A stretch of DNA of 64,000 nucleotides from Geobacillus thermocatenulatus. Lineage in GTDB: Bacteria > Bacillota > Bacilli > Bacillales > Anoxybacillaceae. Location: contig NZ_NEWK01000002.1 in the NCBI RefSeq assembly GCF_002217655.1, positions 1,117,164-1,181,163 on the forward strand, in the 5' to 3' direction. The notes beneath the pieces are model-generated. The model saw nothing but the letters and a program-made list of their open reading frames with translations, did not search any database and was not told where the DNA came from. Both the position numbers and the translations under genes were made by a program. Shown here in pieces: positions 1 to 64,000 of the stretch. How positions within the stretch are numbered: position 1 is the first letter of the stretch; each line of letters begins with the position of its first letter.

Positions 1-336
1 ATGAGCAAGCATGTCCGGCGGACACAGACGAAGTTTCGCGACTTAATTATGAACGGTAAAAAAGGGGCGCTTTATTCAACGCTCATCCGCCTTTGCAACA
101 GCTATGGCATTCCGCTTGAAGATGGGAGCATTTTTATTGACGTAACGTTAAAACACCAAGACTTAGCCAACTTTTGCGGCACGACGCGCGAAAGCGTCAA
201 CCGGATGCTCAATGCGTTAAAGCAAGAAGGAATCATTTCCATGAAGCGTGGGAAAATTACCGTCCACGATTTGAATTATTTAAAAACCGAAATCCAATGC
301 GAGGACTGCCCACCGGATATTTGCTGCATTGAGTGA
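1..336 (+). CDS. fnr: Fnr, anaerobic Crp/Fnr-family regulator (3' part)
   Basis: The C-terminal part of a redox-sensing transcription factor; the 5' part lies left of the window, so the ATG at base 1 is only an internal Met. The visible 111 residues hold the winged helix-turn-helix, with recognition helix around TTRESVNRMLNALKQEG, which resembles the DNA-reading helix of Fnr proteins. The tail has a CEDCPPDICC cluster (Cx2Cx4C). Bacillus Fnr is known to carry its [4Fe-4S] ligands at the C-terminus, unlike the N-terminal cluster of E. coli FNR, so this is very likely the oxygen sensor. It would bind the TGTGA-N6-TCACA boxes found across the first 22 kb. A strong hairpin terminator follows. Confidence 0.88.
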   Translation: MSKHVRRTQTKFRDLIMNGKKGALYSTLIRLCNSYGIPLEDGSIFIDVTLKHQDLANFCGTTRESVNRMLNALKQEGIISMKRGKITVHDLNYLKTEIQCEDCPPDICCIE

Positions 337-386
337 GCAAAACGCCAAGGCCAACACAACGGATCGAGCCGTCTTAGGACACTGAT

Positions 387-424
387 GAAAAAAGCGTCCG
401 GCCGGCCGGACGCTCTCTTTTTTC
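387..424 (+). terminator. Rho-independent terminator of fnr
   Basis: Perfect palindrome GCGTCCGGCCGGCCGGACGC followed by CTCTCTTTTTTC, about 55 bp after the fnr stop codon. It should stop fnr transcripts before the FNR-type promoter that follows. Confidence 0.85.
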
Positions 425-432
425 TTGTCGGT

Positions 433-474
433 TGTGATGTGAATCACTTCTTTTTCTTTTCACCGCCGTATAAT
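433..474 (+). promoter_or_regulatory. FNR-type promoter pointing into the nirK 3' end
   Basis: TGTGA-TGTGAA-TCACT (433-448, centre 440.5) is followed by a consensus TATAAT at 469-474. A start near 481 would place the box near -40.5, the class II activator position. No + strand gene follows; transcription would run antisense to nirK. Confidence 0.65.
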
Positions 475-528
475 TAGGAACTATAGGGCTTTGGGCGGCA
501 TTCATCCCGTTTGGGGAAACGGGATGGA

Positions 529-1593
529 TTAATGTCCGCTTGTTTCCGTGCCGTCGTCTTCGCCGGTTTCGGTCACCTTCAGCATGGCGACGGCTCCTTT
601 TTGCGCGTCATTGAACTGGTGCGTGACGATTGGATATGTTCCCGGTTTGGTGACAGTAAATTCGACGACCGCACCGCCGCTTGCCGGAAGCATCACTGTT
701 TGCATCCCTTTCAGATGGTTGTTCGGGTTGCCGTCAAGATACACATCATCGAAAACAGTGCCGACAACGTGGAACGAGCTCACTTCGTTCGGACCGACGT
801 TGTTCACAAACAAGCGGATTTTCTCGCCGACTTTGGCAAGCAACGGTTTTTCTTTCAGCGTAAACGTGTCCCCGTTTGTGTTTGGATCACCAGGCTTCAG
901 CGCTTTCGTCGAGAAAACAACGCAGCTTGGCACCCCATTTTGGAAGTCATTCATATCGTTATATTTGTACCACTCGTTTTGGATCAGCACATATTCGCGG
1001 TCGACTTCCTTATCGGTCGGATAGCCGTTTTTCGGCTTGACGATGATCACGCCGTGCATGCCGTTGGCGATATGCTGCAAGACTGGTTTCGTGCCGCAAT
1101 GGTACATAAACACACCCGGGTTGTTCGCCGGATACGTGAACGTTCCTGACTTGCCCGGCATCACGTCAACAAAGTCTTTCGACGGAGCGGCATGGACGGC
1201 ATGAAAATCCATGCTGTGCGGGATTGCTGGGTCCATGTTTTTTAACGTAAAATGGATCACGTCCCCTTCATTGACGACGACGAGCGGCCCTGGCGCTTGG
1301 CCGTTGAACGTCCATGCCTTATACGTTTTTCCTTTGTCGATTTCAATGTCAGTGATTTGCGCCGTCATTTCGACGCGGACGTCATGCGGACCGATCTGCT
1401 CCATTTTCAACGGCACCGGTGCTTGGTTCACTCCTTTATGCGCCGCTAACATGTTCGCAACAGGCTGTTGCGTAGTTGCCGCTGTTCCGTTTTTCTTCTC
1501 CGCCTTTGCCTCTCCTCCTCCCCCGTTGCTGCATGCGGCCAAAAGAGAAGCGGCCAACGCGGCGGACAATAGCGAAGACATCCTTCGTTTCAT
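529..1593 (-). CDS. nirK: Copper nitrite reductase NirK (lipoprotein)
   Basis: Reduces nitrite to NO outside the membrane. The start ATG at 1593 has GAAGGGGGAAG just upstream; longer in-frame starts lack this. The product (354 aa) opens with a lipoprotein signal (MKRRMSSLL, lipobox LLAAC), so it should be tethered to the outer face of the membrane. Two cupredoxin domains are evident. Copper ligands: HSMDFHAVH, then FMYHCGTKPVLQHIANGMHG, which carries the type 1 Cys, His and Met, and a late HQF near the C-terminus. An FNR-like box precedes the gene. It converges with fnr and lies next to narK, and feeds NO to the qNOR at 18.6-20.9 kb. Confidence 0.93.
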   Translation of the reverse strand: MKRRMSSLLSAALAASLLAACSNGGGGEAKAEKKNGTAATTQQPVANMLAAHKGVNQAPVPLKMEQIGPHDVRVEMTAQITDIEIDKGKTYKAWTFNGQAPGPLVVVNEGDVIHFTLKNMDPAIPHSMDFHAVHAAPSKDFVDVMPGKSGTFTYPANNPGVFMYHCGTKPVLQHIANGMHGVIIVKPKNGYPTDKEVDREYVLIQNEWYKYNDMNDFQNGVPSCVVFSTKALKPGDPNTNGDTFTLKEKPLLAKVGEKIRLFVNNVGPNEVSSFHVVGTVFDDVYLDGNPNNHLKGMQTVMLPASGGAVVEFTVTKPGTYPIVTHQFNDAQKGAVAMLKVTETGEDDGTETSGH

Positions 1594-1629
1594 CGTTCTT
1601 CCCCCTTCGATGATTTGATTTACACCTTT

Positions 1630-1672
1630 AACGTACGGCATTTTCACTTCTTCCCTGGTGATTTGTATCACC
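1630..1672 (-). promoter_or_regulatory. FNR-like promoter of nirK
   Basis: Palindrome GGTGA-N6-TCACC (1657-1672) deviates by one base per half from TGTGA-N6-TCACA. A weak -10 (TACGTT, 1635-1630 on the minus strand) begins 29.5 bp from the box centre, the same geometry as at narK and the radical SAM gene. Confidence 0.6.
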
Positions 1673-1734
1673 AACAGACAGTCATGTTTGAATGATTTGT
1701 GAAATAATGATCAATATATTTTAACATCTTTCCG

Positions 1735-1948
1735 AAAGAAGTCTCCCACTTCTAAACGAAGTGAAAGTGGGAGATGAATGTCGGTTGGCGTTAGCCAACG
1801 AGTATGATAGAATATGGCTAGAACGGACACCTTCGGAACGAAGGGAAGCGTAAAGGGTTCTTGTGTGTGGCTTACCGTTCGGCGAACACACACAAGTCGC
1901 TTGAAGCCCCCACCTCTAAGCGAAGCGTAGGTGGTGGGTAGTTCACTC
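1735..1948 (+). mobile_element. IS200/IS605-type non-autonomous element with left and right end hairpins
   Basis: The left hairpin is CTCCCACTT...AAGTGGGAG (about 1740-1770). The right hairpin CCCACCTCTAAGCGAAGCG... closes with GGTGGGTAGTTCAC at 1948. The right part is nearly identical to the right end behind the TnpB fragment near 39.8 kb. An internal stem CTTGTGTGTG...CACACACAAG lies between. No transposase gene is present. In known IS605/IS1341 elements this right-end region forms the scaffold of the omega (reRNA) guide RNA, so an orphan guide-RNA-like transcript is possible. Exact ends are estimates. Confidence 0.6.
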
Positions 1949-2003
1949 ATGTAACAATAGTGAAACGCATACTCACATTGAATAACAGAAAAACGCGCCC
2001 AAA

Positions 2004-2042
2004 TAAAAAAGAGGCTAAAAGCAAACAAGCTTTCAACCCCTC
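2004..2042 (-). terminator. Probable terminator of narK
   Basis: On the minus strand AGAGG..AAAGC pairs with GCTTTTAGCCTCT across a short loop, followed by TTTTTATTT, just after the narK stop. Confidence 0.55.
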
Positions 2043-2057
2043 TATACGGCATTCCGT

Positions 2058-3233
2058 TCAAGAAGCAAATCGCTTCGCCGGTTCGCCGGCTTTTTTGCCA
2101 AACACGAGCCGATTCAGCAAAAAGCAAATAAGGGTAAACAAGCTAAGGAGCAAAAACCCGAGCACGTACGAACCGGTCGCGTCTTTAATAATCCCCATGA
2201 CAATCGGCGGAAAAAAGCCGCCAAGTCCGCCCCAAGCGCCGACGAGGCCGGTGACGGCGCCCGTTTCGGCTGGGAACAGCTGCGGCACGAGTTTGAACAC
2301 CGCGCCGTTGCCCAGCCCAGACATCACGGCTACAAACAAACAAGCCGCTGTCATCACCCAAATGTTTTCCATTCCGAACGCGATCGTGAAGGCGCCAAGC
2401 GTCATCCCGGCATACACAAATGCCAACACCCGTTCAGCGCCGATTTTATCGCCAAGATAGCCGCCGACTGGCCGCGCGAGCGTCGCCAGCACCGTAAACC
2501 CAGCTGCGCGCATCCCAGCATCCACAGGGGTCAATCCATACAAGTCAACGAGCAGCGACGGCAAGTAAATGCCAAAGGTGACAAACGCTCCGAACGTGAC
2601 GAAGTAAAAGAGCGACAACGTCCACGTATGTTTATATTTCAACACCGACAGCGATTCGCGCATCGTTTTTTGTTGTTTCGGTTTCGGCATATCCGGTGTG
2701 AAAAACCAAACGAGAACGAGCATGATGACAACCGGAATGATCATCCCCCAAAACGCCCACGGTACACCGAACGATGCGGCAATCGATGGAACGGAAAACG
2801 CGGCGACGGCTGTGCCGAAATTCCCCATCGCGTTGATTCCAAGCGCCGTCCCTTGCTTTTCCGGCGGGGTTAAGCGCGACACAAACGTCACCGAAATCGC
2901 GAACGACGTTCCCGCCATGCCGATGAAAAACGCCCAAAACATGAGCATCGCGTACGAGTCGGCAAACCCTGCGCCAACAAGCGGAACGATCAAAAACAAC
3001 AGCAACAGCGAAAACAGCCTGCGCCCGCCGATCCGGTCCGTCCAGATTCCAAGCGGCAACCGCATCACCGAGCCGAGCAGCACCGGAATGGCGACCAAAA
3101 TGCTTTTTTGCGTCGATGTCAGCCCATACATTTGTTGAAACGTGCTCGCAAGCGGCGAAAACACGGCCCACACGGCGAATGAAAACATCATGGCGAATGT
3201 CGTAATCGGCAGCAGCGCTTTTTGTTTATTCAT
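2058..3233 (-). CDS. narK: Nitrate/nitrite transporter NarK (MFS)
   Basis: Major facilitator that imports nitrate and/or exports nitrite across the cytoplasmic membrane. The ATG at 3233 is preceded by GGGAGGGGC, giving 391 aa with about 12 hydrophobic segments, the usual NarK size. The N-terminal half carries the MFS loop motif GIWTDRIGGRR and the C-terminal half the repeat-type motif GGYLGDKIGAER; NarK-signature glycine-rich segments (GLGNGAVFKLVPQ, GAWGGLGGFFPP) are clear. Its promoter has an FNR box. It supplies nitrite to NirK; the nitrate reductase itself is not in the window and probably lies to the left. Confidence 0.92.
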   Translation of the reverse strand: MNKQKALLPITTFAMMFSFAVWAVFSPLASTFQQMYGLTSTQKSILVAIPVLLGSVMRLPLGIWTDRIGGRRLFSLLLLFLIVPLVGAGFADSYAMLMFWAFFIGMAGTSFAISVTFVSRLTPPEKQGTALGINAMGNFGTAVAAFSVPSIAASFGVPWAFWGMIIPVVIMLVLVWFFTPDMPKPKQQKTMRESLSVLKYKHTWTLSLFYFVTFGAFVTFGIYLPSLLVDLYGLTPVDAGMRAAGFTVLATLARPVGGYLGDKIGAERVLAFVYAGMTLGAFTIAFGMENIWVMTAACLFVAVMSGLGNGAVFKLVPQLFPAETGAVTGLVGAWGGLGGFFPPIVMGIIKDATGSYVLGFLLLSLFTLICFLLNRLVFGKKAGEPAKRFAS

Positions 3234-3282
3234 GAAAAGCCCCTCCCTAACTTTCAAAATATGTGGCTTTGTTTGTAATTCC

Positions 3283-3325
3283 ATCATACGCAGGCATGGA
3301 AAATAGATTTGTGAGGTTGATCACG
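3283..3325 (-). promoter_or_regulatory. FNR-dependent promoter of narK
   Basis: TGTGA-GGTTGA-TCACG (3310-3325, centre 3317.5). The -10 TATGAT at 3288-3283 (minus strand) begins 29.5 bp downstream of the box centre, a class II layout. narK starts at 3233. Confidence 0.75.
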
Positions 3326-3517
3326 TTTCTGCTGGTTGTCACCATTTTGTCAAAACCGCTGCCATGGTTTTGTCACATACAGAAAAAGAAAAAGTCCGTC
3401 CCCAAAAGGAACGGACATCATTCGGCAGAACGTTTTCCATATATAAAACTATAAGGAACGCTGTTCAGACGAACACGCTCCCCCTCCGAAACCACTTGTT
3501 GAAAGCGGTATGTTCCC

Positions 3518-4597
3518 TCACCCCCTCGCCCGTATCTCCTGCCTCATAAACAGCCAATACGCGATCGCAAAGCAGATGAGTGTGGCGGCAATGAGCGCGG
3601 TCGCTTGCGGCCAAATGAGCAATAAACTTTGCGAGAACGGCAGCGGAGCGGCAACAGCGCCGGCTGTTTGCTCAACGGTGACGATCCCTAGCGTTCGGAC
3701 GTCTGGCGAAAGCAAAGCGGTCGTCGATTCATTGAACAAATAGCTCGGCGAAAGCCGCATGAGGCCAAGCACCAGCTCTTGACGGCCGACCGCCTGCTCG
3801 ACGGACGTAATGGCGTCAGACTGCAAAAACGGTTTCGCAAACACTTCCACGATCATCGAGTAGAAAAGATTGAAAAACAGCCAAACGGCCATCGACGACA
3901 ACGCGGATGTCGCCGCCTGGCGGAAGATGACGGAAAATAAAATGCCAAGATTCAGCCAAAAGGCGATATACACAAGGCATAACAACAAAAAGCATATGAT
4001 GCGGGCAAATTCCTCGAACGTGGGTGGAATGCCCAAGATCAAAATGCCCAATGCCGTCACAAGCAGGCCGAGAGAGAAAAACAACACAGCGTTCAACAAA
4101 AGAGCCGCGGCAAACTTGCCGTTGATCACATAATCGCGCGGAATCGGCTGCGCCATAAGCCGGCTTAACGTCCCCCGGTTCCGCTCCGAATTGATGGCGT
4201 CAAACCCAAGCGCGATGCCAAGAAGCGGCCCAAGAAAGCTGACAAACGTCAAAAACGAAGGCAGCGTCCCGTCCGAGACGGTGAACAGTTTCAGAAACAA
4301 GTAGGCGCCTTTCGCGATTTCTTTCGCTTCGTCCGAAGAATCCAACGCGTCGCGAATTGTCGTCATCGCCGTATACAGCGACCCGAAGCAAGTGAGCAAG
4401 ATGAGGGCGATTAAAATGATCATGCGCCAGCTCGTCAAATAATCGGCCAGTTCTTTTTTGACAATAGCGGAAAAGGCGCTGTTGGCCCCTCTTGTCTGTT
4501 TCTTCCCATCAAGCACCCCCGCCTTCAGCCGTTCGCTCCATCTTTTCACATAGGAAACAACATCGTTTGCCCATCGCCCTTCGTTACTCGCCTTCAC
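3518..4597 (-). CDS. ABC-2 type transporter permease
   Basis: Membrane subunit of an ABC transporter, about 360 aa with about six hydrophobic segments and one large extracytoplasmic loop after the first, as in NosY/ABC-2 permeases. The upstream gene encodes the ATPase and overlaps by 14 bp, so they are translationally coupled. I favour the GTG at 4597, which stands 6-7 bp after AGGGAGGG; the ATG at 4603 abuts the Shine-Dalgarno. The substrate is not evident. The third gene of the operon is a NEW3-domain surface protein, and the operon diverges from an ECF sigma factor gene, hinting at a cell-envelope role. An FNR box was not seen here. Confidence 0.82.
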   Translation of the reverse strand: MKASNEGRWANDVVSYVKRWSERLKAGVLDGKKQTRGANSAFSAIVKKELADYLTSWRMIILIALILLTCFGSLYTAMTTIRDALDSSDEAKEIAKGAYLFLKLFTVSDGTLPSFLTFVSFLGPLLGIALGFDAINSERNRGTLSRLMAQPIPRDYVINGKFAAALLLNAVLFFSLGLLVTALGILILGIPPTFEEFARIICFLLLCLVYIAFWLNLGILFSVIFRQAATSALSSMAVWLFFNLFYSMIVEVFAKPFLQSDAITSVEQAVGRQELVLGLMRLSPSYLFNESTTALLSPDVRTLGIVTVEQTAGAVAAPLPFSQSLLLIWPQATALIAATLICFAIAYWLFMRQEIRARG

Positions 4598-5540
4598 GCC
4601 CATCCCTCCCTTCAAAATAGCGGTGATAAATCTCATCAAGCCCAAAATCCCGCCGGCTGAGATGGAACAGCGAAGATCCGGCTTCGATGATCGTCTGGCT
4701 GATGGCGGCGCTCACATCGGTTTGGCAATATACATCCAATCCGGTTTCTGTGCGTTCGACCTTGTTGACGCCCGGAATCGCTTCAATTTTCACCAGCAAA
4801 CGGTCATCGAGCGGCGAGGCGACGACATGAATGACGTACGCATCTTGCAAAAACAATTGCTGCGCCAAGCGTTCGATATTCCCTTCGGCCAACAATCGGC
4901 CGCCGACAAACAAGCCGACCCGGTCGCAAATTTGCTGCACATGGTGCAATTGATGCGAAGACAGCAAAACCGTGATGCCCTCATGACGGCTCAAATCGCG
5001 GATCAACCGGAGCAGCTCGCGCACTCCCTCAGGATCGATGCCCAACGTCGGCTCATCCAAAATGATCACGTCCGGGCGCTTCATCAACACATCGGCCAAG
5101 CCGAGCCGCTGCCGCATCCCGCGTGAATACGTCCCCGTTTTTTTATGGGCGGCATCGGTCAACTTCACCTTCTCAAGCAGCTCCCACGCCCGCTTTTCTG
5201 CCTCGGCGCGGGGAATGCCGTTTAACGCCGCCGTGTACAACAAATTTTCCATCCCTGTCATATGAGGATAAAACCCAACATCATCCGGCAAATACCCGAC
5301 TTTCCGTTTCACCTCAATCGGGTTTCGCACCGGATCGATCCCGCATACCCGAACCACCCCGGATGTCGGCTCGGTAAGCCCGAGCATCATCAAAATCGTC
5401 GTCGTTTTCCCCGCCCCGTTTGGCCCGAGCAGGCCAAAAATTTCCCCTTTTTGAATCGAAAGGGACAAGTGGTCAACCGCCCGATGGCCGCCGTATGTTT
5501 TGCAAAGGTTGTCGAGCTCGATAATCGCCGCTGTCTCCAT
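4584..5540 (-). CDS. ABC transporter ATP-binding protein
   Basis: Cytoplasmic ATPase of the same exporter, 318 aa. Walker A GPNGAGKTT near residue 40, signature YSRGMRQRL, Walker B VIILDEPTLG and switch His in LLSSHQLHH are intact. The C-terminal ~90 residues form the extra domain of the CcmA/NosF-like subfamily. The ATG at 5540 follows GGGAGGTAAAG. The stop of the upstream NEW3 gene is 2 bp away and the permease overlaps the 3' end, so the three genes make one operon. Resemblance to NosF is tempting in a denitrifier, but nosZ and nosD are absent, so no Nos role is claimed. Confidence 0.88.
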   Translation of the reverse strand: METAAIIELDNLCKTYGGHRAVDHLSLSIQKGEIFGLLGPNGAGKTTTILMMLGLTEPTSGVVRVCGIDPVRNPIEVKRKVGYLPDDVGFYPHMTGMENLLYTAALNGIPRAEAEKRAWELLEKVKLTDAAHKKTGTYSRGMRQRLGLADVLMKRPDVIILDEPTLGIDPEGVRELLRLIRDLSRHEGITVLLSSHQLHHVQQICDRVGLFVGGRLLAEGNIERLAQQLFLQDAYVIHVVASPLDDRLLVKIEAIPGVNKVERTETGLDVYCQTDVSAAISQTIIEAGSSLFHLSRRDFGLDEIYHRYFEGRDGREGE

Positions 5541-5542
5541 CT

Positions 5543-6700
5543 TTACCTCCTCCCGTACGTTTTCACCAAATAGTAAAGTCCGCCTGCCACTCCCGCGATG
5601 ATCAATACGGCTACAACCCCCCAAACGGTCGACGTTTTGACCGACACGCGAAACGCCGCCTCCGCCGACGTTTCCGCCGTTTGCGCGCGGAAGTTGACGA
5701 CATAATCCCCGGCGATCGCCTCATCCGACGCTTTCACTTTCGCCTTGACGGTTTTCGACTGGCCGGGATTCAGCTGAGCGATCGTGCTTTGATCGAATTC
5801 CACTTCCCAATCAGGCGGAGCGTCAGCCGTCATATTGATGTTCAAAAGCGGAGCGCTTCCGGTGTTTTTGACGACAAGATCGATCACCCGTTCATGCCCC
5901 GCCGTCACATCGGTGCTCAAATTTCCTGACGGCGTCGTCAGCTTGAGCTCATACGTGCCCGTAATGACCGCTTCTAACGTCAGCTCAGCCGACGTATCGC
6001 TCGTTTGCGCTTTGATCGGGATTTTGTATGTGCCCGCTTTCACATTTTCCGGCGGTTTGACCTCGACAGTGATGTCTCTCGACTCATTCGGCTCGAGTTT
6101 CACCGACGTCACGGAATTGCCTTCCGATTTGAACGTGACTTGCCAGCCTTTTTCCGCCGCCGAACTTAACGCGTAATTTTGCGTCTTGGCGGTTCGGTTT
6201 TTCAGCGTGACATCATACGTGAAGCTTGAGTCGGCATGCCCTTCAAGGTTCGTCTGATCTGACGTCAGTTCGGTCTTGAACGATCCTTGTTCCGTCACGC
6301 GGACAAGCAAGGGCAATTTGGAGACGCCGCTTTCTCCTTTCGCGACAAGGGAAAAACGATAATCCCCTTTGTCGGCATCAAGCGGCACCGTCACTTCCAA
6401 CGTGACCTGTTCTTCTTTTCCGCCTCTTACGGACAGCTGCTCAATCGTTCTCCCCTCAGCGGTCATCGACGTCGACCATCCTTTCGGCAGACCGTCAAAC
6501 GAGAACGTGACGTTTTCAATCGCCGAGCCGTTGTTGATGACATTGACCGAATAGTCGATCGTTTCCCCGGGTGTCACCGAAAGCCCGGTGTATGGCGTAA
6601 AAAGAACAACACCGCTTGCCGCCGCTATCGGGCGGATCGGAAGCAGAAGAGAAAAGAGCGTCAAGATCATGACGAGCATCATCCATCTCTTGTTTCGCAT
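5543..6700 (-). CDS. Secreted, membrane-anchored NEW3-domain protein
   Basis: 385 aa; first gene of a three-gene ABC operon. The ATG at 6700 lies about 8 bp after GGAAGGAG. An N-terminal signal sequence (MRNKRWMMLVMILTLFSLLL, ending PIAAA) is followed by three Ig-like NEW3 repeats recognisable by recurring 'G.Y.....A' and 'pP.WEV.F' patterns (for example GLPKGWSTS, AEKGWQVTF, APPDWEVEF). A single C-terminal helix (WGVVAVLIIAGVAGGLYYLV) with a basic tail anchors it. The globular part is therefore extracellular. It may present ligand to the ABC exporter or sense the envelope; function unknown. Confidence 0.82.
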   Translation of the reverse strand: MRNKRWMMLVMILTLFSLLLPIRPIAAASGVVLFTPYTGLSVTPGETIDYSVNVINNGSAIENVTFSFDGLPKGWSTSMTAEGRTIEQLSVRGGKEEQVTLEVTVPLDADKGDYRFSLVAKGESGVSKLPLLVRVTEQGSFKTELTSDQTNLEGHADSSFTYDVTLKNRTAKTQNYALSSAAEKGWQVTFKSEGNSVTSVKLEPNESRDITVEVKPPENVKAGTYKIPIKAQTSDTSAELTLEAVITGTYELKLTTPSGNLSTDVTAGHERVIDLVVKNTGSAPLLNINMTADAPPDWEVEFDQSTIAQLNPGQSKTVKAKVKASDEAIAGDYVVNFRAQTAETSAEAAFRVSVKTSTVWGVVAVLIIAGVAGGLYYLVKTYGRR

Positions 6701-6838
6701 CACATTCACTCCTTCCCTCTCGTTTTCATTTCGTATACGACGAAAATCGAACAACGGATTTGTTTTGCGGAAAAAAATGATAAAATGGACAGTAGGAGCT
6801 TGCATCCGATCATCTGTCAAGACGGGAGGTGGGGCAAG

Positions 6839-7420
6839 ATGGAAGATCGCCGCGAAGACGTGGAGCTGCTTGCCGAAATTGCGGAAGGCTCGCGCGCCGC
6901 CTTTGACCGTTTTTACGAAAAATACGCTCCGATGGTCTATCATATCGCTCTTCGAATCGTCGGCAACGAGGCCGAGGCGGAAGATGTCAGCCACGATGTG
7001 TTTCTCGAAATCTTGCAAAAACCGCACCAATTTGATCCAAAGCGGGGAAGCGTTCAAGCCTTTCTTGCCGTGAAAACGAAAAGCCGGTCGCTCGACCGCC
7101 TGCGCAAGAAACGAGATTTGCTAGTGAGCCGCCTTGAGGAAGCGGCTTTAAAAGAAAAGGGGGCGGAATTCTACTTTCTCCGCCAACTGGAACAACAAGT
7201 CATCCTCGATGCGTTAACCCATCTCCCCGAGGAGCAGCGGCAAGCGATCATTCACTTTTACTTTCGCGGGGAAACCCAGCGGGAAATCGCCGCCGCTATG
7301 AACAAACCGTTAGGCTCCGTCAAGTCGCTCATCCGCTACGGCTTGCGCAATCTGCGGAAACAAAAAGAGTTGTTCCACTGGATGGAGGCTGGCAGAGGTG
7401 AAGAACAGCATGAAGCATAG
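6839..7420 (+). CDS. ECF-type RNA polymerase sigma factor
   Basis: 193 aa. Region 2 (residues about 20-90) includes FYEKYAPMVYHIALRIVG and the DVSHDVFLEI recognition stretch; region 4 (about 125-185) holds LPEEQRQAIIHFYF and the helix-turn-helix TQREIAAAMNKPLGSVKSLI. There is no region 3, as in ECF sigmas. The ATG at 6839 follows GGGAGGTGGGG. The stop overlaps the anti-sigma gene, the classic arrangement. A candidate promoter (TTTGTT, 16 bp, TAAAAT) lies just upstream, and the divergent NEW3-ABC operon shares this 138-bp gap and is the obvious target candidate. Confidence 0.9.
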   Translation: MEDRREDVELLAEIAEGSRAAFDRFYEKYAPMVYHIALRIVGNEAEAEDVSHDVFLEILQKPHQFDPKRGSVQAFLAVKTKSRSLDRLRKKRDLLVSRLEEAALKEKGAEFYFLRQLEQQVILDALTHLPEEQRQAIIHFYFRGETQREIAAAMNKPLGSVKSLIRYGLRNLRKQKELFHWMEAGRGEEQHEA

Positions 7421-8159
7421 CCATATTCCCGAAACGAAAATCGTCGATTGGCTGCTCGGCGCGCTGCCCGAGCAAGAAAAAGAAGACGTGTCCAGCCATC
7501 TTAAGCACTGCCTTGAATGCCAGCGCCTGCTTGAAGCGTGGAAAGACATTGGGCTTAAAGAGGCAGCCCAATATGAAGCACCGCCCCTTTCTCACAAAGA
7601 GCGAATTTGGGCCCAAGCGGAAGCGCAAAGACAAACAGCGCGCGCGCAGCGAAAGGTCCGCATCGCTTCGGGATTGATCGGCATCGCTTTGGCCGTCTCC
7701 CTTTTTGCCTTGCGCCTTTTTGTTCCGGACGGCGGGCGGGATGATTCGCATGGCCGACCGGGCGGAGCGTATCGGTACGAAATTGTCAATCAAAACGACG
7801 ACATCCCGATCGAAAGAATTATTCACAATCCAGCAACAAAACAAATTCCGATTGAACCATCGGCGTTCTTTCAACAGCTGGACGGCACGGTTTGGCTCAA
7901 CGATGAAACGGAGGAAATGCTGATGGAAATTGAAGGATTGCCGCCGTTTGCGGCCCGCGATTATCAATTGTGGATCATTTACGCCAACAACGAGGTCAAA
8001 GGGGAGCTGTTGACGATCCGCCATGGAGCAGCGCGCATTTTCATCACCGGCGAGGATGTCAAACAGTTCAAGCAAATTAAAGCAAGCCTCGAACCAAAAG
8101 GAGGAAGCGCGGCGCCGACCGGGCCGGAGACATTTATTGTCCATTTGGAGCATGAATGA
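7410..8159 (+). CDS. Anti-sigma factor, zinc-finger plus RskA-type domain
   Basis: Membrane-bound antagonist of the preceding sigma factor, 249 aa. The N-terminal cytoplasmic part has the zinc-finger anti-sigma motif H-x3-C-x2-C (HLKHCLECQ), a single membrane helix near residues 88-106 (GLIGIALAVSLFALRLF), then an extracytoplasmic RskA-like domain (TVWLNDETEEMLMEIEGLP...YQLWII) ending in a beta-rich GPETFIVHLE. The ATG at 7410 is chosen because GAGGTGA stands 9 bp upstream; a GTG at 7398 is the alternative. It overlaps the sigma gene by 11 bp. Confidence 0.86.
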   Translation: MKHSHIPETKIVDWLLGALPEQEKEDVSSHLKHCLECQRLLEAWKDIGLKEAAQYEAPPLSHKERIWAQAEAQRQTARAQRKVRIASGLIGIALAVSLFALRLFVPDGGRDDSHGRPGGAYRYEIVNQNDDIPIERIIHNPATKQIPIEPSAFFQQLDGTVWLNDETEEMLMEIEGLPPFAARDYQLWIIYANNEVKGELLTIRHGAARIFITGEDVKQFKQIKASLEPKGGSAAPTGPETFIVHLEHE

Positions 8160-8174
8160 TCTTTCAACATTGAA

Positions 8175-8375
8175 CGCTCTTCCACCTACGCTTGAGCTTT
8201 GAGGTGGGAGATTGTTGGGAACACCTGCCCCACGGCAGGCTGTCCGCCAAGCCATCCCCGTTCGTCCCACGGTTCTTTACACCTTCTGTTCTGTGGAAGC
8301 AAGAGGAAGAGCGACGGCCAATCCCGATTCATCCCCCACTTCCGCTCACGCGTGGAAGTGGGGGGCTTCTCGGTT
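8175..8375 (-). mobile_element. IS200/IS605-type non-autonomous element (second family member)
   Basis: Minus-strand order: GAGAAGCCCCCCACTTCC...GGAAGTGGGGGATGAATC (left-end hairpin type) at about 8370-8325, ending with TCCCACCTCAAAGC...AGCGTAGGTGGAAG (right-end hairpin type) near 8215-8178. Both match the ends at 1735-1948 and 39793-39930. It contains CCCCACGGCAGG and CCCACGGTTC blocks but no coding region. It separates the anti-sigma gene from the radical SAM gene. Boundaries are estimates. Confidence 0.55.
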
Positions 8376-8521
8376 CAGGATGATAAAAACGAGGAAGGCG
8401 CCTGCTCCTTCCCCGTATGTTTTGGACACACATTCCACGTCGGCGCCCGTACAGCCGTCTAACGAACGCGGCAACGCCGCCATTTGAAGAAACACCCGTT
8501 TTTTCCACCGCCCTCTTACCG

Positions 8522-9634
8522 TTAGCTTCGCTCTTTTGTCCGCAGCGCCTTTGGAATGTAAACACAATACGGCTCGCTTTCCAAATAGTCCCCCGTCACC
8601 GCGTACGCCCGCGAGCGTGAGCCGCCGCACACATATCGGAACTCGCAGACGCCGCATTTTCCTTTGTATTTGTCGGGATTGCGCAAGTCTTGGAAAATCG
8701 GCGAGTGCCGGTAAATGTCCGCCAGCGGCGTTTCCCGGACGTTCCCGGCTTTGACCGGCAGCAACCCGCTCGGGTAGACATCGCCGATATGGGAGATAAA
8801 AACAAAGCCGTTGCCGTCATTCACCCCTTTCGGCGCGCGGCCAAGCCCGTCGACTTGCCCGGTTAAGCCTTTGTTCAACACGTCTTCGTAACGGATGCCG
8901 CCTTTTGCTGTTTTTCCTTCGCGCCTTTTCGCCTGCAGCACGACGCGGCGGTAATGCTGGCCGGCCGTCGTTTTGATGTCAAACGGAACGCGCTTGCTCG
9001 TCTCATACAGCCAGCGGAACACCCGCTCATGCTCGATGGGGGAAATCATATCCTCCTCCTTCCCCCTGCCTGTCGGCACAAGGAAAAAGACGCTCCAAAG
9101 GACGCATTTCAGCTTCTCCACCAACGCCGCCATCTCATCAAGCACATGAACGTTGTATCGCGAAATGACGGTGTTGATTTGCACAGGGATATCGAGCTCA
9201 TGCAAGTAGTGAATCGCACGGATCGTGAGAGCAAACGAGCCGTTCGTGCCGCGGAAATGGTCGTGAATCTCGGCGTTCGGCCCGTCAAGGCTGAACGCCC
9301 AGCGCGACAAGCCGACTTCTTTCGCCTTGCGGATCGCCTCTTTCGTCACATTCGGCGTCGCGCTCGGCGTCATGGACACGCGCAGCCCTTTATCGATCGC
9401 ATATTTCGCTAAATCGTACACATCCGGGCGCATGAGCGGGTCGCCACCCGTGAAAACAAGCATCGGCTGATCCATCTCGTAAATCTCATCGATCAGTTTT
9501 TTCCCTTCCTCAAACGTCAACTCGCGCGGATCGCGATGGTATTGCGCTTCAGCGCGGCAATGAAGGCACTTGAGTTGGCACGCCCGCGTCAACTCCCAAA
9601 TGACGATAAACGGGTTTTGATTGAAATCGCGCAT
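8522..9634 (-). CDS. Radical SAM/SPASM protein (NirJ/AhbD-like, TIGR04053-like)
   Basis: 370-aa iron-sulfur enzyme. The radical SAM motif CQLKCLHC (Cx3Cx2C, near residue 20) is intact, followed by the GGDPLMR glycine motif. The C-terminus has a SPASM-like cysteine cluster (CGVCEFRYVCGGSRSRAYA and a later EPYC). This architecture is shared by enzymes modifying haem precursors (NirJ, AhbC, AhbD) and peptides. The ATG at 9634 follows AAGGAGGGAACTGCC. An FNR-type promoter sits immediately upstream, so it is induced with the nitrite-respiration genes; a haem or NO-related role is inferred only. No small precursor-peptide gene was found beside it. Confidence 0.8.
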   Translation of the reverse strand: MRDFNQNPFIVIWELTRACQLKCLHCRAEAQYHRDPRELTFEEGKKLIDEIYEMDQPMLVFTGGDPLMRPDVYDLAKYAIDKGLRVSMTPSATPNVTKEAIRKAKEVGLSRWAFSLDGPNAEIHDHFRGTNGSFALTIRAIHYLHELDIPVQINTVISRYNVHVLDEMAALVEKLKCVLWSVFFLVPTGRGKEEDMISPIEHERVFRWLYETSKRVPFDIKTTAGQHYRRVVLQAKRREGKTAKGGIRYEDVLNKGLTGQVDGLGRAPKGVNDGNGFVFISHIGDVYPSGLLPVKAGNVRETPLADIYRHSPIFQDLRNPDKYKGKCGVCEFRYVCGGSRSRAYAVTGDYLESEPYCVYIPKALRTKERS

Positions 9635-9656
9635 GGCAGTTCCCTCCTTGGCCTCC

Positions 9657-9699
9657 ATTGTACCGCAACATTCAGGTGCGTTATGTGATATGGATCACA
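9657..9699 (-). promoter_or_regulatory. FNR-dependent promoter of the radical SAM gene
   Basis: TGTGATATGGATCACA (9684-9699), a perfect TGTGA-N6-TCACA. The -10 TACAAT at 9662-9657 (minus strand) starts 29.5 bp from the box centre. The transcript would begin near 9650, 16 bp before the start codon. Confidence 0.8.
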
Positions 9700-9801
9700 T
9701 TTACACCTCAACACTAATTCCGTCTTATCTTTCAATTAGCTCAACCGGAACCCCGAAACTGTGGTCAGTCAAAATGGAGGAGACTGCATCCCGTTCCTTC
9801 T

Positions 9802-11049
9802 TTAAACAATGCGGATGAGCGCTTCATCCGCTTGATCTCCGCACGGTGCCCCCACTCTCACGCTGACGCCCTCCCCGACGTTCTCTAAGCGAGCGACAAG
9901 CTCCCGGTGCTGACTCAATGCACGTTCCACCTCCGATTGGCTCGGCAGTTTTCCGCATTCAGGTCGAGAGAATTCTTGCTTGCCTGGAAACGGGATAAGC
10001 GACAAACCTATCCCTCCTCCTGCCACCAAAAGCCCCCCGCCCAACACTACGGCAATGCCAATGGCCCACCATCTTTTTTTCGTCATCTTGATTTGCCCCG
10101 TATAAGCTGAAATCGCTGGTGAAACAGTGGAAAGGACGAAAGCAAATACAGCCAGCTTCAACACAGCCGAACTTCTGGCCAAACGCTTGACAGCAGGTTC
10201 GCGCATCGCTAACATCTCTGGATTCGGCCATGAGGCAACAGAAAAAATCAACGCGCAAGCCATTGTCAAAGAGATCACCATCGCCTCAGCCAAAAGCAAT
10301 ACTTTACTATAGTAAGGCACGAATCCCCATCCATGGACAAAGCCTACATAAAGAGCGGCCAAGACGTCCAATATAGAAGCAGCCAAAACCATAGCCAGCA
10401 AAAAGCGGCTGAAATCCTCGCATTGGATGCGCGACGTCGGAACTCCCGCCAACACACGCAAGGCGCGTCCTTTCGCCTTGACCGCCAGCCAATACAAGGC
10501 TAACGACACCATCAACATCGAAACAGCCAATAGCGCTACACCGAAATCGCTTTGCACAATCAAAAATTGGAGAATGGTCAACAGTGTTTCTTCGCTCCAT
10601 TTCTGGTCGACCCGATGCGACGCCAGCCAATGTTTCAACTCGTCTATATGATCGGTTTTCCCTGTCACCAAATAATCACCATTGGCAAACGAATGGGCCA
10701 ACGCGCGGCGATCGCGGATCTTGGCATCCGGCTCATGGCCAAAACGCTGAATCCTCTTTGGAAAATCCCCTTTCTGTCCCACTTGAACAAAGATCTGCCC
10801 TGACTGATTCCCCCGTAAATCTGGCGCGATTTTCATCAATCCTAATTCCCATCGATCGCTCATCGCCCCCAACTGTCGAAACACATCTTCCTGACGCAAA
10901 TCAGACTGGCTAAAATCCAATGTCACTTTCGCTTTCACATCCAGCTGTTCCGGAAAAAAGCGGTCATGGACATCCGAAACAACAATCCCTACTAAAGCTA
11001 AGAGAAGAAACTGCACAGCGGAAACCGCGACTACGATTTTTTTATGCAT
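9802..11049 (-). CDS. DUF1430-like bacteriocin-associated membrane protein, apparently fused at its C-terminus
   Basis: 415 aa. The ATG at 11049 stands behind AAGGAATGAG. Residues 1-30 form a membrane anchor, about 30-165 an extracytoplasmic domain, then four or five helices (for example GVALLAVSMLMVSLALYWL), a pattern of DUF1430 proteins linked to bacteriocin ABC exporters. After SAYTGQI the sequence changes to MTKKRWWAIGIAVVLGGG plus a Cys-containing soluble tail, which looks like a separate small exported protein joined in frame. DUF1430 members are usually 600 aa or more, so a deletion has probably fused two genes. The ABC genes upstream in the same direction point to peptide export or immunity. 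Confidence 0.6.
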   Translation of the reverse strand: MHKKIVVAVSAVQFLLLALVGIVVSDVHDRFFPEQLDVKAKVTLDFSQSDLRQEDVFRQLGAMSDRWELGLMKIAPDLRGNQSGQIFVQVGQKGDFPKRIQRFGHEPDAKIRDRRALAHSFANGDYLVTGKTDHIDELKHWLASHRVDQKWSEETLLTILQFLIVQSDFGVALLAVSMLMVSLALYWLAVKAKGRALRVLAGVPTSRIQCEDFSRFLLAMVLAASILDVLAALYVGFVHGWGFVPYYSKVLLLAEAMVISLTMACALIFSVASWPNPEMLAMREPAVKRLARSSAVLKLAVFAFVLSTVSPAISAYTGQIKMTKKRWWAIGIAVVLGGGLLVAGGGIGLSLIPFPGKQEFSRPECGKLPSQSEVERALSQHRELVARLENVGEGVSVRVGAPCGDQADEALIRIV

Positions 11050-11329
11050 GTGCCTCATTCCTTCCCTCATCCATCATCCGTCAGGAAAAGAAAACTCTCA
11101 TCTTGCTCAGAACAGATGAAAAAACGTTCTCAATCAAACGATCGATTATTTTCAAATTCGATTATCATTCATAGACGTCATCGGACTATGGAACATTTAA
11201 AAATCTGATAGCTTTCACGCATCTATGAGCGGCCTTTCATCAAAAAACAGCGGATTTCACCATTCTTCGCAAATTGAAAAATGGCTGGGATCAGCAGCAT
11301 TTTCCACTAAATCACCAGCCCTGTAGAGC

Positions 11330-11971
11330 TTATTTCTTTACTTTTTCAAGTTTGAAACGGTTGATCCTGTACACTTCATCGCAAAGAACATCAATATCCT
11401 CTTGATTATGGCTAGTGAGCAAAATCGTCCTCCCTTCTTCCTTGAATTTCCGAAGCAAGTTTCGGATATTTTCAACGCTGTCAGCATCTAAAGCATTGAA
11501 TGGTTCATCTAAAATAAGCGTTTGTTGATCTTCCATAATGGCTTGAGCAATAGCAAGCTTTTGTTTCATTCCAAGTGAGTAATGTTTGACCTTTTGCGTC
11601 GATTCTGGATCTAAACCGACCAACCTCATCGTTTGCTTTATTTTGTCATCACTGATTTTGTTTCGAATGAGAGCCAATGCTTTTAGATTATCAAACCCTG
11701 TCTTTCCCGCTATATATCCAGGCCGATCAATGATAATTCCAAAATCACTGGGAAACCGTTTATTGACCCCCAACTCTTCCCCGTCCACGATCACCCTACC
11801 GTGATCAGGGAATAGAAATCCACATATTAGTTTGAATAAGACAGACTTTCCTGAACCGTTAGGACCAATAATTCCATAAATTTTCCCCTTTTCCACTGCA
11901 AAATTCACGTTTTCAAAAATCGTTGCTCCTTTAAATGATTTACTGACTTGATCTAACAGGATATGCGGCAA
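11330..11971 (-). CDS. ABC transporter ATP-binding protein (peptide/bacteriocin-type)
   Basis: About 213 aa, a minimal ATPase: Walker A GPNGSGKSV, signature YSLGMKQKL, Walker B TLILDEPFNAL, switch His LLTSHNQ. This compact form with a KQKL signature is typical of bacteriocin immunity/export ATPases. I choose TTG at 11971, 8 bp after AAGGAG; the GTG at 11980 overlaps the Shine-Dalgarno. It lies 15 bp after the stop of the membrane gene at 11987 and completes a four-gene unit with 11987-14711. Its likely partners are the two integral membrane proteins upstream. Confidence 0.85.
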   Translation of the reverse strand: MPHILLDQVSKSFKGATIFENVNFAVEKGKIYGIIGPNGSGKSVLFKLICGFLFPDHGRVIVDGEELGVNKRFPSDFGIIIDRPGYIAGKTGFDNLKALALIRNKISDDKIKQTMRLVGLDPESTQKVKHYSLGMKQKLAIAQAIMEDQQTLILDEPFNALDADSVENIRNLLRKFKEEGRTILLTSHNQEDIDVLCDEVYRINRFKLEKVKK

Positions 11972-11986
11972 CTTACTCACTCCTTT

Positions 11987-13480
11987 TTAGAAATCGAGAT
12001 CTTGTTTGGAAAAGACATACAGCAAGAAAACAATGGCGAAAACATTCCATAAGAATAGAACGGTGCTGATGCGGTAAATCGAATCATTTGTCAATAAATA
12101 CGCCATGCTATTCAATCCAGATGGAATAATCCCCCGGTTATTAAGACCCGGGAACATAAAAAATGAAAGTATAGCGATCCCTACGAAACTATAAAACGTT
12201 TCTTTGCTCAGCCAAGAGATCAGAAACACAAATAGGACATAAAACGAAACTTGAAGGTAGCCGTTGACAAAAAAATGATAAAACATATCAAGCAATGTAA
12301 CTGAACGGTCAATAGAAACATGGAAATCAAAAGAAAAACGTTTCAACGACAAAATGAACAAAGCGAGCAATGCTAAAGCGAATAAATATAATCCAATGTA
12401 TAGCATGATCTTATGATACCACGCCCAAAACCATCGGCTGATAGACTGATAACGCACTAACTTGTAATACCCCATTTCCGACAATTCCGTCTGCAAATGC
12501 AATTGGACCAAATAGATGACCCCAAAATAAAGAACCCAATAACATAAAAACGACTTGAAATAAAACGCTTGTCTGGAACCGCCTATAAACATGAAAAGAA
12601 ACTGGTCCCAAACAGTTTGTCCCACGTTCTCTCGCATTCCAGACCATAATGCTAGGACAACCAAGACAATAAAAGCGGTATATTTCCAATTGTACCCTTT
12701 CACATTCAAATCCAGTCGATTGACAATCCATATGAGCAGGATCATCCATCCTATAACCATCGCAAAAGATCCCCATATATTGCTGAACTGAGCAACCCCC
12801 GAATGCAAAATCAAGTAATGGCACAAATTAAACAAGGAATGAGGAGAAAGAAGTTTAAATGACACTACGCCATACACCCATATGAACACCGCGACAAACA
12901 CGACAATGCCCTTGTTTTTCCACTTTACATAAAGGATGGCCAAAACAAGGTGAATACAACTGACACTGAAAACAAACAAAGCTAAATGCAACACCAACGC
13001 TAAAATGGGACTGTTTATAAATTTTTGCAATATTTGCGTTTCGCTTAGAGAAGCATTCAGCCTACTAAACGGACTCCAGCCAGCAAAAGAAGGGGCGCCG
13101 ATTGACAAAACGAGGCTCACTGCTCCCCAAACGATTATCGATATGCTGGCACTTTGAATCAATCGAACTAGTGTCGCATACACCCAACTTCGATAAGAAC
13201 CCAACCGTATCAAAACTGCATAATCAAAATCAGACATCATAATTGAAATAGAACGGTATAGAAAGACCGGCAAGATAAAATATAAGATAAGGTAAATATC
13301 ACCAAAAAACTTATGCAACAAATCCCATTTATTCAACAATAATTTTGTTTGCAACGAAGCAACATACATATGCTCTTTAGCACTTAATCCATATATGTAA
13401 ATCACTACTCCGAAGAGAATCCATTTGAATGCCAATAGTTCATCCACAAAATCCTTCCATTTGTTTACTACCCTAGTCAT
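11987..13480 (-). CDS. Large integral membrane protein of the peptide ABC cluster
   Basis: 497 aa with about twelve hydrophobic segments, rich in aromatic residues, and no recognised catalytic motif. The ATG at 13480 overlaps the end of the upstream membrane gene (CACCATGACTAG), so expression is coupled. Such large hydrophobic proteins paired with a second permease and a short ATPase are seen in bacteriocin and lantibiotic-type transport loci; a role as permease or translocator is inferred. The segment 9.8-14.7 kb is AT-richer than its surroundings, which suggests lateral transfer. Confidence 0.7.
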   Translation of the reverse strand: MTRVVNKWKDFVDELLAFKWILFGVVIYIYGLSAKEHMYVASLQTKLLLNKWDLLHKFFGDIYLILYFILPVFLYRSISIMMSDFDYAVLIRLGSYRSWVYATLVRLIQSASISIIVWGAVSLVLSIGAPSFAGWSPFSRLNASLSETQILQKFINSPILALVLHLALFVFSVSCIHLVLAILYVKWKNKGIVVFVAVFIWVYGVVSFKLLSPHSLFNLCHYLILHSGVAQFSNIWGSFAMVIGWMILLIWIVNRLDLNVKGYNWKYTAFIVLVVLALWSGMRENVGQTVWDQFLFMFIGGSRQAFYFKSFLCYWVLYFGVIYLVQLHLQTELSEMGYYKLVRYQSISRWFWAWYHKIMLYIGLYLFALALLALFILSLKRFSFDFHVSIDRSVTLLDMFYHFFVNGYLQVSFYVLFVFLISWLSKETFYSFVGIAILSFFMFPGLNNRGIIPSGLNSMAYLLTNDSIYRISTVLFLWNVFAIVFLLYVFSKQDLDF

Positions 13481-14252
13481 GGTGCTTATGCAACCTTTCC
13501 TTTAAATAGAACATCAATACCATCACCACAAAACATAAGAAGAGGAATGGCACGAATACTGTCCATAAAGGTTGTTGCGATATACTGAAAGGAAAAATCG
13601 TAAAAGTAGGGGAAAATTGGTCATACCCCAAAACTTGAGTAATAAAGTTTCCCAACAAGTAATAAACAAATGGAATGGAAAGCGCTATAAAAGGCTTCTC
13701 TAAAATCATGACGAGCAATAATCCCATTGTCGCATACATCATTCCATTCAGCCCTACCCATAGTGAGTAAAGAACTCCATATGGCAGCGTGCCAAGGACA
13801 AGCAACTGCTCAAACGTTGTATAAGGGATAGGATTCCCATTAGTTGGATAGAAACGAACAATTCCTAAATAAGGTTCAATATACATAGAAAATATAAAAG
13901 GGACGAATACGATCAAAAAGGCAATCAAAAAAGATAGAATCGCATTGACGATCAATTTGCTCAAGAAGTAAGTCGTCAAAGGGATGCGGATACGCACATA
14001 TGGGATAAAATGGTTTTTTTGTTCACTTGGGAAGGAAATCGAATACACAAGAACCATGATAATGGGAAACAACAGCGGCACAAAATTCGAATTCAAGCGG
14101 AGAAAAAGATCCAATTGCCTATAGTAAACGTAGCCATCCTTGATTAGCATAAATTGGATGACAGGCAGAACCAACACCAATGCAGCCCAAACAATGCACT
14201 GACGCCACGTAAAGACTCTCACAAATTCCACTTTCACTTGATGCCCCAACAT
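13473..14252 (-). CDS. ABC-2-like membrane permease of the peptide cluster
   Basis: 259 aa with about six helices (for example WAALVLVLPVIQFMLI and FLSKLIVNAILSFLIAFLIVF), the size of an ABC-2 type permease half. The ATG at 14252 is preceded by AAAGGGTGTAAAAC. It overlaps the next gene and follows the small secreted protein gene by 81 bp, so all four genes look co-transcribed. With the ATPase at 11330 it would form the transport channel. Not assignable to a named family from sequence alone. Confidence 0.7.
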   Translation of the reverse strand: MLGHQVKVEFVRVFTWRQCIVWAALVLVLPVIQFMLIKDGYVYYRQLDLFLRLNSNFVPLLFPIIMVLVYSISFPSEQKNHFIPYVRIRIPLTTYFLSKLIVNAILSFLIAFLIVFVPFIFSMYIEPYLGIVRFYPTNGNPIPYTTFEQLLVLGTLPYGVLYSLWVGLNGMMYATMGLLLVMILEKPFIALSIPFVYYLLGNFITQVLGYDQFSPTFTIFPFSISQQPLWTVFVPFLFLCFVVMVLMFYLKERLHKHHD

Positions 14253-14333
14253 GTTTTACACCCTTTCCCAAGCTTGTTTTCATGTTGAAAGAGAATGGAC
14301 TATCCAAACGGTTTGGTCCATTCTCATGATAAA

Positions 14334-14711
14334 TCAATTGCTTCTCCACTCCCCTTTTACCCTGACATCTACTAATTGAGTAAGATCCGAGCTAAACTCC
14401 ACTCTCGCATCCTTGCCTGCTTTGATCGAATTAGGCAGTTTGAATGGTCCCCCAACCGTTTCGATACGGACCCAAGGTCCAGTTCCTCCGCTATAAGAAT
14501 ACACTCTTGCATCCAGTGCTTTCCCCAGTATCGATACTTTCAAATCTGCTGACGCGCCGGTCGTCGATTTGGTTTGTTGAGGAGTAAACGCATTATCATT
14601 GAATCTTGGAACAATCACGTCATAATCATCATACTTCGTTCCCGCCTGAGCTACTCCTCCTGCGGCAAGAAGCCCTGCTGCTAAAGCAAGCACGGCAAAT
14701 TTCTTCTTCAT
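14334..14711 (-). CDS. Small secreted protein, candidate exported peptide of the ABC cluster
   Basis: 125 aa. A Sec signal peptide (MKKKFAVLALAAGLLAAGG, cleavage after VAQA) precedes a mature domain of about 101 residues without cysteines, predicted beta-rich (DLKVSILGKALDARVYSYS). The ATG at 14711 follows GAGGAGG. It is the first gene of the operon, the position expected for a bacteriocin or signal protein, but no bacteriocin family motif is recognised; lactococcin 972 was considered and does not fit. The divergent LuxR-type regulator may control it. Could equally be a structural or stress protein sensed by the membrane complex. Confidence 0.72.
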   Translation of the reverse strand: MKKKFAVLALAAGLLAAGGVAQAGTKYDDYDVIVPRFNDNAFTPQQTKSTTGASADLKVSILGKALDARVYSYSGGTGPWVRIETVGGPFKLPNSIKAGKDARVEFSSDLTQLVDVRVKGEWRSN

Positions 14712-15018
14712 TGAGCATCATCCTCCTCATTATTTCAGAGATCACCGGCCGGCTTCACCCTTACTGTACCAAAATAACATTAAAAAAACATCCGTATTTT
14801 CCGCAAATTTCATTGCGGAAAATACCTATTTTTGAAATTTCGTTTACAGAGATTGATTGATATTGTAAAATTTTAACGAATGAAGTTGAGAAAAATGGCC
14901 TCATAGATCAAAACAGCACATCACTTATCCCCTGTAAAACTCCATTTTTCACTGCAACGCGTGTTCCAACCAAATGCGTGGCTGCTCGCTGCGTTTTACA
15001 GAGGGAGGGGGAGAAACG
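14712..15018 (+). other. Divergent intergenic region
   Basis: 307 bp between the secreted-protein operon (minus) and the LuxR-type regulator (plus). AT-rich; it includes a palindrome-like stretch GCGGAAAATAC near 14815 and a repeated ATTTTCCGCAAA. No gene or convincing promoter pair was pinned down. Confidence 0.4.
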
Positions 15019-15621
15019 ATGGTGAAAATCAACATTTTGATCATAGGGGATCATGGCCTTGTCATGGATGGCATCCGTCAGCTTTTGGAACGCGAGCCCG
15101 ACATGGAAGTAGTGGGAGCCGTCTTCTCTCCAACCGAACTAGAGAAGGATATCGCCGACTTCCAGCCTGATATCATTGTCATCGATGCTCCGAGCCAAAG
15201 GGAAAACAACCTCATTTGGATAAAGAACATCTCATCACAATTCCCCGCAAGCAAAGTGGTCATGTTATCGGGGGATGACAATACAGAATATGTACATGCC
15301 GTCCACGAAGCAGGCGCCTATGCCTTTGTATCCAAATGCGACTCTGCCGAAACCCTGATTCACGCCATTCGGGAAAGCTATCGCGGAGTGAAATCGTTTC
15401 CGGCCGATCTTGCTTTCCATGACGGCTCGCCCTTGACCGACATGGAATTGGCCGTTCTCGATCTCATTGCTAGAGACAAAACAAACAGCGAAATCGGCGA
15501 ACAACTGAACATCAGCAAACGAACCGTGGAACACCACGTGTCTTCCATTTTGCGAAAACTTCGCGTCAAATCACGAGCGGGAGCAGTCGGAAAAGCGTTT
15601 AGGCTCGGATTGCTCGAGTAA
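15019..15621 (+). CDS. Orphan NarL/LuxR-type response regulator
   Basis: 200 aa. Receiver domain (1-120): ILIIGDHGLVMDGIRQLL gives the acidic site, but the usual phospho-acceptor region reads IIVIDAPSQ, with Asp present, and the Lys of the receiver is in VSKCDS. The C-terminal LuxR helix-turn-helix (about 135-195) contains LTDMELAVLDLIARDKTNSE and ISKRTVEHHVSSILRKL. The ATG at 15019 follows GGGAGGGGGAG. No sensor kinase gene is adjacent. It faces the peptide/ABC operon and may regulate it in a ComA/DegU-like manner; this is inference. Confidence 0.85.
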   Translation: MVKINILIIGDHGLVMDGIRQLLEREPDMEVVGAVFSPTELEKDIADFQPDIIVIDAPSQRENNLIWIKNISSQFPASKVVMLSGDDNTEYVHAVHEAGAYAFVSKCDSAETLIHAIRESYRGVKSFPADLAFHDGSPLTDMELAVLDLIARDKTNSEIGEQLNISKRTVEHHVSSILRKLRVKSRAGAVGKAFRLGLLE

Positions 15622-15730
15622 CCACGTTTGGTGGCGGCAATTCAGGCGACAGAACCATCCCATGTTCAAGGACGGCTCTTCTGATTGGAAAAAGGTGTAT
15701 GCTGTGTCTGCTTCGGCCACAATCTCCCCT

Positions 15731-16312
15731 TCACTGGTACTCTTCCTCCGTATTGACATTGCGCCATACGTCTCCATCTGCGGCAAGCTGCTCGGCATCC
15801 ACCCAGCGGACGCGGGCGCGGTCAAAGAGCGACGACATCCGCCGTTCGCCGGCGTCAAGCAGCTCGGCGATCACGGAACGAAGCCGACGGTGGTATAAAG
15901 CAACTAACGGTTCAGGGCGGCCGCCATGGAGCGGAACGATGGCGTCAAACATCGGATCGATATAGGAAGCAAGCCGCTCCGCCACTTCCCGCCGCATGTA
16001 CGGCATGTCGCATGGCAGGACGAACACCCAGTCGGCTCGGCTCTGTTCCATGACGGTGTAAAGGCCGGCCAGCGGCCCACAGCCGCGGCAGCGCTCGACA
16101 TCGAGCAGCACCGGGATATCCGTTTGGCGGCGAAATTCATCGACAAGCGACGGGTGGCTGACGATGTACAATTCATCGGCGACAGATCGCAGTGCCGCGA
16201 CCGACCAAGTGAAAAACGGAGCGCCTTCGTGCAGCGCGAACGCCTTCGGCCGCCCGAACCGGCGCGACTGGCCGCCGGCGAGCACCGCTCCAGCAATCGT
16301 TTGTTTCATCAT
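15731..16312 (-). CDS. mobA: Molybdenum cofactor guanylyltransferase MobA
   Basis: 193 aa, the usual length. Transfers GMP to molybdopterin to form the MGD cofactor needed by nitrate reductase, in the cytoplasm. The nucleotide-binding loop AGAVLAGGQSRRFGRPKA opens the protein and the metal-binding VLPCDMPYM and PLHGGRPEPLVALYH motifs follow. The start ATG(ATG) at 16312/16309 is behind AAGGGGAAGC. It fits the nitrate-respiration context of the window. It is followed downstream by the convergent LuxR-type regulator. Confidence 0.9.
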   Translation of the reverse strand: MMKQTIAGAVLAGGQSRRFGRPKAFALHEGAPFFTWSVAALRSVADELYIVSHPSLVDEFRRQTDIPVLLDVERCRGCGPLAGLYTVMEQSRADWVFVLPCDMPYMRREVAERLASYIDPMFDAIVPLHGGRPEPLVALYHRRLRSVIAELLDAGERRMSSLFDRARVRWVDAEQLAADGDVWRNVNTEEEYQ

Positions 16313-16416
16313 GCTTCCCCTTTCCGGACATCCATCGTTTGTTTTTACCGTACCATACCAACCGGCGAAAAAAAAGATTTCCGCCTACAGACGGAAATCC
16401 CGATGAAACAGTTCAT

Positions 16417-16650
16417 TTATTTTTTCCCGATCGCCACCCGCCAGACGTCCGGCCCTTCCTCTAAGTACTCCCACGTAAACTGATCCGGACGCTCCATCAT
16501 AAATTGGTATTGCAACGGACGTGGGTCATGGTCGTTGACAAGCTCCATCACTTCCCCCGGCTTCAAACTGTCAAACAGCCGAAAAATTGCCGGATGGCGG
16601 TCGCGCGGCGGATAGTCCGGGGCGTGGATTTTGGCGGCAAATTGGTTCAT
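16417..16650 (-). CDS. DUF2249 protein
   Basis: 77 aa, one DUF2249 domain with the family pattern DYPPRDRHPAIFRLFDSLKPGE followed by LVNDHDPRPLQYQF. Related domains occur at 22089 and 22326. DUF2249 genes often sit beside nitrite/NO metabolism genes in Firmicutes; the chemistry is unknown, though the fold resembles small TusA-like sulfur/metal carriers. The ATG at 16650 is preceded by AAGGAGGCCAATGTT. It has its own FNR-type promoter and ends near mobA. Role proposed: NO or redox stress support. Confidence 0.85.
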   Translation of the reverse strand: MNQFAAKIHAPDYPPRDRHPAIFRLFDSLKPGEVMELVNDHDPRPLQYQFMMERPDQFTWEYLEEGPDVWRVAIGKK

Positions 16651-16690
16651 AACATTGGCCTCCTTTGTAGTATAATGAATTATATACTTT

Positions 16691-16733
16691 ATCATAACCG
16701 CTTGAACCTTGGGCGGTAGTGACGAGCATCACA
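16691..16733 (-). promoter_or_regulatory. FNR-dependent promoter of the DUF2249 gene
   Basis: AGTGA-CGAGCA-TCACA (16718-16733, centre 16725.5). The -10 TATGAT at 16696-16691 (minus strand) starts 29.5 bp from the box centre. The box could also affect the divergent small gene at 16780. Confidence 0.7.
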
Positions 16734-16779
16734 GCCCGAAGGTGAACATGTTCAATCCCCACGAAAGGAGAAATGGCGG

Positions 16780-16947
16780 TTGGAAGAACTTGTTGGCTTT
16801 TGCGCGCAATGCGGCAAGCCGATCCATTGTCTGCATGGGTTTTTAAACGGCGTCGTCAGTCGAGACACCGAAACATTGTACTGCTTTCCGTGCCATGACA
16901 AGCAAAAGGAAACCGAACACGCCACGCCAGATAAATGCCACAAGTGA
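16780..16947 (+). CDS. Small cysteine-rich (zinc-ribbon-like) protein
   Basis: 55 aa from a TTG start at 16780, 9 bp after AAAGGAG. Cysteine pairs CAQCGKPIHC and CFPCH plus a terminal CH.K suggest a metal-binding ribbon. No family name is recognised. It diverges from the DUF2249 gene and shares the FNR box region, so it may be anaerobically induced. An overlapping frame beginning ATGGCG at 16773 was considered and lacks the regular cysteine pattern. Confidence 0.6.
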   Translation: MEELVGFCAQCGKPIHCLHGFLNGVVSRDTETLYCFPCHDKQKETEHATPDKCHK

Positions 16948-16972
16948 TTGAAAACGCTCACAAATGAAGGGG

Positions 16973-17015
16973 GCTGACCCAAAAATCCGCTAAAAAGCGG
17001 ACTTTTGGTGTCAGC
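16973..17015. terminator. Long hairpin, bidirectional terminator or repeat end
   Basis: GCTGAC.CAAAA..CCGC-TAAAAA-GCGG..TTTTG..GTCAGC, an almost perfect 43-bp inverted repeat 25 bp after the small Cys-rich gene, followed by TCTTTCTT. It may serve as its terminator. Confidence 0.5.
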
Positions 17016-17394
17016 TCTTTCTTGATGAAATCGTGTATTGATCATGAACGATTCCGACTAAATCCCATGTTTCACCTTAATAAAGGAAGTTCGATTTTCG
17101 TCAAAACAATGCTGCTGTCGGGGTTAACATGACCGTACGGGCTAAAACGCACTCTTCCTAGATGGACGTAAAGCGACAATGACACAAAACGTGATGTTCA
17201 AATTTCTACAAATCATTTATAATATGAATGGGAAACGATGATCCTCGTTTGTTCTGCGCTACAATCCCATCCCTTTCCTCAACCACTTACTCTACACGCT
17301 CGTTTCCCCAGTTCTCAAAAGAAAGGAGCGATTCACCACCACACGCTTTTTCTTTCAGGGCTACTATATATCTTAGTAGAAGGGAGGATTTTCC
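17016..17394. other. Intergenic region upstream of the coiled-coil repeat gene
   Basis: About 380 bp with no supportable gene. AGAAGGGAGGATTTTCC at its end is the ribosome-binding site of the next gene. No repeat or box stood out. Confidence 0.4.
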
Positions 17395-18246
17395 TTGGAA
17401 GCGATATTGAACCAAATTTTGGACAAGCTCCAAATGATCGAACATGAAGTAAGCGATATCAAAACAAATATGGCAACGAAACAGGAACTCAAAGAAGTGA
17501 AGCAAAACTTCACAACAGAGCTTGAGGGTATTAAAACCAACATGGCAACGAAACAAGAACTTGAAGAAGTGAAGCATAGTTTCACAAAAGAGTTCGAAGA
17601 CATCAGAGCCAACATGGCCACCAAACAGGAGCTCGAAAAAGTAAAACAAAGCTTCTCAAAAGAACTAGAAGATATTAAAGCTAACATGGCCACCAAGCAA
17701 GAACTTGAAGACATTAAAGCCAGCATGGCCACCAAGCAAGAACTTGAAGACATTAAAGCCAACATGGCTACCAAGCAAGAACTTGAAGAGATCAAAGCCA
17801 GCATGGCCACCAAGCAAGAACTTGAAGACATTAAAGCCAGCATGGCCACCAAGCAAGAACTTGAAGACATTAAAGCCAGCATGGCCACCAAGCAAGAACT
17901 TGAAGAGATCAAAGCCAACATGGCTACCAAGCAAGAACTTGAAGAGATCAAAGCCAACATGGCCACCAAGCAAGAACTTGAAGAGATCAAAGCCAACATG
18001 GCCACCAAACAGGAGCTTGAGGACGTAAAGAACAACCTAATGAAAGAATTAGATCATGTCAAAGCCAATATGGTCACGAAGCAAGAGTTTGTTCTCGTCC
18101 AGCAAGCAGTGCTTGAAACAAATGAAATCGTTAAGAAAATAGAACAAACCATGGAAAAGCACGAACGGATTTTAGACCTTCTTTCTAGGCGTTCGATTGA
18201 ACAAGAAGCGGCAATTTCCAGCATTCGTCTTATTAAGACAACATGA
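17395..18246 (+). CDS. Long coiled-coil protein with 13 MATKQEL repeats
   Basis: 283 aa from a TTG start just after AGGGAGG. The sequence is almost wholly helical and charged. The motif MATKQEL (one copy MVTKQEF) occurs 13 times, first spaced 24 residues apart, then 13 residues apart in a near-identical block. The C-terminal ~65 residues (VLVQQAVLETNEIVKKIEQ...) are non-repetitive. Repeats of this kind resemble Bdr-type or phage-linked coiled-coil proteins. No signal peptide or membrane helix is visible, so it is probably cytoplasmic. Function unknown; the copy number probably varies among strains. Confidence 0.75.
   Translation: MEAILNQILDKLQMIEHEVSDIKTNMATKQELKEVKQNFTTELEGIKTNMATKQELEEVKHSFTKEFEDIRANMATKQELEKVKQSFSKELEDIKANMATKQELEDIKASMATKQELEDIKANMATKQELEEIKASMATKQELEDIKASMATKQELEDIKASMATKQELEEIKANMATKQELEEIKANMATKQELEEIKANMATKQELEDVKNNLMKELDHVKANMVTKQEFVLVQQAVLETNEIVKKIEQTMEKHERILDLLSRRSIEQEAAISSIRLIKTT
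17686..17997 (+). repeat. Eight tandem 39-bp in-frame repeats
   Basis: Eight units of 39 bp (13 codons, MATKQEL plus E[D/E]IKA[N/S]) follow one another from the ATG at 17686 to 17997 with only a few base changes. They look recently amplified compared with the 24-codon spacing upstream. Confidence 0.85.
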
Positions 18247-18510
18247 GCAAGGAGGAAGCATCTCTCCTTGCCTTTCTGAGGTGCGGCCGCCTTTATAGTA
18301 GAAGAAACATCTCCATCGGAATGCGTTCGACCATTTCGTAAACTACATGAGCCATATGATCCACTGGAATGATATTGGTGGCCACGTGAGGTTATCCATG
18401 GTACACTCTTCAAAAGTATGATGATGTGTCATAAAAGAACCACTCTTTTTCCGGTGATAGTGGCTATGGCGACTCTATTCTGCCAGAAAACGAACGATTC
18501 TCTTCAGTAT
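18247..18510. other. Intergenic region before norB terminator
   Basis: A short imperfect hairpin, GCAAGGAGG...TCTCCTTGC, follows the coiled-coil gene (about 18245-18272) and may terminate it. Nothing else is supportable in this 264-bp stretch. Confidence 0.35.
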
Positions 18511-18564
18511 AAAAAACGGGGCGAATCCCAAAACGCATTCGCGATTTGGGCCAGCCCCGTTTTG
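18511..18564 (-). terminator. Terminator of norB
   Basis: On the minus strand AAAACGGGGC pairs with GCCCCGTTTTTT around a partly paired loop (CCCAAATCGCGAATGCGTTTTGGG), directly after the norB stop. Confidence 0.75.
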
Positions 18565-18565
18565 G

Positions 18566-20929
18566 TTATTCTTCCTCCGCCAAATTCGCCACCGGCAGCT
18601 CTTCCCCTTCGCCGTGAGTTGGCTTGCGCAAATGGAACATCGCTTTGATGGCAAAGACAAGCAAGGCGGCGACGCCGATTAAGAAGATCGTATCCGGAAC
18701 GAAGCGGACAAGCAGCAAATTTTGTACGACGTCTTGTTGCAAGAACGAAGGCGAACGGGACGCCCAATAGCCGTGTTCAAACGCTTCTTTGATTTGCAAT
18801 ATCCCCACCGGGAGAAGCGTGATGAGCACCATGCCAGCCAGGCCGATGTTCAGCATCCAGCATGAGAACTTCAGCCATTTGTCGTTCCACGCTTCCGGTT
18901 TGACGATGTTGCGAAGCGAGTAAAGGAGCACGGCAATCGCAAACATGCCGTACACACCCATCATCGCCGCGTGTCCGTGGGTCGGCGTTAAAAATTGCCC
19001 ATGTTCAAAGTAGCTGACCGCCGGCAAGTTGATGAGGAAGCCGAGCACCCCGGCGCCGACCAAGTTCCAAATGGCGGTCGAAATTAAGAACCAGAACGTC
19101 GCTTTATACGGAAAGCTGACCCCGCCGTCGCGCATCATTTTATATTGTTCGTACGCTTCTAAAATAAGGAGCGTAAGCGGAATGACCTCGAGCGCCGAGA
19201 ACACCGCGCCAAGAGCGATCCAAATTTCCGGCGAACCGTTGTAATAATAGTGGTGGCCGATGCCGATCACACCGCTGCCCAACAAAATCGTAAATTGGAA
19301 GTACAGCGCTCTGACCGTCGATGTTTTCGTCACCAGCCTCATTTGTACAAGCAAAAACCCGATGACGACAACGGCAAACACTTCAAAAATGCCTTCGACC
19401 CATAAGTGGATGATCCACCAACGCCAAAAATCCGCCATCGTAAAGTTTGTGTCCGGTTGGATAAAGAACGCGAAGATGTAAAAGAACGGAACGGCGATGG
19501 CCGAGTAAAACAGCAAGTGGATGAGCCCGCCTTTGTCGCGTTCTTGCTTCAGCCCGCGCTTGACGCCGCGGAAGACGATAAACAACCAAAGGAGCATGCC
19601 CACGACTAAAACGATTTGCCAAACGCGTCCCAGCTCAATGTATTCCCAACCTTGGTGGCCAAACAGGAACCATTCGTTTCCTAAATAGCCGTTGACGCCA
19701 AGCCATTGGCCGATCGTGCTGCCGCCGACAAGGACGACAAGCGCCCAGAAGAGCAGATCCACAAGCAGCCCTTGCTTTTTCGGCTCTTGCCCGCCGACAA
19801 GCGGCGCGATGAAAATCCCCATGCCAAGCCAAGCGGTCGCAATCCAGAAAATCGCCAGCTGCAAGTGATACCCTTTGGCGATGTTAAACGGCAACAAGTC
19901 ATGAATCCATTTGATGCCAAAGAAACTGTCCGGCTCGGTGTAATAGTGGGCGAGCAACGCCCCGAACATCGTTTGCACGAAGAACAGTGCCGCGACGACA
20001 ACGAAATATTTACCCGCTTTCACTTGCGAAGCGGTGAGCGGCTGCCGCCGCAAGTCGATGACCGGAAACTTCCCTTCTGCATACGCTTCTTGCATGCTTA
20101 ACTGATAGCGGTGGAACACGTACAAAATGATCCCGATGAACAAAATCAAAATCGTGACGCTCGCGCCGCTCCACCATACCGCGGAAAACGACATCGTATT
20201 GCCGGCGTCTTCATAGTACGGCCAGTTGTTCGTGTATGTGATCTTGTCTCCAAGTCTTGGCGTGCTCGACAGCCAAGCCGTCCAGAAGAAAAAGTCGGCA
20301 ATTTGCCTGATTTGATCGCCCTCGGCGACCCAAGCGCGATCCGCTTTGGGCATATCCGCTTCTTTAATTAATCCTTTTTTCAATCCCCAGCCGTCGCCAT
20401 TTGTGAAGACATCGCGGTAGTAGTCGCGCACTTTTTCCAACCCGTATACTTGCGCATCCGTCAGGACGAGAACATCCGTAACCGGGTTGTAGCGGTTTTT
20501 CCGCATTTCGTTGATGACTTGTTCGCGAATGACTGCTTTCTCATCAGCTGTTAACTCGGAAAACGGTTTGTTGTATTTCTCTTTTGCCTTGTAGTCTTGC
20601 ATGCCTTCCGTGTAAATTTTGAGCGCTTCCGCCGTATAGTCCGGCCCCATATACGACCCGTGGCCAAGCACGGTGCCGTAATCCATCAGCCCGTATTTTT
20701 GGAAGACGGCCTGCCCGCCGATAATCGTTTCTTTCGTCATCAGCACTTTGCCGTCTTCACTGCGCACTTCCTTCGGCCTCGGCGCCATTTCTTTAAAAAT
20801 CCAATACCCGCCGACAAGCAGGACGGTAAAGCTAATCAAAATGGTGAAAACGAGAATCGACTTGAGAAAACTGTTGGTCGTTTGCCGCCCCGGCCGCATG
20901 TTGGGGCGAACGGATCGATGAACTTCCAT
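18566..20929 (-). CDS. norB: Quinol-dependent nitric oxide reductase (qNOR)
   Basis: 787 aa. Reduces 2 NO to N2O with menaquinol electrons in the cytoplasmic membrane. The ATG at 20929 lies 8 bp after AAGGAGG. A first helix (ILVFTILISFTVLLVGGYW) leads into a ~170-residue extracytoplasmic domain that replaces NorC, then about 12 helices of the haem-copper oxidase superfamily. Metal-binding histidines are visible in GYHLQLAIFWIATA, WIIHLWVEGIFEVF (with the catalytic Glu), GIGHHYYYNG and THGHAAMMGVYGMF. It removes the NO made by NirK. Possible FNR control from a degenerate box upstream. It is divergent from the Crp/Fnr gene at 21163. Confidence 0.95.
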   Translation of the reverse strand: MEVHRSVRPNMRPGRQTTNSFLKSILVFTILISFTVLLVGGYWIFKEMAPRPKEVRSEDGKVLMTKETIIGGQAVFQKYGLMDYGTVLGHGSYMGPDYTAEALKIYTEGMQDYKAKEKYNKPFSELTADEKAVIREQVINEMRKNRYNPVTDVLVLTDAQVYGLEKVRDYYRDVFTNGDGWGLKKGLIKEADMPKADRAWVAEGDQIRQIADFFFWTAWLSSTPRLGDKITYTNNWPYYEDAGNTMSFSAVWWSGASVTILILFIGIILYVFHRYQLSMQEAYAEGKFPVIDLRRQPLTASQVKAGKYFVVVAALFFVQTMFGALLAHYYTEPDSFFGIKWIHDLLPFNIAKGYHLQLAIFWIATAWLGMGIFIAPLVGGQEPKKQGLLVDLLFWALVVLVGGSTIGQWLGVNGYLGNEWFLFGHQGWEYIELGRVWQIVLVVGMLLWLFIVFRGVKRGLKQERDKGGLIHLLFYSAIAVPFFYIFAFFIQPDTNFTMADFWRWWIIHLWVEGIFEVFAVVVIGFLLVQMRLVTKTSTVRALYFQFTILLGSGVIGIGHHYYYNGSPEIWIALGAVFSALEVIPLTLLILEAYEQYKMMRDGGVSFPYKATFWFLISTAIWNLVGAGVLGFLINLPAVSYFEHGQFLTPTHGHAAMMGVYGMFAIAVLLYSLRNIVKPEAWNDKWLKFSCWMLNIGLAGMVLITLLPVGILQIKEAFEHGYWASRSPSFLQQDVVQNLLLVRFVPDTIFLIGVAALLVFAIKAMFHLRKPTHGEGEELPVANLAEEE

Positions 20930-20962
20930 ATGAGACAACCTCCTTCTCGTTTGTTCGCCCCC

Positions 20963-21006
20963 ATTGTAGCGTGCTGAACCGAGGACGGTTTGTGAGCCGG
21001 GGCAAA
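20963..21006 (-). promoter_or_regulatory. Candidate norB promoter with a degenerate FNR box
   Basis: TACAAT at 20968-20963 (minus strand) lies 30.5 bp from the centre of TGTGA-GCCGGG-GCAAA (20991-21006). One half-site is perfect and the other weak. Confidence 0.45.
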
Positions 21007-21013
21007 TGTCGAC

Positions 21014-21056
21014 TATGATTTATATCACAGCTTCAACATGTGAGAATTTATACAAT
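21014..21056 (+). promoter_or_regulatory. FNR-dependent promoter of the second Crp/Fnr gene
   Basis: TATGA-TTTATA-TCACA (21014-21029, centre 21021.5) precedes -10 TACAAT (21051-21056) by 29.5 bp. The mRNA would start near 21063, about 100 bp before the start codon. Confidence 0.7.
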
Positions 21057-21162
21057 GAAGGCAGAAGGCGCCGAACGGCGCGGTTTTTCAAAAAAGAAAA
21101 AGCATCGATGCCCCATTGGCAGCTGCCACACGTTTGTCACATTTCCAAAGGAGAGAACGCCA

Positions 21163-21854
21163 TGGCGAACCATTGGATGAAAGATCGCTTAAAATCCGTT
21201 CCGTTGTTTCGCGAATTGTCCGATTACGAGCTCGACTCGCTCATCGCCATTTCCCACGTGCGCGTCTACAAACCGCGGACGTTCGTCTTTATGCAAGGCG
21301 ACCCGCTCGAGCGCGTCTATTTCATTCATTCGGGCACGGTGAAAATTTACAAAACCGACTTAAGCGGAAAAGAACAAATCGTCTCGATTTTGCAGACGGG
21401 AGAAATGTTTCCGCACGCCGGCTTTTTCTTGAAAGGCACCTATCCGGCCCACGCCGAGGTGGTCGAAGAAGCGACATTAATCGCGATCCCGATCCACGAT
21501 TTCGAACAAGTGCTGATGGCCAGTCCTGAGCTATGCATGAAACTGTTCCGCGTCATGGGCGAAAAAATCGTCGACTTGCAAAACCGGCTTGAGGCGCAAG
21601 TGCTCCATAATACGTACGAACAAATCGTGCTTCTCTTATTGCGGTTGACGCGCACGAACGCCGTCAAACAAGGGAAATGGCACCGTCTCACCGCCCATGT
21701 GACGAACCGCGAGCTGGCCAACATGATCGGCACCGCCCGGGAAACGGTGAGCCGCACGTTGAGCCAGCTGAAACGAAAAGGGCTGATTGATGTCGATGAA
21801 CACGGCTTTTATTTGATCGATCAGGAGGGGCTTGAGCGCGAAATCTTTTTCTAA
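21163..21854 (+). CDS. Crp/Fnr-family regulator without an Fe-S cluster
   Basis: 230 aa. The N-terminal cNMP-like beta-roll (FMQGDPLERVYFIHSGTVKI) and dimer helix lead to a winged helix with TNRELANMIGTARETVSRTL as the recognition region. Only one cysteine is seen, so it is not an FNR-type oxygen sensor. The position between norB and the DUF2249/12-TM operon suggests an NO or redox responsive regulator comparable in role to NnrR/DNR. Its ATG at 21163 follows AAAGGAGAGAACGCC. Its promoter has an FNR box, which suggests a cascade: Fnr to this regulator to NO genes. Confidence 0.85.
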
Positions 21855-22021
21855 TCCCCTTTTGTCTAAAATGCGGCTCATCATGGAAATGGGGATGAAT
21901 GCCGCTCTTGCCCCCACTTGAGAGCCAGATGGCGAGGAAATGATTGGACATCGCACATTCAGAACAAACCATCCATCTTTTTCGAGCCGGTGGTAGGCAC
22001 ATCGTGTTCCGACCGCGGGGT

Positions 22022-22068
22022 TGTGAGCTATATCACAACATTCAACAATGAAAATGATTATCATAATA
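22022..22068 (+). promoter_or_regulatory. FNR box plus overlapping Fur-like box, DUF2249 operon promoter
   Basis: TTGTGA-GCTATA-TCACAA is centred at 22029.5 and a -10 TATCAT lies at 22059-22064, 29.5 bp away. GAAAATGATTATCATAATA (22050-22068) matches 16 of 19 bases of the classical Fur consensus and covers the -10. Confidence 0.7.
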
Positions 22069-22088
22069 GCAAAAAGGAGGGAATGTGG

Positions 22089-22322
22089 ATGGCCACAACG
22101 ATTGAACTCGATGTACGCGAAGATTTGCGGCAAAAGCGGGAGCCGTTTGAAAAAATTATGAACGCCATCAAGCCGCTCAAACCGGGTGATACGTTCATTT
22201 TGCACGCTCCATTCAAGCCGCTGCCGTTGTTTCCGATTATGAAAGCGAAAGGATTTACGTATGAAGTGGAACAAATCGAAAAAAAACATTGGAAAGTAAC
22301 GTTTGTGAAGCAGGGGGGATGA
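22089..22322 (+). CDS. DUF2249 protein, first gene of the NO-linked operon
   Basis: 77 aa with one DUF2249 domain (FEKIMNAIKPLKPGDTFILH...FKPLPLFPIMKAKGF). The ATG at 22089 is 8 bp downstream of AAGGAGG; the ATG at 22083 is too close. It heads an operon with a second DUF2249 gene 3 bp on, a 12-TM protein and a DUF59 protein. Two DUF2249 proteins of different sequence in one operon suggest that they act as a pair or on different partners. Function not established. Confidence 0.85.
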   Translation: MATTIELDVREDLRQKREPFEKIMNAIKPLKPGDTFILHAPFKPLPLFPIMKAKGFTYEVEQIEKKHWKVTFVKQGG

Positions 22323-22325
22323 CCG

Positions 22326-22535
22326 ATGATCCTCGATAACCGCGGACTCGAGCCGCCGCAGCCGATGATGCGGACGCTCGCTGCCCTCGCGAAGCTGAAT
22401 CCTGGGGAGACGCTGACGATCATTAACGACCGCCGCCCGATGTTTTTGTACGAACAGCTTGACGAGCTCGGTTACCAACACGAGACGGTCGCACGCGAAG
22501 ACGGAAGCTTTGAAATCCGCATTACGAAAGGATGA
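22326..22535 (+). CDS. DUF2249 protein, second gene of the operon
   Basis: 69 aa. The domain begins with DNRGLEPPQPMMRTLAAL and continues LNPGETLTIINDRRPMFLYEQL. The ATG is 3 bp after the previous stop and its own stop overlaps the start of the 12-TM gene (ATGAGC), so translation is coupled. Sulfur- or metal-carrier activity has been suggested for the fold, which would fit with the DUF59 protein downstream; this is inference. Confidence 0.85.
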   Translation: MILDNRGLEPPQPMMRTLAALAKLNPGETLTIINDRRPMFLYEQLDELGYQHETVAREDGSFEIRITKG

Positions 22536-23782
22536 GCAGCGTGTTTCCTACTCGCACGGGGACGGAAACAGACGTCCGTCTGCCGTTTTCGTTTATCATG
22601 TTCGCCGTGTTGGCGTTCGCCGCCTCGCAGCTTTTGCTGCTTTGGGCCGTTCCTGCCCTTAGCAGCGGCGCGTTCCGGCTGCCGCTCGTCTGGGCGGCGG
22701 CCCACCTCGGCTTGCTTGGGTTCGCCTTAATGACGGCCATGGGGGCGATGTACCAGCTCGTTCCCGTCGCCTTTTTGACACCGATTTGGAGCGAGCGGCT
22801 CGGTTTTTGGCAGTTTGCCGTGACAGCCGTCGGCATCGTTGCGTTTGCCGTGAGCCTGGCGGCGGCGCCAAAGCGAGCGTTCCTCCCAGGCTTGCTTCTG
22901 CTTTTTGGCATCGTGCTATTTGTCTGGCAAATGGCGATGACGTTGAGACAACAAGAAACGAAAACCGTCATGACGCTGTTTGTCGCCACATCGCTGTTGT
23001 TTTTGCTGCTGACGGGCGCCGCCGGGGCATTGCTTGCCTTTCACTTTTTCGCCGCCACGGGCGCCAACCACCACGAAGCGGTGTTCGGGCTGCACGTGCT
23101 GTTCGGGCTGTGCGGCTGGTTTACGCTGCTCATTATGGGCTTTTCGTACAAAATGGCGCCGATGTTTTCGCTCGCTCACAGCTTTTCGATGCGGCCGGCG
23201 CGCTACGTCTATGCGCTGTACATCAGCGGGATTGCGGCGGCGTTCGCCAGCTTATTCTTGCGAAGCCACGCATGGCTTGCAGCCGGTGCAGCCTTGCTCA
23301 TGAGCGGATTCGTTGTTTTCGCCTCGCATATCCGCGCCATTTTGCAAAAGCGGATGAAAAAAACGCTTGACCGCCCGTTCCGATTTTCCTTGGCGGCGGT
23401 GGCCATCGGCCTTGCGCTGCACGTTGCCGCCTTTGCCGCCATTGTTGTCGGCAGCGGACGGTGGCTTGGCATCATTGTGTATCTATTCATTGTTGGCTGG
23501 ATCGTATTTAGCATCATCGGCTATTTGTTTAAAATCGTGCCGTTTTTATGGTGGACGCACCGCTACAGCGAAAAAGTCGGCCAACAACACGTGCCGACGT
23601 TAAAGCAAATGATGAACGAGCGGGCCGTCGCCGTTCAATGCCGCCTATGGCTTGCCGCCCTCTCGCTGGCGGCCGTGGCGCTTGCTGTCGCGAGCGTGCC
23701 GCTGTTGGCCGTCGCTCAAACGCTGCTGGCTGGATTAAGCATCGCCTTTGCCGGCACGATGTTAGCAGTTTTCCGAAAATAA
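22532..23782 (+). CDS. 12-TM membrane protein, haem-copper-oxidase-like/NnrS-like
   Basis: 416 aa with about twelve helices. Several helices carry histidines that could bind haem or copper: WAAAHLGLLGFALMT, HHEAVFGLHVLFGLCGW, ALHVAAFAAIV and LWWTHRYSE. The helix-2 pattern H..LLGF and the paired His resemble reduced haem-copper oxidase subunit I proteins and NnrS. The start ATG at 22532 overlaps the preceding gene. It shares the operon with DUF2249 and DUF59 genes under FNR and possibly Fur control. A role in NO resistance, haem trafficking or maturation is plausible; not proven. Confidence 0.7.
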   Translation: MSSVFPTRTGTETDVRLPFSFIMFAVLAFAASQLLLLWAVPALSSGAFRLPLVWAAAHLGLLGFALMTAMGAMYQLVPVAFLTPIWSERLGFWQFAVTAVGIVAFAVSLAAAPKRAFLPGLLLLFGIVLFVWQMAMTLRQQETKTVMTLFVATSLLFLLLTGAAGALLAFHFFAATGANHHEAVFGLHVLFGLCGWFTLLIMGFSYKMAPMFSLAHSFSMRPARYVYALYISGIAAAFASLFLRSHAWLAAGAALLMSGFVVFASHIRAILQKRMKKTLDRPFRFSLAAVAIGLALHVAAFAAIVVGSGRWLGIIVYLFIVGWIVFSIIGYLFKIVPFLWWTHRYSEKVGQQHVPTLKQMMNERAVAVQCRLWLAALSLAAVALAVASVPLLAVAQTLLAGLSIAFAGTMLAVFRK

Positions 23783-23804
23783 GCGAATGAGGAGGAAAAA
23801 AACG

Positions 23805-24107
23805 ATGGATGTCCGCGAACTTGCCATGCAACAGCTGAAAACGGTCATAGATCCGGAGCTTGGCATTAACGTTGTCGATTTAGGATTGATTTATGACTTA
23901 AAAATCGCAGGCGGCCAGATCGATGTCCTGATGACGCTCACGACCCCGGGCTGCCCGCTTCACGACTCGATCGCCGGCGGCGTCAAACGGGCGCTCGAAC
24001 AAATCGACGGCGTCCGCGACGTGCGTGTGCAAGTGACATGGAACCCACCATGGACGCCGGAGCGGATGAGCGAAGAAGCGCTCCGGCAGCTTGGGCATTT
24101 TTCCTGA
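23805..24107 (+). CDS. DUF59/MIP18 (SufT/PaaD-like) Fe-S assembly protein
   Basis: 100 aa, a single DUF59 domain: VIDPELGINVVDLGLIYDL and the conserved TTPGCPLHD with the active Cys, then VTWNPPWTPERMS. Such proteins assist insertion or maturation of iron-sulfur centres. The ATG at 23805 follows GAGGAGGAAAAAAACG, 22 bp after the 12-TM gene, so it is the last gene of the NO operon. It may repair Fe-S clusters damaged by NO. Confidence 0.88.
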   Translation: MDVRELAMQQLKTVIDPELGINVVDLGLIYDLKIAGGQIDVLMTLTTPGCPLHDSIAGGVKRALEQIDGVRDVRVQVTWNPPWTPERMSEEALRQLGHFS

Positions 24108-24129
24108 AACGGTCCCCATCCCTTTTTCG

Positions 24130-24160
24130 CCGTTCGCCCGCGTTGGGCGGGCGGTTTTTC
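24130..24160 (+). terminator. Terminator of the DUF2249-DUF59 operon
   Basis: GC-rich hairpin CGCCCGCGTTGGGCGGGCG followed by GTTTTTC about 25 bp after the DUF59 stop. Confidence 0.7.
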
Positions 24161-24289
24161 GCTGTTCTGCGGCGCGAGACACTCCCCCGCTCCTTATTTT
24201 TTGTATAATGAAAAAACGAGAACCGTCACTGGGCTATTCAAAAGAAAAACGAATCGAGGCCGCGAATCATATACCAAGAGGTGAGAGCG

Positions 24290-24686
24290 ATGTTTGCCAA
24301 AATCGACGAGCTGAAACAACGGTTGGATGCGTTGCGCCCTTTGCCTCTAGGGAATGAATCGATTGTTTTCTTGGTATGAAACGAATCAATATGCTCTTCA
24401 TCCAATCGAACTGGCGGCTCGTTTCCATTTTCAGCTCGTATCCATTCATCCATTTGCTGACGGAAACGGACGAACCACCCGCTTACTGATGAATTTCATT
24501 TTCATGCAGCATGGCTATCCGCCCGCTATTGTGAAAACAAATCCAGAGCAGCGCCGGAAGTATTACGAAGCGCTGGAAAAAGCGAGCGTCGAAGGCGAGG
24601 CCACTCCGTTCATTCAACTGATCGCCGCATGTGTCGAAGAAAGCTTGCGCCACTATTTGCACGCGTTAGGGATGGAGGACGAATGA
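24290..24686 (+). pseudogene. Fic-domain protein with an internal deletion
   Basis: The ATG at 24290, after GAGGTGAGAGCG, starts a typical Fic N-terminus (MFAKIDELKQRLDALRPLP), but after about 19 residues the reading shifts and resumes in another frame as [18 protein letters not shown], leading to the intact catalytic motif HPFADGNGR and a C-terminal helix bundle to 24686. The N-terminal inhibitory helix and the first half of the Fic core, about 100-130 codons, are missing. An AMP-transferase could not fold from this. An intact, different Fic protein is at 31.2 kb. Confidence 0.75.
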
Positions 24687-24700
24687 AACAGCGCAAAACG

Positions 24701-24738
24701 AAAAAGACACGGAAGTGAACATGATTCCGTGTCTTTCT
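24701..24738. terminator. Bidirectional terminator
   Basis: AAAGACACGGAA-loop-TTCCGTGTCTTT (24703-24736) flanked by A- and T-rich bases, between the convergent fic remnant and the small membrane protein gene. Confidence 0.75.
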
Positions 24739-24769
24739 TGCTCCAATTCTCCGGTTGGCGTTTGATCGG

Positions 24770-25015
24770 CTATTCAAGCAACACATTCCACAACCATGCC
24801 ATCAAAGGAACGATGACCAAAAAGGCCAAGGCGATGCATCCGACATATCGAATCCACCGGGGAAATCCTCGCCAATCGAGAGCTTCCCGCTTCATCGGCC
24901 CTCCCGCGGCGATCCGATCCACCTGTTCGGTCGGCGAAAACACCCGGTCGTCCATCCGTTGAATCTCTTCTGTCCGTTGCGTTTCATGCCTCTCTTCTTC
25001 TCGAGATCCCTTCAT
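24770..25015 (-). CDS. Small single-TM protein, unknown function
   Basis: 81 aa from ATG 25015, behind GAGGGGGCGTC. About 55 charged residues (MKGSREEERHETQRTEEIQR...) precede one C-terminal helix (YVGCIALAFLVIVPLMAWLW). No family recognised. It is separated from cadA and followed by a clear terminator, which supports it as a real gene. Confidence 0.6.
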   Translation of the reverse strand: MKGSREEERHETQRTEEIQRMDDRVFSPTEQVDRIAAGGPMKREALDWRGFPRWIRYVGCIALAFLVIVPLMAWLWNVLLE

Positions 25016-25238
25016 GACGCCCCCTCTTCCCCATGATTTTCCTGAACAGGCCAAAACGTTTAACAGCCGCCATCGCAAACATTCGACCGAATCCGCTTTG
25101 CTGTTCTCCCCTTCATTATACCGCCTCTCGTTGTCAGAAAGACCTCTATTTTCCATACATTCCCACAAAGGAAGACAAATCCCCTCCTTCCTAAGTTGGA
25201 AAAGGGGCGGAAAACGGGGCGTTCGCTTCTTCCTCCTC

Positions 25239-27365
25239 TCATTCCTTCACCCGTAACAGGCGCATGCTGTTCAGTGTCACCAACAGCGTCGCGCCCATGT
25301 CGGCGAACAGTGCAAGCCAAAGGGTGAGCCATCCCGGAATGGCGGCGGCGAGCGCCAGCACTTTGAGCCCTAAGGCGAAGGCGATGTTTTGTTTAACAAT
25401 GGCAAGCGTTCGGCTTCCAAGGCGGATCGTGTACGGAAGCTGGCGCAAGTCATCGGCCATGAGCACGACATCCGCTGTCTCCAAAGCGGCATCCGTCCCC
25501 GCTCCGCCCATCGCCACGCCGACATCGGCCGCGGCCAAGGCAGGGGCGTCGTTCACCCCGTCGCCGACCATGGCCGTTATGCCATAACGTTGTTTCAGCT
25601 CGCGAATCGCCGAAAGCTTCTGTTCCGGAAGCAATCCGGCGCGAATGTCCGATACGCCCGCTTGATGGCCGACGGCCTGTGCGGTTTGCTCGTGGTCGCC
25701 CGTCACCATCGCCACTTCCGCCACGCCAAGGCGCCGCAGCGCGGCGACCGTGTCCGGAGCGGACGGCCGCAGTGGATCGGCCGCGGCGACAAGCCCCAAC
25801 AGCCGATCGGCCGTGCCGATGGCCATTACCGTTTTTCCTTCATTGCGGAAAGCAACGATTTGTTGTTCTACTTCATCCGGCAACTCACCGATCAAGCTGG
25901 TGAACAAGGCCGGGCTGCCGATGTAGTATGTTTCGCTTCCGACAACAGCCTTCACCCCTTGGCCGGTCAATGACTGAAACTCGCCAACCGGCACGTCGAG
26001 AAACAGCGTCCCCTCTTCTTCCGCCCGGCGGACGATAGCCGAAGCCAAAGGGTGCTGCGACCGTTTTTCGATGGCGGCGGCGATGGCCAACAGCCGCTCA
26101 CGTGTTCCTTCATACACGACGACATCGGTCACGGCCGGTTCCCCTTTCGTCAATGTCCCGGTTTTGTCAAAAGCAACAGCCCGCAGCCGGCCGATTTGCT
26201 CGAGATAGACGCCGCCTTTAATGAGCACGCCGCGCCGGGCCGCGCTTCCAATGGCCGTCACAATCGCCACCGGAGTGGAGATGACAAGCGCGCACGGGCA
26301 GCCGATGACAAGAACGGCAAGACCGCGATACACCCAATCGAGCCACTCGCCGCCCATCACAAGCGGCGGCACGATGGCGATCAGAAGCGCGACTGCGATA
26401 ATCACTGGCGTATAATAGCGGGCGAACCGGTCGATGAACGCTTGCATCGGAGCCCGCTCCGCTTGCGCCTCTTCGACGAGGTCGACCATTTTCGCCAATG
26501 TCGTCTCATCCGCCTGCTTTGTCACTTCAACTTCGAGGAATCCTTCTCCATTCAGCGTCCCGGCAAACACCGCAGCACCAGGCGCTTTTTCTGCCGGCAA
26601 GCTTTCGCCGGTGATCGCCGCCTCATGGACCGTTGATGCACCATTCACCACAACGCCGTCCAAGGCGATTTTCTCCCCTGGTTTGACGATCATGACATCC
26701 CCGACGCGAACGTCCTCGACCGGCACGGTTATTTCCTCGGCGCCGTGCCGGATCGTCGCCTCCACAGGCGCCATCTCCATCAAAGAGGCAATCGACCGCC
26801 GCGCCCGATCCATCGAATAGCGCTCAAGCGCTTCGCTGATGGCGAACAAAATGACAACAACCGCCCCTTCCTGCCATTCCCCGATCGCCGCCGCGCCAAG
26901 AATGGCGATCGTCATTAACGTCTTCATGTCAAACTGCCAGCGAAGCAGATTGCGAAGCCCGGTCCGAAACAGCGAATAGCCGCCGATCACGATCGCGGCG
27001 ACATAGGCAGCCACCGCCAACCAGCCGCTGCCCGCCGCCGATGCCGCCCAGCCAACAGCCAGCAACGCGGCGGCAATGTAGACATTCCAATTCTCCTTCT
27101 TCTTCCAAAACGGCTCCTGCCTGGCCGGTCGTTCACGTTCTTCACGAATGGTCAATTGTTCAAACGCTCCCGCCTGTTCCAGCTCATCAATGGTGGCTTC
27201 GCCCCAAACGGTGAGCTTGGCGGCGCCGAAATTCACTTTCGCCTCTTTCACGCCAGGCAGGGATTTCACGTTTTGCTCAAACTTAGCGGCACAGTTTGTG
27301 CACGTTAACCCTTGCACCCGGTACGTTTTTGCTTGCAGTTGGTCCAACACCTGTTCATTCCCCAC
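25239..27365 (-). CDS. cadA: Cd/Zn/Pb-exporting P1B-type ATPase CadA
   Basis: 708 aa. Pumps Cd2+/Zn2+/Pb2+ out of the cell using ATP. One N-terminal metal-binding domain (GLTCTNCAAKFEQNV), eight helices with the membrane metal site GCPCALVISTP, actuator TGES, phosphorylation site FDKTGTLTKG and hinge GDGVNDAPALAAAD are all intact. The GTG at 27365 overlaps the 3' end of cadC by 11 bp; the Shine-Dalgarno GAGGGGG supports it. Expression is set by CadC at the double operator upstream of cadC. Confidence 0.93.
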   Translation of the reverse strand: MGNEQVLDQLQAKTYRVQGLTCTNCAAKFEQNVKSLPGVKEAKVNFGAAKLTVWGEATIDELEQAGAFEQLTIREERERPARQEPFWKKKENWNVYIAAALLAVGWAASAAGSGWLAVAAYVAAIVIGGYSLFRTGLRNLLRWQFDMKTLMTIAILGAAAIGEWQEGAVVVILFAISEALERYSMDRARRSIASLMEMAPVEATIRHGAEEITVPVEDVRVGDVMIVKPGEKIALDGVVVNGASTVHEAAITGESLPAEKAPGAAVFAGTLNGEGFLEVEVTKQADETTLAKMVDLVEEAQAERAPMQAFIDRFARYYTPVIIAVALLIAIVPPLVMGGEWLDWVYRGLAVLVIGCPCALVISTPVAIVTAIGSAARRGVLIKGGVYLEQIGRLRAVAFDKTGTLTKGEPAVTDVVVYEGTRERLLAIAAAIEKRSQHPLASAIVRRAEEEGTLFLDVPVGEFQSLTGQGVKAVVGSETYYIGSPALFTSLIGELPDEVEQQIVAFRNEGKTVMAIGTADRLLGLVAAADPLRPSAPDTVAALRRLGVAEVAMVTGDHEQTAQAVGHQAGVSDIRAGLLPEQKLSAIRELKQRYGITAMVGDGVNDAPALAAADVGVAMGGAGTDAALETADVVLMADDLRQLPYTIRLGSRTLAIVKQNIAFALGLKVLALAAAIPGWLTLWLALFADMGATLLVTLNSMRLLRVKE

Positions 27366-27726
27366 AGCCGTCCCCCTCTTTCTGATGGGCGAGCGCGACA
27401 AGCAGCAGCTCGCGGATATGATCATCATCCAACGAATAAAAGGCAAGTTTCCCCTCTTTTCGATATTTCACAATTCCTTGTTTATACAAGATGCGCAAAT
27501 GATGCGATGCCGTCGCCACCGTCGCCCCGATCACGTTCGCGAGGTCACAGACGCACAGCTCCTCTTCCTCGCAAAGCGCATACACGATTTTGGCTCGGTT
27601 TTCATCGGCAAGCGCCTTAAAAAAAGGGACAATCTCGGCAATGGGTTCATCGCGAAGCCGCCGCTGAACCCGCTCGACCTTCTCTTCGTCATAACAGTAA
27701 ATGTCGCAAACATCATCGCGATGCAT
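27355..27726 (-). CDS. cadC: CadC, ArsR-family metal-responsive repressor
   Basis: 123 aa. Represses the cad operon and releases DNA on binding Cd/Pb/Zn. The winged helix carries the metal motif ELCVCDLANVIG, with two Cys in the recognition-side helix, and the N-terminus supplies two more (DDVCDIYCYDEE), matching the four-Cys CadC site. DNA-reading helix: TVATASHHLRIL. ATG 27726 is chosen because the operators lie directly upstream. Translationally coupled to cadA. Confidence 0.92.
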   Translation of the reverse strand: MHRDDVCDIYCYDEEKVERVQRRLRDEPIAEIVPFFKALADENRAKIVYALCEEEELCVCDLANVIGATVATASHHLRILYKQGIVKYRKEGKLAFYSLDDDHIRELLLVALAHQKEGDGCGE

Positions 27727-27747
27727 TTCTTCCCGCTCCCCGCTAAC

Positions 27748-27812
27748 ATTCAAATATTTGTTTGAATATAGAATAGCATATTTCCTTCCTATATTCAAAT
27801 ATTCATTTGAAT
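27748..27812 (-). promoter_or_regulatory. cadCA promoter with two CadC operators
   Basis: Two ~20-bp inverted repeats, ATTCAAATATTTGTTTGAAT (27748-27767) and ATTCAAATATTCATTTGAAT (27793-27812), 45 bp centre to centre. The -35 TTGAAT (27798-27793) lies in one, -10 TATTCT (27775-27770) follows after 17 bp, and the expected start is inside the other. Confidence 0.85.
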
Positions 27813-27920
27813 GAGAAATGTGCGCAAACGAAAAATCCGCCATCTTTCGAAAGGCGGATTTCGTGTTGGGAGACTGACTTCCATTTGCCTTGTCCATGTG
27901 TCCACCGTCGTCGCCATCGC

Positions 27921-28688
27921 TTACACATGCTCGCGAAACCAGCGCACCGTTTCCAAAAACGCCTCGCGCGTCACTTTATGGCCGGCGTGCGGGTCGGCGA
28001 TGAATTGCAGCCGGTCTTCGTTTCCTTCATAAAGCGGCTTAATTTGCTGGTAAAATTCATATGTATAACTATACGGGACGACTTGGTCGGCTTTCCCGTG
28101 CCAGATGAACAACGGCCGCCCGGCGAGTGTTTCCGGCTGCTTGGATAAATCGTAGCGAGCGAGCTTTTCTCTTTCAAGCGCCAACAGCGTCGGCGGCATC
28201 GGGATGTCGATCTGACGCCGCTTCGCTTCTTCCATCATCGCGTCAAAAAAGGCGCTGTAGTTCGGGCAGCCCATAAGCGCCACCGCCGCCTTCACCCACG
28301 GATAGACGGCGAGCGCGCCGAATGTGACGATGCCGCCCATCGATGTCCCAGCGAGCCCAATCCGTTCTTGGTCAGCCAGCCCGCGGCTGACAAGGTCGTT
28401 TTTCATCTCCTCGATTTCGGTGATCGTGCGCACGACAATGTCCCAAAACGACAGCTGCAATTTCCGCTCGCTCAAACCTTCGTCCCGCTCGCCGTGAAAC
28501 AGCGCGTCGGGAAGCACAACGCGATAGCCTGCCTCGGCAAGCAAGTAGCCGAAATGCAAATTATGCTCTTTCGCGCTTGTAAAGCCGTGAATAAAGAAAA
28601 TGAGCGGCAGCCGTGCGTCCCGCTTTTCCGGCTTGACAACATGAAGCACCGGCACATCAGCCAGCCGTTCTGTTTCAACAATGACCAT
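27921..28688 (-). CDS. yitV: Alpha/beta-hydrolase (YitV-like esterase)
   Basis: 255 aa. Cytoplasmic serine hydrolase: oxyanion segment FFIHGFTSAKEHNLHFGYLL, nucleophile elbow GLAGTSMGG, acidic residue in WHGKADQVVPYSY and catalytic His in DPHAGHKVT. It is divergent from a YitU-like HAD phosphatase gene, the pair found adjacent in B. subtilis. The substrate is unknown. The ATG at 28688 is preceded by AGAAGGGGTTTGG. Confidence 0.85.
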   Translation of the reverse strand: MVIVETERLADVPVLHVVKPEKRDARLPLIFFIHGFTSAKEHNLHFGYLLAEAGYRVVLPDALFHGERDEGLSERKLQLSFWDIVVRTITEIEEMKNDLVSRGLADQERIGLAGTSMGGIVTFGALAVYPWVKAAVALMGCPNYSAFFDAMMEEAKRRQIDIPMPPTLLALEREKLARYDLSKQPETLAGRPLFIWHGKADQVVPYSYTYEFYQQIKPLYEGNEDRLQFIADPHAGHKVTREAFLETVRWFREHV

Positions 28689-28805
28689 GGCAGTCCAAAC
28701 CCCTTCTGTCTTTTTCCATCGCTGTATAGTGTACCATATAGACAGCGATTTTGGAAAAGAGTTACACTATGAAGTGGAAACAATCATCAAGCAAAGGAGT
28801 CGAGC

Positions 28806-29612
28806 ATGAAACGATATTTGATCGCGCTGGATTTAGACGGAACGCTGCTGAAAGAGGACAAAACGATTTCACCGTTCACGAAAGACATCATCCACCGCGC
28901 CATCGACGCTGGCCATCTCGTCGTCATCGCCACCGGCCGCCCGTACCGGGCAAGCCGTATGTATTATGAGGAACTCGGACTTACAACGCCGATCGTCAAC
29001 TTCAACGGCGCGTTTGTCCATCACCCCCGCCAGCCGTCGTGGGGCGTGCGCCATTCCCCGCTGCCGCTTTCCGTCGTCAAAGACATTGTCGAGCTAGGGG
29101 AAACGTACCGAATCAAAAACATTTTGGCGGAAGTGATGGACGACGTCTATTTTCACGAACATGACGACGTCTTGCTTGACATCGTCCGCCTCGGCAACCC
29201 GACCGTGAAAATCGGCGATTTGCGCCGTTCGCTTGGCAAAGACCCGACGAGCGTGCTCGTGTACACGGACGATGATCATATCGAGCGGATTCAATCACAT
29301 TTAGCGAATGTGTACGCCAACGTCGTGCACCACCGGCGCTGGAGCGAACCGTGGCATGTCATTGAAATCATCCGCCATGGCGTCCACAAGGCAGCGGGTT
29401 TAAAACAAGTCGCCGACTACTTCGGCATCCCGAGGGAGCGCGTCATCGCCTTTGGCGACGAGGACAACGATCTCGAAATGATCGACTGGGCTGGACTGGG
29501 CGTCGCTATGGGCAACGCCATTGATCCGTTGAAAGCGGTGGCCGACGACGTTGCGGCAAGCAATGAAGAAGACGGCATCGGCCGCTATTTACGAGATGTT
29601 CTGCGCTTGTAG
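28806..29612 (+). CDS. yitU: Cof-type HAD-IIB phosphatase (YitU-like)
   Basis: 268 aa. HAD motif I LIALDLDGTLLKEDK, motif II VVIATGRPYR, motif III Lys within HGVHKAAGLKQV and motif IV AFGDEDNDLEM are complete; the type IIB cap lies between. Such enzymes dephosphorylate small metabolites such as sugar phosphates or flavin intermediates; the exact substrate cannot be told. The ATG at 28806 follows GCAAAGGAGTCGAGC. Conserved yit neighbourhood. Confidence 0.88.
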   Translation: MKRYLIALDLDGTLLKEDKTISPFTKDIIHRAIDAGHLVVIATGRPYRASRMYYEELGLTTPIVNFNGAFVHHPRQPSWGVRHSPLPLSVVKDIVELGETYRIKNILAEVMDDVYFHEHDDVLLDIVRLGNPTVKIGDLRRSLGKDPTSVLVYTDDDHIERIQSHLANVYANVVHHRRWSEPWHVIEIIRHGVHKAAGLKQVADYFGIPRERVIAFGDEDNDLEMIDWAGLGVAMGNAIDPLKAVADDVAASNEEDGIGRYLRDVLRL

Positions 29613-29762
29613 ATCAACGCCGCGGCCCAAACAGCCCTTTCCTGCCGTTTGACGCCAACAGATGGGCGGCTGTAACGAATTTCCTTACTACTGTTCCCTG
29701 GCCGCGGTTACACTATACATGACGCAACGCGCGTCTTCAACTTTTTAAAGGGGGAATCGGTC

Positions 29763-29915
29763 ATGGGCAAACGAAACAAATCGAAGCGTTTCGTCCAACA
29801 AAGCGTCGATGCGGTTGAACGGCATGACAAGCGAATCCCTTATCACTTGACATACGCCGAGGCGGAAGCGCGCAAAGCGGAAAAAGCGGTGGAAACGTCG
29901 CTTGGAGGCGCGTAA
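29763..29915 (+). CDS. Small basic protein, unknown function
   Basis: 50 aa (MGKRNKSKRFVQQSVDAVER to ETSLGGA), ATG at 29763 after AAAGGGGGAATCGGTC. Very polar and basic at the N-terminus. It lies 2 bp before the DUF3813 gene, so the two are co-transcribed. No family is recognised. Too short for usual ORF cut-offs, but the start and stop spacing support it. Confidence 0.6.
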   Translation: MGKRNKSKRFVQQSVDAVERHDKRIPYHLTYAEAEARKAEKAVETSLGGA

Positions 29916-29917
29916 CG

Positions 29918-30118
29918 ATGGGCAATCGTCTATTTCAAGAGGCGCGCAAAGCAGTCGCGCAGGCGAAACAAGCCAAAAGCGGCGAGATCGACATGAGCGT
30001 CGAGCGCGCTGTTGCCATCGCCAAAAACGCCTTGTCATCCGCGTACGCGCATTCCAACACGGCAGAAAAAGCGCAGTTGCGTCAATTTCAAGCTGAGCTT
30101 GATCAAATCACCCAATGA
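29918..30118 (+). CDS. DUF3813-type small protein (YitR-like)
   Basis: 66 aa, helical: GNRLFQEARKAVAQAKQAK then VERAVAIAKNALSSAYAHS. This matches the small Bacillaceae proteins found just before the DegV-family gene yitS. The ATG follows GGAGGCGCGTAACG from the previous gene. A strong terminator follows. Function unknown. Confidence 0.65.
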   Translation: MGNRLFQEARKAVAQAKQAKSGEIDMSVERAVAIAKNALSSAYAHSNTAEKAQLRQFQAELDQITQ

Positions 30119-30150
30119 AAGGCTGCGGGCCATCCGCAGCCTTCGTTTTG
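30119..30150 (+). terminator. Terminator after the DUF3813 gene
   Basis: GGCTGCGG-GCCA-TCCGCAGCC (30121-30141) followed by TTCGTTTTG. Confidence 0.75.
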
Positions 30151-30204
30151 ATTCATCTTCTTTTCCTTCCATATTGTGTTTCCCCGCCAAAATCGATACA
30201 CTAA

Positions 30205-31110
<906 letters not shown>

Positions 31111-31130
31111 CGCCTTTCCCGCCGGACGAG

Positions 31131-31163
31131 ACACGGGCGCCTGCCCAACACAGGCGCCCGTGT
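31131..31163. terminator. Bidirectional terminator between degV and fic
   Basis: Perfect 13-bp stem ACACGGGCGCCTG / CAGGCGCCCGTGT with a 7-base loop, sited between two convergent genes. Confidence 0.8.
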
Positions 31164-31166
31164 TCA

Positions 31167-32261
31167 TCACCGAAGTTGATCAAGAAGGTTATAGTAGTAG
31201 TACGTTTTGGACCGCATCCGCCCATCCGAGAAAATGAGCTTCTGCTCCTCAAACCGATTCAAATAGCGCCGAACAGTTGCTTCCGGCAAACCAGTCAACG
31301 CCGCCATCTGCTTAGCGGTAAAAATCGGATGCTGGAACATGACATTGACAACGGTTCGAATATTCTGGCTGTTCACAAGCGCGCTCGCCTTTTCCAAATC
31401 TTCTTCATACAAATCGTTTACTTTTTGAATCAATCGGACATTTTGTTTTGCTTGTAAATGGACGCATTGCAAGAAAAACTGAATCCATTGCGTCCAGTCT
31501 CCTTTGTAGCGGGTATCATTCAAGTAGCGGTAATACTTGTGCTTATCCCGTTCCAGCACATCGCTGACAAAAAAGTTCGGGTAATCGATGACACCCTTGC
31601 TATACAAATAGAGTGGGATCAAAATTCTCCCAATCCGACCGTTTCCGTCCAGAAACGGATGAATCGTTTCAAACTGCGCATGAATAATGGCTACTCTCAC
31701 CAATTCATCATAATCATCATTCGGTTCATGAATGTATTTCTCTAAATTTGACATATACTCATTGACAAGATGCGGCTCCGGAGGAATGTAAGTGGCGGTT
31801 TCAATCGTGCATCCTTCAGGACCGAGGAAATTTTGCACCCTTCGGAATTCCCCTGGCGATCGATGGGATCCGCGTACGTCGTTTGACAACAAAATTCGAT
31901 GCAACTGCTTAAACAACCGAGTTGAAATAGGAATTTCTTTCAGCGCATCCATTCCTGCTACTAATGCTTCATAATAATTTAAGGCTTCTCGCACATCGCT
32001 GTTCGCTTTTCTGCTTTGTGCTTCAGTCTCCATCACTTCATCCAATGTCACTTGTGTCCCTTCAATTTTCGTCGACTGCACCGCCTCCTTCAGCATGATC
32101 GGTCTGAGCAGAAATCGCGGATGCAGCTTTGAATGCCGCAGCATCGTTTGATACTCCACCATCGCCTTATTCGCTTCGATCAATTCGCGAAGAAAACGCA
32201 TTTGATTCACGACATCTTCGCTAAGAGGAAGCTTGAAGGGGACAAACGGTTTTCGTTTCAT
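31167..32261 (-). CDS. Fic-family protein adenylyltransferase with a C-terminal winged helix
   Basis: 364 aa, full length. An N-terminal inhibitory helix carries S-x3-E-G (QSTKIEGTQVT), the class II auto-inhibition motif; the Fic core motif HPFLDGNGRIGR (near residue 210) is intact; the last ~80 residues (ASALVNSQNIRTVV...LTGLPEATVRRYLNRFEE) form a winged helix-turn-helix. It may transfer AMP to protein hydroxyls or act as a transcription-linked Fic; the target is unknown. The ATG at 32261 follows AAAGGGGGATGGAAA. It stands alone, without an adjacent antitoxin. Confidence 0.88.
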   Translation of the reverse strand: MKRKPFVPFKLPLSEDVVNQMRFLRELIEANKAMVEYQTMLRHSKLHPRFLLRPIMLKEAVQSTKIEGTQVTLDEVMETEAQSRKANSDVREALNYYEALVAGMDALKEIPISTRLFKQLHRILLSNDVRGSHRSPGEFRRVQNFLGPEGCTIETATYIPPEPHLVNEYMSNLEKYIHEPNDDYDELVRVAIIHAQFETIHPFLDGNGRIGRILIPLYLYSKGVIDYPNFFVSDVLERDKHKYYRYLNDTRYKGDWTQWIQFFLQCVHLQAKQNVRLIQKVNDLYEEDLEKASALVNSQNIRTVVNVMFQHPIFTAKQMAALTGLPEATVRRYLNRFEEQKLIFSDGRMRSKTYYYYNLLDQLR

Positions 32262-32495
32262 TTTCCATCCCCCTTTGCAAACATTTTAGATAAAAAATGA
32301 TCGTTAAACACCTATATTTACCATATTACAAACATTTATCTCTATTTTTGTACTTCATTATACTCTGTGGCGAACCATTTGTGAAGAAAAATTCTCCATT
32401 TATCTTTCCACAAACTACCTTCCCCTATTTCCATATAGTTCATTTCTAGTTGCCGCATACTATTGATGAACGATCGAAACAAAGGAGGGCTGCCG

Positions 32496-32627
32496 ATGCC
32501 AAACACAAGCGACAACGACAAAAAAGCGCGCGACAACCAAGCGAAGCGCCATGAGAAAAACATGATGCGCGAGAAAAACCGCGAAGCCGGGAAGTTCGCG
32601 TATTCGAAGAAGACGGATCATTTATGA
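32496..32627 (+). CDS. Very small polar protein (DUF3941-like)
   Basis: 43 aa: MPNTSDNDKKARDNQAKRHE through MMREKNREAGKFAYSKKTD. The ATG at 32496 is 8 bp after AAAGGAGGG and a terminator follows. It resembles the short charged Bacillaceae proteins of DUF3941; the name is from memory and tentative. No known function. Confidence 0.6.
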   Translation: MPNTSDNDKKARDNQAKRHEKNMMREKNREAGKFAYSKKTDHL

Positions 32628-32640
32628 TAGACATAGAACG

Positions 32641-32667
32641 AAAGGCGGCTCGATCGCCGCTTTTTTT
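32641..32667 (+). terminator. Terminator of the 43-aa gene
   Basis: GCGGC-TCGATC-GCCGC stem followed by TTTTTTT. Confidence 0.75.
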
Positions 32668-32790
32668 GTGTTGTCTCCCTTCATTTCCACATTATTATTC
32701 CCATCGCTAGGCCTAGTCCTTTCCTTATAGTTGCCTTCCCACCCATCATTTTCTATAATGAAAGTACATCACACGCCCGGGAGGTCGCCT

Positions 32791-33282
32791 ATGTCGAAAG
32801 AAAGTTCGTTCGATATCGTATCGAAAGTCGATTTGGCGGAAGTGGCCAACGCCATCAACATCGCCATGAAAGAAATCAAGACGCGCTATGACTTCAAAGG
32901 AAGCAAAAGCGACATTTCGCTCGAGAAAGACGAGCTCGTTCTCATCTCTGACGACGAGTTTAAGCTTGAGCAGCTGAAAGATGTGCTCATCGGCAAGCTC
33001 ATTAAGCGCGGGGTGGCGACGAAAAACATCCAATACGGCAAAATCGAGCCGGCCTCAGGCGGCACGGTGCGCCAGCGCGCCAAGCTCGTCCAAGGGATCG
33101 ACAAAGAAAATGCGAAAAAAATCAACACGATCATCAAAAACACCGGCTTGAAAGTGAAAAGCCAAGTGCAGGACGACCAAATCCGCGTCAGCGGCAAAAG
33201 CAAAGACGACTTGCAAAAGGTGATTGCCGCCATTCGCGAAGCCGATTTGCCGATTGACGTGCAGTTTGTGAATTACCGCTAA
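32791..33282 (+). CDS. yajQ: YajQ/YitK-family nucleotide-binding protein
   Basis: 163 aa, the usual length. Two ferredoxin-like halves: [20 protein letters not shown] at the start, [19 protein letters not shown], and a C-terminal [19 protein letters not shown] with the QVQDDQIRV nucleic-acid/nucleotide-binding segment. Family members bind c-di-GMP or tRNA/GTP. The ATG at 32791 follows GGGAGGTCGCCT. It corresponds to B. subtilis yitK in a yit-gene neighbourhood. Confidence 0.92.
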
Positions 33283-33312
33283 GCGGATGGGGAAAACCTC
33301 CATCCGCTTTTC
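33282..33312 (+). terminator. Terminator of yajQ
   Basis: AGCGGATGG-loop-CCATCCGCT followed by TTTCTTG, at the yajQ stop codon. Confidence 0.75.
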
Positions 33313-33316
33313 TTGT

Positions 33317-33535
33317 TTAGTGAAATGCCTCTCGCCAAACACTGATGACGGGGTTGCGGCTCAACTCTTCAAACTCTAGGAATTTCCGTGCCTCTTTCTC
33401 CGCCTCCCGCAGCATTTGTTCGTAAACACTGGCATTCTTGATGCTGTTGTCAATCCCTTGGGCAACGACCACACCGATTTTGGCATGGGGAAATATGGCC
33501 CAAACATCGTCTTCAACAACAAAACGTGTCATCAT
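33317..33535 (-). pseudogene. Truncated B3/B4 (PheT-like tRNA-editing) domain protein
   Basis: 72 aa that match only the N-terminus of COG3382-type B3/4 domain proteins: TRFVVEDDVWAIFPHAKIGVVVA and a final VISVWREAF. Normal members are about 230 aa, so roughly two thirds are absent; the reading ends at 33317 beside the yajQ terminator. The start ATGATG at 33535 has GGAGG upstream. It lies 16 bp after the LysE gene and was probably co-transcribed with it. Likely a deletion remnant. Confidence 0.65.
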
Positions 33536-33551
33536 TCACTCCTCCATTTCC

Positions 33552-34193
33552 TTACGGTTTCGAAGGGTTCGCCAATGCGGAGAATAGTCCTAACAAGATA
33601 TAACAACAGCCCGCCACCCGGTTCATTACCTTCACACTTCCTTTCTTGGCAGCCAGCCGTTTGCGGATGCCCGCGGCCAACATGGCATACAAGCTGTCAT
33701 TCAGCAAGGCGAGAACAACAAATATCGCCCCCAAAAGCAAAAATTGACCAGCCACCGATCCAGCAGAAGGCGAAATAAATTGGGGAAAAAAGGCAAGAAA
33801 AAAGAGCGCTGTTTTTGGATTGGTCACTTCGACAAATAGAGATTCGTAAAACACTTGCGCCAATGTTTTCTCCTTGGCCTTCGTGTTCGGGATTTCCTCA
33901 TCCTTGGTGGAAGCAAAAAATAACGTTTTGCCTCCCAAATAGATAAGATAAACGGCTCCTAAATATTTGATCATCGTAAAGGCAGCCGCCGATGTCATCA
34001 AAATCGCGGAAACGCCCACGGCTCCAAGGATAACATGGACAGCGCCCCCAAAAGCTACGCCGAGCACCGATACAACCCCTGCTTTCGTTCCTTGGCTCAT
34101 GCTCCTAGCCATGATGTACAATACTGCCAGTCCGGGGACGATGAGCAGCGCCGTGGCTGCCACTATAAACACACCGATCGCCGCAAGATCCAT
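33552..34193 (-). CDS. LysE/RhtB-family amino-acid exporter
   Basis: About 213 aa with six predicted helices. The family signature follows the first helix (GTKAGVVSVLGVAFGGAVHVIL), then VEVTNPKTALFFLAFFPQF before helix four. It exports amino acids such as homoserine/threonine or lysine; the exact substrate cannot be read. The ATG at 34193 follows AAGGAGTGAG; a GTG one codon earlier is possible. It lies 26 bp after the PaiB-like gene in the same direction and faces the MocR-type regulator across it. Confidence 0.85.
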   Translation of the reverse strand: MDLAAIGVFIVAATALLIVPGLAVLYIMARSMSQGTKAGVVSVLGVAFGGAVHVILGAVGVSAILMTSAAAFTMIKYLGAVYLIYLGGKTLFFASTKDEEIPNTKAKEKTLAQVFYESLFVEVTNPKTALFFLAFFPQFISPSAGSVAGQFLLLGAIFVVLALLNDSLYAMLAAGIRKRLAAKKGSVKVMNRVAGCCYILLGLFSALANPSKP

Positions 34194-34219
34194 CACATCT
34201 CACTCCTTCATTTTCTATT

Positions 34220-34828
34220 TCACTGCTGTTGCTTTTTCATCAGGAAAGCGATTTGCTTTTCGTTTTCAAATGGCATTTGCTCGAGCTGCTTGATGATCCG
34301 TTCTTGTCGGTGTGCAGGATGGTTTTGGCTCAACTTGGCTTTTCCTTCGATTCGTTTGATGATGATTTTGAAAGCTTGAATTCCTTTGTTCATGCCGGAC
34401 AGCATCCTAGAATCGACCTCTGACAGCTGGTAACGGCTGCCCGGTGCTTCGTATTTTTCTACCATATCGTGCAGCGACTGCATGATTTCTTCTTCATCGT
34501 CGATCAACTCCACGTTCCCATACACATGGACGGCCACATAATTCCATGTTGGCACCGCCTGGTTCGTTTCATACCAAGAAGGAGAAATATAACAATGCGG
34601 ACCGTGGAAAATCGCCAAGACCGTCTGATGTTGAATGTCGTTCCATTGCGGATTCGAACGGGCAAAATGGCCGTACAAACACGTTTTCTCTCGATCGAGC
34701 AACAGCGGCAAATGGGTGGCAAACAGCTCCCCTTGATGCATCGACACCAAGGTGGCAAAACTGTTCTCCTCGATCACCTCATAGACGACAGACATATCGT
34801 TGATGACAAAATGCTTCGGAATATACAT
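34220..34828 (-). CDS. FMN-binding split-barrel protein (PaiB-like)
   Basis: 202 aa. Matches PaiB-type negative regulators: [20 protein letters not shown], then [11 protein letters not shown] and [20 protein letters not shown], the flavin-binding core. The ATG at 34828 follows GAGAGGACTG. In Bacillus PaiB proteins affect sporulation and protease gene expression. It forms an operon with a LysE exporter and is divergent from the MocR-type gene at 34950, which may regulate it. Confidence 0.85.
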
Positions 34829-34949
34829 CAGTCCTCTCCCCCCCATCTTTTCAATTACAGCATTCCATTGTTCACAATGTATAATATAATCAAAACTGAC
34901 ATAAAAAAAGTGACAATAACAAAAAAATAAACATGTCAGGAGGATGAAC

Positions 34950-36329
34950 ATGAAGACGATCATTTTTGACTTGAAGGACGGCTCGCCTAAATACAAGCAA
35001 ATCTACGAAAAATTGAAATCATTGATTGAACAAGGCGACATTCGAGCTAATGAGCCGCTTCCTTCCATTCGCCAACTCGCCGAATCATTAAATGTCAGCC
35101 GGAACACAACTTTAATGGCTTACGAACAGCTGGTAGCGGAAGGATATATTCGCGCGGAAAAACGAAAAGGGTATTTTGCCAATGAAGTGGAACCTCTTTT
35201 CATTCCAAAAGCCCGCATTTCTGCACGCCAATCGGCAAGGGAAGCAGCAACGTCCGTTGTTGTCGATTTTCGCGCCGATACCGTCGATGCCGATCATTTC
35301 CCCGTTAAAGCATGGAGAAGAATTTCCAATCAAGTATTGGCGGCCAAAGGATGTTTTCGCTATGGGGATCCGTTTGGGGAATTATGCTTGCGCAAACAAA
35401 TCTCCATCTATCTTCTCGAATCCCGCGGGGTGATCACAGAGCCAAACGCCATCATCATTGGAAGCAGCACACAGCAAATGCTTCTCTCCCTTGGCCATAT
35501 TCTAAAAGATGAGTTCAACAGCGTGATCGTCGAAGACCCTGGCTATGACGGGGCCAGAGAAGCGTTTTTGTTTCACCGCTTTCAGCTGGAAACGGTGCCT
35601 GTTTCCGAAACCGGCATCGATCTTTCGCCGCTCGAGAACAGGCGATCGCGGCTCATCTATGTCACCCCTTCGCATCAAAGCCCCATGGGAGTCAGCATGC
35701 CGATCCAGCAGCGGCACAGGCTCATTCAATGGGTGAACAACATGGATGGCTATATTATCGAGGACGATTACGACAGCGAATTCCGTTACACGCAAAAGCC
35801 GTTTCCTGCTCTTGCCTCCATTGATTCGTCAAGAGTCATTTATCTGGGCAATTTCTCAAAATCGTTTCTGCCTGGGATTCGCTTAAGTTACATGGTGTTG
35901 CCGCCGTCGCTTTTGGACCGTTATCAGCAGCGGTTTCGCCTTTTCGAAAGCACTGCGTCCATCCTCAGCCAATTGGCGATGGCCAAATTTATGGAGGAGG
36001 GGGAATGGGTCCGCCATATTAAACGCATGCGCCTCGTGTATAGACGAAAAATGGAGCACTTAACATCACTGCTGCGAAAAGCATTTGGGGATATGATCTC
36101 CATTATTGGCGAACAGTCCGGTTTATACGTGTTAATCAAAGTTCAGTCGGATTGTACAGAAGAACAGTTGCTTCAGCGCGCCCTATCGTGTGGGGTAAAA
36201 GTGTATCCCACTTCGCGCTATTTTGTGAACCAACAGCCGGACCAACCCATGATCAAGATCGGTTTTAGCGGCTTGTCGCTCGAGGACATTGAGCTTGGAG
36301 TCCAACTGCTCAAAAAAGCATGGTGTTGA
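34950..36329 (+). CDS. MocR/GabR-type PLP-dependent transcription regulator
   Basis: 459 aa. The N-terminal GntR winged helix (residues 10-75: [39 protein letters not shown]) is fused to an aminotransferase-I-like domain with the PLP lysine in [18 protein letters not shown] and the Asp of [12 protein letters not shown]. Such regulators sense amino acids, GABA or vitamin B6 precursors. The ATG at 34950 is 6 bp after CAGGAGG; an ATG at 34944 is too close. It is divergent from the PaiB-like/LysE operon. Confidence 0.9.
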
Positions 36330-36554
36330 CGACGACTTCAAGGAAAACGACCCTCTTTTTACACAAGCTCCTGGAATCCCTGTCTTGGCGTGTATTTTTG
36401 ATCGATTTCTAATGTCACGTTAATTTTAAATATTTACTGATGGTGTTGCAAAACTAGAGTAAAAACTCGAAGTTATGCATAAGGATGCAACATAACACAT
36501 GCAGTACATATCGATGAAATCCATACCATCTTGGCTGTTCCAACCCGTCACTCT

Positions 36555-36965
36555 TTAACTCATTACACGATTCGCCACCATGGCAAAAATGAGCCGTTCC
36601 AACGGAATCTGATGATGTCGGGAGGCAAACAAGGAGTGGAGAATCTCTCCCAATCCCAGTTGTCTCCAGAGCTGATCCAAAAGCCAAGCGCCGCCAAGGC
36701 GTTTGCTTGATTGAAACTGAAAGTCATCCGACACTTCTCCTGTCAACGTCTCGATTTCCCGAGCCTGCTCAGGAGAAAGGAATCGCGAAATGCTTTTGGC
36801 CAGACGCTCCAAGACAGCGCGATCCACTTCATCTTCGCGCCCAAACGAATCAATCACCTTCGCTTTCGCATATTTGGCCTTCGGATCCCATTCGTTGTGA
36901 GCAAGCTGGAGATACGCCACGGTCGTTCCATCTTTGTTTTTGCGTGTGACTCGCCGTATGTACAT
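36555..36965 (-). mobile_element. IS1634-family transposase, N-terminal fragment
   Basis: 136 aa matching only the first quarter of an IS1634-type transposase (about 550 aa): MYIRRVTRKNKDGTTVAYLQ, then FLSPEQAREIETL and SSKRLGGAWLLDQLWRQLGL. The frame ends at NRVMS and runs into a 3'-end-like region with GGTGTTGCAAAACT at about 36441-36454. The element is an internally deleted, inactive copy. It marks the left border of the fossil-rich accessory island. Confidence 0.65.
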
Positions 36966-37257
36966 GCCTATATTATAACCGATATTCAGCTTTTTTAAAA
37001 GTTAAAATAAATGATTCGTGTGCCTATGGAATTCAGCGTTTTTTTCTAGGAACCGCATCGTGAAATCCTTGATATTACAGCATTTTAACCATTTTCATTT
37101 GCCTAAAATGGCCTCAAAACTGTCGAACTCGGGCAACCAAAGGAACTTTCAATGGTGGTTGCGGCCGCGAACTGCTTTGTTCTTTAACGTCTACAAATGC
37201 TAAAAAGACGAGGAAAAATAAAAAAGCACTCAACCACCTAAATGTGATTCAGCGCTT
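36966..37257. other. Intergenic region at the island border
   Basis: About 290 bp, AT-rich. It contains GTTATAATAT next to the IS1634 fragment start and a possible short hairpin AAAAAGCACTCAACCACC near 37205. No gene seen. Confidence 0.35.
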
Positions 37258-37467
37258 CTAGCCAATGGCCTCAATCGATTTTATTTCGGTTTCCAGCACA
37301 CCAAAAACGTATCCTTGCCCTTTTGTTTCTTGGTTTGTAATTATTAAGCTATCTATTCCATCCTCACTGTCTTCCCCGTCGCAATAATCGCGAACAAACC
37401 CTTCGAGCACATCCCCATCTTTGTATACAATTCTCACCTTCTTACCTACGTATTCCCAGAGTTTCAT
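37258..37467 (-). CDS. Small LSM-like protein, candidate toxin-50 immunity protein
   Basis: 69 aa, acidic and beta-rich (MKLWEYVGKKVRIVYKDGDV, then DGIDSLIITNQETKGQGYVF). The start ATG overlaps the stop of the broken toxin gene by one base (TAATG), so it was translationally coupled. LSM-like proteins of this size often follow phage-linked polymorphic toxins. An immunity role is inferred from position. Its frame is intact although the toxin is broken. Confidence 0.65.
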   Translation of the reverse strand: MKLWEYVGKKVRIVYKDGDVLEGFVRDYCDGEDSEDGIDSLIITNQETKGQGYVFGVLETEIKSIEAIG

Positions 37468-37634
37468 TACTCATCACCTTTCTTTATTGTTGGAACAATA
37501 TGAATACCCGTTTTAGAGTAGTGTATTCTGAAACTGCTTGTCACTGTTTCCTCACCAGTCGTTTGGTTTACATGCACTCCTATCGGTTCGGAATGTGAAA
37601 AAATATCCTCCTTTTTCAACCACTCTAAAGTTTT

Positions 37635-37931
37635 CCTGAATCCGTGATAAAGACGCGTTCAAAGCTGCCAAGAAAACTTGATCAATCAACAAAATATTGC
37701 ACTCGGGGTTCTTCACCTAATAGGTGAACATTCGAAATGGAGTCGAAGTCTCGACACGATTGGGTTTCCCAGCATTTTTGATGCACTTCTGTCACGGATT
37801 CAGGTTGATCAATCAACAAAATATTGCACTCGGGGTTCTTCACCTAATAGGTGAACATTCGAAATGGAGTCGAAGTCTCGACACGATTGGGTTTCCCAGC
37901 ATTTTTGATGCACTTCTGTCACGGATTCAGG
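37635..37931. mobile_element. 297-bp non-autonomous inverted-repeat element
   Basis: Terminal inverted repeats CCTGAATCCGTGA (37635-37647) and TCACGGATTCAGG (37919-37931). It is flanked by a 5-bp target duplication GTTTT (37630-37634 and 37932-37936). Removing the element plus one GTTTT restores the toxin reading frame. No transposase is inside. It consists of a 43-bp left part and two 127-bp tandem units, each ending with the right repeat. Confidence 0.8.
37678..37931 (+). repeat. Two tandem identical 127-bp units
   Basis: 37678-37804 and 37805-37931 appear identical; each starts TTGATCAATC, contains the palindrome TTCACCTAATAGGTGAA and ends TCACGGATTCAGG. They lie inside the 297-bp element and probably arose by duplication of its right portion. 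Confidence 0.85.
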
Positions 37932-38511
37932 GTTTTCATATTCACCTTCAATTCCCCTGTTCCGGCATATTGTTTCACTAACTCATTGGCTTTTTCATAA
38001 GAAATCGTTAAATAGCTTGGTTTCTGCTTACCCTTTGCTATTTCTCTCTACATAATCAAGATAGCGCTTATGAGATGGATTATGCTTGTCATAATGGTTT
38101 CGGCTATGTTCCAATTTATAAACACCATTACGAATATCGGCTCGTATCTGTTCTTCTAACGCTTGGCGTTTCTCTCTTTCTCTACGTTCAGCCTCGAGCT
38201 TTGGTTTCAATACATTTTCATTATACCACTCATCATACGAAATCGAACCCACCAATCCATTCATTGACTGACGTTTTTCGCCGTTTGTGTACTCCGATTC
38301 ATCAAACTACGGAATCGTCGTCGTTCGGCAGCGCACATGAAATGGCGGCGCGTTCGCCCCTGGCTTATAATCTCTGACGTTATAAACCTTTCCGTCTTGA
38401 TACCTACAAATATCCGATGTTCGCATATCTAGCGTGGCCAAAAGTATGGGAAATTCAAACAGAACACAATCAAGTAATCGTATTGATCGAGGTATCTTTT
38501 GATGCCAAAAA

Positions 38512-39397
38512 TTATATCATATGTAGAAACGTTTTAAAGGCTCTATATCCAAAGCTTATACCAAATCCAATCAAAGAAATCCCTGCAGCAACAGATAACC
38601 ATTTTAGCCACTTTTGACTTATCATTTTTCTTCCCAAATGTACAGAGAGTGCTACTGTAAAATCCCATAATGCGATCCCCAGAAATATCGCACTACTTTT
38701 AGCAAGTGCATGATATCTTTCAATAGAATTCAATTCCATCGCTAATACAGATCCATAGATGCTAACCCAAAAAACAATATTAAGTGGATTCGATATAGCT
38801 ATAAAGAAGCCAGAAAGATATGATTTGAATAAACCTTCTTTGTTAACCTCTCCGGTTATTTCAACCTTTTTAAATGCCTCCCTCTAGAAATGTTGATCTA
38901 TCAAGGCTTTTCGGCCTCTCAGGGGTGTCCAAAAAATATTTTTCGACAAAATCCCTTACATCCTTTTTCAGTTTTGTGGATATCTTACAGACCTAGGGTG
39001 CGGTTTTGTGTACAATTCATCTGAAGTCCTCCTTGGCATGATGGTAGGTGTTGTTTGACACCCCTGCATCATACCAAGAGGGCTTTTTTTGATCAAGTCC
39101 CCGGAAAAGCTCCTAACGGGAATGCTCCTTTATGCTATCATAACCCAAATAACACAAAATGAAGAAACCAGAAAACCACATGATGAGCTGTACAACAGAT
39201 TTTGTTAAAAAAACGGATAAGCCAAAAAAGATGGCAAACATTAGTACTATATCCGCTGACATTCCTCCCAATCCGACAACCCATGAATGAAAAAATCCGT
39301 ACTTTATTCCCCGCTTCACCATTTCTATGTTAATAGGACCAATCGGAATTGATAAAGATAAGCCAAGAAGAACCGAAGCAAAAAAACTACTTAGCAT
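38512..39397 (-). pseudogene. LysE-family exporter (YcgF-like), interrupted
   Basis: The N-terminal half (39397-39113) starts MLSSFFASVLLGLSLSIPIG, after AAAAGGAGAGATTAAT, and reaches LCYLGYDSIKEH. The C-terminal half resumes at about 38888 with FKKVEITGEVNKEGLFKSYL, SNPLNIVFWVS and ends at 38512 (YRAFKTFLHMI). About 220 bp of IS-like DNA separates them. Together they make a normal ~200-aa LysE protein. The upstream YcgG-like remnant matches the ycgG-ycgF neighbourhood known from Bacillus. Confidence 0.75.
38890..39110 (-). mobile_element. IS110-like element remnant inside the LysE gene
   Basis: About 220 bp between the two halves of the LysE gene. The minus strand has a structured leader (ATGATGCAGGGGTGT and its near complement ACACCTACCATCAT), a Shine-Dalgarno AAGGAGG and ATGAATTGTACACAAAACCG (MNCTQNR...), which resembles the start of IS110-type recombinases but stops after a few codons. 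The recombinase itself is deleted. In IS110 elements the non-coding left end encodes the bridge RNA, so this leader may be its relic. The family call is tentative. Confidence 0.45.
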
Positions 39398-39795
39398 ATA
39401 TTAATCTCTCCTTTTTTAATGGACACCTCATCACACTTTCTTCATTTGTATCAGGTAATATATACTGTTTCCATTCTCTTTTGTCAGGGGCTCCATAATC
39501 GCCTATATCTGGATGAGGAGGAATTGCATCGTATTGTTTTAATCTGGCTCTAATCATTTCTCTTACTTATTGACCTCTTGGAGTATCTCCTGTTATATCA
39601 TCAAGCGTACCTCTCGGTTGGAAAGTAATTTCAAGCCCATTAGACGTGTATCTGCTTTTTCTTGCATGATAAATAGGAGCTCTGCAGACAACAAAAATAG
39701 GTTCTCCCCCAAAACAATACTCCCATTTAGGATGATTTGGATCTGTCGGAATGTTCCTAGGCCATGGTTCTGGATCATGCTCCAGTGAACTACCC
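39392..39795 (-). pseudogene. YqcI/YcgG-family protein, 5'-truncated with an in-frame stop
   Basis: From 39795 the frame reads PRNIPTDPNHPKWEYCFGGE, FVVCRAPIYHARKSRYTSNG and DDITGDTPRGQ, then a TAA, and continues in the same frame VREMIRARLKQYDAIPPHPD and KREWKQYILPDTNEE to 39392. These are hallmarks of the YqcI/YcgG family C-terminus. The 5' part is replaced by a TnpB-element right end at 39793. The final codons overlap the start of the YcgF-like gene, so both were one operon. Confidence 0.75.
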
Positions 39796-40050
39796 ACCAC
39801 CTACGCTTCGCTTAGAGGTGGGGGCTTCTCGGGTAATCCCATCTCATGATGGGAAGTTGACCGAGCGATCCCCGTGTGCCCCACGGTTCGAGGACAAGTT
39901 AGACTATCGCTAATCGTTTCATGCCCTCATGTTTGATATTGATGGCCGCATTGACGTCCCTGTCTCTCTCGAATCCACATTCACAGCGGAATGTACGCTC
40001 AGAAAGCGATAGAGACTCCTTGACTCGACCGCAACACGTCGACTGCGGAA
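39793..40050 (-). mobile_element. TnpB C-terminal fragment with IS605/IS1341 right end
   Basis: The minus-strand frame ending at 39899 reads LSLSERTFRCECGFERDRDV and NAAINIKHEGMKRLAIV: the last zinc-finger cysteines and the RuvC-III Asp (DRDVNAA) of TnpB. About 100 bases of right end follow, with hairpins CCCATCATGAGATGGG and CCCACCTCTAAGCGAAGCGT... closing with GTAGTTCAC at about 39790. In active elements this 3' region is the omega/reRNA scaffold and the flanking bases are the guide; here it would read into the YcgG remnant. The RuvC I/II part and left end are missing. Confidence 0.7.
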
Positions 40051-40165
40051 CGCTCTCTCCGCGATCCAGCCGTCCTCTTCCCCCGGTCTAGAACCTTAAG
40101 TCTTGAGCTGGCAAGCCTATGTATTTTTTCTTGCACTTCTCTGCATTTTTTGCTTGCAAAAAACA

Positions 40166-40300
40166 GATGAGCCGACTCTTGGCCTTGATGTGGAGTCGCA
40201 GCATCATATCCGAACCATGTTAACGGAAGAAAACCAATGGTGGAAAGCCGTTCTCATCACCACCCACGACATTCCTTTTGCCCACGCCGTTGGAAATAAG
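40166..40300 (+). pseudogene. Duplicated 135-bp fragment of the ABC ATPase gene
   Basis: Bases 40166-40300 are identical to 43793-43927, encoding the Walker B to switch-His part (DEPTLGLDVESQHHIRTM...ITTHDIPFAHAVGNK) of the ATPase at 43319. Here it lacks Walker A and any start, so it is a fragment. It is flanked by the TnpB remnant and the DinB-like gene. Confidence 0.85.
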
Positions 40301-40565
40301 AAAGCAAAGGAGTTTTCATAACACGGACATCTTGCACGAAGAGAGCTCTCTTTATTCCGACGCCGCCTGCGAACATCAATTTATGAACACAGGCAACGAA
40401 GAGTGCCGCTATGATCTGATTATTCACTCGCCTGCTTCGAAAACATGACCCATAGTCATGTCCGCCCAAGGCGTTGCTTTTTTTGTTTTTTGCCGTCACA
40501 TAGAAAGAAATCACAGCATCGACGGCGAATAAAAGAGATGGCATTTCTTTGACGGAGGTGTGTGA
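40301..40565. other. Degraded stretch between ATPase fragment and DinB-like gene
   Basis: 265 bp. A hairpin AACACAGGC...; a palindrome GACCCATAGTCATGTC is near 40446. The last bases GGAGGTGTGTG are the ribosome-binding site of the next gene. No gene supported. Confidence 0.35.
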
Positions 40566-41069
40566 ATGAACATCGGCCAAGAATATTTGCGAGTGGTGCG
40601 CGCACGCTTTCTTGACATGAAAAAGACCGCCGAACGGGCTATGGACCAATGTTCCGAGGAACAGCTGTTCCATTGCTTTCATGAGGAGGCAAACAGCATC
40701 GCCATCATTGTCAAACATATGAGCGGAAATATGGTGTCGCGCTGGACAGACTTTTTGTCATCGGATGGGGAAAAACCGGACCGAAACCGCGATGATGAGT
40801 TTATTAACGACTTCCATACGCGCAAAGAAGTCATGGCTTGCTGGGAAAAGGGGTGGTCTGCTTTCTTTCAGACGCTGAACGAACTGCAAGAAACGGATTT
40901 GTTGCGGACGGTCACGATCCGCGGCAAACCCCATTCCGTCATCGAAGCCATTGAGCGGCAAATGTACCATTATTCGTATCATATCGGGCAAATCGTCTAT
41001 ATCGCGAAACAGCTGAACCGAAACAACTGGAAAACCCTGACCATACCAAGAAATCGAAAAACAACATAA
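40566..41069 (+). CDS. DinB-like (DUF1572) protein
   Basis: 167 aa four-helix-bundle protein. Metal-ligand-like histidines stand at SIAIIVKHMSGNMVSRWTDF, then HTRKEVMACW and the late MYHYSYHIGQIVYIAKQL, the DUF1572/DinB pattern. These are predicted metal-dependent enzymes, some thiol transferases, mostly without known substrate. The ATG at 40566 follows GGAGGTGTGTGA. It has its own terminator and seems intact in the middle of the fossil region. Confidence 0.8.
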   Translation: MNIGQEYLRVVRARFLDMKKTAERAMDQCSEEQLFHCFHEEANSIAIIVKHMSGNMVSRWTDFLSSDGEKPDRNRDDEFINDFHTRKEVMACWEKGWSAFFQTLNELQETDLLRTVTIRGKPHSVIEAIERQMYHYSYHIGQIVYIAKQLNRNNWKTLTIPRNRKTT

Positions 41070-41097
41070 GCAGCTTCTGATTCGAATGATCATGCAA

Positions 41098-41147
41098 ACG
41101 CCATCCGCCCCTCAGAACCATCAGTCGATAAAGGCGGATGGCTTTTT
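41098..41147 (+). terminator. Terminator of the DinB-like gene (repeated hairpin, copy 1)
   Basis: CGCCATCCGCC...GGCGGATGGC followed by TTTTTTGC. Related hairpins stand at 45070 and 47931 beside the two paralogous small membrane genes. Confidence 0.75.
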
Positions 41148-41280
41148 TGCGGCTTAATGTTTCGCGCAGTGGCCATTGCTCGATGGCCACTATTCATCAC
41201 CGATTTGCCGATGAACTAAGGAGAAGCAATAGAAATAAAAACATTTCTGACTTAAACTACCAACATAAATAACATAGCCA

Positions 41281-41712
41281 TTATTTCCTCCTGGCTACGC
41301 TTGGTATAAGGAAAAAAGCGACGATCAACGTGACAAGCAGATATAAAATCACATACTCTACTTTCACAGCAGGCTGTTTGAATACAGACTGGATTACAAT
41401 CAACGCAATGAGAAGCAGAAGATGTGAAATCCCCATCAAGTTTATGATCCATGTTTTCATGTAATCATTGATCCGCTCATCATACTCTACTTCACTATCT
41501 TCCTGTTGTCCCTTACTCCTCAGCCTTCTGATCAACTCCGCTCCAACCACTCCTATCAATCCTCCTATGAGGATAGGCCATTGCATTTCGCCTCTGATGA
41601 GAGTAAGCAAGACAGCAGCAATCATGAAACCAATTAAAAGAAACAAAAAATCTTTCTGCCTCACAAAACCACCCCGATCTTTATTCACTTTCTTCCAACC
41701 AAAAGAGCTCAT
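41281..41712 (-). CDS. Four-TM membrane protein paired with an XRE regulator
   Basis: 143 aa with helices at KDFLFLLIGFMIAAVLLTLI, WPILIGGLIGVVGAELI, IINLMGISHLLLLIALIVIQ and VEYVILYLLVTLIVAFFLI, a DUF2178-like layout. The ATG at 41712, after AAAGGATTAG, overlaps the regulator gene by 32 bp; a GTG at 41688 is the alternative. The HTH-membrane protein pair is common in Bacilli with unknown function. Confidence 0.7.
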   Translation of the reverse strand: MSSFGWKKVNKDRGGFVRQKDFLFLLIGFMIAAVLLTLIRGEMQWPILIGGLIGVVGAELIRRLRSKGQQEDSEVEYDERINDYMKTWIINLMGISHLLLLIALIVIQSVFKQPAVKVEYVILYLLVTLIVAFFLIPSVARRK

Positions 41713-41899
41713 CTAATCCTTTTTCTAAATATTTGCTCAAAAGCAAGCACACTTTTAGAGAAGGGTTGTATTTTTGTGCCTCAATCAAATTTAAGGTCTG
41801 CCTGGTAATCCCCACCTTTTTCGCTAATTCTGTTTGTGTTAAATTCCCTTTTTCGATTCGAGCAATCTTGACTCTGTTGCGAATTTTGAAGTTCTCCAT
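41681..41899 (-). CDS. Small XRE-family transcription regulator (YozG-like)
   Basis: 72 aa. A single helix-turn-helix: LTQTELAKKVGITRQTLNLI with IEAQKYNPSLKVCLLLSKYL after it, ending in DELFWLEE, the standard pattern of small Bacillus HTH proteins that sit before a membrane gene. The ATG at 41899 lacks a strong Shine-Dalgarno. Upstream, ATATATATTACATTTTTAAATTA suggests promoter bases and auto-regulation. Confidence 0.8.
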   Translation of the reverse strand: MENFKIRNRVKIARIEKGNLTQTELAKKVGITRQTLNLIEAQKYNPSLKVCLLLSKYLEKGLDELFWLEESE

Positions 41900-42158
41900 G
41901 TGTTATCAACATCCTGTAATATATATATTACATTTTTAAATTATATGTTACTTCACGATATGTGTCAACACTTATTGTTCCCTTATGACTACAACCGGCA
42001 TCAGCATTGACCAAAATAGATCGTCTTCCGATTGACCAGCAACTGAAGAAGACTCTTTTTACGTTGATGTGCACGACAAGAGGCCTCCTCGATGAAAGGT
42101 GGAGAAGCTCAAGTTCGATGCTTTTGCGCAAATGTTTCTATTTGCCTTTCGCTTGTAT

Positions 42159-42285
42159 CTCACATTTCGCAACCTCCCGAGCAGAATCGGGAGGATTTTT
42201 TGAGGGGGATGCCGAATAAATCCTTGATACACCGAGAAAGCAAAGGAGTTTCGGCATCATGACCATTCGGATTCAGGCGATTTAT
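42159..42285 (+). mobile_element. Left end of an unidentified IS, truncated copy
   Basis: Bases 42159-42285 are the same as 45871-45997: terminal repeat CTCACATTTCGCA, a hairpin CCTCCCGA...TCGGGAGG followed by ATTTTTTG, then AAAGGAG and ATGACCATTCGGATTCAGGC. The transposase start codon context is kept but the gene is cut after about eight codons. Confidence 0.65.
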
Positions 42286-42416
42286 TTCCAATTGGAAATC
42301 ATAATAGTGTCCACCCCTTGGAGAGTTGTTTTTTTGGTCACTGTATATGATTTCCAAGGTGGTGGATTTTTATGTGCATTTATGCATTTGTTATGCGTTT
42401 TGCAACACGTTCAATA

Positions 42417-42445
42417 TTTACTTTTTTCTTTTTTTTTTGTATAAT
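42417..42445 (+). promoter_or_regulatory. Sigma-A promoter of the AT-rich ORF and ABC genes
   Basis: TTTACT (42417-42422), 17 bp, TATAAT (42440-42445). An AAAGGAG ribosome-binding site follows at 42465-42471. Confidence 0.65.
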
Positions 42446-42576
42446 GCAATTAAATTAGGAAAAGAAAGGAGAAAGAGAATATAGGTGGAAAAAATCATAG
42501 ACCAACGAAAGGCCTGGCTATTACCACCGCTTTATCTGCTCAATGCGCTTGGGCTATAGGGCAAGGCATTACTCAT

Positions 42577-43248
42577 TTGTGGCAGGCGAATTCTGAACTA
42601 GAAAAAGCTATTATCGCTGCCACCGGCGCTACAGATGCTACTCGTTTTGTACAACCAACCGGCGATTCAGTTGCACATCTAGAAAACTCCATATCTCTTT
42701 TACAAGCTGCTATCCATGATATCCATAATATTATAGAATCCTACGATGACCTCCTCAAAAAATGCGTTGAACTTGAATATAAGGGAAATCCATTAGCTTC
42801 ACAAATTAATAAATGGAACCTAAAAGATAAGCTGGAAAAGAACCTATTCTTACCACCATCACAAGAAATGTGGGAGTTAGTCTCAGGAATTATTGAGCAA
42901 GATAATCTAGTAAAATATTTCAAATGGGAGAGAGATTTATTTAAAAACACAATAAACCCTTTACAAGATCTTATCAAAGTTTTGGAGACTTGCAAAGAAG
43001 TGGCAAAAGTTGATCCAGAACTTTTTGTTAAATGTGTTGAATTTAATCAAATACCTTTACGCCAATATTTCTTCCGAGTATTTAATATGTGGTGCAAAAT
43101 TGATATAGCTATTGAATTTTCTACCAGTATTTCTACAGAACTTTTCTATCAATTGGAAGGACATGGTTCTCTTACGGTGGTCCCTCCTATTCCTACAAGT
43201 GACGACATACTAAAACATGCTCCGTCTCAAGTCCCTGCGAGTTGGTAA
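42577..43248 (+). CDS. Unrecognised helical protein beside an ABC transporter
   Basis: 223 aa from TTG 42577, or about 255 aa if translation begins at codon ATA 42481, which lies 9 bp after AAAGGAG; the frame is open throughout (GKNHRPTKGLAITTALSAQC, AWAIGQGITHLWQANS). The longer form adds a small hydrophobic stretch that could be a leader. The rest is mainly helical (HLENSISLLQAAIHDIHNII). No family is recognised. It is AT-rich, unlike core genes. A hairpin and then an ATPase/permease pair follow in the same direction, the layout of an exported-peptide operon; this role is unproven. Confidence 0.6.
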   Translation: MWQANSELEKAIIAATGATDATRFVQPTGDSVAHLENSISLLQAAIHDIHNIIESYDDLLKKCVELEYKGNPLASQINKWNLKDKLEKNLFLPPSQEMWELVSGIIEQDNLVKYFKWERDLFKNTINPLQDLIKVLETCKEVAKVDPELFVKCVEFNQIPLRQYFFRVFNMWCKIDIAIEFSTSISTELFYQLEGHGSLTVVPPIPTSDDILKHAPSQVPASW

Positions 43249-43257
43249 TAATCCTTT

Positions 43258-43289
43258 GGGGTGGTCCTCAAGATTTTTCAAGACCACCC
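43258..43289 (+). terminator. Hairpin between the ORF and the ABC genes (attenuator-like)
   Basis: GGGTGGTC-loop-GACCACCC just after the stop of the upstream ORF. There is no T-run, so it could be a processing or partial-termination hairpin rather than a full terminator. Confidence 0.55.
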
Positions 43290-43318
43290 TAGCTTACTAA
43301 ATTGAAAGGGTAGAAAAA

Positions 43319-44044
43319 ATGATTGCCGTGCAAGACGTAAACAAAATCTATCCGCCAAACCGCCAAGTATTGCATCATGTTTCCCTCGAACTGGTTGAAG
43401 GGGATCGACTTATTCTTTTAGGGCCGAATGGAGCCGGAAAGACTACTTTAATAAGGTGCATCATCGGGCTTACTGCACCAGACAGCGGTAGCATCTATGT
43501 AAATGGAGTGGATGTTGTCCGCCATCCAGATGCAGCGCGCGAGTCAATTGCAGTCGTATTTGAAGAAGCTGACAATTCCTATTCCTATTTAACGGTTTTG
43601 GAAAATCTCTTATACTTCGGCTTGCTGAACAAATGGAGTCGTGCTGAAGCAAAACGAAGAGCCGAACGAATGATGGCTGTGTTGAATCTAACCCCATACG
43701 CTGAACGTCTCACCCAAACCCTTTCACGTGGGATGAAACAAAAACTAGCATTTGCGATCGCCTTAATGAAAGGCGCGCCGTTTTTGTTCCTTGATGAGCC
43801 GACTCTTGGCCTTGATGTGGAGTCGCAGCATCATATCCGAACCATGTTAACGGAAGAAAACCAATGGTGGAAAGCCGTTCTCATCACCACCCACGACATT
43901 CCTTTTGCCCACGCCGTTGGAAATAAGTTTGTCTTTATTCAAGACGGAAAAATCGTTTGGAGCGGCACAAAAGAACATTTTTCCACTCCAGCCGACCTTG
44001 AAACTCATTTTTTGGCCGCTGTTCGTTCCAACCTATCCGTCTAA
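43319..44044 (+). CDS. ABC transporter ATP-binding protein
   Basis: 241 aa. Walker A GPNGAGKTT, signature LSRGMKQKL, Walker B FLFLDEPTLGL and switch His in LITTHDIPFAHAV are intact. The ATG at 43319 follows AAAGGGTAGAAAAA. The permease starts 13 bp later. Its 135-bp core is duplicated at 40166. Probably serves the protein encoded just upstream. Confidence 0.88.
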   Translation: MIAVQDVNKIYPPNRQVLHHVSLELVEGDRLILLGPNGAGKTTLIRCIIGLTAPDSGSIYVNGVDVVRHPDAARESIAVVFEEADNSYSYLTVLENLLYFGLLNKWSRAEAKRRAERMMAVLNLTPYAERLTQTLSRGMKQKLAFAIALMKGAPFLFLDEPTLGLDVESQHHIRTMLTEENQWWKAVLITTHDIPFAHAVGNKFVFIQDGKIVWSGTKEHFSTPADLETHFLAAVRSNLSV

Positions 44045-44057
44045 GGAGGTGAACCCG

Positions 44058-44828
44058 TTGTCCCGGCAAATTTTGAATGTCGTATGGGCGTCCTTTTTGA
44101 AAAAAAGGGCAGAGTATCGCCGGTATTGGTTCGATTTTACCGTTGGGTTGATCATTAAATTTGTCTTTTTTCTCGGCACGCTGTACGCAAGCCCGATACA
44201 AACCGGAAAAGAAGCGACGGTCAAACTGTTCGGTTTCAGCCTTTGGTACTTAAGCGCTCATTTGATCTCGAAACTAGGCAATACGGTGATCGAAGAAGCG
44301 TATCTCGGCACCGCCGAGCAAGTGCTTTCCACCAAGACTGCTCCATGGAAGATTTTGATCGGCGTAGTCATCGCTGAAATCACCTTATCGTCCATGTGGG
44401 TGACGCTCTTTTTCATTTGTGCGGCTTTGATGATCGGATTTTCCGAAATTCTCTCGGGAATCGCATCCATGATAACGGAGATCGTCGTATTTGGCGGCGT
44501 CAGCCTTATCGGGATGACGGGAATCGGCGTGTTCATTTTAGGACTGTCTCTTCGCTTAAAGCAAGTGGGAGCCGTTACCGAGGTGCTGCTTTATTATTTA
44601 TTGATCTTCTCGGGATTTTTTCTATCTTCGAATGCATTGCCGACAGCGTTTCATATTCTCAACTGCTTTTCTCCTCTTTCTTGGGCCGTGCAAGGAGTGA
44701 ATGAAGGATGGCCCGTATTCTTTCCTGCTCTCGGCATCTCGCTATTCTGGCTGGCCATGGGCTCATTCGTCTTGAAGCAGCAATGGCATTGGGCGAAAAA
44801 AAATGGAAAAATCGGAAGCTACGTATGA
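44058..44828 (+). CDS. ABC-2 type permease
   Basis: 256 aa from TTG 44058, 7 bp after the perfect AAGGAGGTGA. About six helices, ABC-2 size (for example FDFTVGLIIKFVFFLGTLYA, VVFGGVSLIGMTGIGVFILG). It forms an exporter with the ATPase. The base composition is closer to core genes than that of the AT-rich ORF upstream, so the unit may be a mosaic. Substrate unknown. Confidence 0.82.
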   Translation: MSRQILNVVWASFLKKRAEYRRYWFDFTVGLIIKFVFFLGTLYASPIQTGKEATVKLFGFSLWYLSAHLISKLGNTVIEEAYLGTAEQVLSTKTAPWKILIGVVIAEITLSSMWVTLFFICAALMIGFSEILSGIASMITEIVVFGGVSLIGMTGIGVFILGLSLRLKQVGAVTEVLLYYLLIFSGFFLSSNALPTAFHILNCFSPLSWAVQGVNEGWPVFFPALGISLFWLAMGSFVLKQQWHWAKKNGKIGSYV

Positions 44829-45069
44829 ACGAACGAGCAAAATAGCGGTGAGTGACATTTCAAAGCGATTCTCTAATGAGAATCACAAGCTTTTATTCGC
44901 ACAAATCATCCAAACTCCCAAGCAAAGTGCGATAGAAAAGTGTAAAAAATGGGATAGCAGATCATGACATCAAGATGAGGGAGGAAATTCTAAAAAACGC
45001 TCACAATATCCATGACAATGCCCGCTATATACCGAAGAAACGTTTTTCACAACACCTTGACTGACTCAA

Positions 45070-45120
45070 CGCCATCCACCCCTCGGAACCGTCAGCCGAT
45101 CAAGGCGGATGGCGTTTTGG
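45070..45120 (-). repeat. Repeated hairpin, copy 2
   Basis: CGCCATCC...GGATGGCG (45070-45114) resembles the hairpins at 41098 and 47931. It lies after the stop of the small membrane gene at 45163 and could act as its terminator; oriented with TTTTGG on the + strand. Confidence 0.6.
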
Positions 45121-45162
45121 CGGCCTGGCGTTTCTCTACAATCCTATCGATCGGGATCGCCG

Positions 45163-45483
45163 TCATCGTCTGGAAAGTTTCACAATGCCGGCCAGCAAAC
45201 AAACCATCCCTGCTCCCCACGCCAACCCCGCCTTGCCGAGAAGAAGGGAGATTTCTTCGGATGCCTGCGGATGGGTAAGATCAAAGGAAATGGCTCTAAA
45301 CGCAAAGTAAGCGGCAATAGAGAGCAGCAGAAAATGAGCAAAAATCCAATAGAATGCCAAACGACGCGTCCGATTCTTCCTCCAAAGGGAAACGACCGTC
45401 ATGGTGGCGATCAACATCACGACGGAAAAACCGCCAATGAGTAAATCCATCACTTCCTCTTCCATCTGCAAATGTTTATGCAT
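45163..45483 (-). CDS. Small three-TM protein, paralogue 1
   Basis: 106 aa from ATG 45483, which has AAAGGGG 8-9 bp upstream. Helices at MDLLIGGFSVVMLIATMTVV, YWIFAHFLLLSIAAYFAFRA and LLLGKAGLAWGAGMVCLLAG. The C-terminal half is almost the same as that of the protein at 48026. Such short hydrophobic proteins can be immunity proteins, and a halocin-like gene lies between the two, but that link is only positional. Confidence 0.65.
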   Translation of the reverse strand: MHKHLQMEEEVMDLLIGGFSVVMLIATMTVVSLWRKNRTRRLAFYWIFAHFLLLSIAAYFAFRAISFDLTHPQASEEISLLLGKAGLAWGAGMVCLLAGIVKLSRR

Positions 45484-45870
45484 GTTTACAGCCCCTTTCA
45501 TCAAGGTAAGGCGATATTTCTTCTACACTTCTCTTTCCATTCCTCCTCTTCCTTTTTTTAATATTGGCTCTTCATCACAAAATGCACTTGACAAAGAAAT
45601 ATGTTCATAATAAAGAAAATCAAAATAACGTTTTTCCTTTTTATACAATTTACCTCATTTGAGCAACATTACTTTCTTTTTTCACATATAAAGCAGCCGC
45701 CATGTTTCATATCCTACCCTACAATATGGTTCTGCAACAAAGAAACAAGTCATCAAGACTTTGTGAAAACTTTCTCATCAAAATATGACAATTTTTTGAA
45801 CAAACTTGCCGAACATTCGGAGAAAATGGACGAAATCTTGGCACATTTCCCCTATAAAATCTCTTTAGGC
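45484..45870. other. AT-rich region with no supported gene
   Basis: 387 bp, very AT-rich. An open frame with HQDFVKTFSSKYDNFLNKLA and EHSEKMDEILAHF runs to the edge of the 254-bp element at 45871, which may have cut a former gene. Not called. Confidence 0.35.
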
Positions 45871-46124
45871 CTCACATTTCGCAACCTCCCGAGCAGAATC
45901 GGGAGGATTTTTTGAGGGGGATGCCGAATAAATCCTTGATACACCGAGAAAGCAAAGGAGTTTCGGCATCATGACCATTCGGATTCAGGCGATTTATGCG
46001 ATAAGGAACGACGAGCGATGGTAAAAAAAGGATTGCCATCGCTTATCGTGTTGGGCCGGAAATTATTTTTGAAAAGTAAATAAAAAATCCTTTATCTTGG
46101 GATGGTCTGGATGCGAAATGTGAG
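45871..46124 (+). mobile_element. 254-bp internally deleted IS with terminal inverted repeats
   Basis: CTCACATTTCGCA (45871-45883) and TGCGAAATGTGAG (46112-46124) are perfect inverted repeats. The left 127 bp equals that at 42159. The interior has the first codons of a transposase (ATGACCATTCGG, coding MTIRIQAIYAIRNDERW) and then a stop. No clear target duplication was seen. Family unknown. Confidence 0.75.
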
Positions 46125-46649
46125 TTGTATGACGGCGGGAAGAAGCAACATCAACCAAGTGATGGAGAGTGATGGAAATGGTTTCCTCGATCAGAGGAGA
46201 GGATCAATCGGGGGGTGTCAGCATCCATTGCAAACGCTCAGCGAAGTCCGTCTGAAAAAGATTCCTTATCATCATACTCAAAACGAACCGGATTCCCTAT
46301 GAACAGCAACACCATCGAAACCAAGCAGTTTGCCCGCTATATCGAGCCTCAAGATACCCCCTCGTCACAACAGGGCTGAAGCGTTGCCTTGTGTATCGCG
46401 ATAAGGGGCAATTTCAGGGCCTCGATGAGGCGGGTAGTGTTACTGGTTTGAAAGGTGGCAACTGATGACACCGGAACATCTCCATGACATCTGGCGAGTC
46501 AACCGGGGGCTTTTCATGCAGAATCCCGCTTTTTTCCCATGCTTTTCTTTAGGAGCAGTATAACCGGAGTGAGTACCACTTATGTAAAAGTAAAGGGTTA
46601 ACTTTTTTAATGAGCATGTATACAGAAGTACAAGCTTTACATGAGGCAG
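46125..46649. other. Degraded stretch without a supported gene
   Basis: 525 bp of mixed composition. A short frame MNSNTIETKQFARYIEPQ begins at about 46300 and ends after 26 codons; it may be a transposase start but is not assigned. GTTAACTTTTTTAATGAGC near 46600 precedes a 23-codon frame. Confidence 0.35.
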
Positions 46650-46720
46650 CGGACATGTTGGCTAATTGCCTAGCGAAATAAGGGTTCCTGCTCTCCCCCT
46701 TTCGCTAGAAAACATGTCCG
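46650..46720. repeat. Two-armed inverted repeat
   Basis: CGGACATGT (46650-46658) pairs with ACATGTCCG (46712-46720) and CTAGCGAAA (46670-46678) with TTTCGCTAG (46700-46708), forming a long stem with an internal loop. It lies in non-coding DNA; possibly an IS end or terminator. Confidence 0.55.
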
Positions 46721-46902
46721 CAGAAACTCCATGTCAAGCCATCAAACAGTTTTTTCCATAAAAAAGAGAGGAAATTTGCGCAATACTCCAGATTTTTGCT
46801 GGATTAACGTACAAAAACTCGTTTTAATTTGCAAAAAAATAATCCTTTCGTTCCAAAATTACGTGATAATTTCCCCCATACTGAAAGACGAGTTTTTAAT
46901 TT

Positions 46903-47538
46903 TTAAATCAATTGACAAAGAGCATCACAGCCATAAGCACATCCAAAAGTAACCAACAAAGTGCAAAGCACCGTACAAAACGGGGTACCTACTGGCCCAG
47001 TAACTAGACATCCAGTAATACACCGAGGAATAGAGCCCGCTAGCCCTCCAGAACAAAGTCCTGTACAAATAGTTTCGCATGATAATTGTTTCGTGGAAAT
47101 GTCATCATTACGATCGAAGTCAAGATTGATAGTTGCGTTGTATAGATTGCCATTCTTGTCAAAAATCAATCTCTGAGTCTCATTATTTTCAACAAAATAA
47201 TATGATATAGTGTTGTTGAGATTTTTAACAACACTAAAAGCGAACGATTGATGCGGACCAGAGACCATATACGCCTCTCCAACCATCAAATTTCCCACAA
47301 AAATATTGTAAACAATTAAATCAATAGCGGGATTTCCTACATTTTTCTGCCTTACAGGTAACTCAACGGTTCGGACAGTTTTAAACCACACAACATATCC
47401 ATCACGTTGAAGTGTTGTAATCATTTTATTGAATCCTTCGTTATTTTCGCACAAATTAATAAATTTAGTTTGATCTTGGAACATATCTTCTGTAATAATC
47501 AAATCGCTAGGCTCCATTCCATATAAAGTGAATGTCAT
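46903..47538 (-). CDS. Halocin C8-like Cys-rich bacteriocin precursor candidate
   Basis: 211 aa from ATG 47538 (GGAAAGGGTG upstream). The N-terminal ~150 residues are soluble (for example FKTVRTVELPVRQKNVGNPA). The last ~55 carry ten cysteines in a hydrophobic Gly-rich stretch: SCETICTGLCSGGLAG, RCITGCLVTGPVG, FCTVLCTLLVTFGCAYGCDA and CQLI. Halocin C8 also has a C-terminal ten-Cys domain cut from a longer precursor, so this resembles a halocin-C8-type bacteriocin with its N-terminal immunity/leader part. No exporter is adjacent in the same strand. The name is a motif-level guess. Confidence 0.55.
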   Translation of the reverse strand: MTFTLYGMEPSDLIITEDMFQDQTKFINLCENNEGFNKMITTLQRDGYVVWFKTVRTVELPVRQKNVGNPAIDLIVYNIFVGNLMVGEAYMVSGPHQSFAFSVVKNLNNTISYYFVENNETQRLIFDKNGNLYNATINLDFDRNDDISTKQLSCETICTGLCSGGLAGSIPRCITGCLVTGPVGTPFCTVLCTLLVTFGCAYGCDALCQLI

Positions 47539-47930
47539 GAACAACACCCTTTCCAGAAGTGATTGATTAATAAGCACCGCTAAAATATTTATGCAAGTAG
47601 CCATTGACTTGCCAAGGCTTCTGTGCAATTGGTTTGAAAATGATGGATTTGTTACTAAAGCAGTGACCCAGCAGCTCAATACCTTCACTGTTTGGGAGAT
47701 TTTTTGTCACAATACCGAATGAATTGTTGGAACACAAGGGAAGTGAAAGAGTATTTTTCGTGGATGTTCATGTCGAAGTGCCCGACCCCAACGCTGAAGG
47801 GAATCGAATATAAGTACTCTATATCAAAAAATGGGTTTCCTCCTCCGAAATGGACATCTTTGTCTGTAAATTTACACCAATACATCTCCTCAACTGAAAC
47901 AGGCAATTCCTTATTCAGGCCCTCTCACAA
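47539..47930. other. Region upstream of the halocin-like gene, no supported gene
   Basis: 392 bp. Two open minus-strand frames (FQQFIRYCDKKSPKQ and then SCWVTALVTNPSFSNQLHR) read into the halocin-like gene in a broken way and may be an eroded earlier gene, possibly a transposase. Not assigned. Confidence 0.35.
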
Positions 47931-47983
47931 ACGCCATCCGCCCCTCAGAACCGTCAGTCGATAAAGGCGGATGGCTTTTTTTG
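47931..47983 (-). repeat. Repeated hairpin, copy 3
   Basis: CGCCATCCGCC...GGCGGATGGC followed on the + strand by TTTTTTT. Same unit as at 41098 and 45070, next to the second small membrane gene. Confidence 0.6.
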
Positions 47984-48025
47984 CAGCTTGGCGTTTCTCT
48001 ACAATCATACCGATCTAAATCGTGG

Positions 48026-48343
48026 TCATCGTCTGGAAAGTTTCACAATGCCGGCCAGCAAACAAACCATCCCTGCTCCCCACGCCAACCCCGCCTTGCC
48101 GAGAAAAAGGGAGATTTCTTCGGATGCCTGCACATGGGTAAGATCAAAGGAAATCGCCTTCAGCGCAAAGAAAACAGCCAGAGACAGCAACAAGAAATGG
48201 GCCAATATCCACAGGAACGCCCGCCCCTCTCGATTCCTTCGCCAAAGAAAAACGATTGTCGCAACCGCGATCAACATCACAACCGAAAAGCCGCCGATGA
48301 GCATATCCATCACATTTTCTTCCATCGGCAAATGATTGGGCAA
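48026..48343 (-). CDS. Small three-TM protein, paralogue 2
   Basis: 105 aa from TTG 48343, 8 bp after AGGAGG. Helices MDMLIGGFSVVMLIAVATIV, FLWILAHFLLLSLAVFFALK and LFLGKAGLAWGAGMVCLLAG. Nearly identical to paralogue 1 in the last third, and the surrounding DNA and hairpin are duplicated too, so a segmental duplication created the pair. Function unknown. Confidence 0.65.
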   Translation of the reverse strand: MPNHLPMEENVMDMLIGGFSVVMLIAVATIVFLWRRNREGRAFLWILAHFLLLSLAVFFALKAISFDLTHVQASEEISLFLGKAGLAWGAGMVCLLAGIVKLSRR

Positions 48344-48759
48344 CGTTCCTACCTCCTCTTTTTCATCCTATCATGTCTTTCTATTCTTCTTCCCTGCGTT
48401 CGATCCCTTCTTGTATGTGAAACCGCCTATGGGCTTCTTCGTTCCTGCGTGCTAGGGAAGCGGCGCAACCCTTTACGCAAACGGACAAGCAGACGCCCAT
48501 CTCCCTATTCGAGAGGACGGCGCCTGCTCTGATTGCTCAATTAGAAAAACCTTGCGAAATCAGCCTTCTGGCGAAATTCTGCTGATTTGCTCGTGACAGC
48601 CGTTTTTCACCGTCCTTCTAGGAAGCGAGTCGCTGTTCGGTCTTCCGTCACGCTAAAGCGTGACGAAGGCAAACCTGTGGCTTGCCTTCGTCAGTCAAGA
48701 ATGGATGAGCCGCTTTTTCCGTCAAGGATATCGGAAACGATTGGGTTGCATCTCTATGG
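48344..48759. other. Intergenic region before potD end
   Basis: 416 bp. It contains CTTCCGTCACGC-TAAA-GCGTGACGAAGG (48642-48669) and an overlapping GAAGGCAA...TTGCCTTC stem to 48689, candidate 3' structures for the potABCD mRNA. No gene seen. Confidence 0.45.
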
Positions 48760-49833
48760 TTACTTTTGCTGCATCTTAAACTGCAAAAACAGTTCGTTGT
48801 AGTAGGCGAGCATCTGTTTTCCCAAGTTTTCGTACACTTCGAGATGCCCTGCTGAATCCAAATCGGGGTAGAAGCGGCGGTCGCCCGCGATGTCTTTTGG
48901 CAAATAGCGAAGCGCCTTTTTGTTCGGCGTCGAGTAGCCGACGTACTCGGCGTTTTGCGCCGCGTGTTTTGGGTCGAGCATAAAGTTGATGAACGCGTGC
49001 GCTCCTTCGATGTTTTTCGCTGTTTTCGGAATGACCATGTTGTCAAACCATAAGTTGGAGCCTTCTTTCGGCACGACATAGTCGAGCTTGTCGTTTTCCG
49101 CGATGATTTCGGCCGCATCGCCCGACCAGACGACGCCGATGGCTGCTTCTTCATTGGCAAGCAGCAGCTTGATTTCATCGCCGACAATCGCCTTCACGTT
49201 CGGCATGAGCCGATCGAGCTTCCGCTTGGCTTCTTGCAAGTGGGCTTTGTTCGTGTCATTGAGGGAATAGCCGAGGCTGTTTAACGCCATCCCCATCACT
49301 TCGCGCGCCCCGTCGACAAGCAAAATTTGATTGCGCAAGCTTGGATCCCATAAGTCGTTCCAGCTTGTGATGGTCTTGCCGCCAAGCATCTCGCGGTTGT
49401 AGACGATGCCGACCGTCCCCCAAAAATACGGCACGGAATACCGGTTGTGCGGATCAAACGACAAGTTGAGAAACCGCGGCTCGATATATTGCAAATTGGG
49501 AAGCTTTCGGTGATCAAGCGGCAGAAGCAGCTTTTCCTCGATCATTTTGCTGATGGCGTAATCGGATGGAACGGCGACGTCAAACGTTGCCCCGCCTTGG
49601 GCGATTTTCGCCATCATCGCCTCATTGGAATCAAACGTTTGGTAAATCACTTTCCACCCTGTCTCTTTTTCAAATTCGCGAATGAGCGCCGGGTCAATGT
49701 AATCGCCCCAGTTGTAGACCGTCACCGTTTTGCCTCCGCCGTACCCTTCCGCTTCGTTCAGCCGATGCGTGACAAACATCAGGACGAACGCGGCGATGAA
49801 CACGGCCGCAAATCCTTGGACAAGCCGTCTCAC
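48760..49833 (-). CDS. potD: Spermidine/putrescine-binding protein PotD
   Basis: 357 aa. Extracytoplasmic polyamine receptor anchored by an N-terminal helix (GFAAVFIAAFVLMFVTHRL). Typical of the family: TVYNWGDYIDPALIREFEKE, then VPSDYAISKMIEEKLL and GVVWSGDAAEI. The GTG start overlaps the end of potC (AGGTGAG), with GGGGGGC upstream. Last gene of potABCD. No lipobox is clear. Confidence 0.92.
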   Translation of the reverse strand: MRRLVQGFAAVFIAAFVLMFVTHRLNEAEGYGGGKTVTVYNWGDYIDPALIREFEKETGWKVIYQTFDSNEAMMAKIAQGGATFDVAVPSDYAISKMIEEKLLLPLDHRKLPNLQYIEPRFLNLSFDPHNRYSVPYFWGTVGIVYNREMLGGKTITSWNDLWDPSLRNQILLVDGAREVMGMALNSLGYSLNDTNKAHLQEAKRKLDRLMPNVKAIVGDEIKLLLANEEAAIGVVWSGDAAEIIAENDKLDYVVPKEGSNLWFDNMVIPKTAKNIEGAHAFINFMLDPKHAAQNAEYVGYSTPNKKALRYLPKDIAGDRRFYPDLDSAGHLEVYENLGKQMLAYYNELFLQFKMQQK

Positions 49834-50637
49834 CTACTTTCGCCCCCCTATCCCGTACAAGCGGCCGCCTTTTTGGCTGAGCACGTAATAGCCGATGACG
49901 AGCAGCATCGTAAACAAAAACAGAAGCGTCGACAATGCGTTGATCGACAAGGAAATGCCTTGGCGCGCCCGCGAATAAATTTCCACGGACAGCGTCGAGA
50001 ACCCATTTCCCGTGACAAAAAAGGTCACGGCAAAGTCATCGAGCGAATACGTGAGCGCCATGAAAAAGCCCGCCCATATGCTCGGAGCCAAAAACGGCAG
50101 CACCACACCGGACAGCACTTGCCAATGACTGGCTCCTAAATCTCTAGCCGCATCAATCAGCGTCGGGCTCATTTCTTCCAGTTTCGGCAGCACCATCAAC
50201 ACGACAATCGGCACGCTGAACGCGATATGAGACAACAGCACGGACGTAAAGCCGAGCTTGATGCCGGCTATCGTAAACAGAAGCAAAAACGAAGCGCCGA
50301 TGATGACATCGGGGCTGACGATCAGCACGTTGTTGAGGGCGAGAAGAGCGTTTTTCGTTCGCTGCCGCTTGACATAGTAAACGGCGAGCGCTCCGATGAC
50401 CCCAAGTATCGTCGCAACCGCCGCCGACAACAGTGCAATGACGATTGTATTCAAAACGATGATGAGCAAGCGGTCGTCGGACAGCACGTCGCGATACCAC
50501 TTCAACGTGAACGATTGAAAATCGTGCATCGCCCCGCCGCTGTTGAACGAATAATACATCAAATACACAATCGGCATATACATCACGGCAAACACGGCCA
50601 AAAGATACACCCGTCCCCACCTATGCGTCCGTTTCAT
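49834..50637 (-). CDS. potC: Spermidine/putrescine permease PotC
   Basis: 267 aa, six helices with the EAA loop [20 protein letters not shown]. Partner of PotB in the membrane channel. The ATG at 50637 overlaps the potB stop (ATGA). Confidence 0.93.
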   Translation of the reverse strand: MKRTHRWGRVYLLAVFAVMYMPIVYLMYYSFNSGGAMHDFQSFTLKWYRDVLSDDRLLIIVLNTIVIALLSAAVATILGVIGALAVYYVKRQRTKNALLALNNVLIVSPDVIIGASFLLLFTIAGIKLGFTSVLLSHIAFSVPIVVLMVLPKLEEMSPTLIDAARDLGASHWQVLSGVVLPFLAPSIWAGFFMALTYSLDDFAVTFFVTGNGFSTLSVEIYSRARQGISLSINALSTLLFLFTMLLVIGYYVLSQKGGRLYGIGGRK

Positions 50638-51443
50638 CGGCTTCCCTCTTTTCTTCCGCTTCCTGTCAGGACGACGATGACCGCCATCGCGATCATTAAC
50701 ACAACCGCGATCGTCGCCCCCATCCCCCAGTTTTGGGTGACAAGAAAATGCTGCTCAATGGCGGTGCCGAGCGTAATGACGCGGTTGCCAGCGACAAGGC
50801 GCGTAATCATAAACAGCGACAGCGCCGGGATGAATACCGCTTGGCAGCCGGCCTTCACTCCGCCAAGCGTGAGCGGGAAGACGACGCGGCGGAACGTTGT
50901 CCATGACGATGCCCCCAAATCGCGGGCGGCATCGACAAGCGACGGCGGCAATTCTTCAAGAGCATTGAAAATCGGCAGCACCATAAACGGAATAAAAATA
51001 TACACCGACACAAAGACAAAACTGAAATCGGTGAACAACAGCTGCCGCGGCCCGACGCCCAACACCTTCAAAAAAGCGTTGGCCAGCCCATACGTGCCGA
51101 ACAGCCCTAAAAACGCATACACCTTCAGCAGCAAATTCACCCACATCGGCAAGATGAGCAACAACAGCCATAACTGCTTGTGCCTCGTCTTTGTCAGCCA
51201 ATAGGCGGTCGGATAGCCGATGAGCAGCGACACAAGGGTAATCAAAAACGCGTACCAAAACGAATACGCCATCATTTTTAAATAAATGGGCGTCAACACC
51301 GCTTTGTAGTTGGACAACGTCCAACGGCCGTCGAGATCCAAAAACGATTCATACACCAAAAAGACAATCGGTGCCACGACAAACAGCACAAGCCAAATGC
51401 CATAAGGGATTAAATACCAGTTCCGCCACGTCCGTTCCGTCAT
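50634..51443 (-). CDS. potB: Spermidine/putrescine permease PotB
   Basis: 269 aa, six helices with the EAA loop [20 protein letters not shown]. Forms the polyamine channel with PotC. ATG 51443 overlaps the potA stop (ATGA). Confidence 0.93.
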
Positions 51444-52498
51444 GCGTCCTCATCCTCCTTTTCGAGTCGCATGACGTGAATCGCTTCCGGTTCAAAACGA
51501 AGGCCGACCGTTTCCCCGACTTCAGCCTTTTTCGTCGAATGGACAAGCCATTCGTTGCCGTTTTCGTCATAGCCGCAAATTTCATAATGGACACCGCGGA
51601 ATAAGAGCGAATCGACGCGGATGACGATCTGCCCATCTCCCGGCGCCGCGAGCTCCAAATCTTCCGGGCGGATGACGACATCGACCGGTTCGTTTGGTGC
51701 GAAGCCGCGGTCAACACATGCAAACTGTTTGCCGGCAAATTCGACGAGGAAATCGTCGATCATGCGCCCCGACAAAATGTTCGATTCCCCGATGAAATCG
51801 GCGACGAATCGGTTGATGGGCTCGTCGTAAATGTCTTTCGGCGTCCCAAACTGCTGAATTTTTCCTTTATTTAGAACAAAAATATAATCGGACATCGCCA
51901 GCGCTTCTTCTTGGTCATGCGTGACAAAAATGAACGTAATCCCTAAGCGGCGTTGCAGTTCGCGAAGTTCATACTGCATTTCCGTGCGCAATTTCAAATC
52001 CAAGGCTGACAGCGGTTCATCCAAGAGCAACACTTCTGGCTCATTCACAATCGCCCGCGCAATCGCGACGCGCTGACGCTGGCCGCCGGACATTTCTTGA
52101 ATGCGGCGGCGCTCATAGCCGTCTAAGTTGACAAATCGAAGCGCTTCCCTCACTTTCTCGCGAATGTCGGCTTCTTTCATCTTTTTCACGCGCAAACCAA
52201 ACGCGACGTTTTCAAACACATCGAGGTGAGGAAACAACGCATAGTCTTGAAAGACAGTGTTGACTTGCCGTTTGTTCGGCGGGACGTTTTGAATCGGCTT
52301 CCCGTGGAAATAAATCGTTCCTTGCGTTGGCTCGATAAACCCGGCAATCAGCCGCAAAATCGTCGTCTTCCCGCACCCCGACGGCCCAAGCAGCGTATAA
52401 AACTTTCCGCGCTCCATCGCAAAACTGACATCATCCAATACAGTCATGCCGTCATATTCCTTCGTCACGCGCTCGAAGCGGATGATTTCTCCGTTCAC
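51440..52498 (-). CDS. potA: Polyamine transporter ATPase PotA
   Basis: 352 aa. Walker [11 protein letters not shown], signature [12 protein letters not shown], Walker [12 protein letters not shown], then a TOBE-type regulatory domain from about residue 240. The GTG at 52498 follows GGGGGGCTGAAA. First gene of the operon. ATP hydrolysis drives polyamine uptake. Confidence 0.93.
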
Positions 52499-52620
52499 TT
52501 TCAGCCCCCCGTCTTCTTGATGTTCACTATTCCTAATTAGAACATAGGAGAGTGGAAAGTGCAACGGAAAAATCCTTGATCACATCTATGGAAACTGAAT
52601 TTTTCATAAAGATCCCGCTA

Positions 52621-53271
52621 TCATTTTTTCCTTTTGTCTTCATTGTTTGGACGTGTAAGCGAGATTATGCGGGAACCAGGGAAGCGCTCTTGATGAACGT
52701 GAGAAGCAATGAGATAAGCACCTTGACGGTCGCCTTGAATCCACTCCGCCAACCGATCGCGACTTAACCTATCAAGGGAATTGAACGGCTCATCCATCAA
52801 ATACAATTCGACCGGACGGGCTAAAGCAATCGCAATATGCAGTTTTTGCTTTGTTCCTAATGAATACTGATCCACCGGAAGCGAGAGCATTTCCTCCATT
52901 CCAAGCAGACTGCATAATTCGTTTGCTTTCCGGACGTACTGTTGATCCAGCTTCCATAAAAGCCGGAAACATTCGATATTTTCATAGCCCGTCAATTTTG
53001 AAAACATGACGGTCTCGGATGTCACATAAGACAAATGGGCTCGCATGTCGGGAAGCGGAATCGGATTGCCTTTATAAAAGGCTTGATAATGCAGCTCTCC
53101 TTTATCGAGCAATCCCGAAATAATGTGCAAAAGAGTCGTTTTCCCCACTCCATTGGGGCCGGTGAGAAGCACCGTCTCCCCTGGGAAAATGGAAAATGAG
53201 AATTGCTGAAAAATCGTGGTTCCCCCATCATAGCGATACGTCAAGTTTTGCAAAGTAAACAACGGTTCCAT
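52621..53271 (-). CDS. ABC ATPase of the circular-bacteriocin cluster
   Basis: 216 aa. Walker A LTGPNGVGKTT, signature YSLGTKQKL, Walker B LYLMDEPFNSL, switch His IASHVHQ. Short, with a KQKL-type signature, as in bacteriocin export/self-protection ATPases. The ATG at 53271 follows AAAAGGGGCGG. It is the last gene of the operon 55759-52621. With the SpoIIM-type protein it probably exports the peptide or contributes immunity. Confidence 0.88.
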   Translation of the reverse strand: MEPLFTLQNLTYRYDGGTTIFQQFSFSIFPGETVLLTGPNGVGKTTLLHIISGLLDKGELHYQAFYKGNPIPLPDMRAHLSYVTSETVMFSKLTGYENIECFRLLWKLDQQYVRKANELCSLLGMEEMLSLPVDQYSLGTKQKLHIAIALARPVELYLMDEPFNSLDRLSRDRLAEWIQGDRQGAYLIASHVHQERFPGSRIISLTRPNNEDKRKK

Positions 53272-53319
53272 CTGTTCCGCCCCTTTTTATAACTTCTCTA
53301 TTTTTCGGTCCGTTTCTTG

Positions 53320-53829
53320 TCACACGTGAGAGACCTTTGATTCCAGCCATGCAGAGATGACCAGCAACACGACCGCCAGCACTAGCAACAAGAGAATATC
53401 CCGTATATAGAGCGTTTCTTCTTCTCCCCTTGCTCTTTTTTTGATGATTTGAAGAAACCTCCACGTCTCGTACCCTAATGTACAAAACAAGACATGGCCG
53501 ATGATTTCAGGAACGGCGTGGGGAACAACACCGGTAATTAACGGCTGCATGCCATACCCCTTCATGACTCCTTTCACGATCACTCCGAACATTGCCGCAT
53601 TATAGGCCAGATAAAGGGTATTGGCCATTCCTAACGTCAGCCATCCGCCGACCATCAAAATGGCTCCAACGAGCAAGTTGTGTCCGAAAGTGGTTCCAAA
53701 TTCCATAGAGGTTGGGTGGATGGCAAGCCGTTGTGAAAAAATCCCTGCTCCCAACGCAAAGCAGACAACATATACACCGAACGACAAGAGAAAATATGGA
53801 AAATGAGTGTAAATGGCTCGTTTGATCAT
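53320..53829 (-). CDS. SpoIIM/DUF95-family membrane protein of the bacteriocin cluster
   Basis: 169 aa with five helices. The DUF95 hallmark PHAVPEIIGHVLFCTLGYE and TLYLAYNAAMFGVIVKGVM are present. DUF95 proteins are a fixed part of circular-bacteriocin loci such as AS-48, circularin A and uberolysin, where they act in secretion or maturation. The ATG at 53829 follows GAGGAGG; the upstream gene stop is 14 bp before. Confidence 0.85.
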   Translation of the reverse strand: MIKRAIYTHFPYFLLSFGVYVVCFALGAGIFSQRLAIHPTSMEFGTTFGHNLLVGAILMVGGWLTLGMANTLYLAYNAAMFGVIVKGVMKGYGMQPLITGVVPHAVPEIIGHVLFCTLGYETWRFLQIIKKRARGEEETLYIRDILLLLVLAVVLLVISAWLESKVSHV

Positions 53830-53842
53830 CGCGAATGCCTCC

Positions 53843-55462
53843 TCATGTACGCTGAGCATATTGAGAACCATTCCATAATACAAGGTAAATCATCACAACA
53901 AACAAAACGCTGTAGCATGCCCAACTCCAACCTTTCAAGAGCATAAAAAAGGCAGAAAGAAGCGATGAAAAAACAGTTATGTAAATCAATAAGCGATGAA
54001 ACGAATGATTTCCGGCCGCAATCACCATATACCCTGCATAATCACGCGGAGATGTCAACACCGTTTGCTCACCGCTCGCTAAAACAAGGCAGAACACTTC
54101 ATAATCGGTGCGCAAAATCCGTTTGACAACAAGCGAATAGGCAGGCATCATCATCACAGCTCCCATTGCTGCCCAAAGCCCTCCACGCATCCCCAATAAT
54201 CCTATGTATTCGAGGAGAAGCAATCCTACTGCCGTCATGCATGGGTAGACGCCTAATCGTTCAAGCAACGTCCATTTCGCTTCGATTAACGGCACAAGAG
54301 GAGGCGGGGAAAGGAGGCGAAACACGGTGAGACGCTCCATCTCGCTTTCAAACTGAAAAATGTCCCGAAAGACGTCGGTAATGGCTCGCAACGCCCCTGT
54401 CATGACGATATACATTTCAAACATAAACAAAAACAAAATGATCGACCCGTTATGAACGATCGGCAACAGCGCCACATTCGCTCCTGCGACCAAAAACCAT
54501 TCCCCCGGCAAAAATAGCGACCAAGGCGGTTTCGTCAACTCACGGACTGGGCGTGTGAACAGACAAAGATCTTTATATAAAATTGCATTATTGGTGCCGC
54601 GAACTTTTAACGACTCTATGACACGTTGATACCATGAATATAGTCTGTACGCCGCCTTGTGAGAATGAGACGGGCGAATGAAAGAAAAGCAAATTAAAGC
54701 CAACAGAGCGAATCCAGCACCGATGAATGATAAACTCGTACTTGAAAATGACCATCCTCCCCAGCTAGTCATGCACTCATAAAACCGTTGCTGCCAGTGG
54801 ACAGCATAACCATCCATATACGCCAGATAAGAAAGAGACAGCCCATACATCCGAACCGCTTGGCGGGACAATTGCAGCAGCGGCACAATCGCCGCCATCA
54901 CGGCATAGCCTATCGCGAATGATGCCATTCGAAAGAAAACGGCAGAAAATACGCCCGTCGCTCTAACAGTTGAGCCACGCACTATATGCGATATTACATA
55001 AAGAAGAAGCAACATCGTTTGTCCAAACCATACGAATGATGCGCCTGTCATCATCCCAAACATCACCATCAATCCAATTGAAGGCGGCAACCAAATCGGC
55101 AATAGCCGCAGAAGAGACACAGCGTAGTGGATTTTGAGCAACCGCTGCCACACCTCATCATCCCGCACCCCAGACAGACGCACATAATGATAATGGTATT
55201 GACGTTGCAATGCCTCTTTGGACTCAAGCAAAACTCCTATGAAAGGGCTGACCGACATGAAAAAAAGAGCTCCCATAACCACAGAAGGGCGAAACAGCGT
55301 CGAGGATCGAGCGCAAAGGGCTACAACCACAGCCGATGAAACAAGCCATTTCGCCGCTTCCACCAAGAACATGGTCATCTGCGGGGAAAAAGGCGATTTT
55401 TTCTGCAACGGCGCCAAACTGCTTCGTTGTCTTTGTTGATACAGCAACCATACAAGCTTCAT
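53843..55462 (-). CDS. Large membrane protein, circular-bacteriocin maturation (CirB-like)
   Basis: 539 aa with about eleven helices; no recognised catalytic motif. In circular-bacteriocin loci a protein of this size (AS-48B, CirB, UblB) follows the structural gene and is needed for leader removal, cyclisation or secretion. The ATG at 55462 is chosen for GGGGGGAGAGAA upstream. Located between the structural gene and the DUF95 gene in the same direction, as expected. Confidence 0.75.
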   Translation of the reverse strand: MKLVWLLYQQRQRSSLAPLQKKSPFSPQMTMFLVEAAKWLVSSAVVVALCARSSTLFRPSVVMGALFFMSVSPFIGVLLESKEALQRQYHYHYVRLSGVRDDEVWQRLLKIHYAVSLLRLLPIWLPPSIGLMVMFGMMTGASFVWFGQTMLLLLYVISHIVRGSTVRATGVFSAVFFRMASFAIGYAVMAAIVPLLQLSRQAVRMYGLSLSYLAYMDGYAVHWQQRFYECMTSWGGWSFSSTSLSFIGAGFALLALICFSFIRPSHSHKAAYRLYSWYQRVIESLKVRGTNNAILYKDLCLFTRPVRELTKPPWSLFLPGEWFLVAGANVALLPIVHNGSIILFLFMFEMYIVMTGALRAITDVFRDIFQFESEMERLTVFRLLSPPPLVPLIEAKWTLLERLGVYPCMTAVGLLLLEYIGLLGMRGGLWAAMGAVMMMPAYSLVVKRILRTDYEVFCLVLASGEQTVLTSPRDYAGYMVIAAGNHSFHRLLIYITVFSSLLSAFFMLLKGWSWACYSVLFVVMIYLVLWNGSQYAQRT

Positions 55463-55493
55463 TTCTCTCCCCCCTTGCATTGAACTCATTAGG

Positions 55494-55522
55494 AACGGCA
55501 GGGGAGTCTTTCCCCTGCCGTT
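55494..55522 (-). terminator. Hairpin after the bacteriocin structural gene
   Basis: AACGGCAGGGG-loop-CCCCTGCCGTT (11-bp stem). On the minus strand no T-run follows, so it probably limits read-through or stabilises the structural-gene mRNA, giving more precursor than maturation protein. Confidence 0.65.
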
Positions 55523-55528
55523 TTCCCT

Positions 55529-55759
55529 TTACCATGCAATCGCTGCCGCTTTTCCTCGTTCCGCCACTATTTTTTTCACCGTCGCGACAAAAGCTGACCA
55601 CCCAATTTCCAAAATGGCGTCGACTCCACCTGACAAAATAGCGGTGATCCCAAGAATAATAGAAATAAGCGTGGAGCCGGTCAGCACAATCGAAACAACC
55701 GTCGTCGCGACTGCCTGCGACACGCCGAGCGTCCCGGCAACAAGCGCCAACAAACTCAT
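55529..55759 (-). CDS. Circular bacteriocin precursor (AS-48/circularin A-like)
   Basis: 76 aa. A very short leader (MSLLA or MSLLAL) precedes VAGTLGVSQAVATTVVSIVL, and the tail reads FVATVKKIVAERGKAAAIAW. The VAG.LG start, long Gly/Ala hydrophobic helices, a basic helix (VKKIVAERGK) and the terminal AIAW closely follow circularin A, uberolysin and AS-48. The mature ring would have about 70 residues, joined from Val7 or Leu6 to Trp76. The ATG at 55759 follows AAGGTGATAGG. It probably disrupts membranes of related Gram-positives. Confidence 0.85.
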   Translation of the reverse strand: MSLLALVAGTLGVSQAVATTVVSIVLTGSTLISIILGITAILSGGVDAILEIGWSAFVATVKKIVAERGKAAAIAW

Positions 55760-55822
55760 AACCTATCACCTTCTTCCAGTAAATGATAATCGATCAAAAC
55801 TTTTTTCAAAAACATTCTGCGT

Positions 55823-56047
55823 CTATCTCATCCTTCGCACTAAACGAGAATAAACTCCCCCGTAAAGCAACACCAATACAATCAACCCTATTTTGATGGG
55901 CATGCTGGCCGCTTTTAGGCGAAAAGCAAGTACAATCAACACGACAAGCGGCAGGCTAATCAGAATAAAATACGGCCACGACCATTGTCTCACCCATTTC
56001 ACTCCCGTCTGTGATGCGGTTTCTAGTAAATTCCTTGTTAATATCAT
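55823..56047 (-). CDS. Small basic two-TM protein, candidate bacteriocin immunity
   Basis: 74 aa: WSWPYFILISLPLVVLIVLA and MPIKIGLIVLVLLYGGVY are helices; the tail RLVRRMR is basic. Circular-bacteriocin immunity proteins are small, basic and hydrophobic with one or two helices. It lies 63 bp upstream of the structural gene in the same direction. The start is uncertain: ATG 56047 lacks a good Shine-Dalgarno. Confidence 0.6.
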   Translation of the reverse strand: MILTRNLLETASQTGVKWVRQWSWPYFILISLPLVVLIVLAFRLKAASMPIKIGLIVLVLLYGGVYSRLVRRMR

Positions 56048-56360
56048 CCATTTTAATCATACACCTTGACTCTAAAAAAAAAAGAGAAATCGTTCGACAA
56101 TTTTATCTTTTTTTTAACACATTTCGACATATTTCGCTCTATCGGAATGAAACAGAGATGCTGTTAAGAGCTTTGTGCAAGGACAAGGGAGGAGATGCAA
56201 TGGTTCATTTTTTATTCAATTTTGCCCGCAAGGCGGAAATCCGCTGTCTCATTGATCGTTTTTTCAAATTTCCTTGCTTCACCGTATTGAATAATTTCGA
56301 AAAATACATTAAATTATATAGTAATCATCAAGACAAAATGAACAACTGCATACGGACATT
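56048..56360. other. Divergent region between the bacteriocin cluster and the SAM riboswitch
   Basis: 313 bp, AT-rich. The poly-A/T run near 56085 and TTGTCG...TATGAT suggest promoter parts for the bacteriocin cluster, but spacing is poor. A frame at about 56200-56390 overlaps the riboswitch and is not called. Confidence 0.35.
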
Positions 56361-56499
56361 CTTATCAAGAGAGGGGGAGGGACTGGCCCGGTGAACCCTC
56401 AGCAACCTGGCCGCGGCCAAGGTGCTAAATCCAGACAGGCAACAGCCTGGAAGATAAGAAGAAGCGAATGAAAAGTCTTCTTCTTAGAAGGCTTTTTTC
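56361..56499 (+). ncRNA. SAM-I (S-box) riboswitch with terminator
   Basis: CTTATCAAGAG...GAAGATAAG closes the aptamer. The core AGAGGGGGAGGGACTGGCCC, GAACCCTCAGCAACC and GTGCTAAATCCAGACAGGCA match the S-box consensus. A terminator AGTCTTCTTCTTAGAAGGCT + TTTTTTC follows at 56474-56499. High SAM should stop transcription of yitJ-metH. Confidence 0.93.
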
Positions 56500-56529
56500 T
56501 TTTACTTTAAGGAAACGGGGGAATCGAAC

Positions 56530-58377
56530 GTGGGGCTGCTCGATGAGTTGAAACAACGCATTCTCATCGCCGACGGGGCGATGGGGACGCTTCTATATTC
56601 GCACGGCATTGACCGTTGTTTTGAAGAATTGAATTTATCCAATCCAGATGAAATCATTCATATTCACGAGGCGTATATCGCGGCAGGCGCCGATGTCATT
56701 CAGACGAATACATACGGCGCCAACTATGTGAAACTCGCGCGCTACGGCTTGCAAGACGAGGTGCCGGGGATCAATCGCGCCGCTGTAAGGCTGGCGAAAC
56801 AAGCAGCAAATGGGCGGGCGTACGTACTCGGAACGATCGGAGGGCTGCGCACGTTAAACAAAAGCGTCGTCACGCTCGAAGAAGTGAAGCGGACGTTTCG
56901 CGAGCAGCTGTTTGTGCTGCTGGCTGAAGGGATCGACGGCGTGTTGCTTGAGACGTATTACGATTTGGAAGAGTTGGAGACGGTGCTTGCCATCGCCCGC
57001 CAAGAGACCGACTTGCCGATTATCGCTCACGTCTCGCTTCATGAAGTCGGCGTCTTGCAAGATGGCACGCCGCTTGCGGACGCCCTTAGCCGCCTGGAGG
57101 CGCTCGGGGCCGATGTCGTCGGGCTCAACTGCCGCCTTGGGCCGTACTATATGATTCAGTCGCTCGAGGAAGTGCCCCTGCCAAAGCAAGCGTTTTTATC
57201 GGCGTATCCGAACGCCAGCCTCCCTGATTACCGCGACGGCCGGCTCGTGTACGAGACGAACGCCGAATATTTCGAGGAGACGGCCAAAGCGTTCCGCGAC
57301 CAAGGGGTGCGCTTGATCGGCGGCTGCTGCGGCACGACGCCAAAACATATTGAAGCGATGGCAAAGGCGCTCGCCGATCGGACGCCGGTGACGGAAAAAA
57401 CGGTGAAGCGGCGCGCAGTGTCGGTATCGGTGCAAGCCGAGCGGCCCGCGCCGACTCCGCTTCCCGAGCTTGCCCGCACGCGCCGCTCGGTCATTGTCGA
57501 ACTCGACCCGCCGAAACAACTCGGCATTGACAAGTTTCTCGCTGGGGCGAAAGCGCTCCATGACGCTGGCATCGACGCGCTGACGTTAGCTGACAACTCG
57601 CTTGCCACGCCGCGCATCAGCAACGCCGCCGTCGCCACGATCATCAAAGAGCGGATCGGCGTCCGCCCGCTCGTGCATATGACATGCCGAGACCGCAATT
57701 TGATCGGCTTGCAGTCGCATTTGATGGGCTTGCATACGCTTGGCATCACCGACGTGCTCGCCATTACCGGCGACCCGTCGAAAATCGGCGACTTCCCAGG
57801 AGCAACGTCCGTGTACGACTTATCATCGTTCGATTTGATCCGTTTGATCAGCCAATTTAACGAAGGACTGTCGTACTCGGGCAAATCACTCGGACAAAAA
57901 ACGAACTTCTCGATCGGCGCGGCGTTCAACCCGAACGTCCGCCATTTGGATAAAGCGGTTGAGCGAATGGAGAAAAAAATTCAATGCGGCGCCCACTATT
58001 TCTTGACCCAGCCGGTTTACTCGGAAGAAAAAATCGTGCAAATATACGAAGCGACGAAACATCTCGACACGCCGATCTACATTGGCATCATGCCGCTGGT
58101 GAGCGCGCGCAACGCCGAGTTTTTGCATCATGAAGTGCCGGGGATCACCCTGTCGGACGAGATTCGCGCCCGCATGGCCGCCTGCGGCGACGACCCGGTG
58201 CAAGCAGCGCGCGAAGGGATCGCCATCGCCAAATCGCTCATTGACGCGGCATTCGATTTGTTTAACGGCATTTACTTGATCACGCCGTTTTTGCGCTATG
58301 ACATGACGGTCGAGCTCGTCCGCTACATTCACGAAAAAGAAGCGGCCGCCAAAGAAAGGAAGGTTGTTCATGGCTAA
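56530..58377 (+). CDS. yitJ: Bifunctional homocysteine S-methyltransferase/5,10-MTHF reductase (YitJ)
   Basis: 615 aa. The N-terminal ~300 residues are a homocysteine methyltransferase ([16 protein letters not shown]; zinc Cys in [12 protein letters not shown] and [12 protein letters not shown]). The C-terminal part is a MetF-type reductase ([40 protein letters not shown]). It makes 5-methyl-THF for MetH. The GTG at 56530 has AAGGAAACGGGGG upstream. It is under the SAM riboswitch and overlaps metH by 8 bp. Confidence 0.95.
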
Positions 58378-61300
58378 GGTCACCTTAGAACAGCAGCTGC
58401 AGCGAAAAATTCTTGTCATCGACGGCGCGATGGGGACGATGATCCAAAGCGCGAATTTATCGGCCGCCGATTTTGGCGGCGAGGCGTATGAAGGGTGCAA
58501 CGAATATTTGACATTGACCGCCCCGCATGTCATCCGCCACATTCACGAAGCCTATTTAGAAGCAGGAGCGGACATCATCGAAACGAACACGTTCGGGGCG
58601 ACGCGCATTGTGCTCGATGAATACGGCCTCGGACATTTGGCGCTGGAGTTGAACATCGAAGCGGCCAAGCTCGCCAAACATGCGGCAGAGTCGTTCTCGA
58701 CTCCCGACTGGCCGCGCTTCGTCGCCGGGTCGATGGGGCCGACGACGAAAACGTTGTCGGTCACAGGCGGCGCGACGTTTGAGGAACTCGTCGCCGCCTA
58801 CGAAGAACAGGCGCGCGGGCTGCTTTTGGGCGGCGTCGACCTTCTGTTGCTGGAGACGTGCCAAGATACGTTGAATGTGAAAGCGGGCTTCCTCGGCATT
58901 TCCAAAGCGTTTGAAGCGGTCGGCCGCCGCGTGCCGCTCATGATTTCCGGCACGATCGAACCGATGGGCACAACGCTCGCCGGCCAGGCGATCGATGCGT
59001 TTTTCATCTCGGTGCGCCATATGAAGCCGATCGCCGTCGGCTTAAACTGCGCGACCGGCCCGGAGTTTATGACGGACCATTTGCGGACGCTCGCCTCGCT
59101 TGCGGATACGGCCGTCAGCTGCTACCCGAACGCCGGTCTGCCGGATGAAGAAGGCCGTTACCATGAAACGCCGGACATGCTGGCGGAGAAAATCCGCCGC
59201 TTTGCCGAAAAGGGATGGATCAACATCGTCGGCGGATGCTGCGGCACGACACCGGATCATATTCGCGCCATTGCTGAAGCGGTGCGTGACATCCCGCCGC
59301 GGGCGATTCCGTCTTCTTTCGATGTGCACGCCGTCTCGGGCATCGATGCGCTCATTTATGATGAAACGATGCGCCCGCTCTTTGTCGGCGAGCGGACAAA
59401 CGTCATCGGTTCGCGCAAATTCAAGCGCCTCATCGCCGAAGGGAAATACGAAGAAGCGGCGGAAATCGCCCGCGCCCAAGTGAAAAACGGCGCCCATGTC
59501 ATCGACATTTGCTTGGCCGACCCGGACCGCGACGAACTCTATGACATGGAACAGTTCGTCCGCGAAGTCGTGAAAAAAGTGAAAGTGCCGCTCGTCATCG
59601 ACTCGACCGACGAGCGCGTCATCGAGCGCGCCCTCACCTACTCGCAAGGGAAAGCGATCATCAATTCGATCAACTTGGAAGACGGTGAAGAGCGGTTTGC
59701 GAAAGTCGTTCCTCTCTTGCACAAATACGGCGCCGCCGTCGTCGTCGGCACGATCGATGAACAAGGGATGGCCGTCACCGCGGAGCGGAAGCTGGAAATC
59801 GCCTTGCGTTCGTATGACTTGCTCGTCAACCGCTACGGCGTGCCGGCGCGCGACATCATTTTCGACCCGCTCGTCTTCCCGGTCGGCACCGGCGATGAGC
59901 AATACATCGGCGCGGCGAACGAAACAATCAAGGGCATTCGCCTCATTAAAGAGCGGCTGCCTGAGTGCTTGACGATGCTTGGCATCAGCAACGTCTCGTT
60001 CGGCTTGCCGCCGGCCGGGCGCGAGGTGCTCAACTCCGTCTTTTTGTACCATTGCACGCAAGCCGGGCTCGATTATGCGATCGTCAACACCGAGAAGCTT
60101 GAGCGGTTCGCCTCGATTCCGGAAGACGAAGTGCGGATGGCCGAAGCGCTTTTGTTTAACACGAGCGACGAAACGTTAAACACCTTCATCGAATTTTACC
60201 GAAGCAAAATCACCGCCGCCAAGCCGACTGAGGAAAACTTGAGCCTTGAAGAGCGGCTCGCCCGCTACGTTATTGAAGGGTCGAAAGACGGGCTCATTCC
60301 TGATTTGGAGAAGGCGCTTGAGACCTACTCCGATCCGCTGTCGATCATCAACGGCCCGCTTATGGCCGGCATGGATGAAGTCGGGCGGCTGTTCAACAAC
60401 AACCAGCTCATCGTCGCTGAAGTATTGCAAAGCGCGGAAGTGATGAAAGCAGCGGTCGCCTTTTTAGAGCCGTATATGGAAAAGAAAGAAGGAAGCACAA
60501 AAGGAAAAGTCATTCTCGCCACCGTCAAAGGCGATGTGCATGACATCGGCAAAAACTTGGTCGACATCATTTTAAGCAACAACGGCTACGAGGTGATCGA
60601 CCTCGGCATTAAAGTCGCGCCGCAGCAGCTGATCGAAGCGGTGCGCGCACATCAGCCGGACATCATCGGGCTGTCGGGGCTGCTTGTGAAATCAGCCCAG
60701 CAGATGGTCGTCACCGCCCAAGACTTGCGCCAAGCCGGCATCTCAACTCCGATTTTAGTCGGCGGCGCCGCCTTGACGCGCAAATTTACCGAAAACAAAA
60801 TCGCACCCGAATATGACGGCGTCGTCCTGTACGCAAAAGACGCCATGGACGGGCTCGCGCTCGCCAACCAAATCCAGCAAGGAGAAATCGAATACACGAA
60901 AAAAGAAGCAGCCGAAAGCGAGCCAACGCGGCCAACAGCCGTTGCCGCAACGGTCAAATCGAACGTCTCGACCGACGTTCCCGTCTACATCCCAGCCGAT
61001 CTCGAGCGCCACGTGCTGCGAAACGTGCCGCTTGACCACATTTTGCCGTACGTCAACTGGCAAATGGTGCTCGGCCACCACCTCGGCTTGAAAGGAAAAG
61101 TGAAGCGGCTGCTCGAAGAACGGGACGAAAAAGCGCTGGCGTTAAAAGCGGTCGTCGACGAACTCCTCGCCGAAGCGAAAGAGCGCGGCTGGATTCAGCC
61201 CGCCGGCGTCTACCGCTTCTTCCCGGCGCAAAGCGACGACAACCGCGTCTACGTTTACGATCCGGTTGATCACAAAACCGTGCTCGAGACGTTTGACTTC

Positions 61301-61780
61301 CCGCGCCAGCCGCGGGCGCCGCATCTTTGCCTTGCCGATTACTTGAAATCGAAAGACAGCGGGGAAATGGATTATGTCGGCTTGTTCGCCGTCACGGCCG
61401 GGCATGGCGTCCGCGAACTCGCCCAACGGTGGAAAGACGAAGGCGAATTTTTGAAAAGCCATGCCATCCAAGCGCTGGCGCTCGAGATTGCCGAAGGATT
61501 CGCCGAGCGCATCCACCAAATTATGCGCGACCGCTGGGGCTTCCCGGACGACCCGGATTTTACGATGGAAGAGCGCTTCGCCGCCAAATACCAAGGCCAG
61601 CGCTACTCGTTCGGCTACCCGGCCTGTCCGAACTTGGAAGACCAAGAGAAGCTGTTCCGCCTGCTTCATCCAGAAGATGTCGGCATCCGTCTCACCGACG
61701 GCTATATGATGGAGCCCGAAGCATCGGTTTCGGCGATCGTCTTCGCCCATCCAGAGGCACGGTATTTCAATGTGTTATAA
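58370..61780 (+). CDS. metH: Cobalamin-dependent methionine synthase MetH
   Basis: 1136 aa. Order: homocysteine-binding ([28 protein letters not shown]), pterin-binding ([16 protein letters not shown]), B12-binding with DVHDIGKN and the SGLLV loop, and the activation domain ([27 protein letters not shown]). It methylates homocysteine using 5-methyl-THF and B12. The ATG at 58370 follows AAGGAAGGTTGTTC. The last gene of the operon; a terminator follows. Confidence 0.96.
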
Positions 61781-61783
61781 GCG

Positions 61784-61826
61784 AGAAACGAGCTGGACTA
61801 TGTGAGCCAGCTCGTTTGCTTTTTTA
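61784..61826 (+). terminator. Terminator of yitJ-metH
   Basis: AAACGAGCTGG-loop-CCAGCTCGTTT (61786-61817) followed by GCTTTTTTACG. Confidence 0.85.
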
Positions 61827-61941
61827 CGCAACAACCCTCGGCCGCTCCATTGGGACGTTTCCCGTTTTGCAGCAAAAAAAGACGGGGGATTGGCGCTCTG
61901 GGAAAATCGCGATGTTTATTCAAATGTCAGCCATCATTGAT

Positions 61942-62361
61942 TCAAATGATGGATTCAGGCATATAGCATTCCACGCCAAGCCGACGAAAATCTTTTTCGT
62001 TCCAGGTGATGATCCCTTGGATGGATGAAGTGTGCTGCGCCAGCGCCGAAAGATACGCATCAGCAAAATCGACGCTGCAACAGGCGTAATCGTCTAATGC
62101 CTTTCCAACAACTTCTTTGTCTATCGTCTTCACACAAGAAGCTTCTATGATTTGCTTCAGCTTGCTTGCGATTTCTCTCTTCGTATACCCGTACCGTTTC
62201 GACTCGAGCACCCAGCAGCATTCCGCCACGACAAGAGGATGCAATAGGAACACAAATTCACCGTTGACCGCCTTTTCAAATACCCGATAGGCAACCAAAG
62301 ATTGTTCCTCATCGTCATTGGTTAAAAAACGAATGATGATGTTTGTATCTAAAATATACAC
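61942..62361 (-). CDS. PIN-domain (VapC-like) ribonuclease toxin
   Basis: 139 aa. PIN signature: N-terminal YILDTNIIIRFLTND with the first acidic residue, mid VVAECCWVLE, late VDFADAYLSALAQ and TWNEKDFRRLGVE. The four acidic residues are present, so it is probably active. It cleaves RNA. The ATG at 62361 follows the AbrB-type antitoxin gene by 24 bp. Toxin half of a TA pair. Confidence 0.85.
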   Translation of the reverse strand: MYILDTNIIIRFLTNDDEEQSLVAYRVFEKAVNGEFVFLLHPLVVAECCWVLESKRYGYTKREIASKLKQIIEASCVKTIDKEVVGKALDDYACCSVDFADAYLSALAQHTSSIQGIITWNEKDFRRLGVECYMPESII

Positions 62362-62385
62362 GTTTCATCCTCTTCTCCCTATCAT

Positions 62386-62682
62386 CTACTCTGCGTTCTT
62401 TTCCCTCTTGGACATCCGTTCCTCTTTCGCTTGTTTGCGAATATCCTCCCATGCCATCGGACGGCTGTCTCCCCTAGGCGGCATGGTGCCGAACAAAGAT
62501 AGCAACGCATCTTTCTTTTTCACCTTTAACGTCACCTCTTGATTTTCCCCATAAACAAACGCCACTTGGTCTCCCGGTTCTGCCCCCAGCACTTCTCTAA
62601 TCTTCATTGGAATCGTCACTTGATGTTTCGATGAAAGTGTGGAGTAATACGTATACGTTTCATGTGAGGATGGCTTCATCAT
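62386..62682 (-). CDS. AbrB/SpoVT-type antitoxin
   Basis: 98 aa. A swapped-hairpin AbrB domain (STLSSKHQVTIPMKIREVLG, then EPGDQVAFVYGENQE), followed by a charged C-terminal tail that would wrap the toxin. It probably represses its own operon. Start ATGATG at 62682, with AAAGGAGGAATC upstream. Confidence 0.85.
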   Translation of the reverse strand: MMKPSSHETYTYYSTLSSKHQVTIPMKIREVLGAEPGDQVAFVYGENQEVTLKVKKKDALLSLFGTMPPRGDSRPMAWEDIRKQAKEERMSKREKNAE

Positions 62683-62781
62683 GATTCCTCCTTTCCTCTT
62701 TGCTAATCATTTTATCTTTACTTAATCAAAAAGTAAAGATCGTCTAATCCCCCAAGACTTCTATGGCAAGAACAAAAAAAC

Positions 62782-63096
62782 ATGTTCCCCAAATTTCCGA
62801 AGCTGTTGAACAGCGCGGTCAACCGCCCGAAACAAAGCGCTTTCGGGCAGGACGCTGATCCAACCCTTTGGCTGAAGGCGGCAGCGTTATACGCCAGCCT
62901 CTGCCAAAACCATCCGTTTCACAATGCCAATAAACGAACAGGCTTTGCCGCCATGAAACAGTTTCTTTGGCTAAACGGCTATCGCCTTGCCGCTCCGGAA
63001 AAAGAAGCAGAAGAATATACCGTGAAAATCGTAACCGATAAACCATCGATTGAGGAAATCGCGATGTGGATGGAAACGTGGGCGGAAAAAAGATGA
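62782..63096 (+). pseudogene. Doc-family (Fic-fold) toxin, N-terminally altered
   Basis: 104 aa. LNSAVNRPKQSAFGQDADPT and the catalytic NHPFHNANKRTGFAAMKQFL match Doc kinases/toxins. Doc proteins are about 125-130 aa; here the first ~25 residues are replaced by MFPKFPKL with no Shine-Dalgarno, and no Phd antitoxin is adjacent. It is most likely a truncated or frameshifted copy. Confidence 0.65.
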
Positions 63097-63198
63097 CCAA
63101 CGGCTTCTTCATTGTTCGTGATCCCTCCCCTCTTCACACATAATTCTCCTCCTCCGTCCCATACTAACGGTGACAATATCCGTCAAGGAGGGACCACG

Positions 63199-64000
63199 AT
63201 GGTCACAAAGCAACAAACGACACTGCCCCCGCAGCACCAAACGCGCCAGCCCGGCCTGCAAACGGAGATGAACCCGCAGCCGGTCACCATCAAAGACACG
63301 TATCAAGGAAGCGGCAAGCTCAAAAACAAAACCGCCATCATCAGCGGCGGCGACAGCGGCATCGGCCGGGCGGTCGCGGTCCATTTTGCCAAGGAAGGAG
63401 CCGATGTGGCGATTCTCTATCTCAACGAACATGAAGACGCCGAAGAAACGAAACGGCTCGTCGAGCAGGAAGGAAGACGGTGCCTGGCCATTGCGGGAGA
63501 CATTGGCGATGAAGCGTTTTGCAAAGAGGCGGTGAAACAGACGATCGAAGCGTTCGGCAAGCTCGATATCGTCGTCAATAACGCCGCCGAGCAGCACCCG
63601 CAGCCGAATTTTCTCAACATTACCGCCGAGCAGCTGGAAAAAACGTTTCGCACGAACGTGTTCGGCTGCTTTTTCCTAACGAAAGCGGCGCTCCCGCACT
63701 TAAAAAGCGGAAGCGCGATTATTAACACCGCTTCGATCACCGCCTACGAAGGAAACGAGCAACTCATCGACTACTCGGCGACAAAAGGGGCGATCGTCGC
63801 CTTCACCCGCTCGCTCGCCAAAGCGCTCGTCGGCCAAGGCATTCGCGTCAACGGCGTCGCCCCAGGCCCGATTTGGACGCCGCTCATCCCGTCGACGTTC
63901 AAAAGCGAGCAAGTCGCCACATTCGGTGCCAACACGCCGATGAAACGGCCCGGCCAGCCGTGCGAAGTCGCTCCGTGCTACGTCTTTTTGGCGAGCGACG
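63199..64000 (+). CDS. SDR-family oxidoreductase (5' part)
   Basis: At least 267 aa, running off the window. A ~38-residue N-terminal extension leads to the Rossmann motif SGGDSGIGRAVAVHF, the NNAA motif and catalytic Ser-Tyr-Lys (TASITAYEG, DYSATKGAIV), then NGVAPGPIWTPLIPST. This form with an extended N-terminus is common in Bacillus general-stress SDRs (YhdF/YhxC type), often NADP-dependent. The ATG at 63199 follows AAGGAGGGACCACG. Substrate unknown. Confidence 0.88.
   Translation, partial: MVTKQQTTLPPQHQTRQPGLQTEMNPQPVTIKDTYQGSGKLKNKTAIISGGDSGIGRAVAVHFAKEGADVAILYLNEHEDAEETKRLVEQEGRRCLAIAGDIGDEAFCKEAVKQTIEAFGKLDIVVNNAAEQHPQPNFLNITAEQLEKTFRTNVFGCFFLTKAALPHLKSGSAIINTASITAYEGNEQLIDYSATKGAIVAFTRSLAKALVGQGIRVNGVAPGPIWTPLIPSTFKSEQVATFGANTPMKRPGQPCEVAPCYVFLASD

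Follow-up and report, generated by a model that had tools for sequence, protein, structure and literature searches.

A predicted circular-bacteriocin operon of Geobacillus with a constrained precursor and a pair of Spo0A-type boxes upstream

In a 64,000-nucleotide stretch of the Geobacillus thermocatenulatus genome (the window), five adjacent genes, here termed I, A, B, C and D, very probably form a compact biosynthetic operon whose predicted product is a membrane-active circular bacteriocin of the AS-48-like circularin A/uberolysin family, as judged from sequence. Far more tentatively, we propose that a sporulation-coupled killing system of thermophiles, switched on directly by Spo0A, may have been made from this circular-bacteriocin operon rather than from skf or sdp genes, its toxin hardly changing while its immunity and maturation genes drift fast.

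Gene content of the cluster and its predicted product

An earlier note on this DNA had placed five same-strand genes at 52621..56047, and this was borne out by an ORF check, in which all five frames were open in the window. The cluster and its flanks are arranged as follows.

56047-52621, minus strand: I-A-B-C-D cluster, five ORFs
55823..56047, minus strand: I, small basic putative immunity protein; 74 aa from ATG 56047, or 56 aa from GTG 55993
55529..55759, minus strand: A, 76-aa circular bacteriocin precursor (PF09221, TIGR03651, AS-48 alignment)
53843..55462, minus strand: B, 539-aa membrane protein, putative maturation/export component (hydropathy)
53320..53829, minus strand: C, SpoIIM/DUF95 membrane protein, 169 aa (PF01944)
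52621..53271, minus strand: D, ABC-type ATPase, 216 aa (PF00005)
49834..52564, minus strand: potABC-like ABC transporter genes (ATPase and permease families), left flank, outside the cluster
56359..56460, plus strand: SAM riboswitch of a divergent metH-type operon (RF00162, 91.5 bits), right flank, outside the cluster

Inspection by eye of the upstream sequence and of relatives led us to correct the start sites of B, C and I. For B, 55462 (539 aa) is a likelier start than 55489, C is more likely to begin at 53829 (169 aa) than at 53883, and I possibly starts at GTG 55993 (56 aa) rather than ATG 56047 (74 aa), because the starts of the diverged copies fall close to this point, around the position of residue 20. 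By eye, a ribosome-binding-like site precedes each of A, B, C and D. Chance or mis-called ORFs were ruled out by the recurring gene order and the constraint on A described below.

Profile searches matched A to PF09221 (84.2 bits; cut-off 23.6) and to the circularin A/uberolysin family model TIGR03651 (90.1 bits; cut-off 30.7). Residues 3-70 of AS-48 align without gaps to residues 9-76 of A, which suggests that the core of A is V7-W76, a 70-residue ring in agreement with the 70-71 residues proposed earlier; we infer MSLLAL as the leader. The joining ends of A are hydrophobic (V7 and W76), cysteine is absent, and K62, K63, R68 and K70 form a basic patch; passages of PMC7132975 name hydrophobic joining ends, the lack of a cysteine pair and a basic patch as circular-bacteriocin features. 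For the predicted V7-W76 ring we computed an average mass of 6903.11 Da and a monoisotopic mass of 6898.96; the average is 18 below that of the linear peptide, 6921.1.

The large membrane protein, DUF95/SpoIIM protein, ATPase and small basic TM protein expected from the earlier reading were found as B, C, D and I, respectively. Simple hydropathy gives B 10 hydrophobic segments, as in a large multi-spanning membrane protein; searches of Pfam, NCBIfam and PHROGs, with E values of up to 1 allowed, gave it no family match, and homology with amylocyclicin-type B proteins was not detected by sequence. C matched PF01944 (SpoIIM) with 63.3 bits (cut-off 26.9), and D, which carries the Walker A motif GPNGVGKTT, matched PF00005 with 89.1 bits (cut-off 25). 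A SpoIIM/DUF95 protein together with an ATP-binding protein beside the precursor characterizes circular-bacteriocin loci in passages of PMC8534725, and C and D provide this pair. I is a candidate immunity protein by size, charge and hydrophobic segments, its 56-aa form having eight lysines and arginines and two TM-like segments, but this form has no acidic residue. Taken together, the family models, the gap-free AS-48 alignment and the gene content support the circular-bacteriocin reading of the locus.

In the mechanism that we propose, MSLLAL would be removed and V7 joined to W76 to give the 70-residue ring, with B, together with C and D, carrying out or enabling joining and export, D supplying the energy and I protecting the producer. 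Between A and B, the mRNA contains an 11-bp hairpin (55495..55521, minus strand; z -3.29), also present in four relatives (z -2.68 to -3.91), which may keep toxin mRNA above machinery-gene mRNA. In pair counting for this hairpin across relatives, a slid structure outscored the true register, and the alignment leaves the two lineages out of register.

Relation to known circular bacteriocins

The suggestion that the peptide may not have been described holds in part. Eight peptide strings had no match in literature text (figures and most supplements lay outside the search), but the label 'uberolysin/carnocyclin family circular bacteriocin' has already been given to a protein that shares 96% identity with A. 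Many clusters of this type have been predicted in Geobacillus by earlier surveys, and the A of the window adds one to a known family. Passages of Egan 2018 (PMC6160750) report 31 circular peptides, spread over 29 Geobacillus genomes, and describe circular (a) type 1 clusters similar to ours, with a structural gene, a modification gene and two transporter genes; unlike the present analysis, these passages do not mention promoters or rates of change. In the table of that survey, G. icigianus G1w1 is entered without a bacteriocin, whereas we found a start-less copy there.

Thermocin 458 of Geobacillus stearothermophilus DSM 458 (70 aa, 6933.25 Da; PMC7132975 Table 1) has in common with the window cluster the genus, the 70-residue ring and a circularin-like precursor, which is 46% identical to circularin A (PMC5658498). 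The predicted ring lies 30.1 Da below this listed mass, the table masses being uncalibrated here, so that at least one substitution probably separates the two peptides and identity is not supported by mass. We take thermocin 458 to be a probable close relative. Circularin A and uberolysin have a very short leader, as predicted for A, and share the model TIGR03651 with it, while enterocin AS-48, which has a 35-residue leader, shares the 70-residue core and the gap-free alignment. The circularin A and uberolysin clusters are larger, with 8 and 6 genes (PMC7132975 Table 1), and in passages of the same source the AS-48 cluster also has a SpoIIM-type protein and an ATPase. The AS-48 cluster differs in its two ABC transporters, ten genes and plasmid location.

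Constraint on the precursor and turnover of the cluster

A is strongly constrained across lineages. Between two cluster lineages, A is 96% identical, with 4/165 nonsynonymous sites changed, whereas I, B, C and D share 52-69% and synonymous sites are near saturation. For the pair G000-G030, dN was 0.025 for A, 0.437 for I, 0.346 for B, 0.216 for C and 0.245 for D, so that protein-level change in the latter four is about 9 to 17 times that in A (dN ratios), while pS was alike across all five genes (0.65-0.77). Comparison of A with the other cluster genes gave Fisher P values of ≤2.5e-8 for nonsynonymous and ≥0.35 for synonymous changes. A recent swap of A between lineages was ruled out as the cause of the 96% identity, because its synonymous sites (pS 0.65-0.70) are as changed as those of the other genes. 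A literature search pairing 'circular bacteriocin' with 'purifying selection' found nothing.

The frozen toxin is no peculiarity of the Geobacillus cluster. Among the nine loci, out of 18 from Bacillales, that were used for this comparison, L070, L071 and L073, which we take to be amylocyclicin-type clusters, belong to the same Pfam family and likewise combine a frozen core with fast-changing machinery, the core being 92% identical in L070-L071 and L070-L073 compared with 26-56% for the other ORFs compared. They differ in their long leader and in having no exact Spo0A box in the 900 nt before A. The pattern was weaker in L071-L073, L076-L079 and L076-L077 and absent among L074, L075 and L078. 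It is improbable that the main role of A is that of a signal or self-directed (cannibal) peptide and not of a weapon against other species, which would explain its lack of diversification: A is frozen while I and the machinery drift, and sporulation-type boxes precede the cluster, but the L070-L071 and L070-L073 pairs share a frozen core without boxes, so that fold or target constraint is enough. The slow change of A next to the fast machinery and presumed immunity gene suggests that the toxin sequence is dictated by its target or fold and not by immunity.

The I-A-B-C-D order recurs in six other genomes. Eight genomes lack the cluster at the same site, with the potABC-like genes 387-939 nt from the metH operon, and these cluster-free sites, a move between plasmid and chromosome, and a genome reduced to I and D indicate a locus that comes and goes. 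Searches returned one plasmid record with a relative (96%) and three loci in genome contigs; none of 62 pattern matches in viral contigs was a relative. Three of the eight cluster copies read are broken: G006, split over two contigs, has no in-frame start ahead of the A core, G012 has a frame-shifted B (its A frame is intact, as is that of G030), and G011 retains I and D only, with A, B and C missing. The cluster is therefore not essential and may be silent in the window strain too. That the cluster is a relic, decaying or silent, in the window strain nevertheless seems unlikely, given the five open frames, the ribosome-binding-like sites and the strong constraint on A. In G011, the I gene has the same DNA sequence as in G005 and the difference in D is 0.3%, compared with 4.9% in metH; the I-D segment thus seems recently shared, and selection for the orphan pair is not supported. 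This genome is a natural experiment on which of the genes provide immunity.

Spo0A-type boxes at the operon start

Upstream of I lie the following elements.

56123..56129, minus strand: Spo0A-type box 1, TGTCGAA
56093..56099, minus strand: Spo0A-type box 2, TGTCGAA, 30 nt after box 1
56056..56061, minus strand: TATGAT, possible -10 element found by eye, no clear -35 seen

TGTCGAA is the Spo0A core box according to passages of PMC3485338, and the promoter region holds two exact copies. The single motif is not rare, with 11 occurrences in the window against 12.3 expected, at chance level. The exact pair with 30-nt spacing, noticed after the fact, occurs once in the 3.56 Mb genome (reversed-pattern control, 0), and allowing two mismatches brought the 30-nt pair to chance level (1 found, 0.90 expected). 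Same-strand exact pairs with gaps of 3-33 nt number four genome-wide (control, 1); one of the other three lies inside a long coding frame, and none of these three was linked to a known Spo0A target.

In the diverged Anoxybacillus copy G036, 13/14 box bases are kept compared with 9/23 between the boxes, a result equalled in none of 200,000 plain letter shuffles; conservation extends past the boxes, with 19/40 bases kept before and 8/9 after. Box 2 departs from the exact motif in G005, G006 and G036, neither box is left in G012 or G030, and TATAAT stands at the -10 position in G005, G036 and G012. Spo0A is present in the genome, and TGTCGAA and TGACGAA, 10 nt apart, lie immediately upstream of an abrB-like gene of the same genome, so that the host probably uses the motif. 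In a literature search combining 'circular bacteriocin' and 'Spo0A', neither term appeared in titles or abstracts of the listed matches.

There is a close to even chance that the cluster is as described and Spo0A makes no use of the box pair, expression being constitutive or under another regulator, for example AbrB on the AT-rich stretch. G012 and G030, which keep an intact A frame without boxes, and the chance frequencies of single boxes and two-mismatch pairs speak for this; the exact 30-nt pair, found once in the genome, and the way both boxes stand out in the G036 comparison argue against it, as does the exact box missing from 17/18 other Bacillales loci (up to 900 nt before A), where promoters may lie elsewhere. 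Control by Spo0A itself is a possibility that we hold at somewhat less than even: phosphorylated Spo0A would switch a single promoter upstream of I, and the peptide would be made at the onset of sporulation.

Because the family is known for heat and protease resistance and the source is a thermophile, the predicted ring is a candidate against Geobacillus spoilage. The skf and sdp genes are sporulation-coupled killing systems. If Spo0A does drive the cluster, the set of toxins that cells release as sporulation begins would come to include circular bacteriocins.

Gene set, predicted ring and genomic setting

The compact circular-bacteriocin cluster proposed in the earlier note was recovered in full, with all five of its claimed open reading frames (ORFs) on one strand.

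56047-52621, minus strand, ORF reading: cluster I-A-B-C-D (small basic membrane protein, precursor, ~539-aa membrane protein, SpoIIM/DUF95 protein, ATPase)

The 76-aa precursor A, said to bear the hallmarks of AS-48 and circularin A, indeed matched PF09221 (84.2 bits) and TIGR03651 (90.1 bits), each far over the cut-off, and its best match among solved structures was AS-48 (E 8e-7). The large membrane protein corresponds to B, in which simple hydropathy shows ten hydrophobic segments; searches of Pfam, NCBIfam and PHROGs with E values as high as 1 gave no match to it. The DUF95/SpoIIM protein and ATPase correspond to C (SpoIIM/DUF95) and D (ABC-type). The small basic transmembrane protein is I, with two hydrophobic segments; diverged copies suggest that it starts at GTG 55993, which would give 56 aa, eight of them basic and none acidic. 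Because residues 3-70 of AS-48 align without gaps to residues 9-76 of A, a 70-residue ring running from V7 to W76 is suggested, preceded by the leader MSLLAL (computed average masses of the core: linear 6921.12, ring 6903.11).

The further suggestion that the sequence may not have been described stood in part: the searched peptide strings were absent from literature text (figures and most supplements lay outside the search), but circular peptides had already been predicted in Geobacillus, Egan 2018 giving 31 in 29 Geobacillus genomes among those examined, in six cluster layouts (PMC6160750). Strain DSM 458 carries a circularin-like gene (PMC5658498), and thermocin 458 is given as 70 residues and 6933.25 Da in PMC7132975; the ring of the window is 30.1 Da lighter, and none of five computed rings has the thermocin 458 mass. 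At a guess, A16S and V17I, both found in the same-genus genome G005, would explain the gap. Another genome of the genus (G008, C1:539632-539832) encodes an AS-48-like circular peptide of a different sort, in which the N-terminal part is longer; ORFs downstream of it were labelled by eye as large membrane, SpoIIM-like and ATPase-like.

The G. thermocatenulatus genome comprises 3.56 Mb in two contigs. Its cluster is flanked by genes that we take to be potABC-like on one side and by a divergent SAM-riboswitch operon with a presumed metH-type gene on the other. Including this genome, A is present in 4 and I in 5 of 14 genomes of the genus. The potA-like gene was detected in 12 of the 14, and the adjacent site was read in those 12 (G001 and G003 fell outside the reading): three carry the cluster there (G000, the window's own genome; G005; and G006, split across two contigs), G011 keeps I and D with A, B and C absent, and eight gave no blastn match to the cluster (E 1e-3). 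Flank-to-flank distances without the cluster were 387 nt in G013, 389 nt in G002 and 761-939 nt in the remaining six. Ahead of the metH riboswitch, window positions 56220-56260 read FIQFCPQ.. and look like what remains of a small zinc-ribbon ORF, whose 3' end they resemble and of which G009 has a complete copy at this site.

Constraint on the precursor

G030, a plasmid of Anoxybacillus amylolyticus (pDSM15939_2), has an A that already bears the annotation 'uberolysin/carnocyclin family circular bacteriocin'. Protein identity of its cluster to that of the window is 96% for A as against 55% for B, 65% for C, 69% for D and 52% for the aligned part of I. Nei-Gojobori counts with our own script gave nonsynonymous changes per sites of 4/165 in A, 38/115 in I, 338/1,220 in B, 72/383 in C and 100/478 in D, and synonymous change near saturation in all five genes (0.65-0.77). 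Fisher tests put P at <= 2.5e-8 for the nonsynonymous differences and at >= 0.35 for the synonymous ones. Since the synonymous sites of A are as close to saturation as those of the other genes, a recent exchange of A between lineages is ruled out, and A is under strong constraint.

As a check, PF09221 loci elsewhere in Bacillales were compared: matches were found in 25 of 397 genomes; with G000, G006 and G012 excluded, 18 of the remaining 22 loci were fetched, and core and neighbours were compared in eight pairs among nine of these. The amylocyclicin-type pairs L070-L071 and L070-L073 share 92% identity in the core as against 26-56% in the other compared ORFs. A weaker form of the pattern, with the core kept better than most of its neighbours, is seen in L071-L073, L076-L079 and L076-L077; in the mutual comparisons of L074, L075 and L078 the core is not better kept. 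The frozen-core pattern thus recurs in other PF09221 loci, though not in all. In B. coagulans, according to PMC5100339, the core is identical to amylocyclicin and the leader different.

Probable movement and decay of the cluster

The order I-A-B-C-D also occurs in G012 (same genus), G030, the Anoxybacillus copy G036 and contig L045, at sites other than that of the window. Over the 17-18 kb compared, G012 and G030 match (E 1e-10) along 3,569 bp alone, at 99.6%, which points to a recent transfer between a plasmid and a Geobacillus chromosome. On pDSM15939_2 the cluster lies near the cell-wall genes murF, D-alanine ligase and a MurG-type transferase.

Three of the eight copies read (G000, G005, G006, G011, G012, G030, G036 and L045) are broken. 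A of G006 has an in-frame stop immediately 5' of the core with no start codon between, G012 has a frame-shift in B, and G011 has lost A, B and C. Selection behind the orphan I and D of G011 was considered and not shown: compared with G005, the DNA of I has no difference and that of D a difference of 0.3%, as against 4.9% for metH. This segment seems to have been recently shared, so that the survival of I and D alone is no proof of selection. At the G011 deletion, between I and D, lies a ~150-bp element with inverted GGCTCTTCACCA ends; G005 has it in the C-D interval, with 99.4% identity over 164 bases.

L062, I-D interval: ~150-bp GGCTCTTCACCA element
L007, C-D interval: ~150-bp GGCTCTTCACCA element
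L011, 8435-8568: piece of the element
Window, 45564-45594: piece of the element (31 bases, 90%)

The piece matches lie upstream of I in G006 and in the window; the element's exact ends, sought in the window with three mismatches permitted, were not found. Elsewhere, G245 encodes a distant relative of B (C1:1512661-1513701, 80.8 bits) adjoining ATPase-like and 55-aa membrane-protein-like ORFs; no SpoIIM-like ORF was seen beside it, and PF09221 matched only elsewhere in that genome. The locus may hold a precursor type that escaped detection, or be what is left of an immunity function.

Candidate regulatory signals

Between the A stop and the B start, both lineages have a hairpin of 11-12 bp with differing stem letters (fold z-scores -3.29, -3.91, -3.38, -2.68 and -3.23 in five of seven copies folded). 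In a count of base pairs across the alignment, paired cells amounted to 65.7%, versus 72.9% with the partner slid three columns, because the alignment leaves the two lineages out of register. The hairpin may be a site of processing or of partial termination, which would hold toxin mRNA above machinery mRNA.

Upstream of I, the core Spo0A box TGTCGAA (PMC3485338) occurs twice without a mismatch, the copies 30 nt apart and with 31 nt from the end of box 2 to TATGAT.

56123..56129, minus strand: box 1, TGTCGAA
56093..56099, minus strand: box 2, TGTCGAA

Single boxes are no commoner in the window than by chance (11 observed, 12.3 expected), nor is the pair with two mismatches allowed (1 versus 0.90). 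Genome-wide, two exact boxes with this spacing are found a single time (reversed-pattern control, 0), and with any gap of 3-33 nt there are four exact pairs (control, 1). One of the other three lies within a long coding frame, and the remaining two could not be linked to a known Spo0A target. Another AT-rich exact pair of this genome, 27 nt apart (C2:226235-226268), stands close to an ORF whose 132-aa product has a signal-like N-terminus.

Across seven copies (L045, with only 69 nt of upstream DNA, was set aside), at least one exact box was found in five: two in G000, one plus a single-change box in G005, two 27 nt apart in G011, one in G006, and one plus TGTCGAG at 30 nt in G036. None was found in G012 or G030. 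Window and G036 agree at 13/14 bases in the boxes versus 9/23 between, 19/40 before and 8/9 after them; 0 of 200,000 plain letter shuffles equalled the box agreement, the boxes having been picked after being seen.

As a positive control, eight genes of the genome with the AbrB-type domain PF04014 were inspected: one, presumably abrB, has TGTCGAA and TGACGAA 10 nt apart immediately upstream, two have a single box farther off and five have none. As a negative control, the stretch preceding A was scanned in the 18 other PF09221 loci over as much as 900 nt (474 nt in L081): 17 contained no exact box and the remaining one contained one, their promoters possibly being farther off than the stretch scanned. 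Spo0A itself is present in the genome, and its direct activation of the cluster is plausible. The cluster adds a member to a known kind of circular bacteriocin, for which such a regulatory reading would be unusual.
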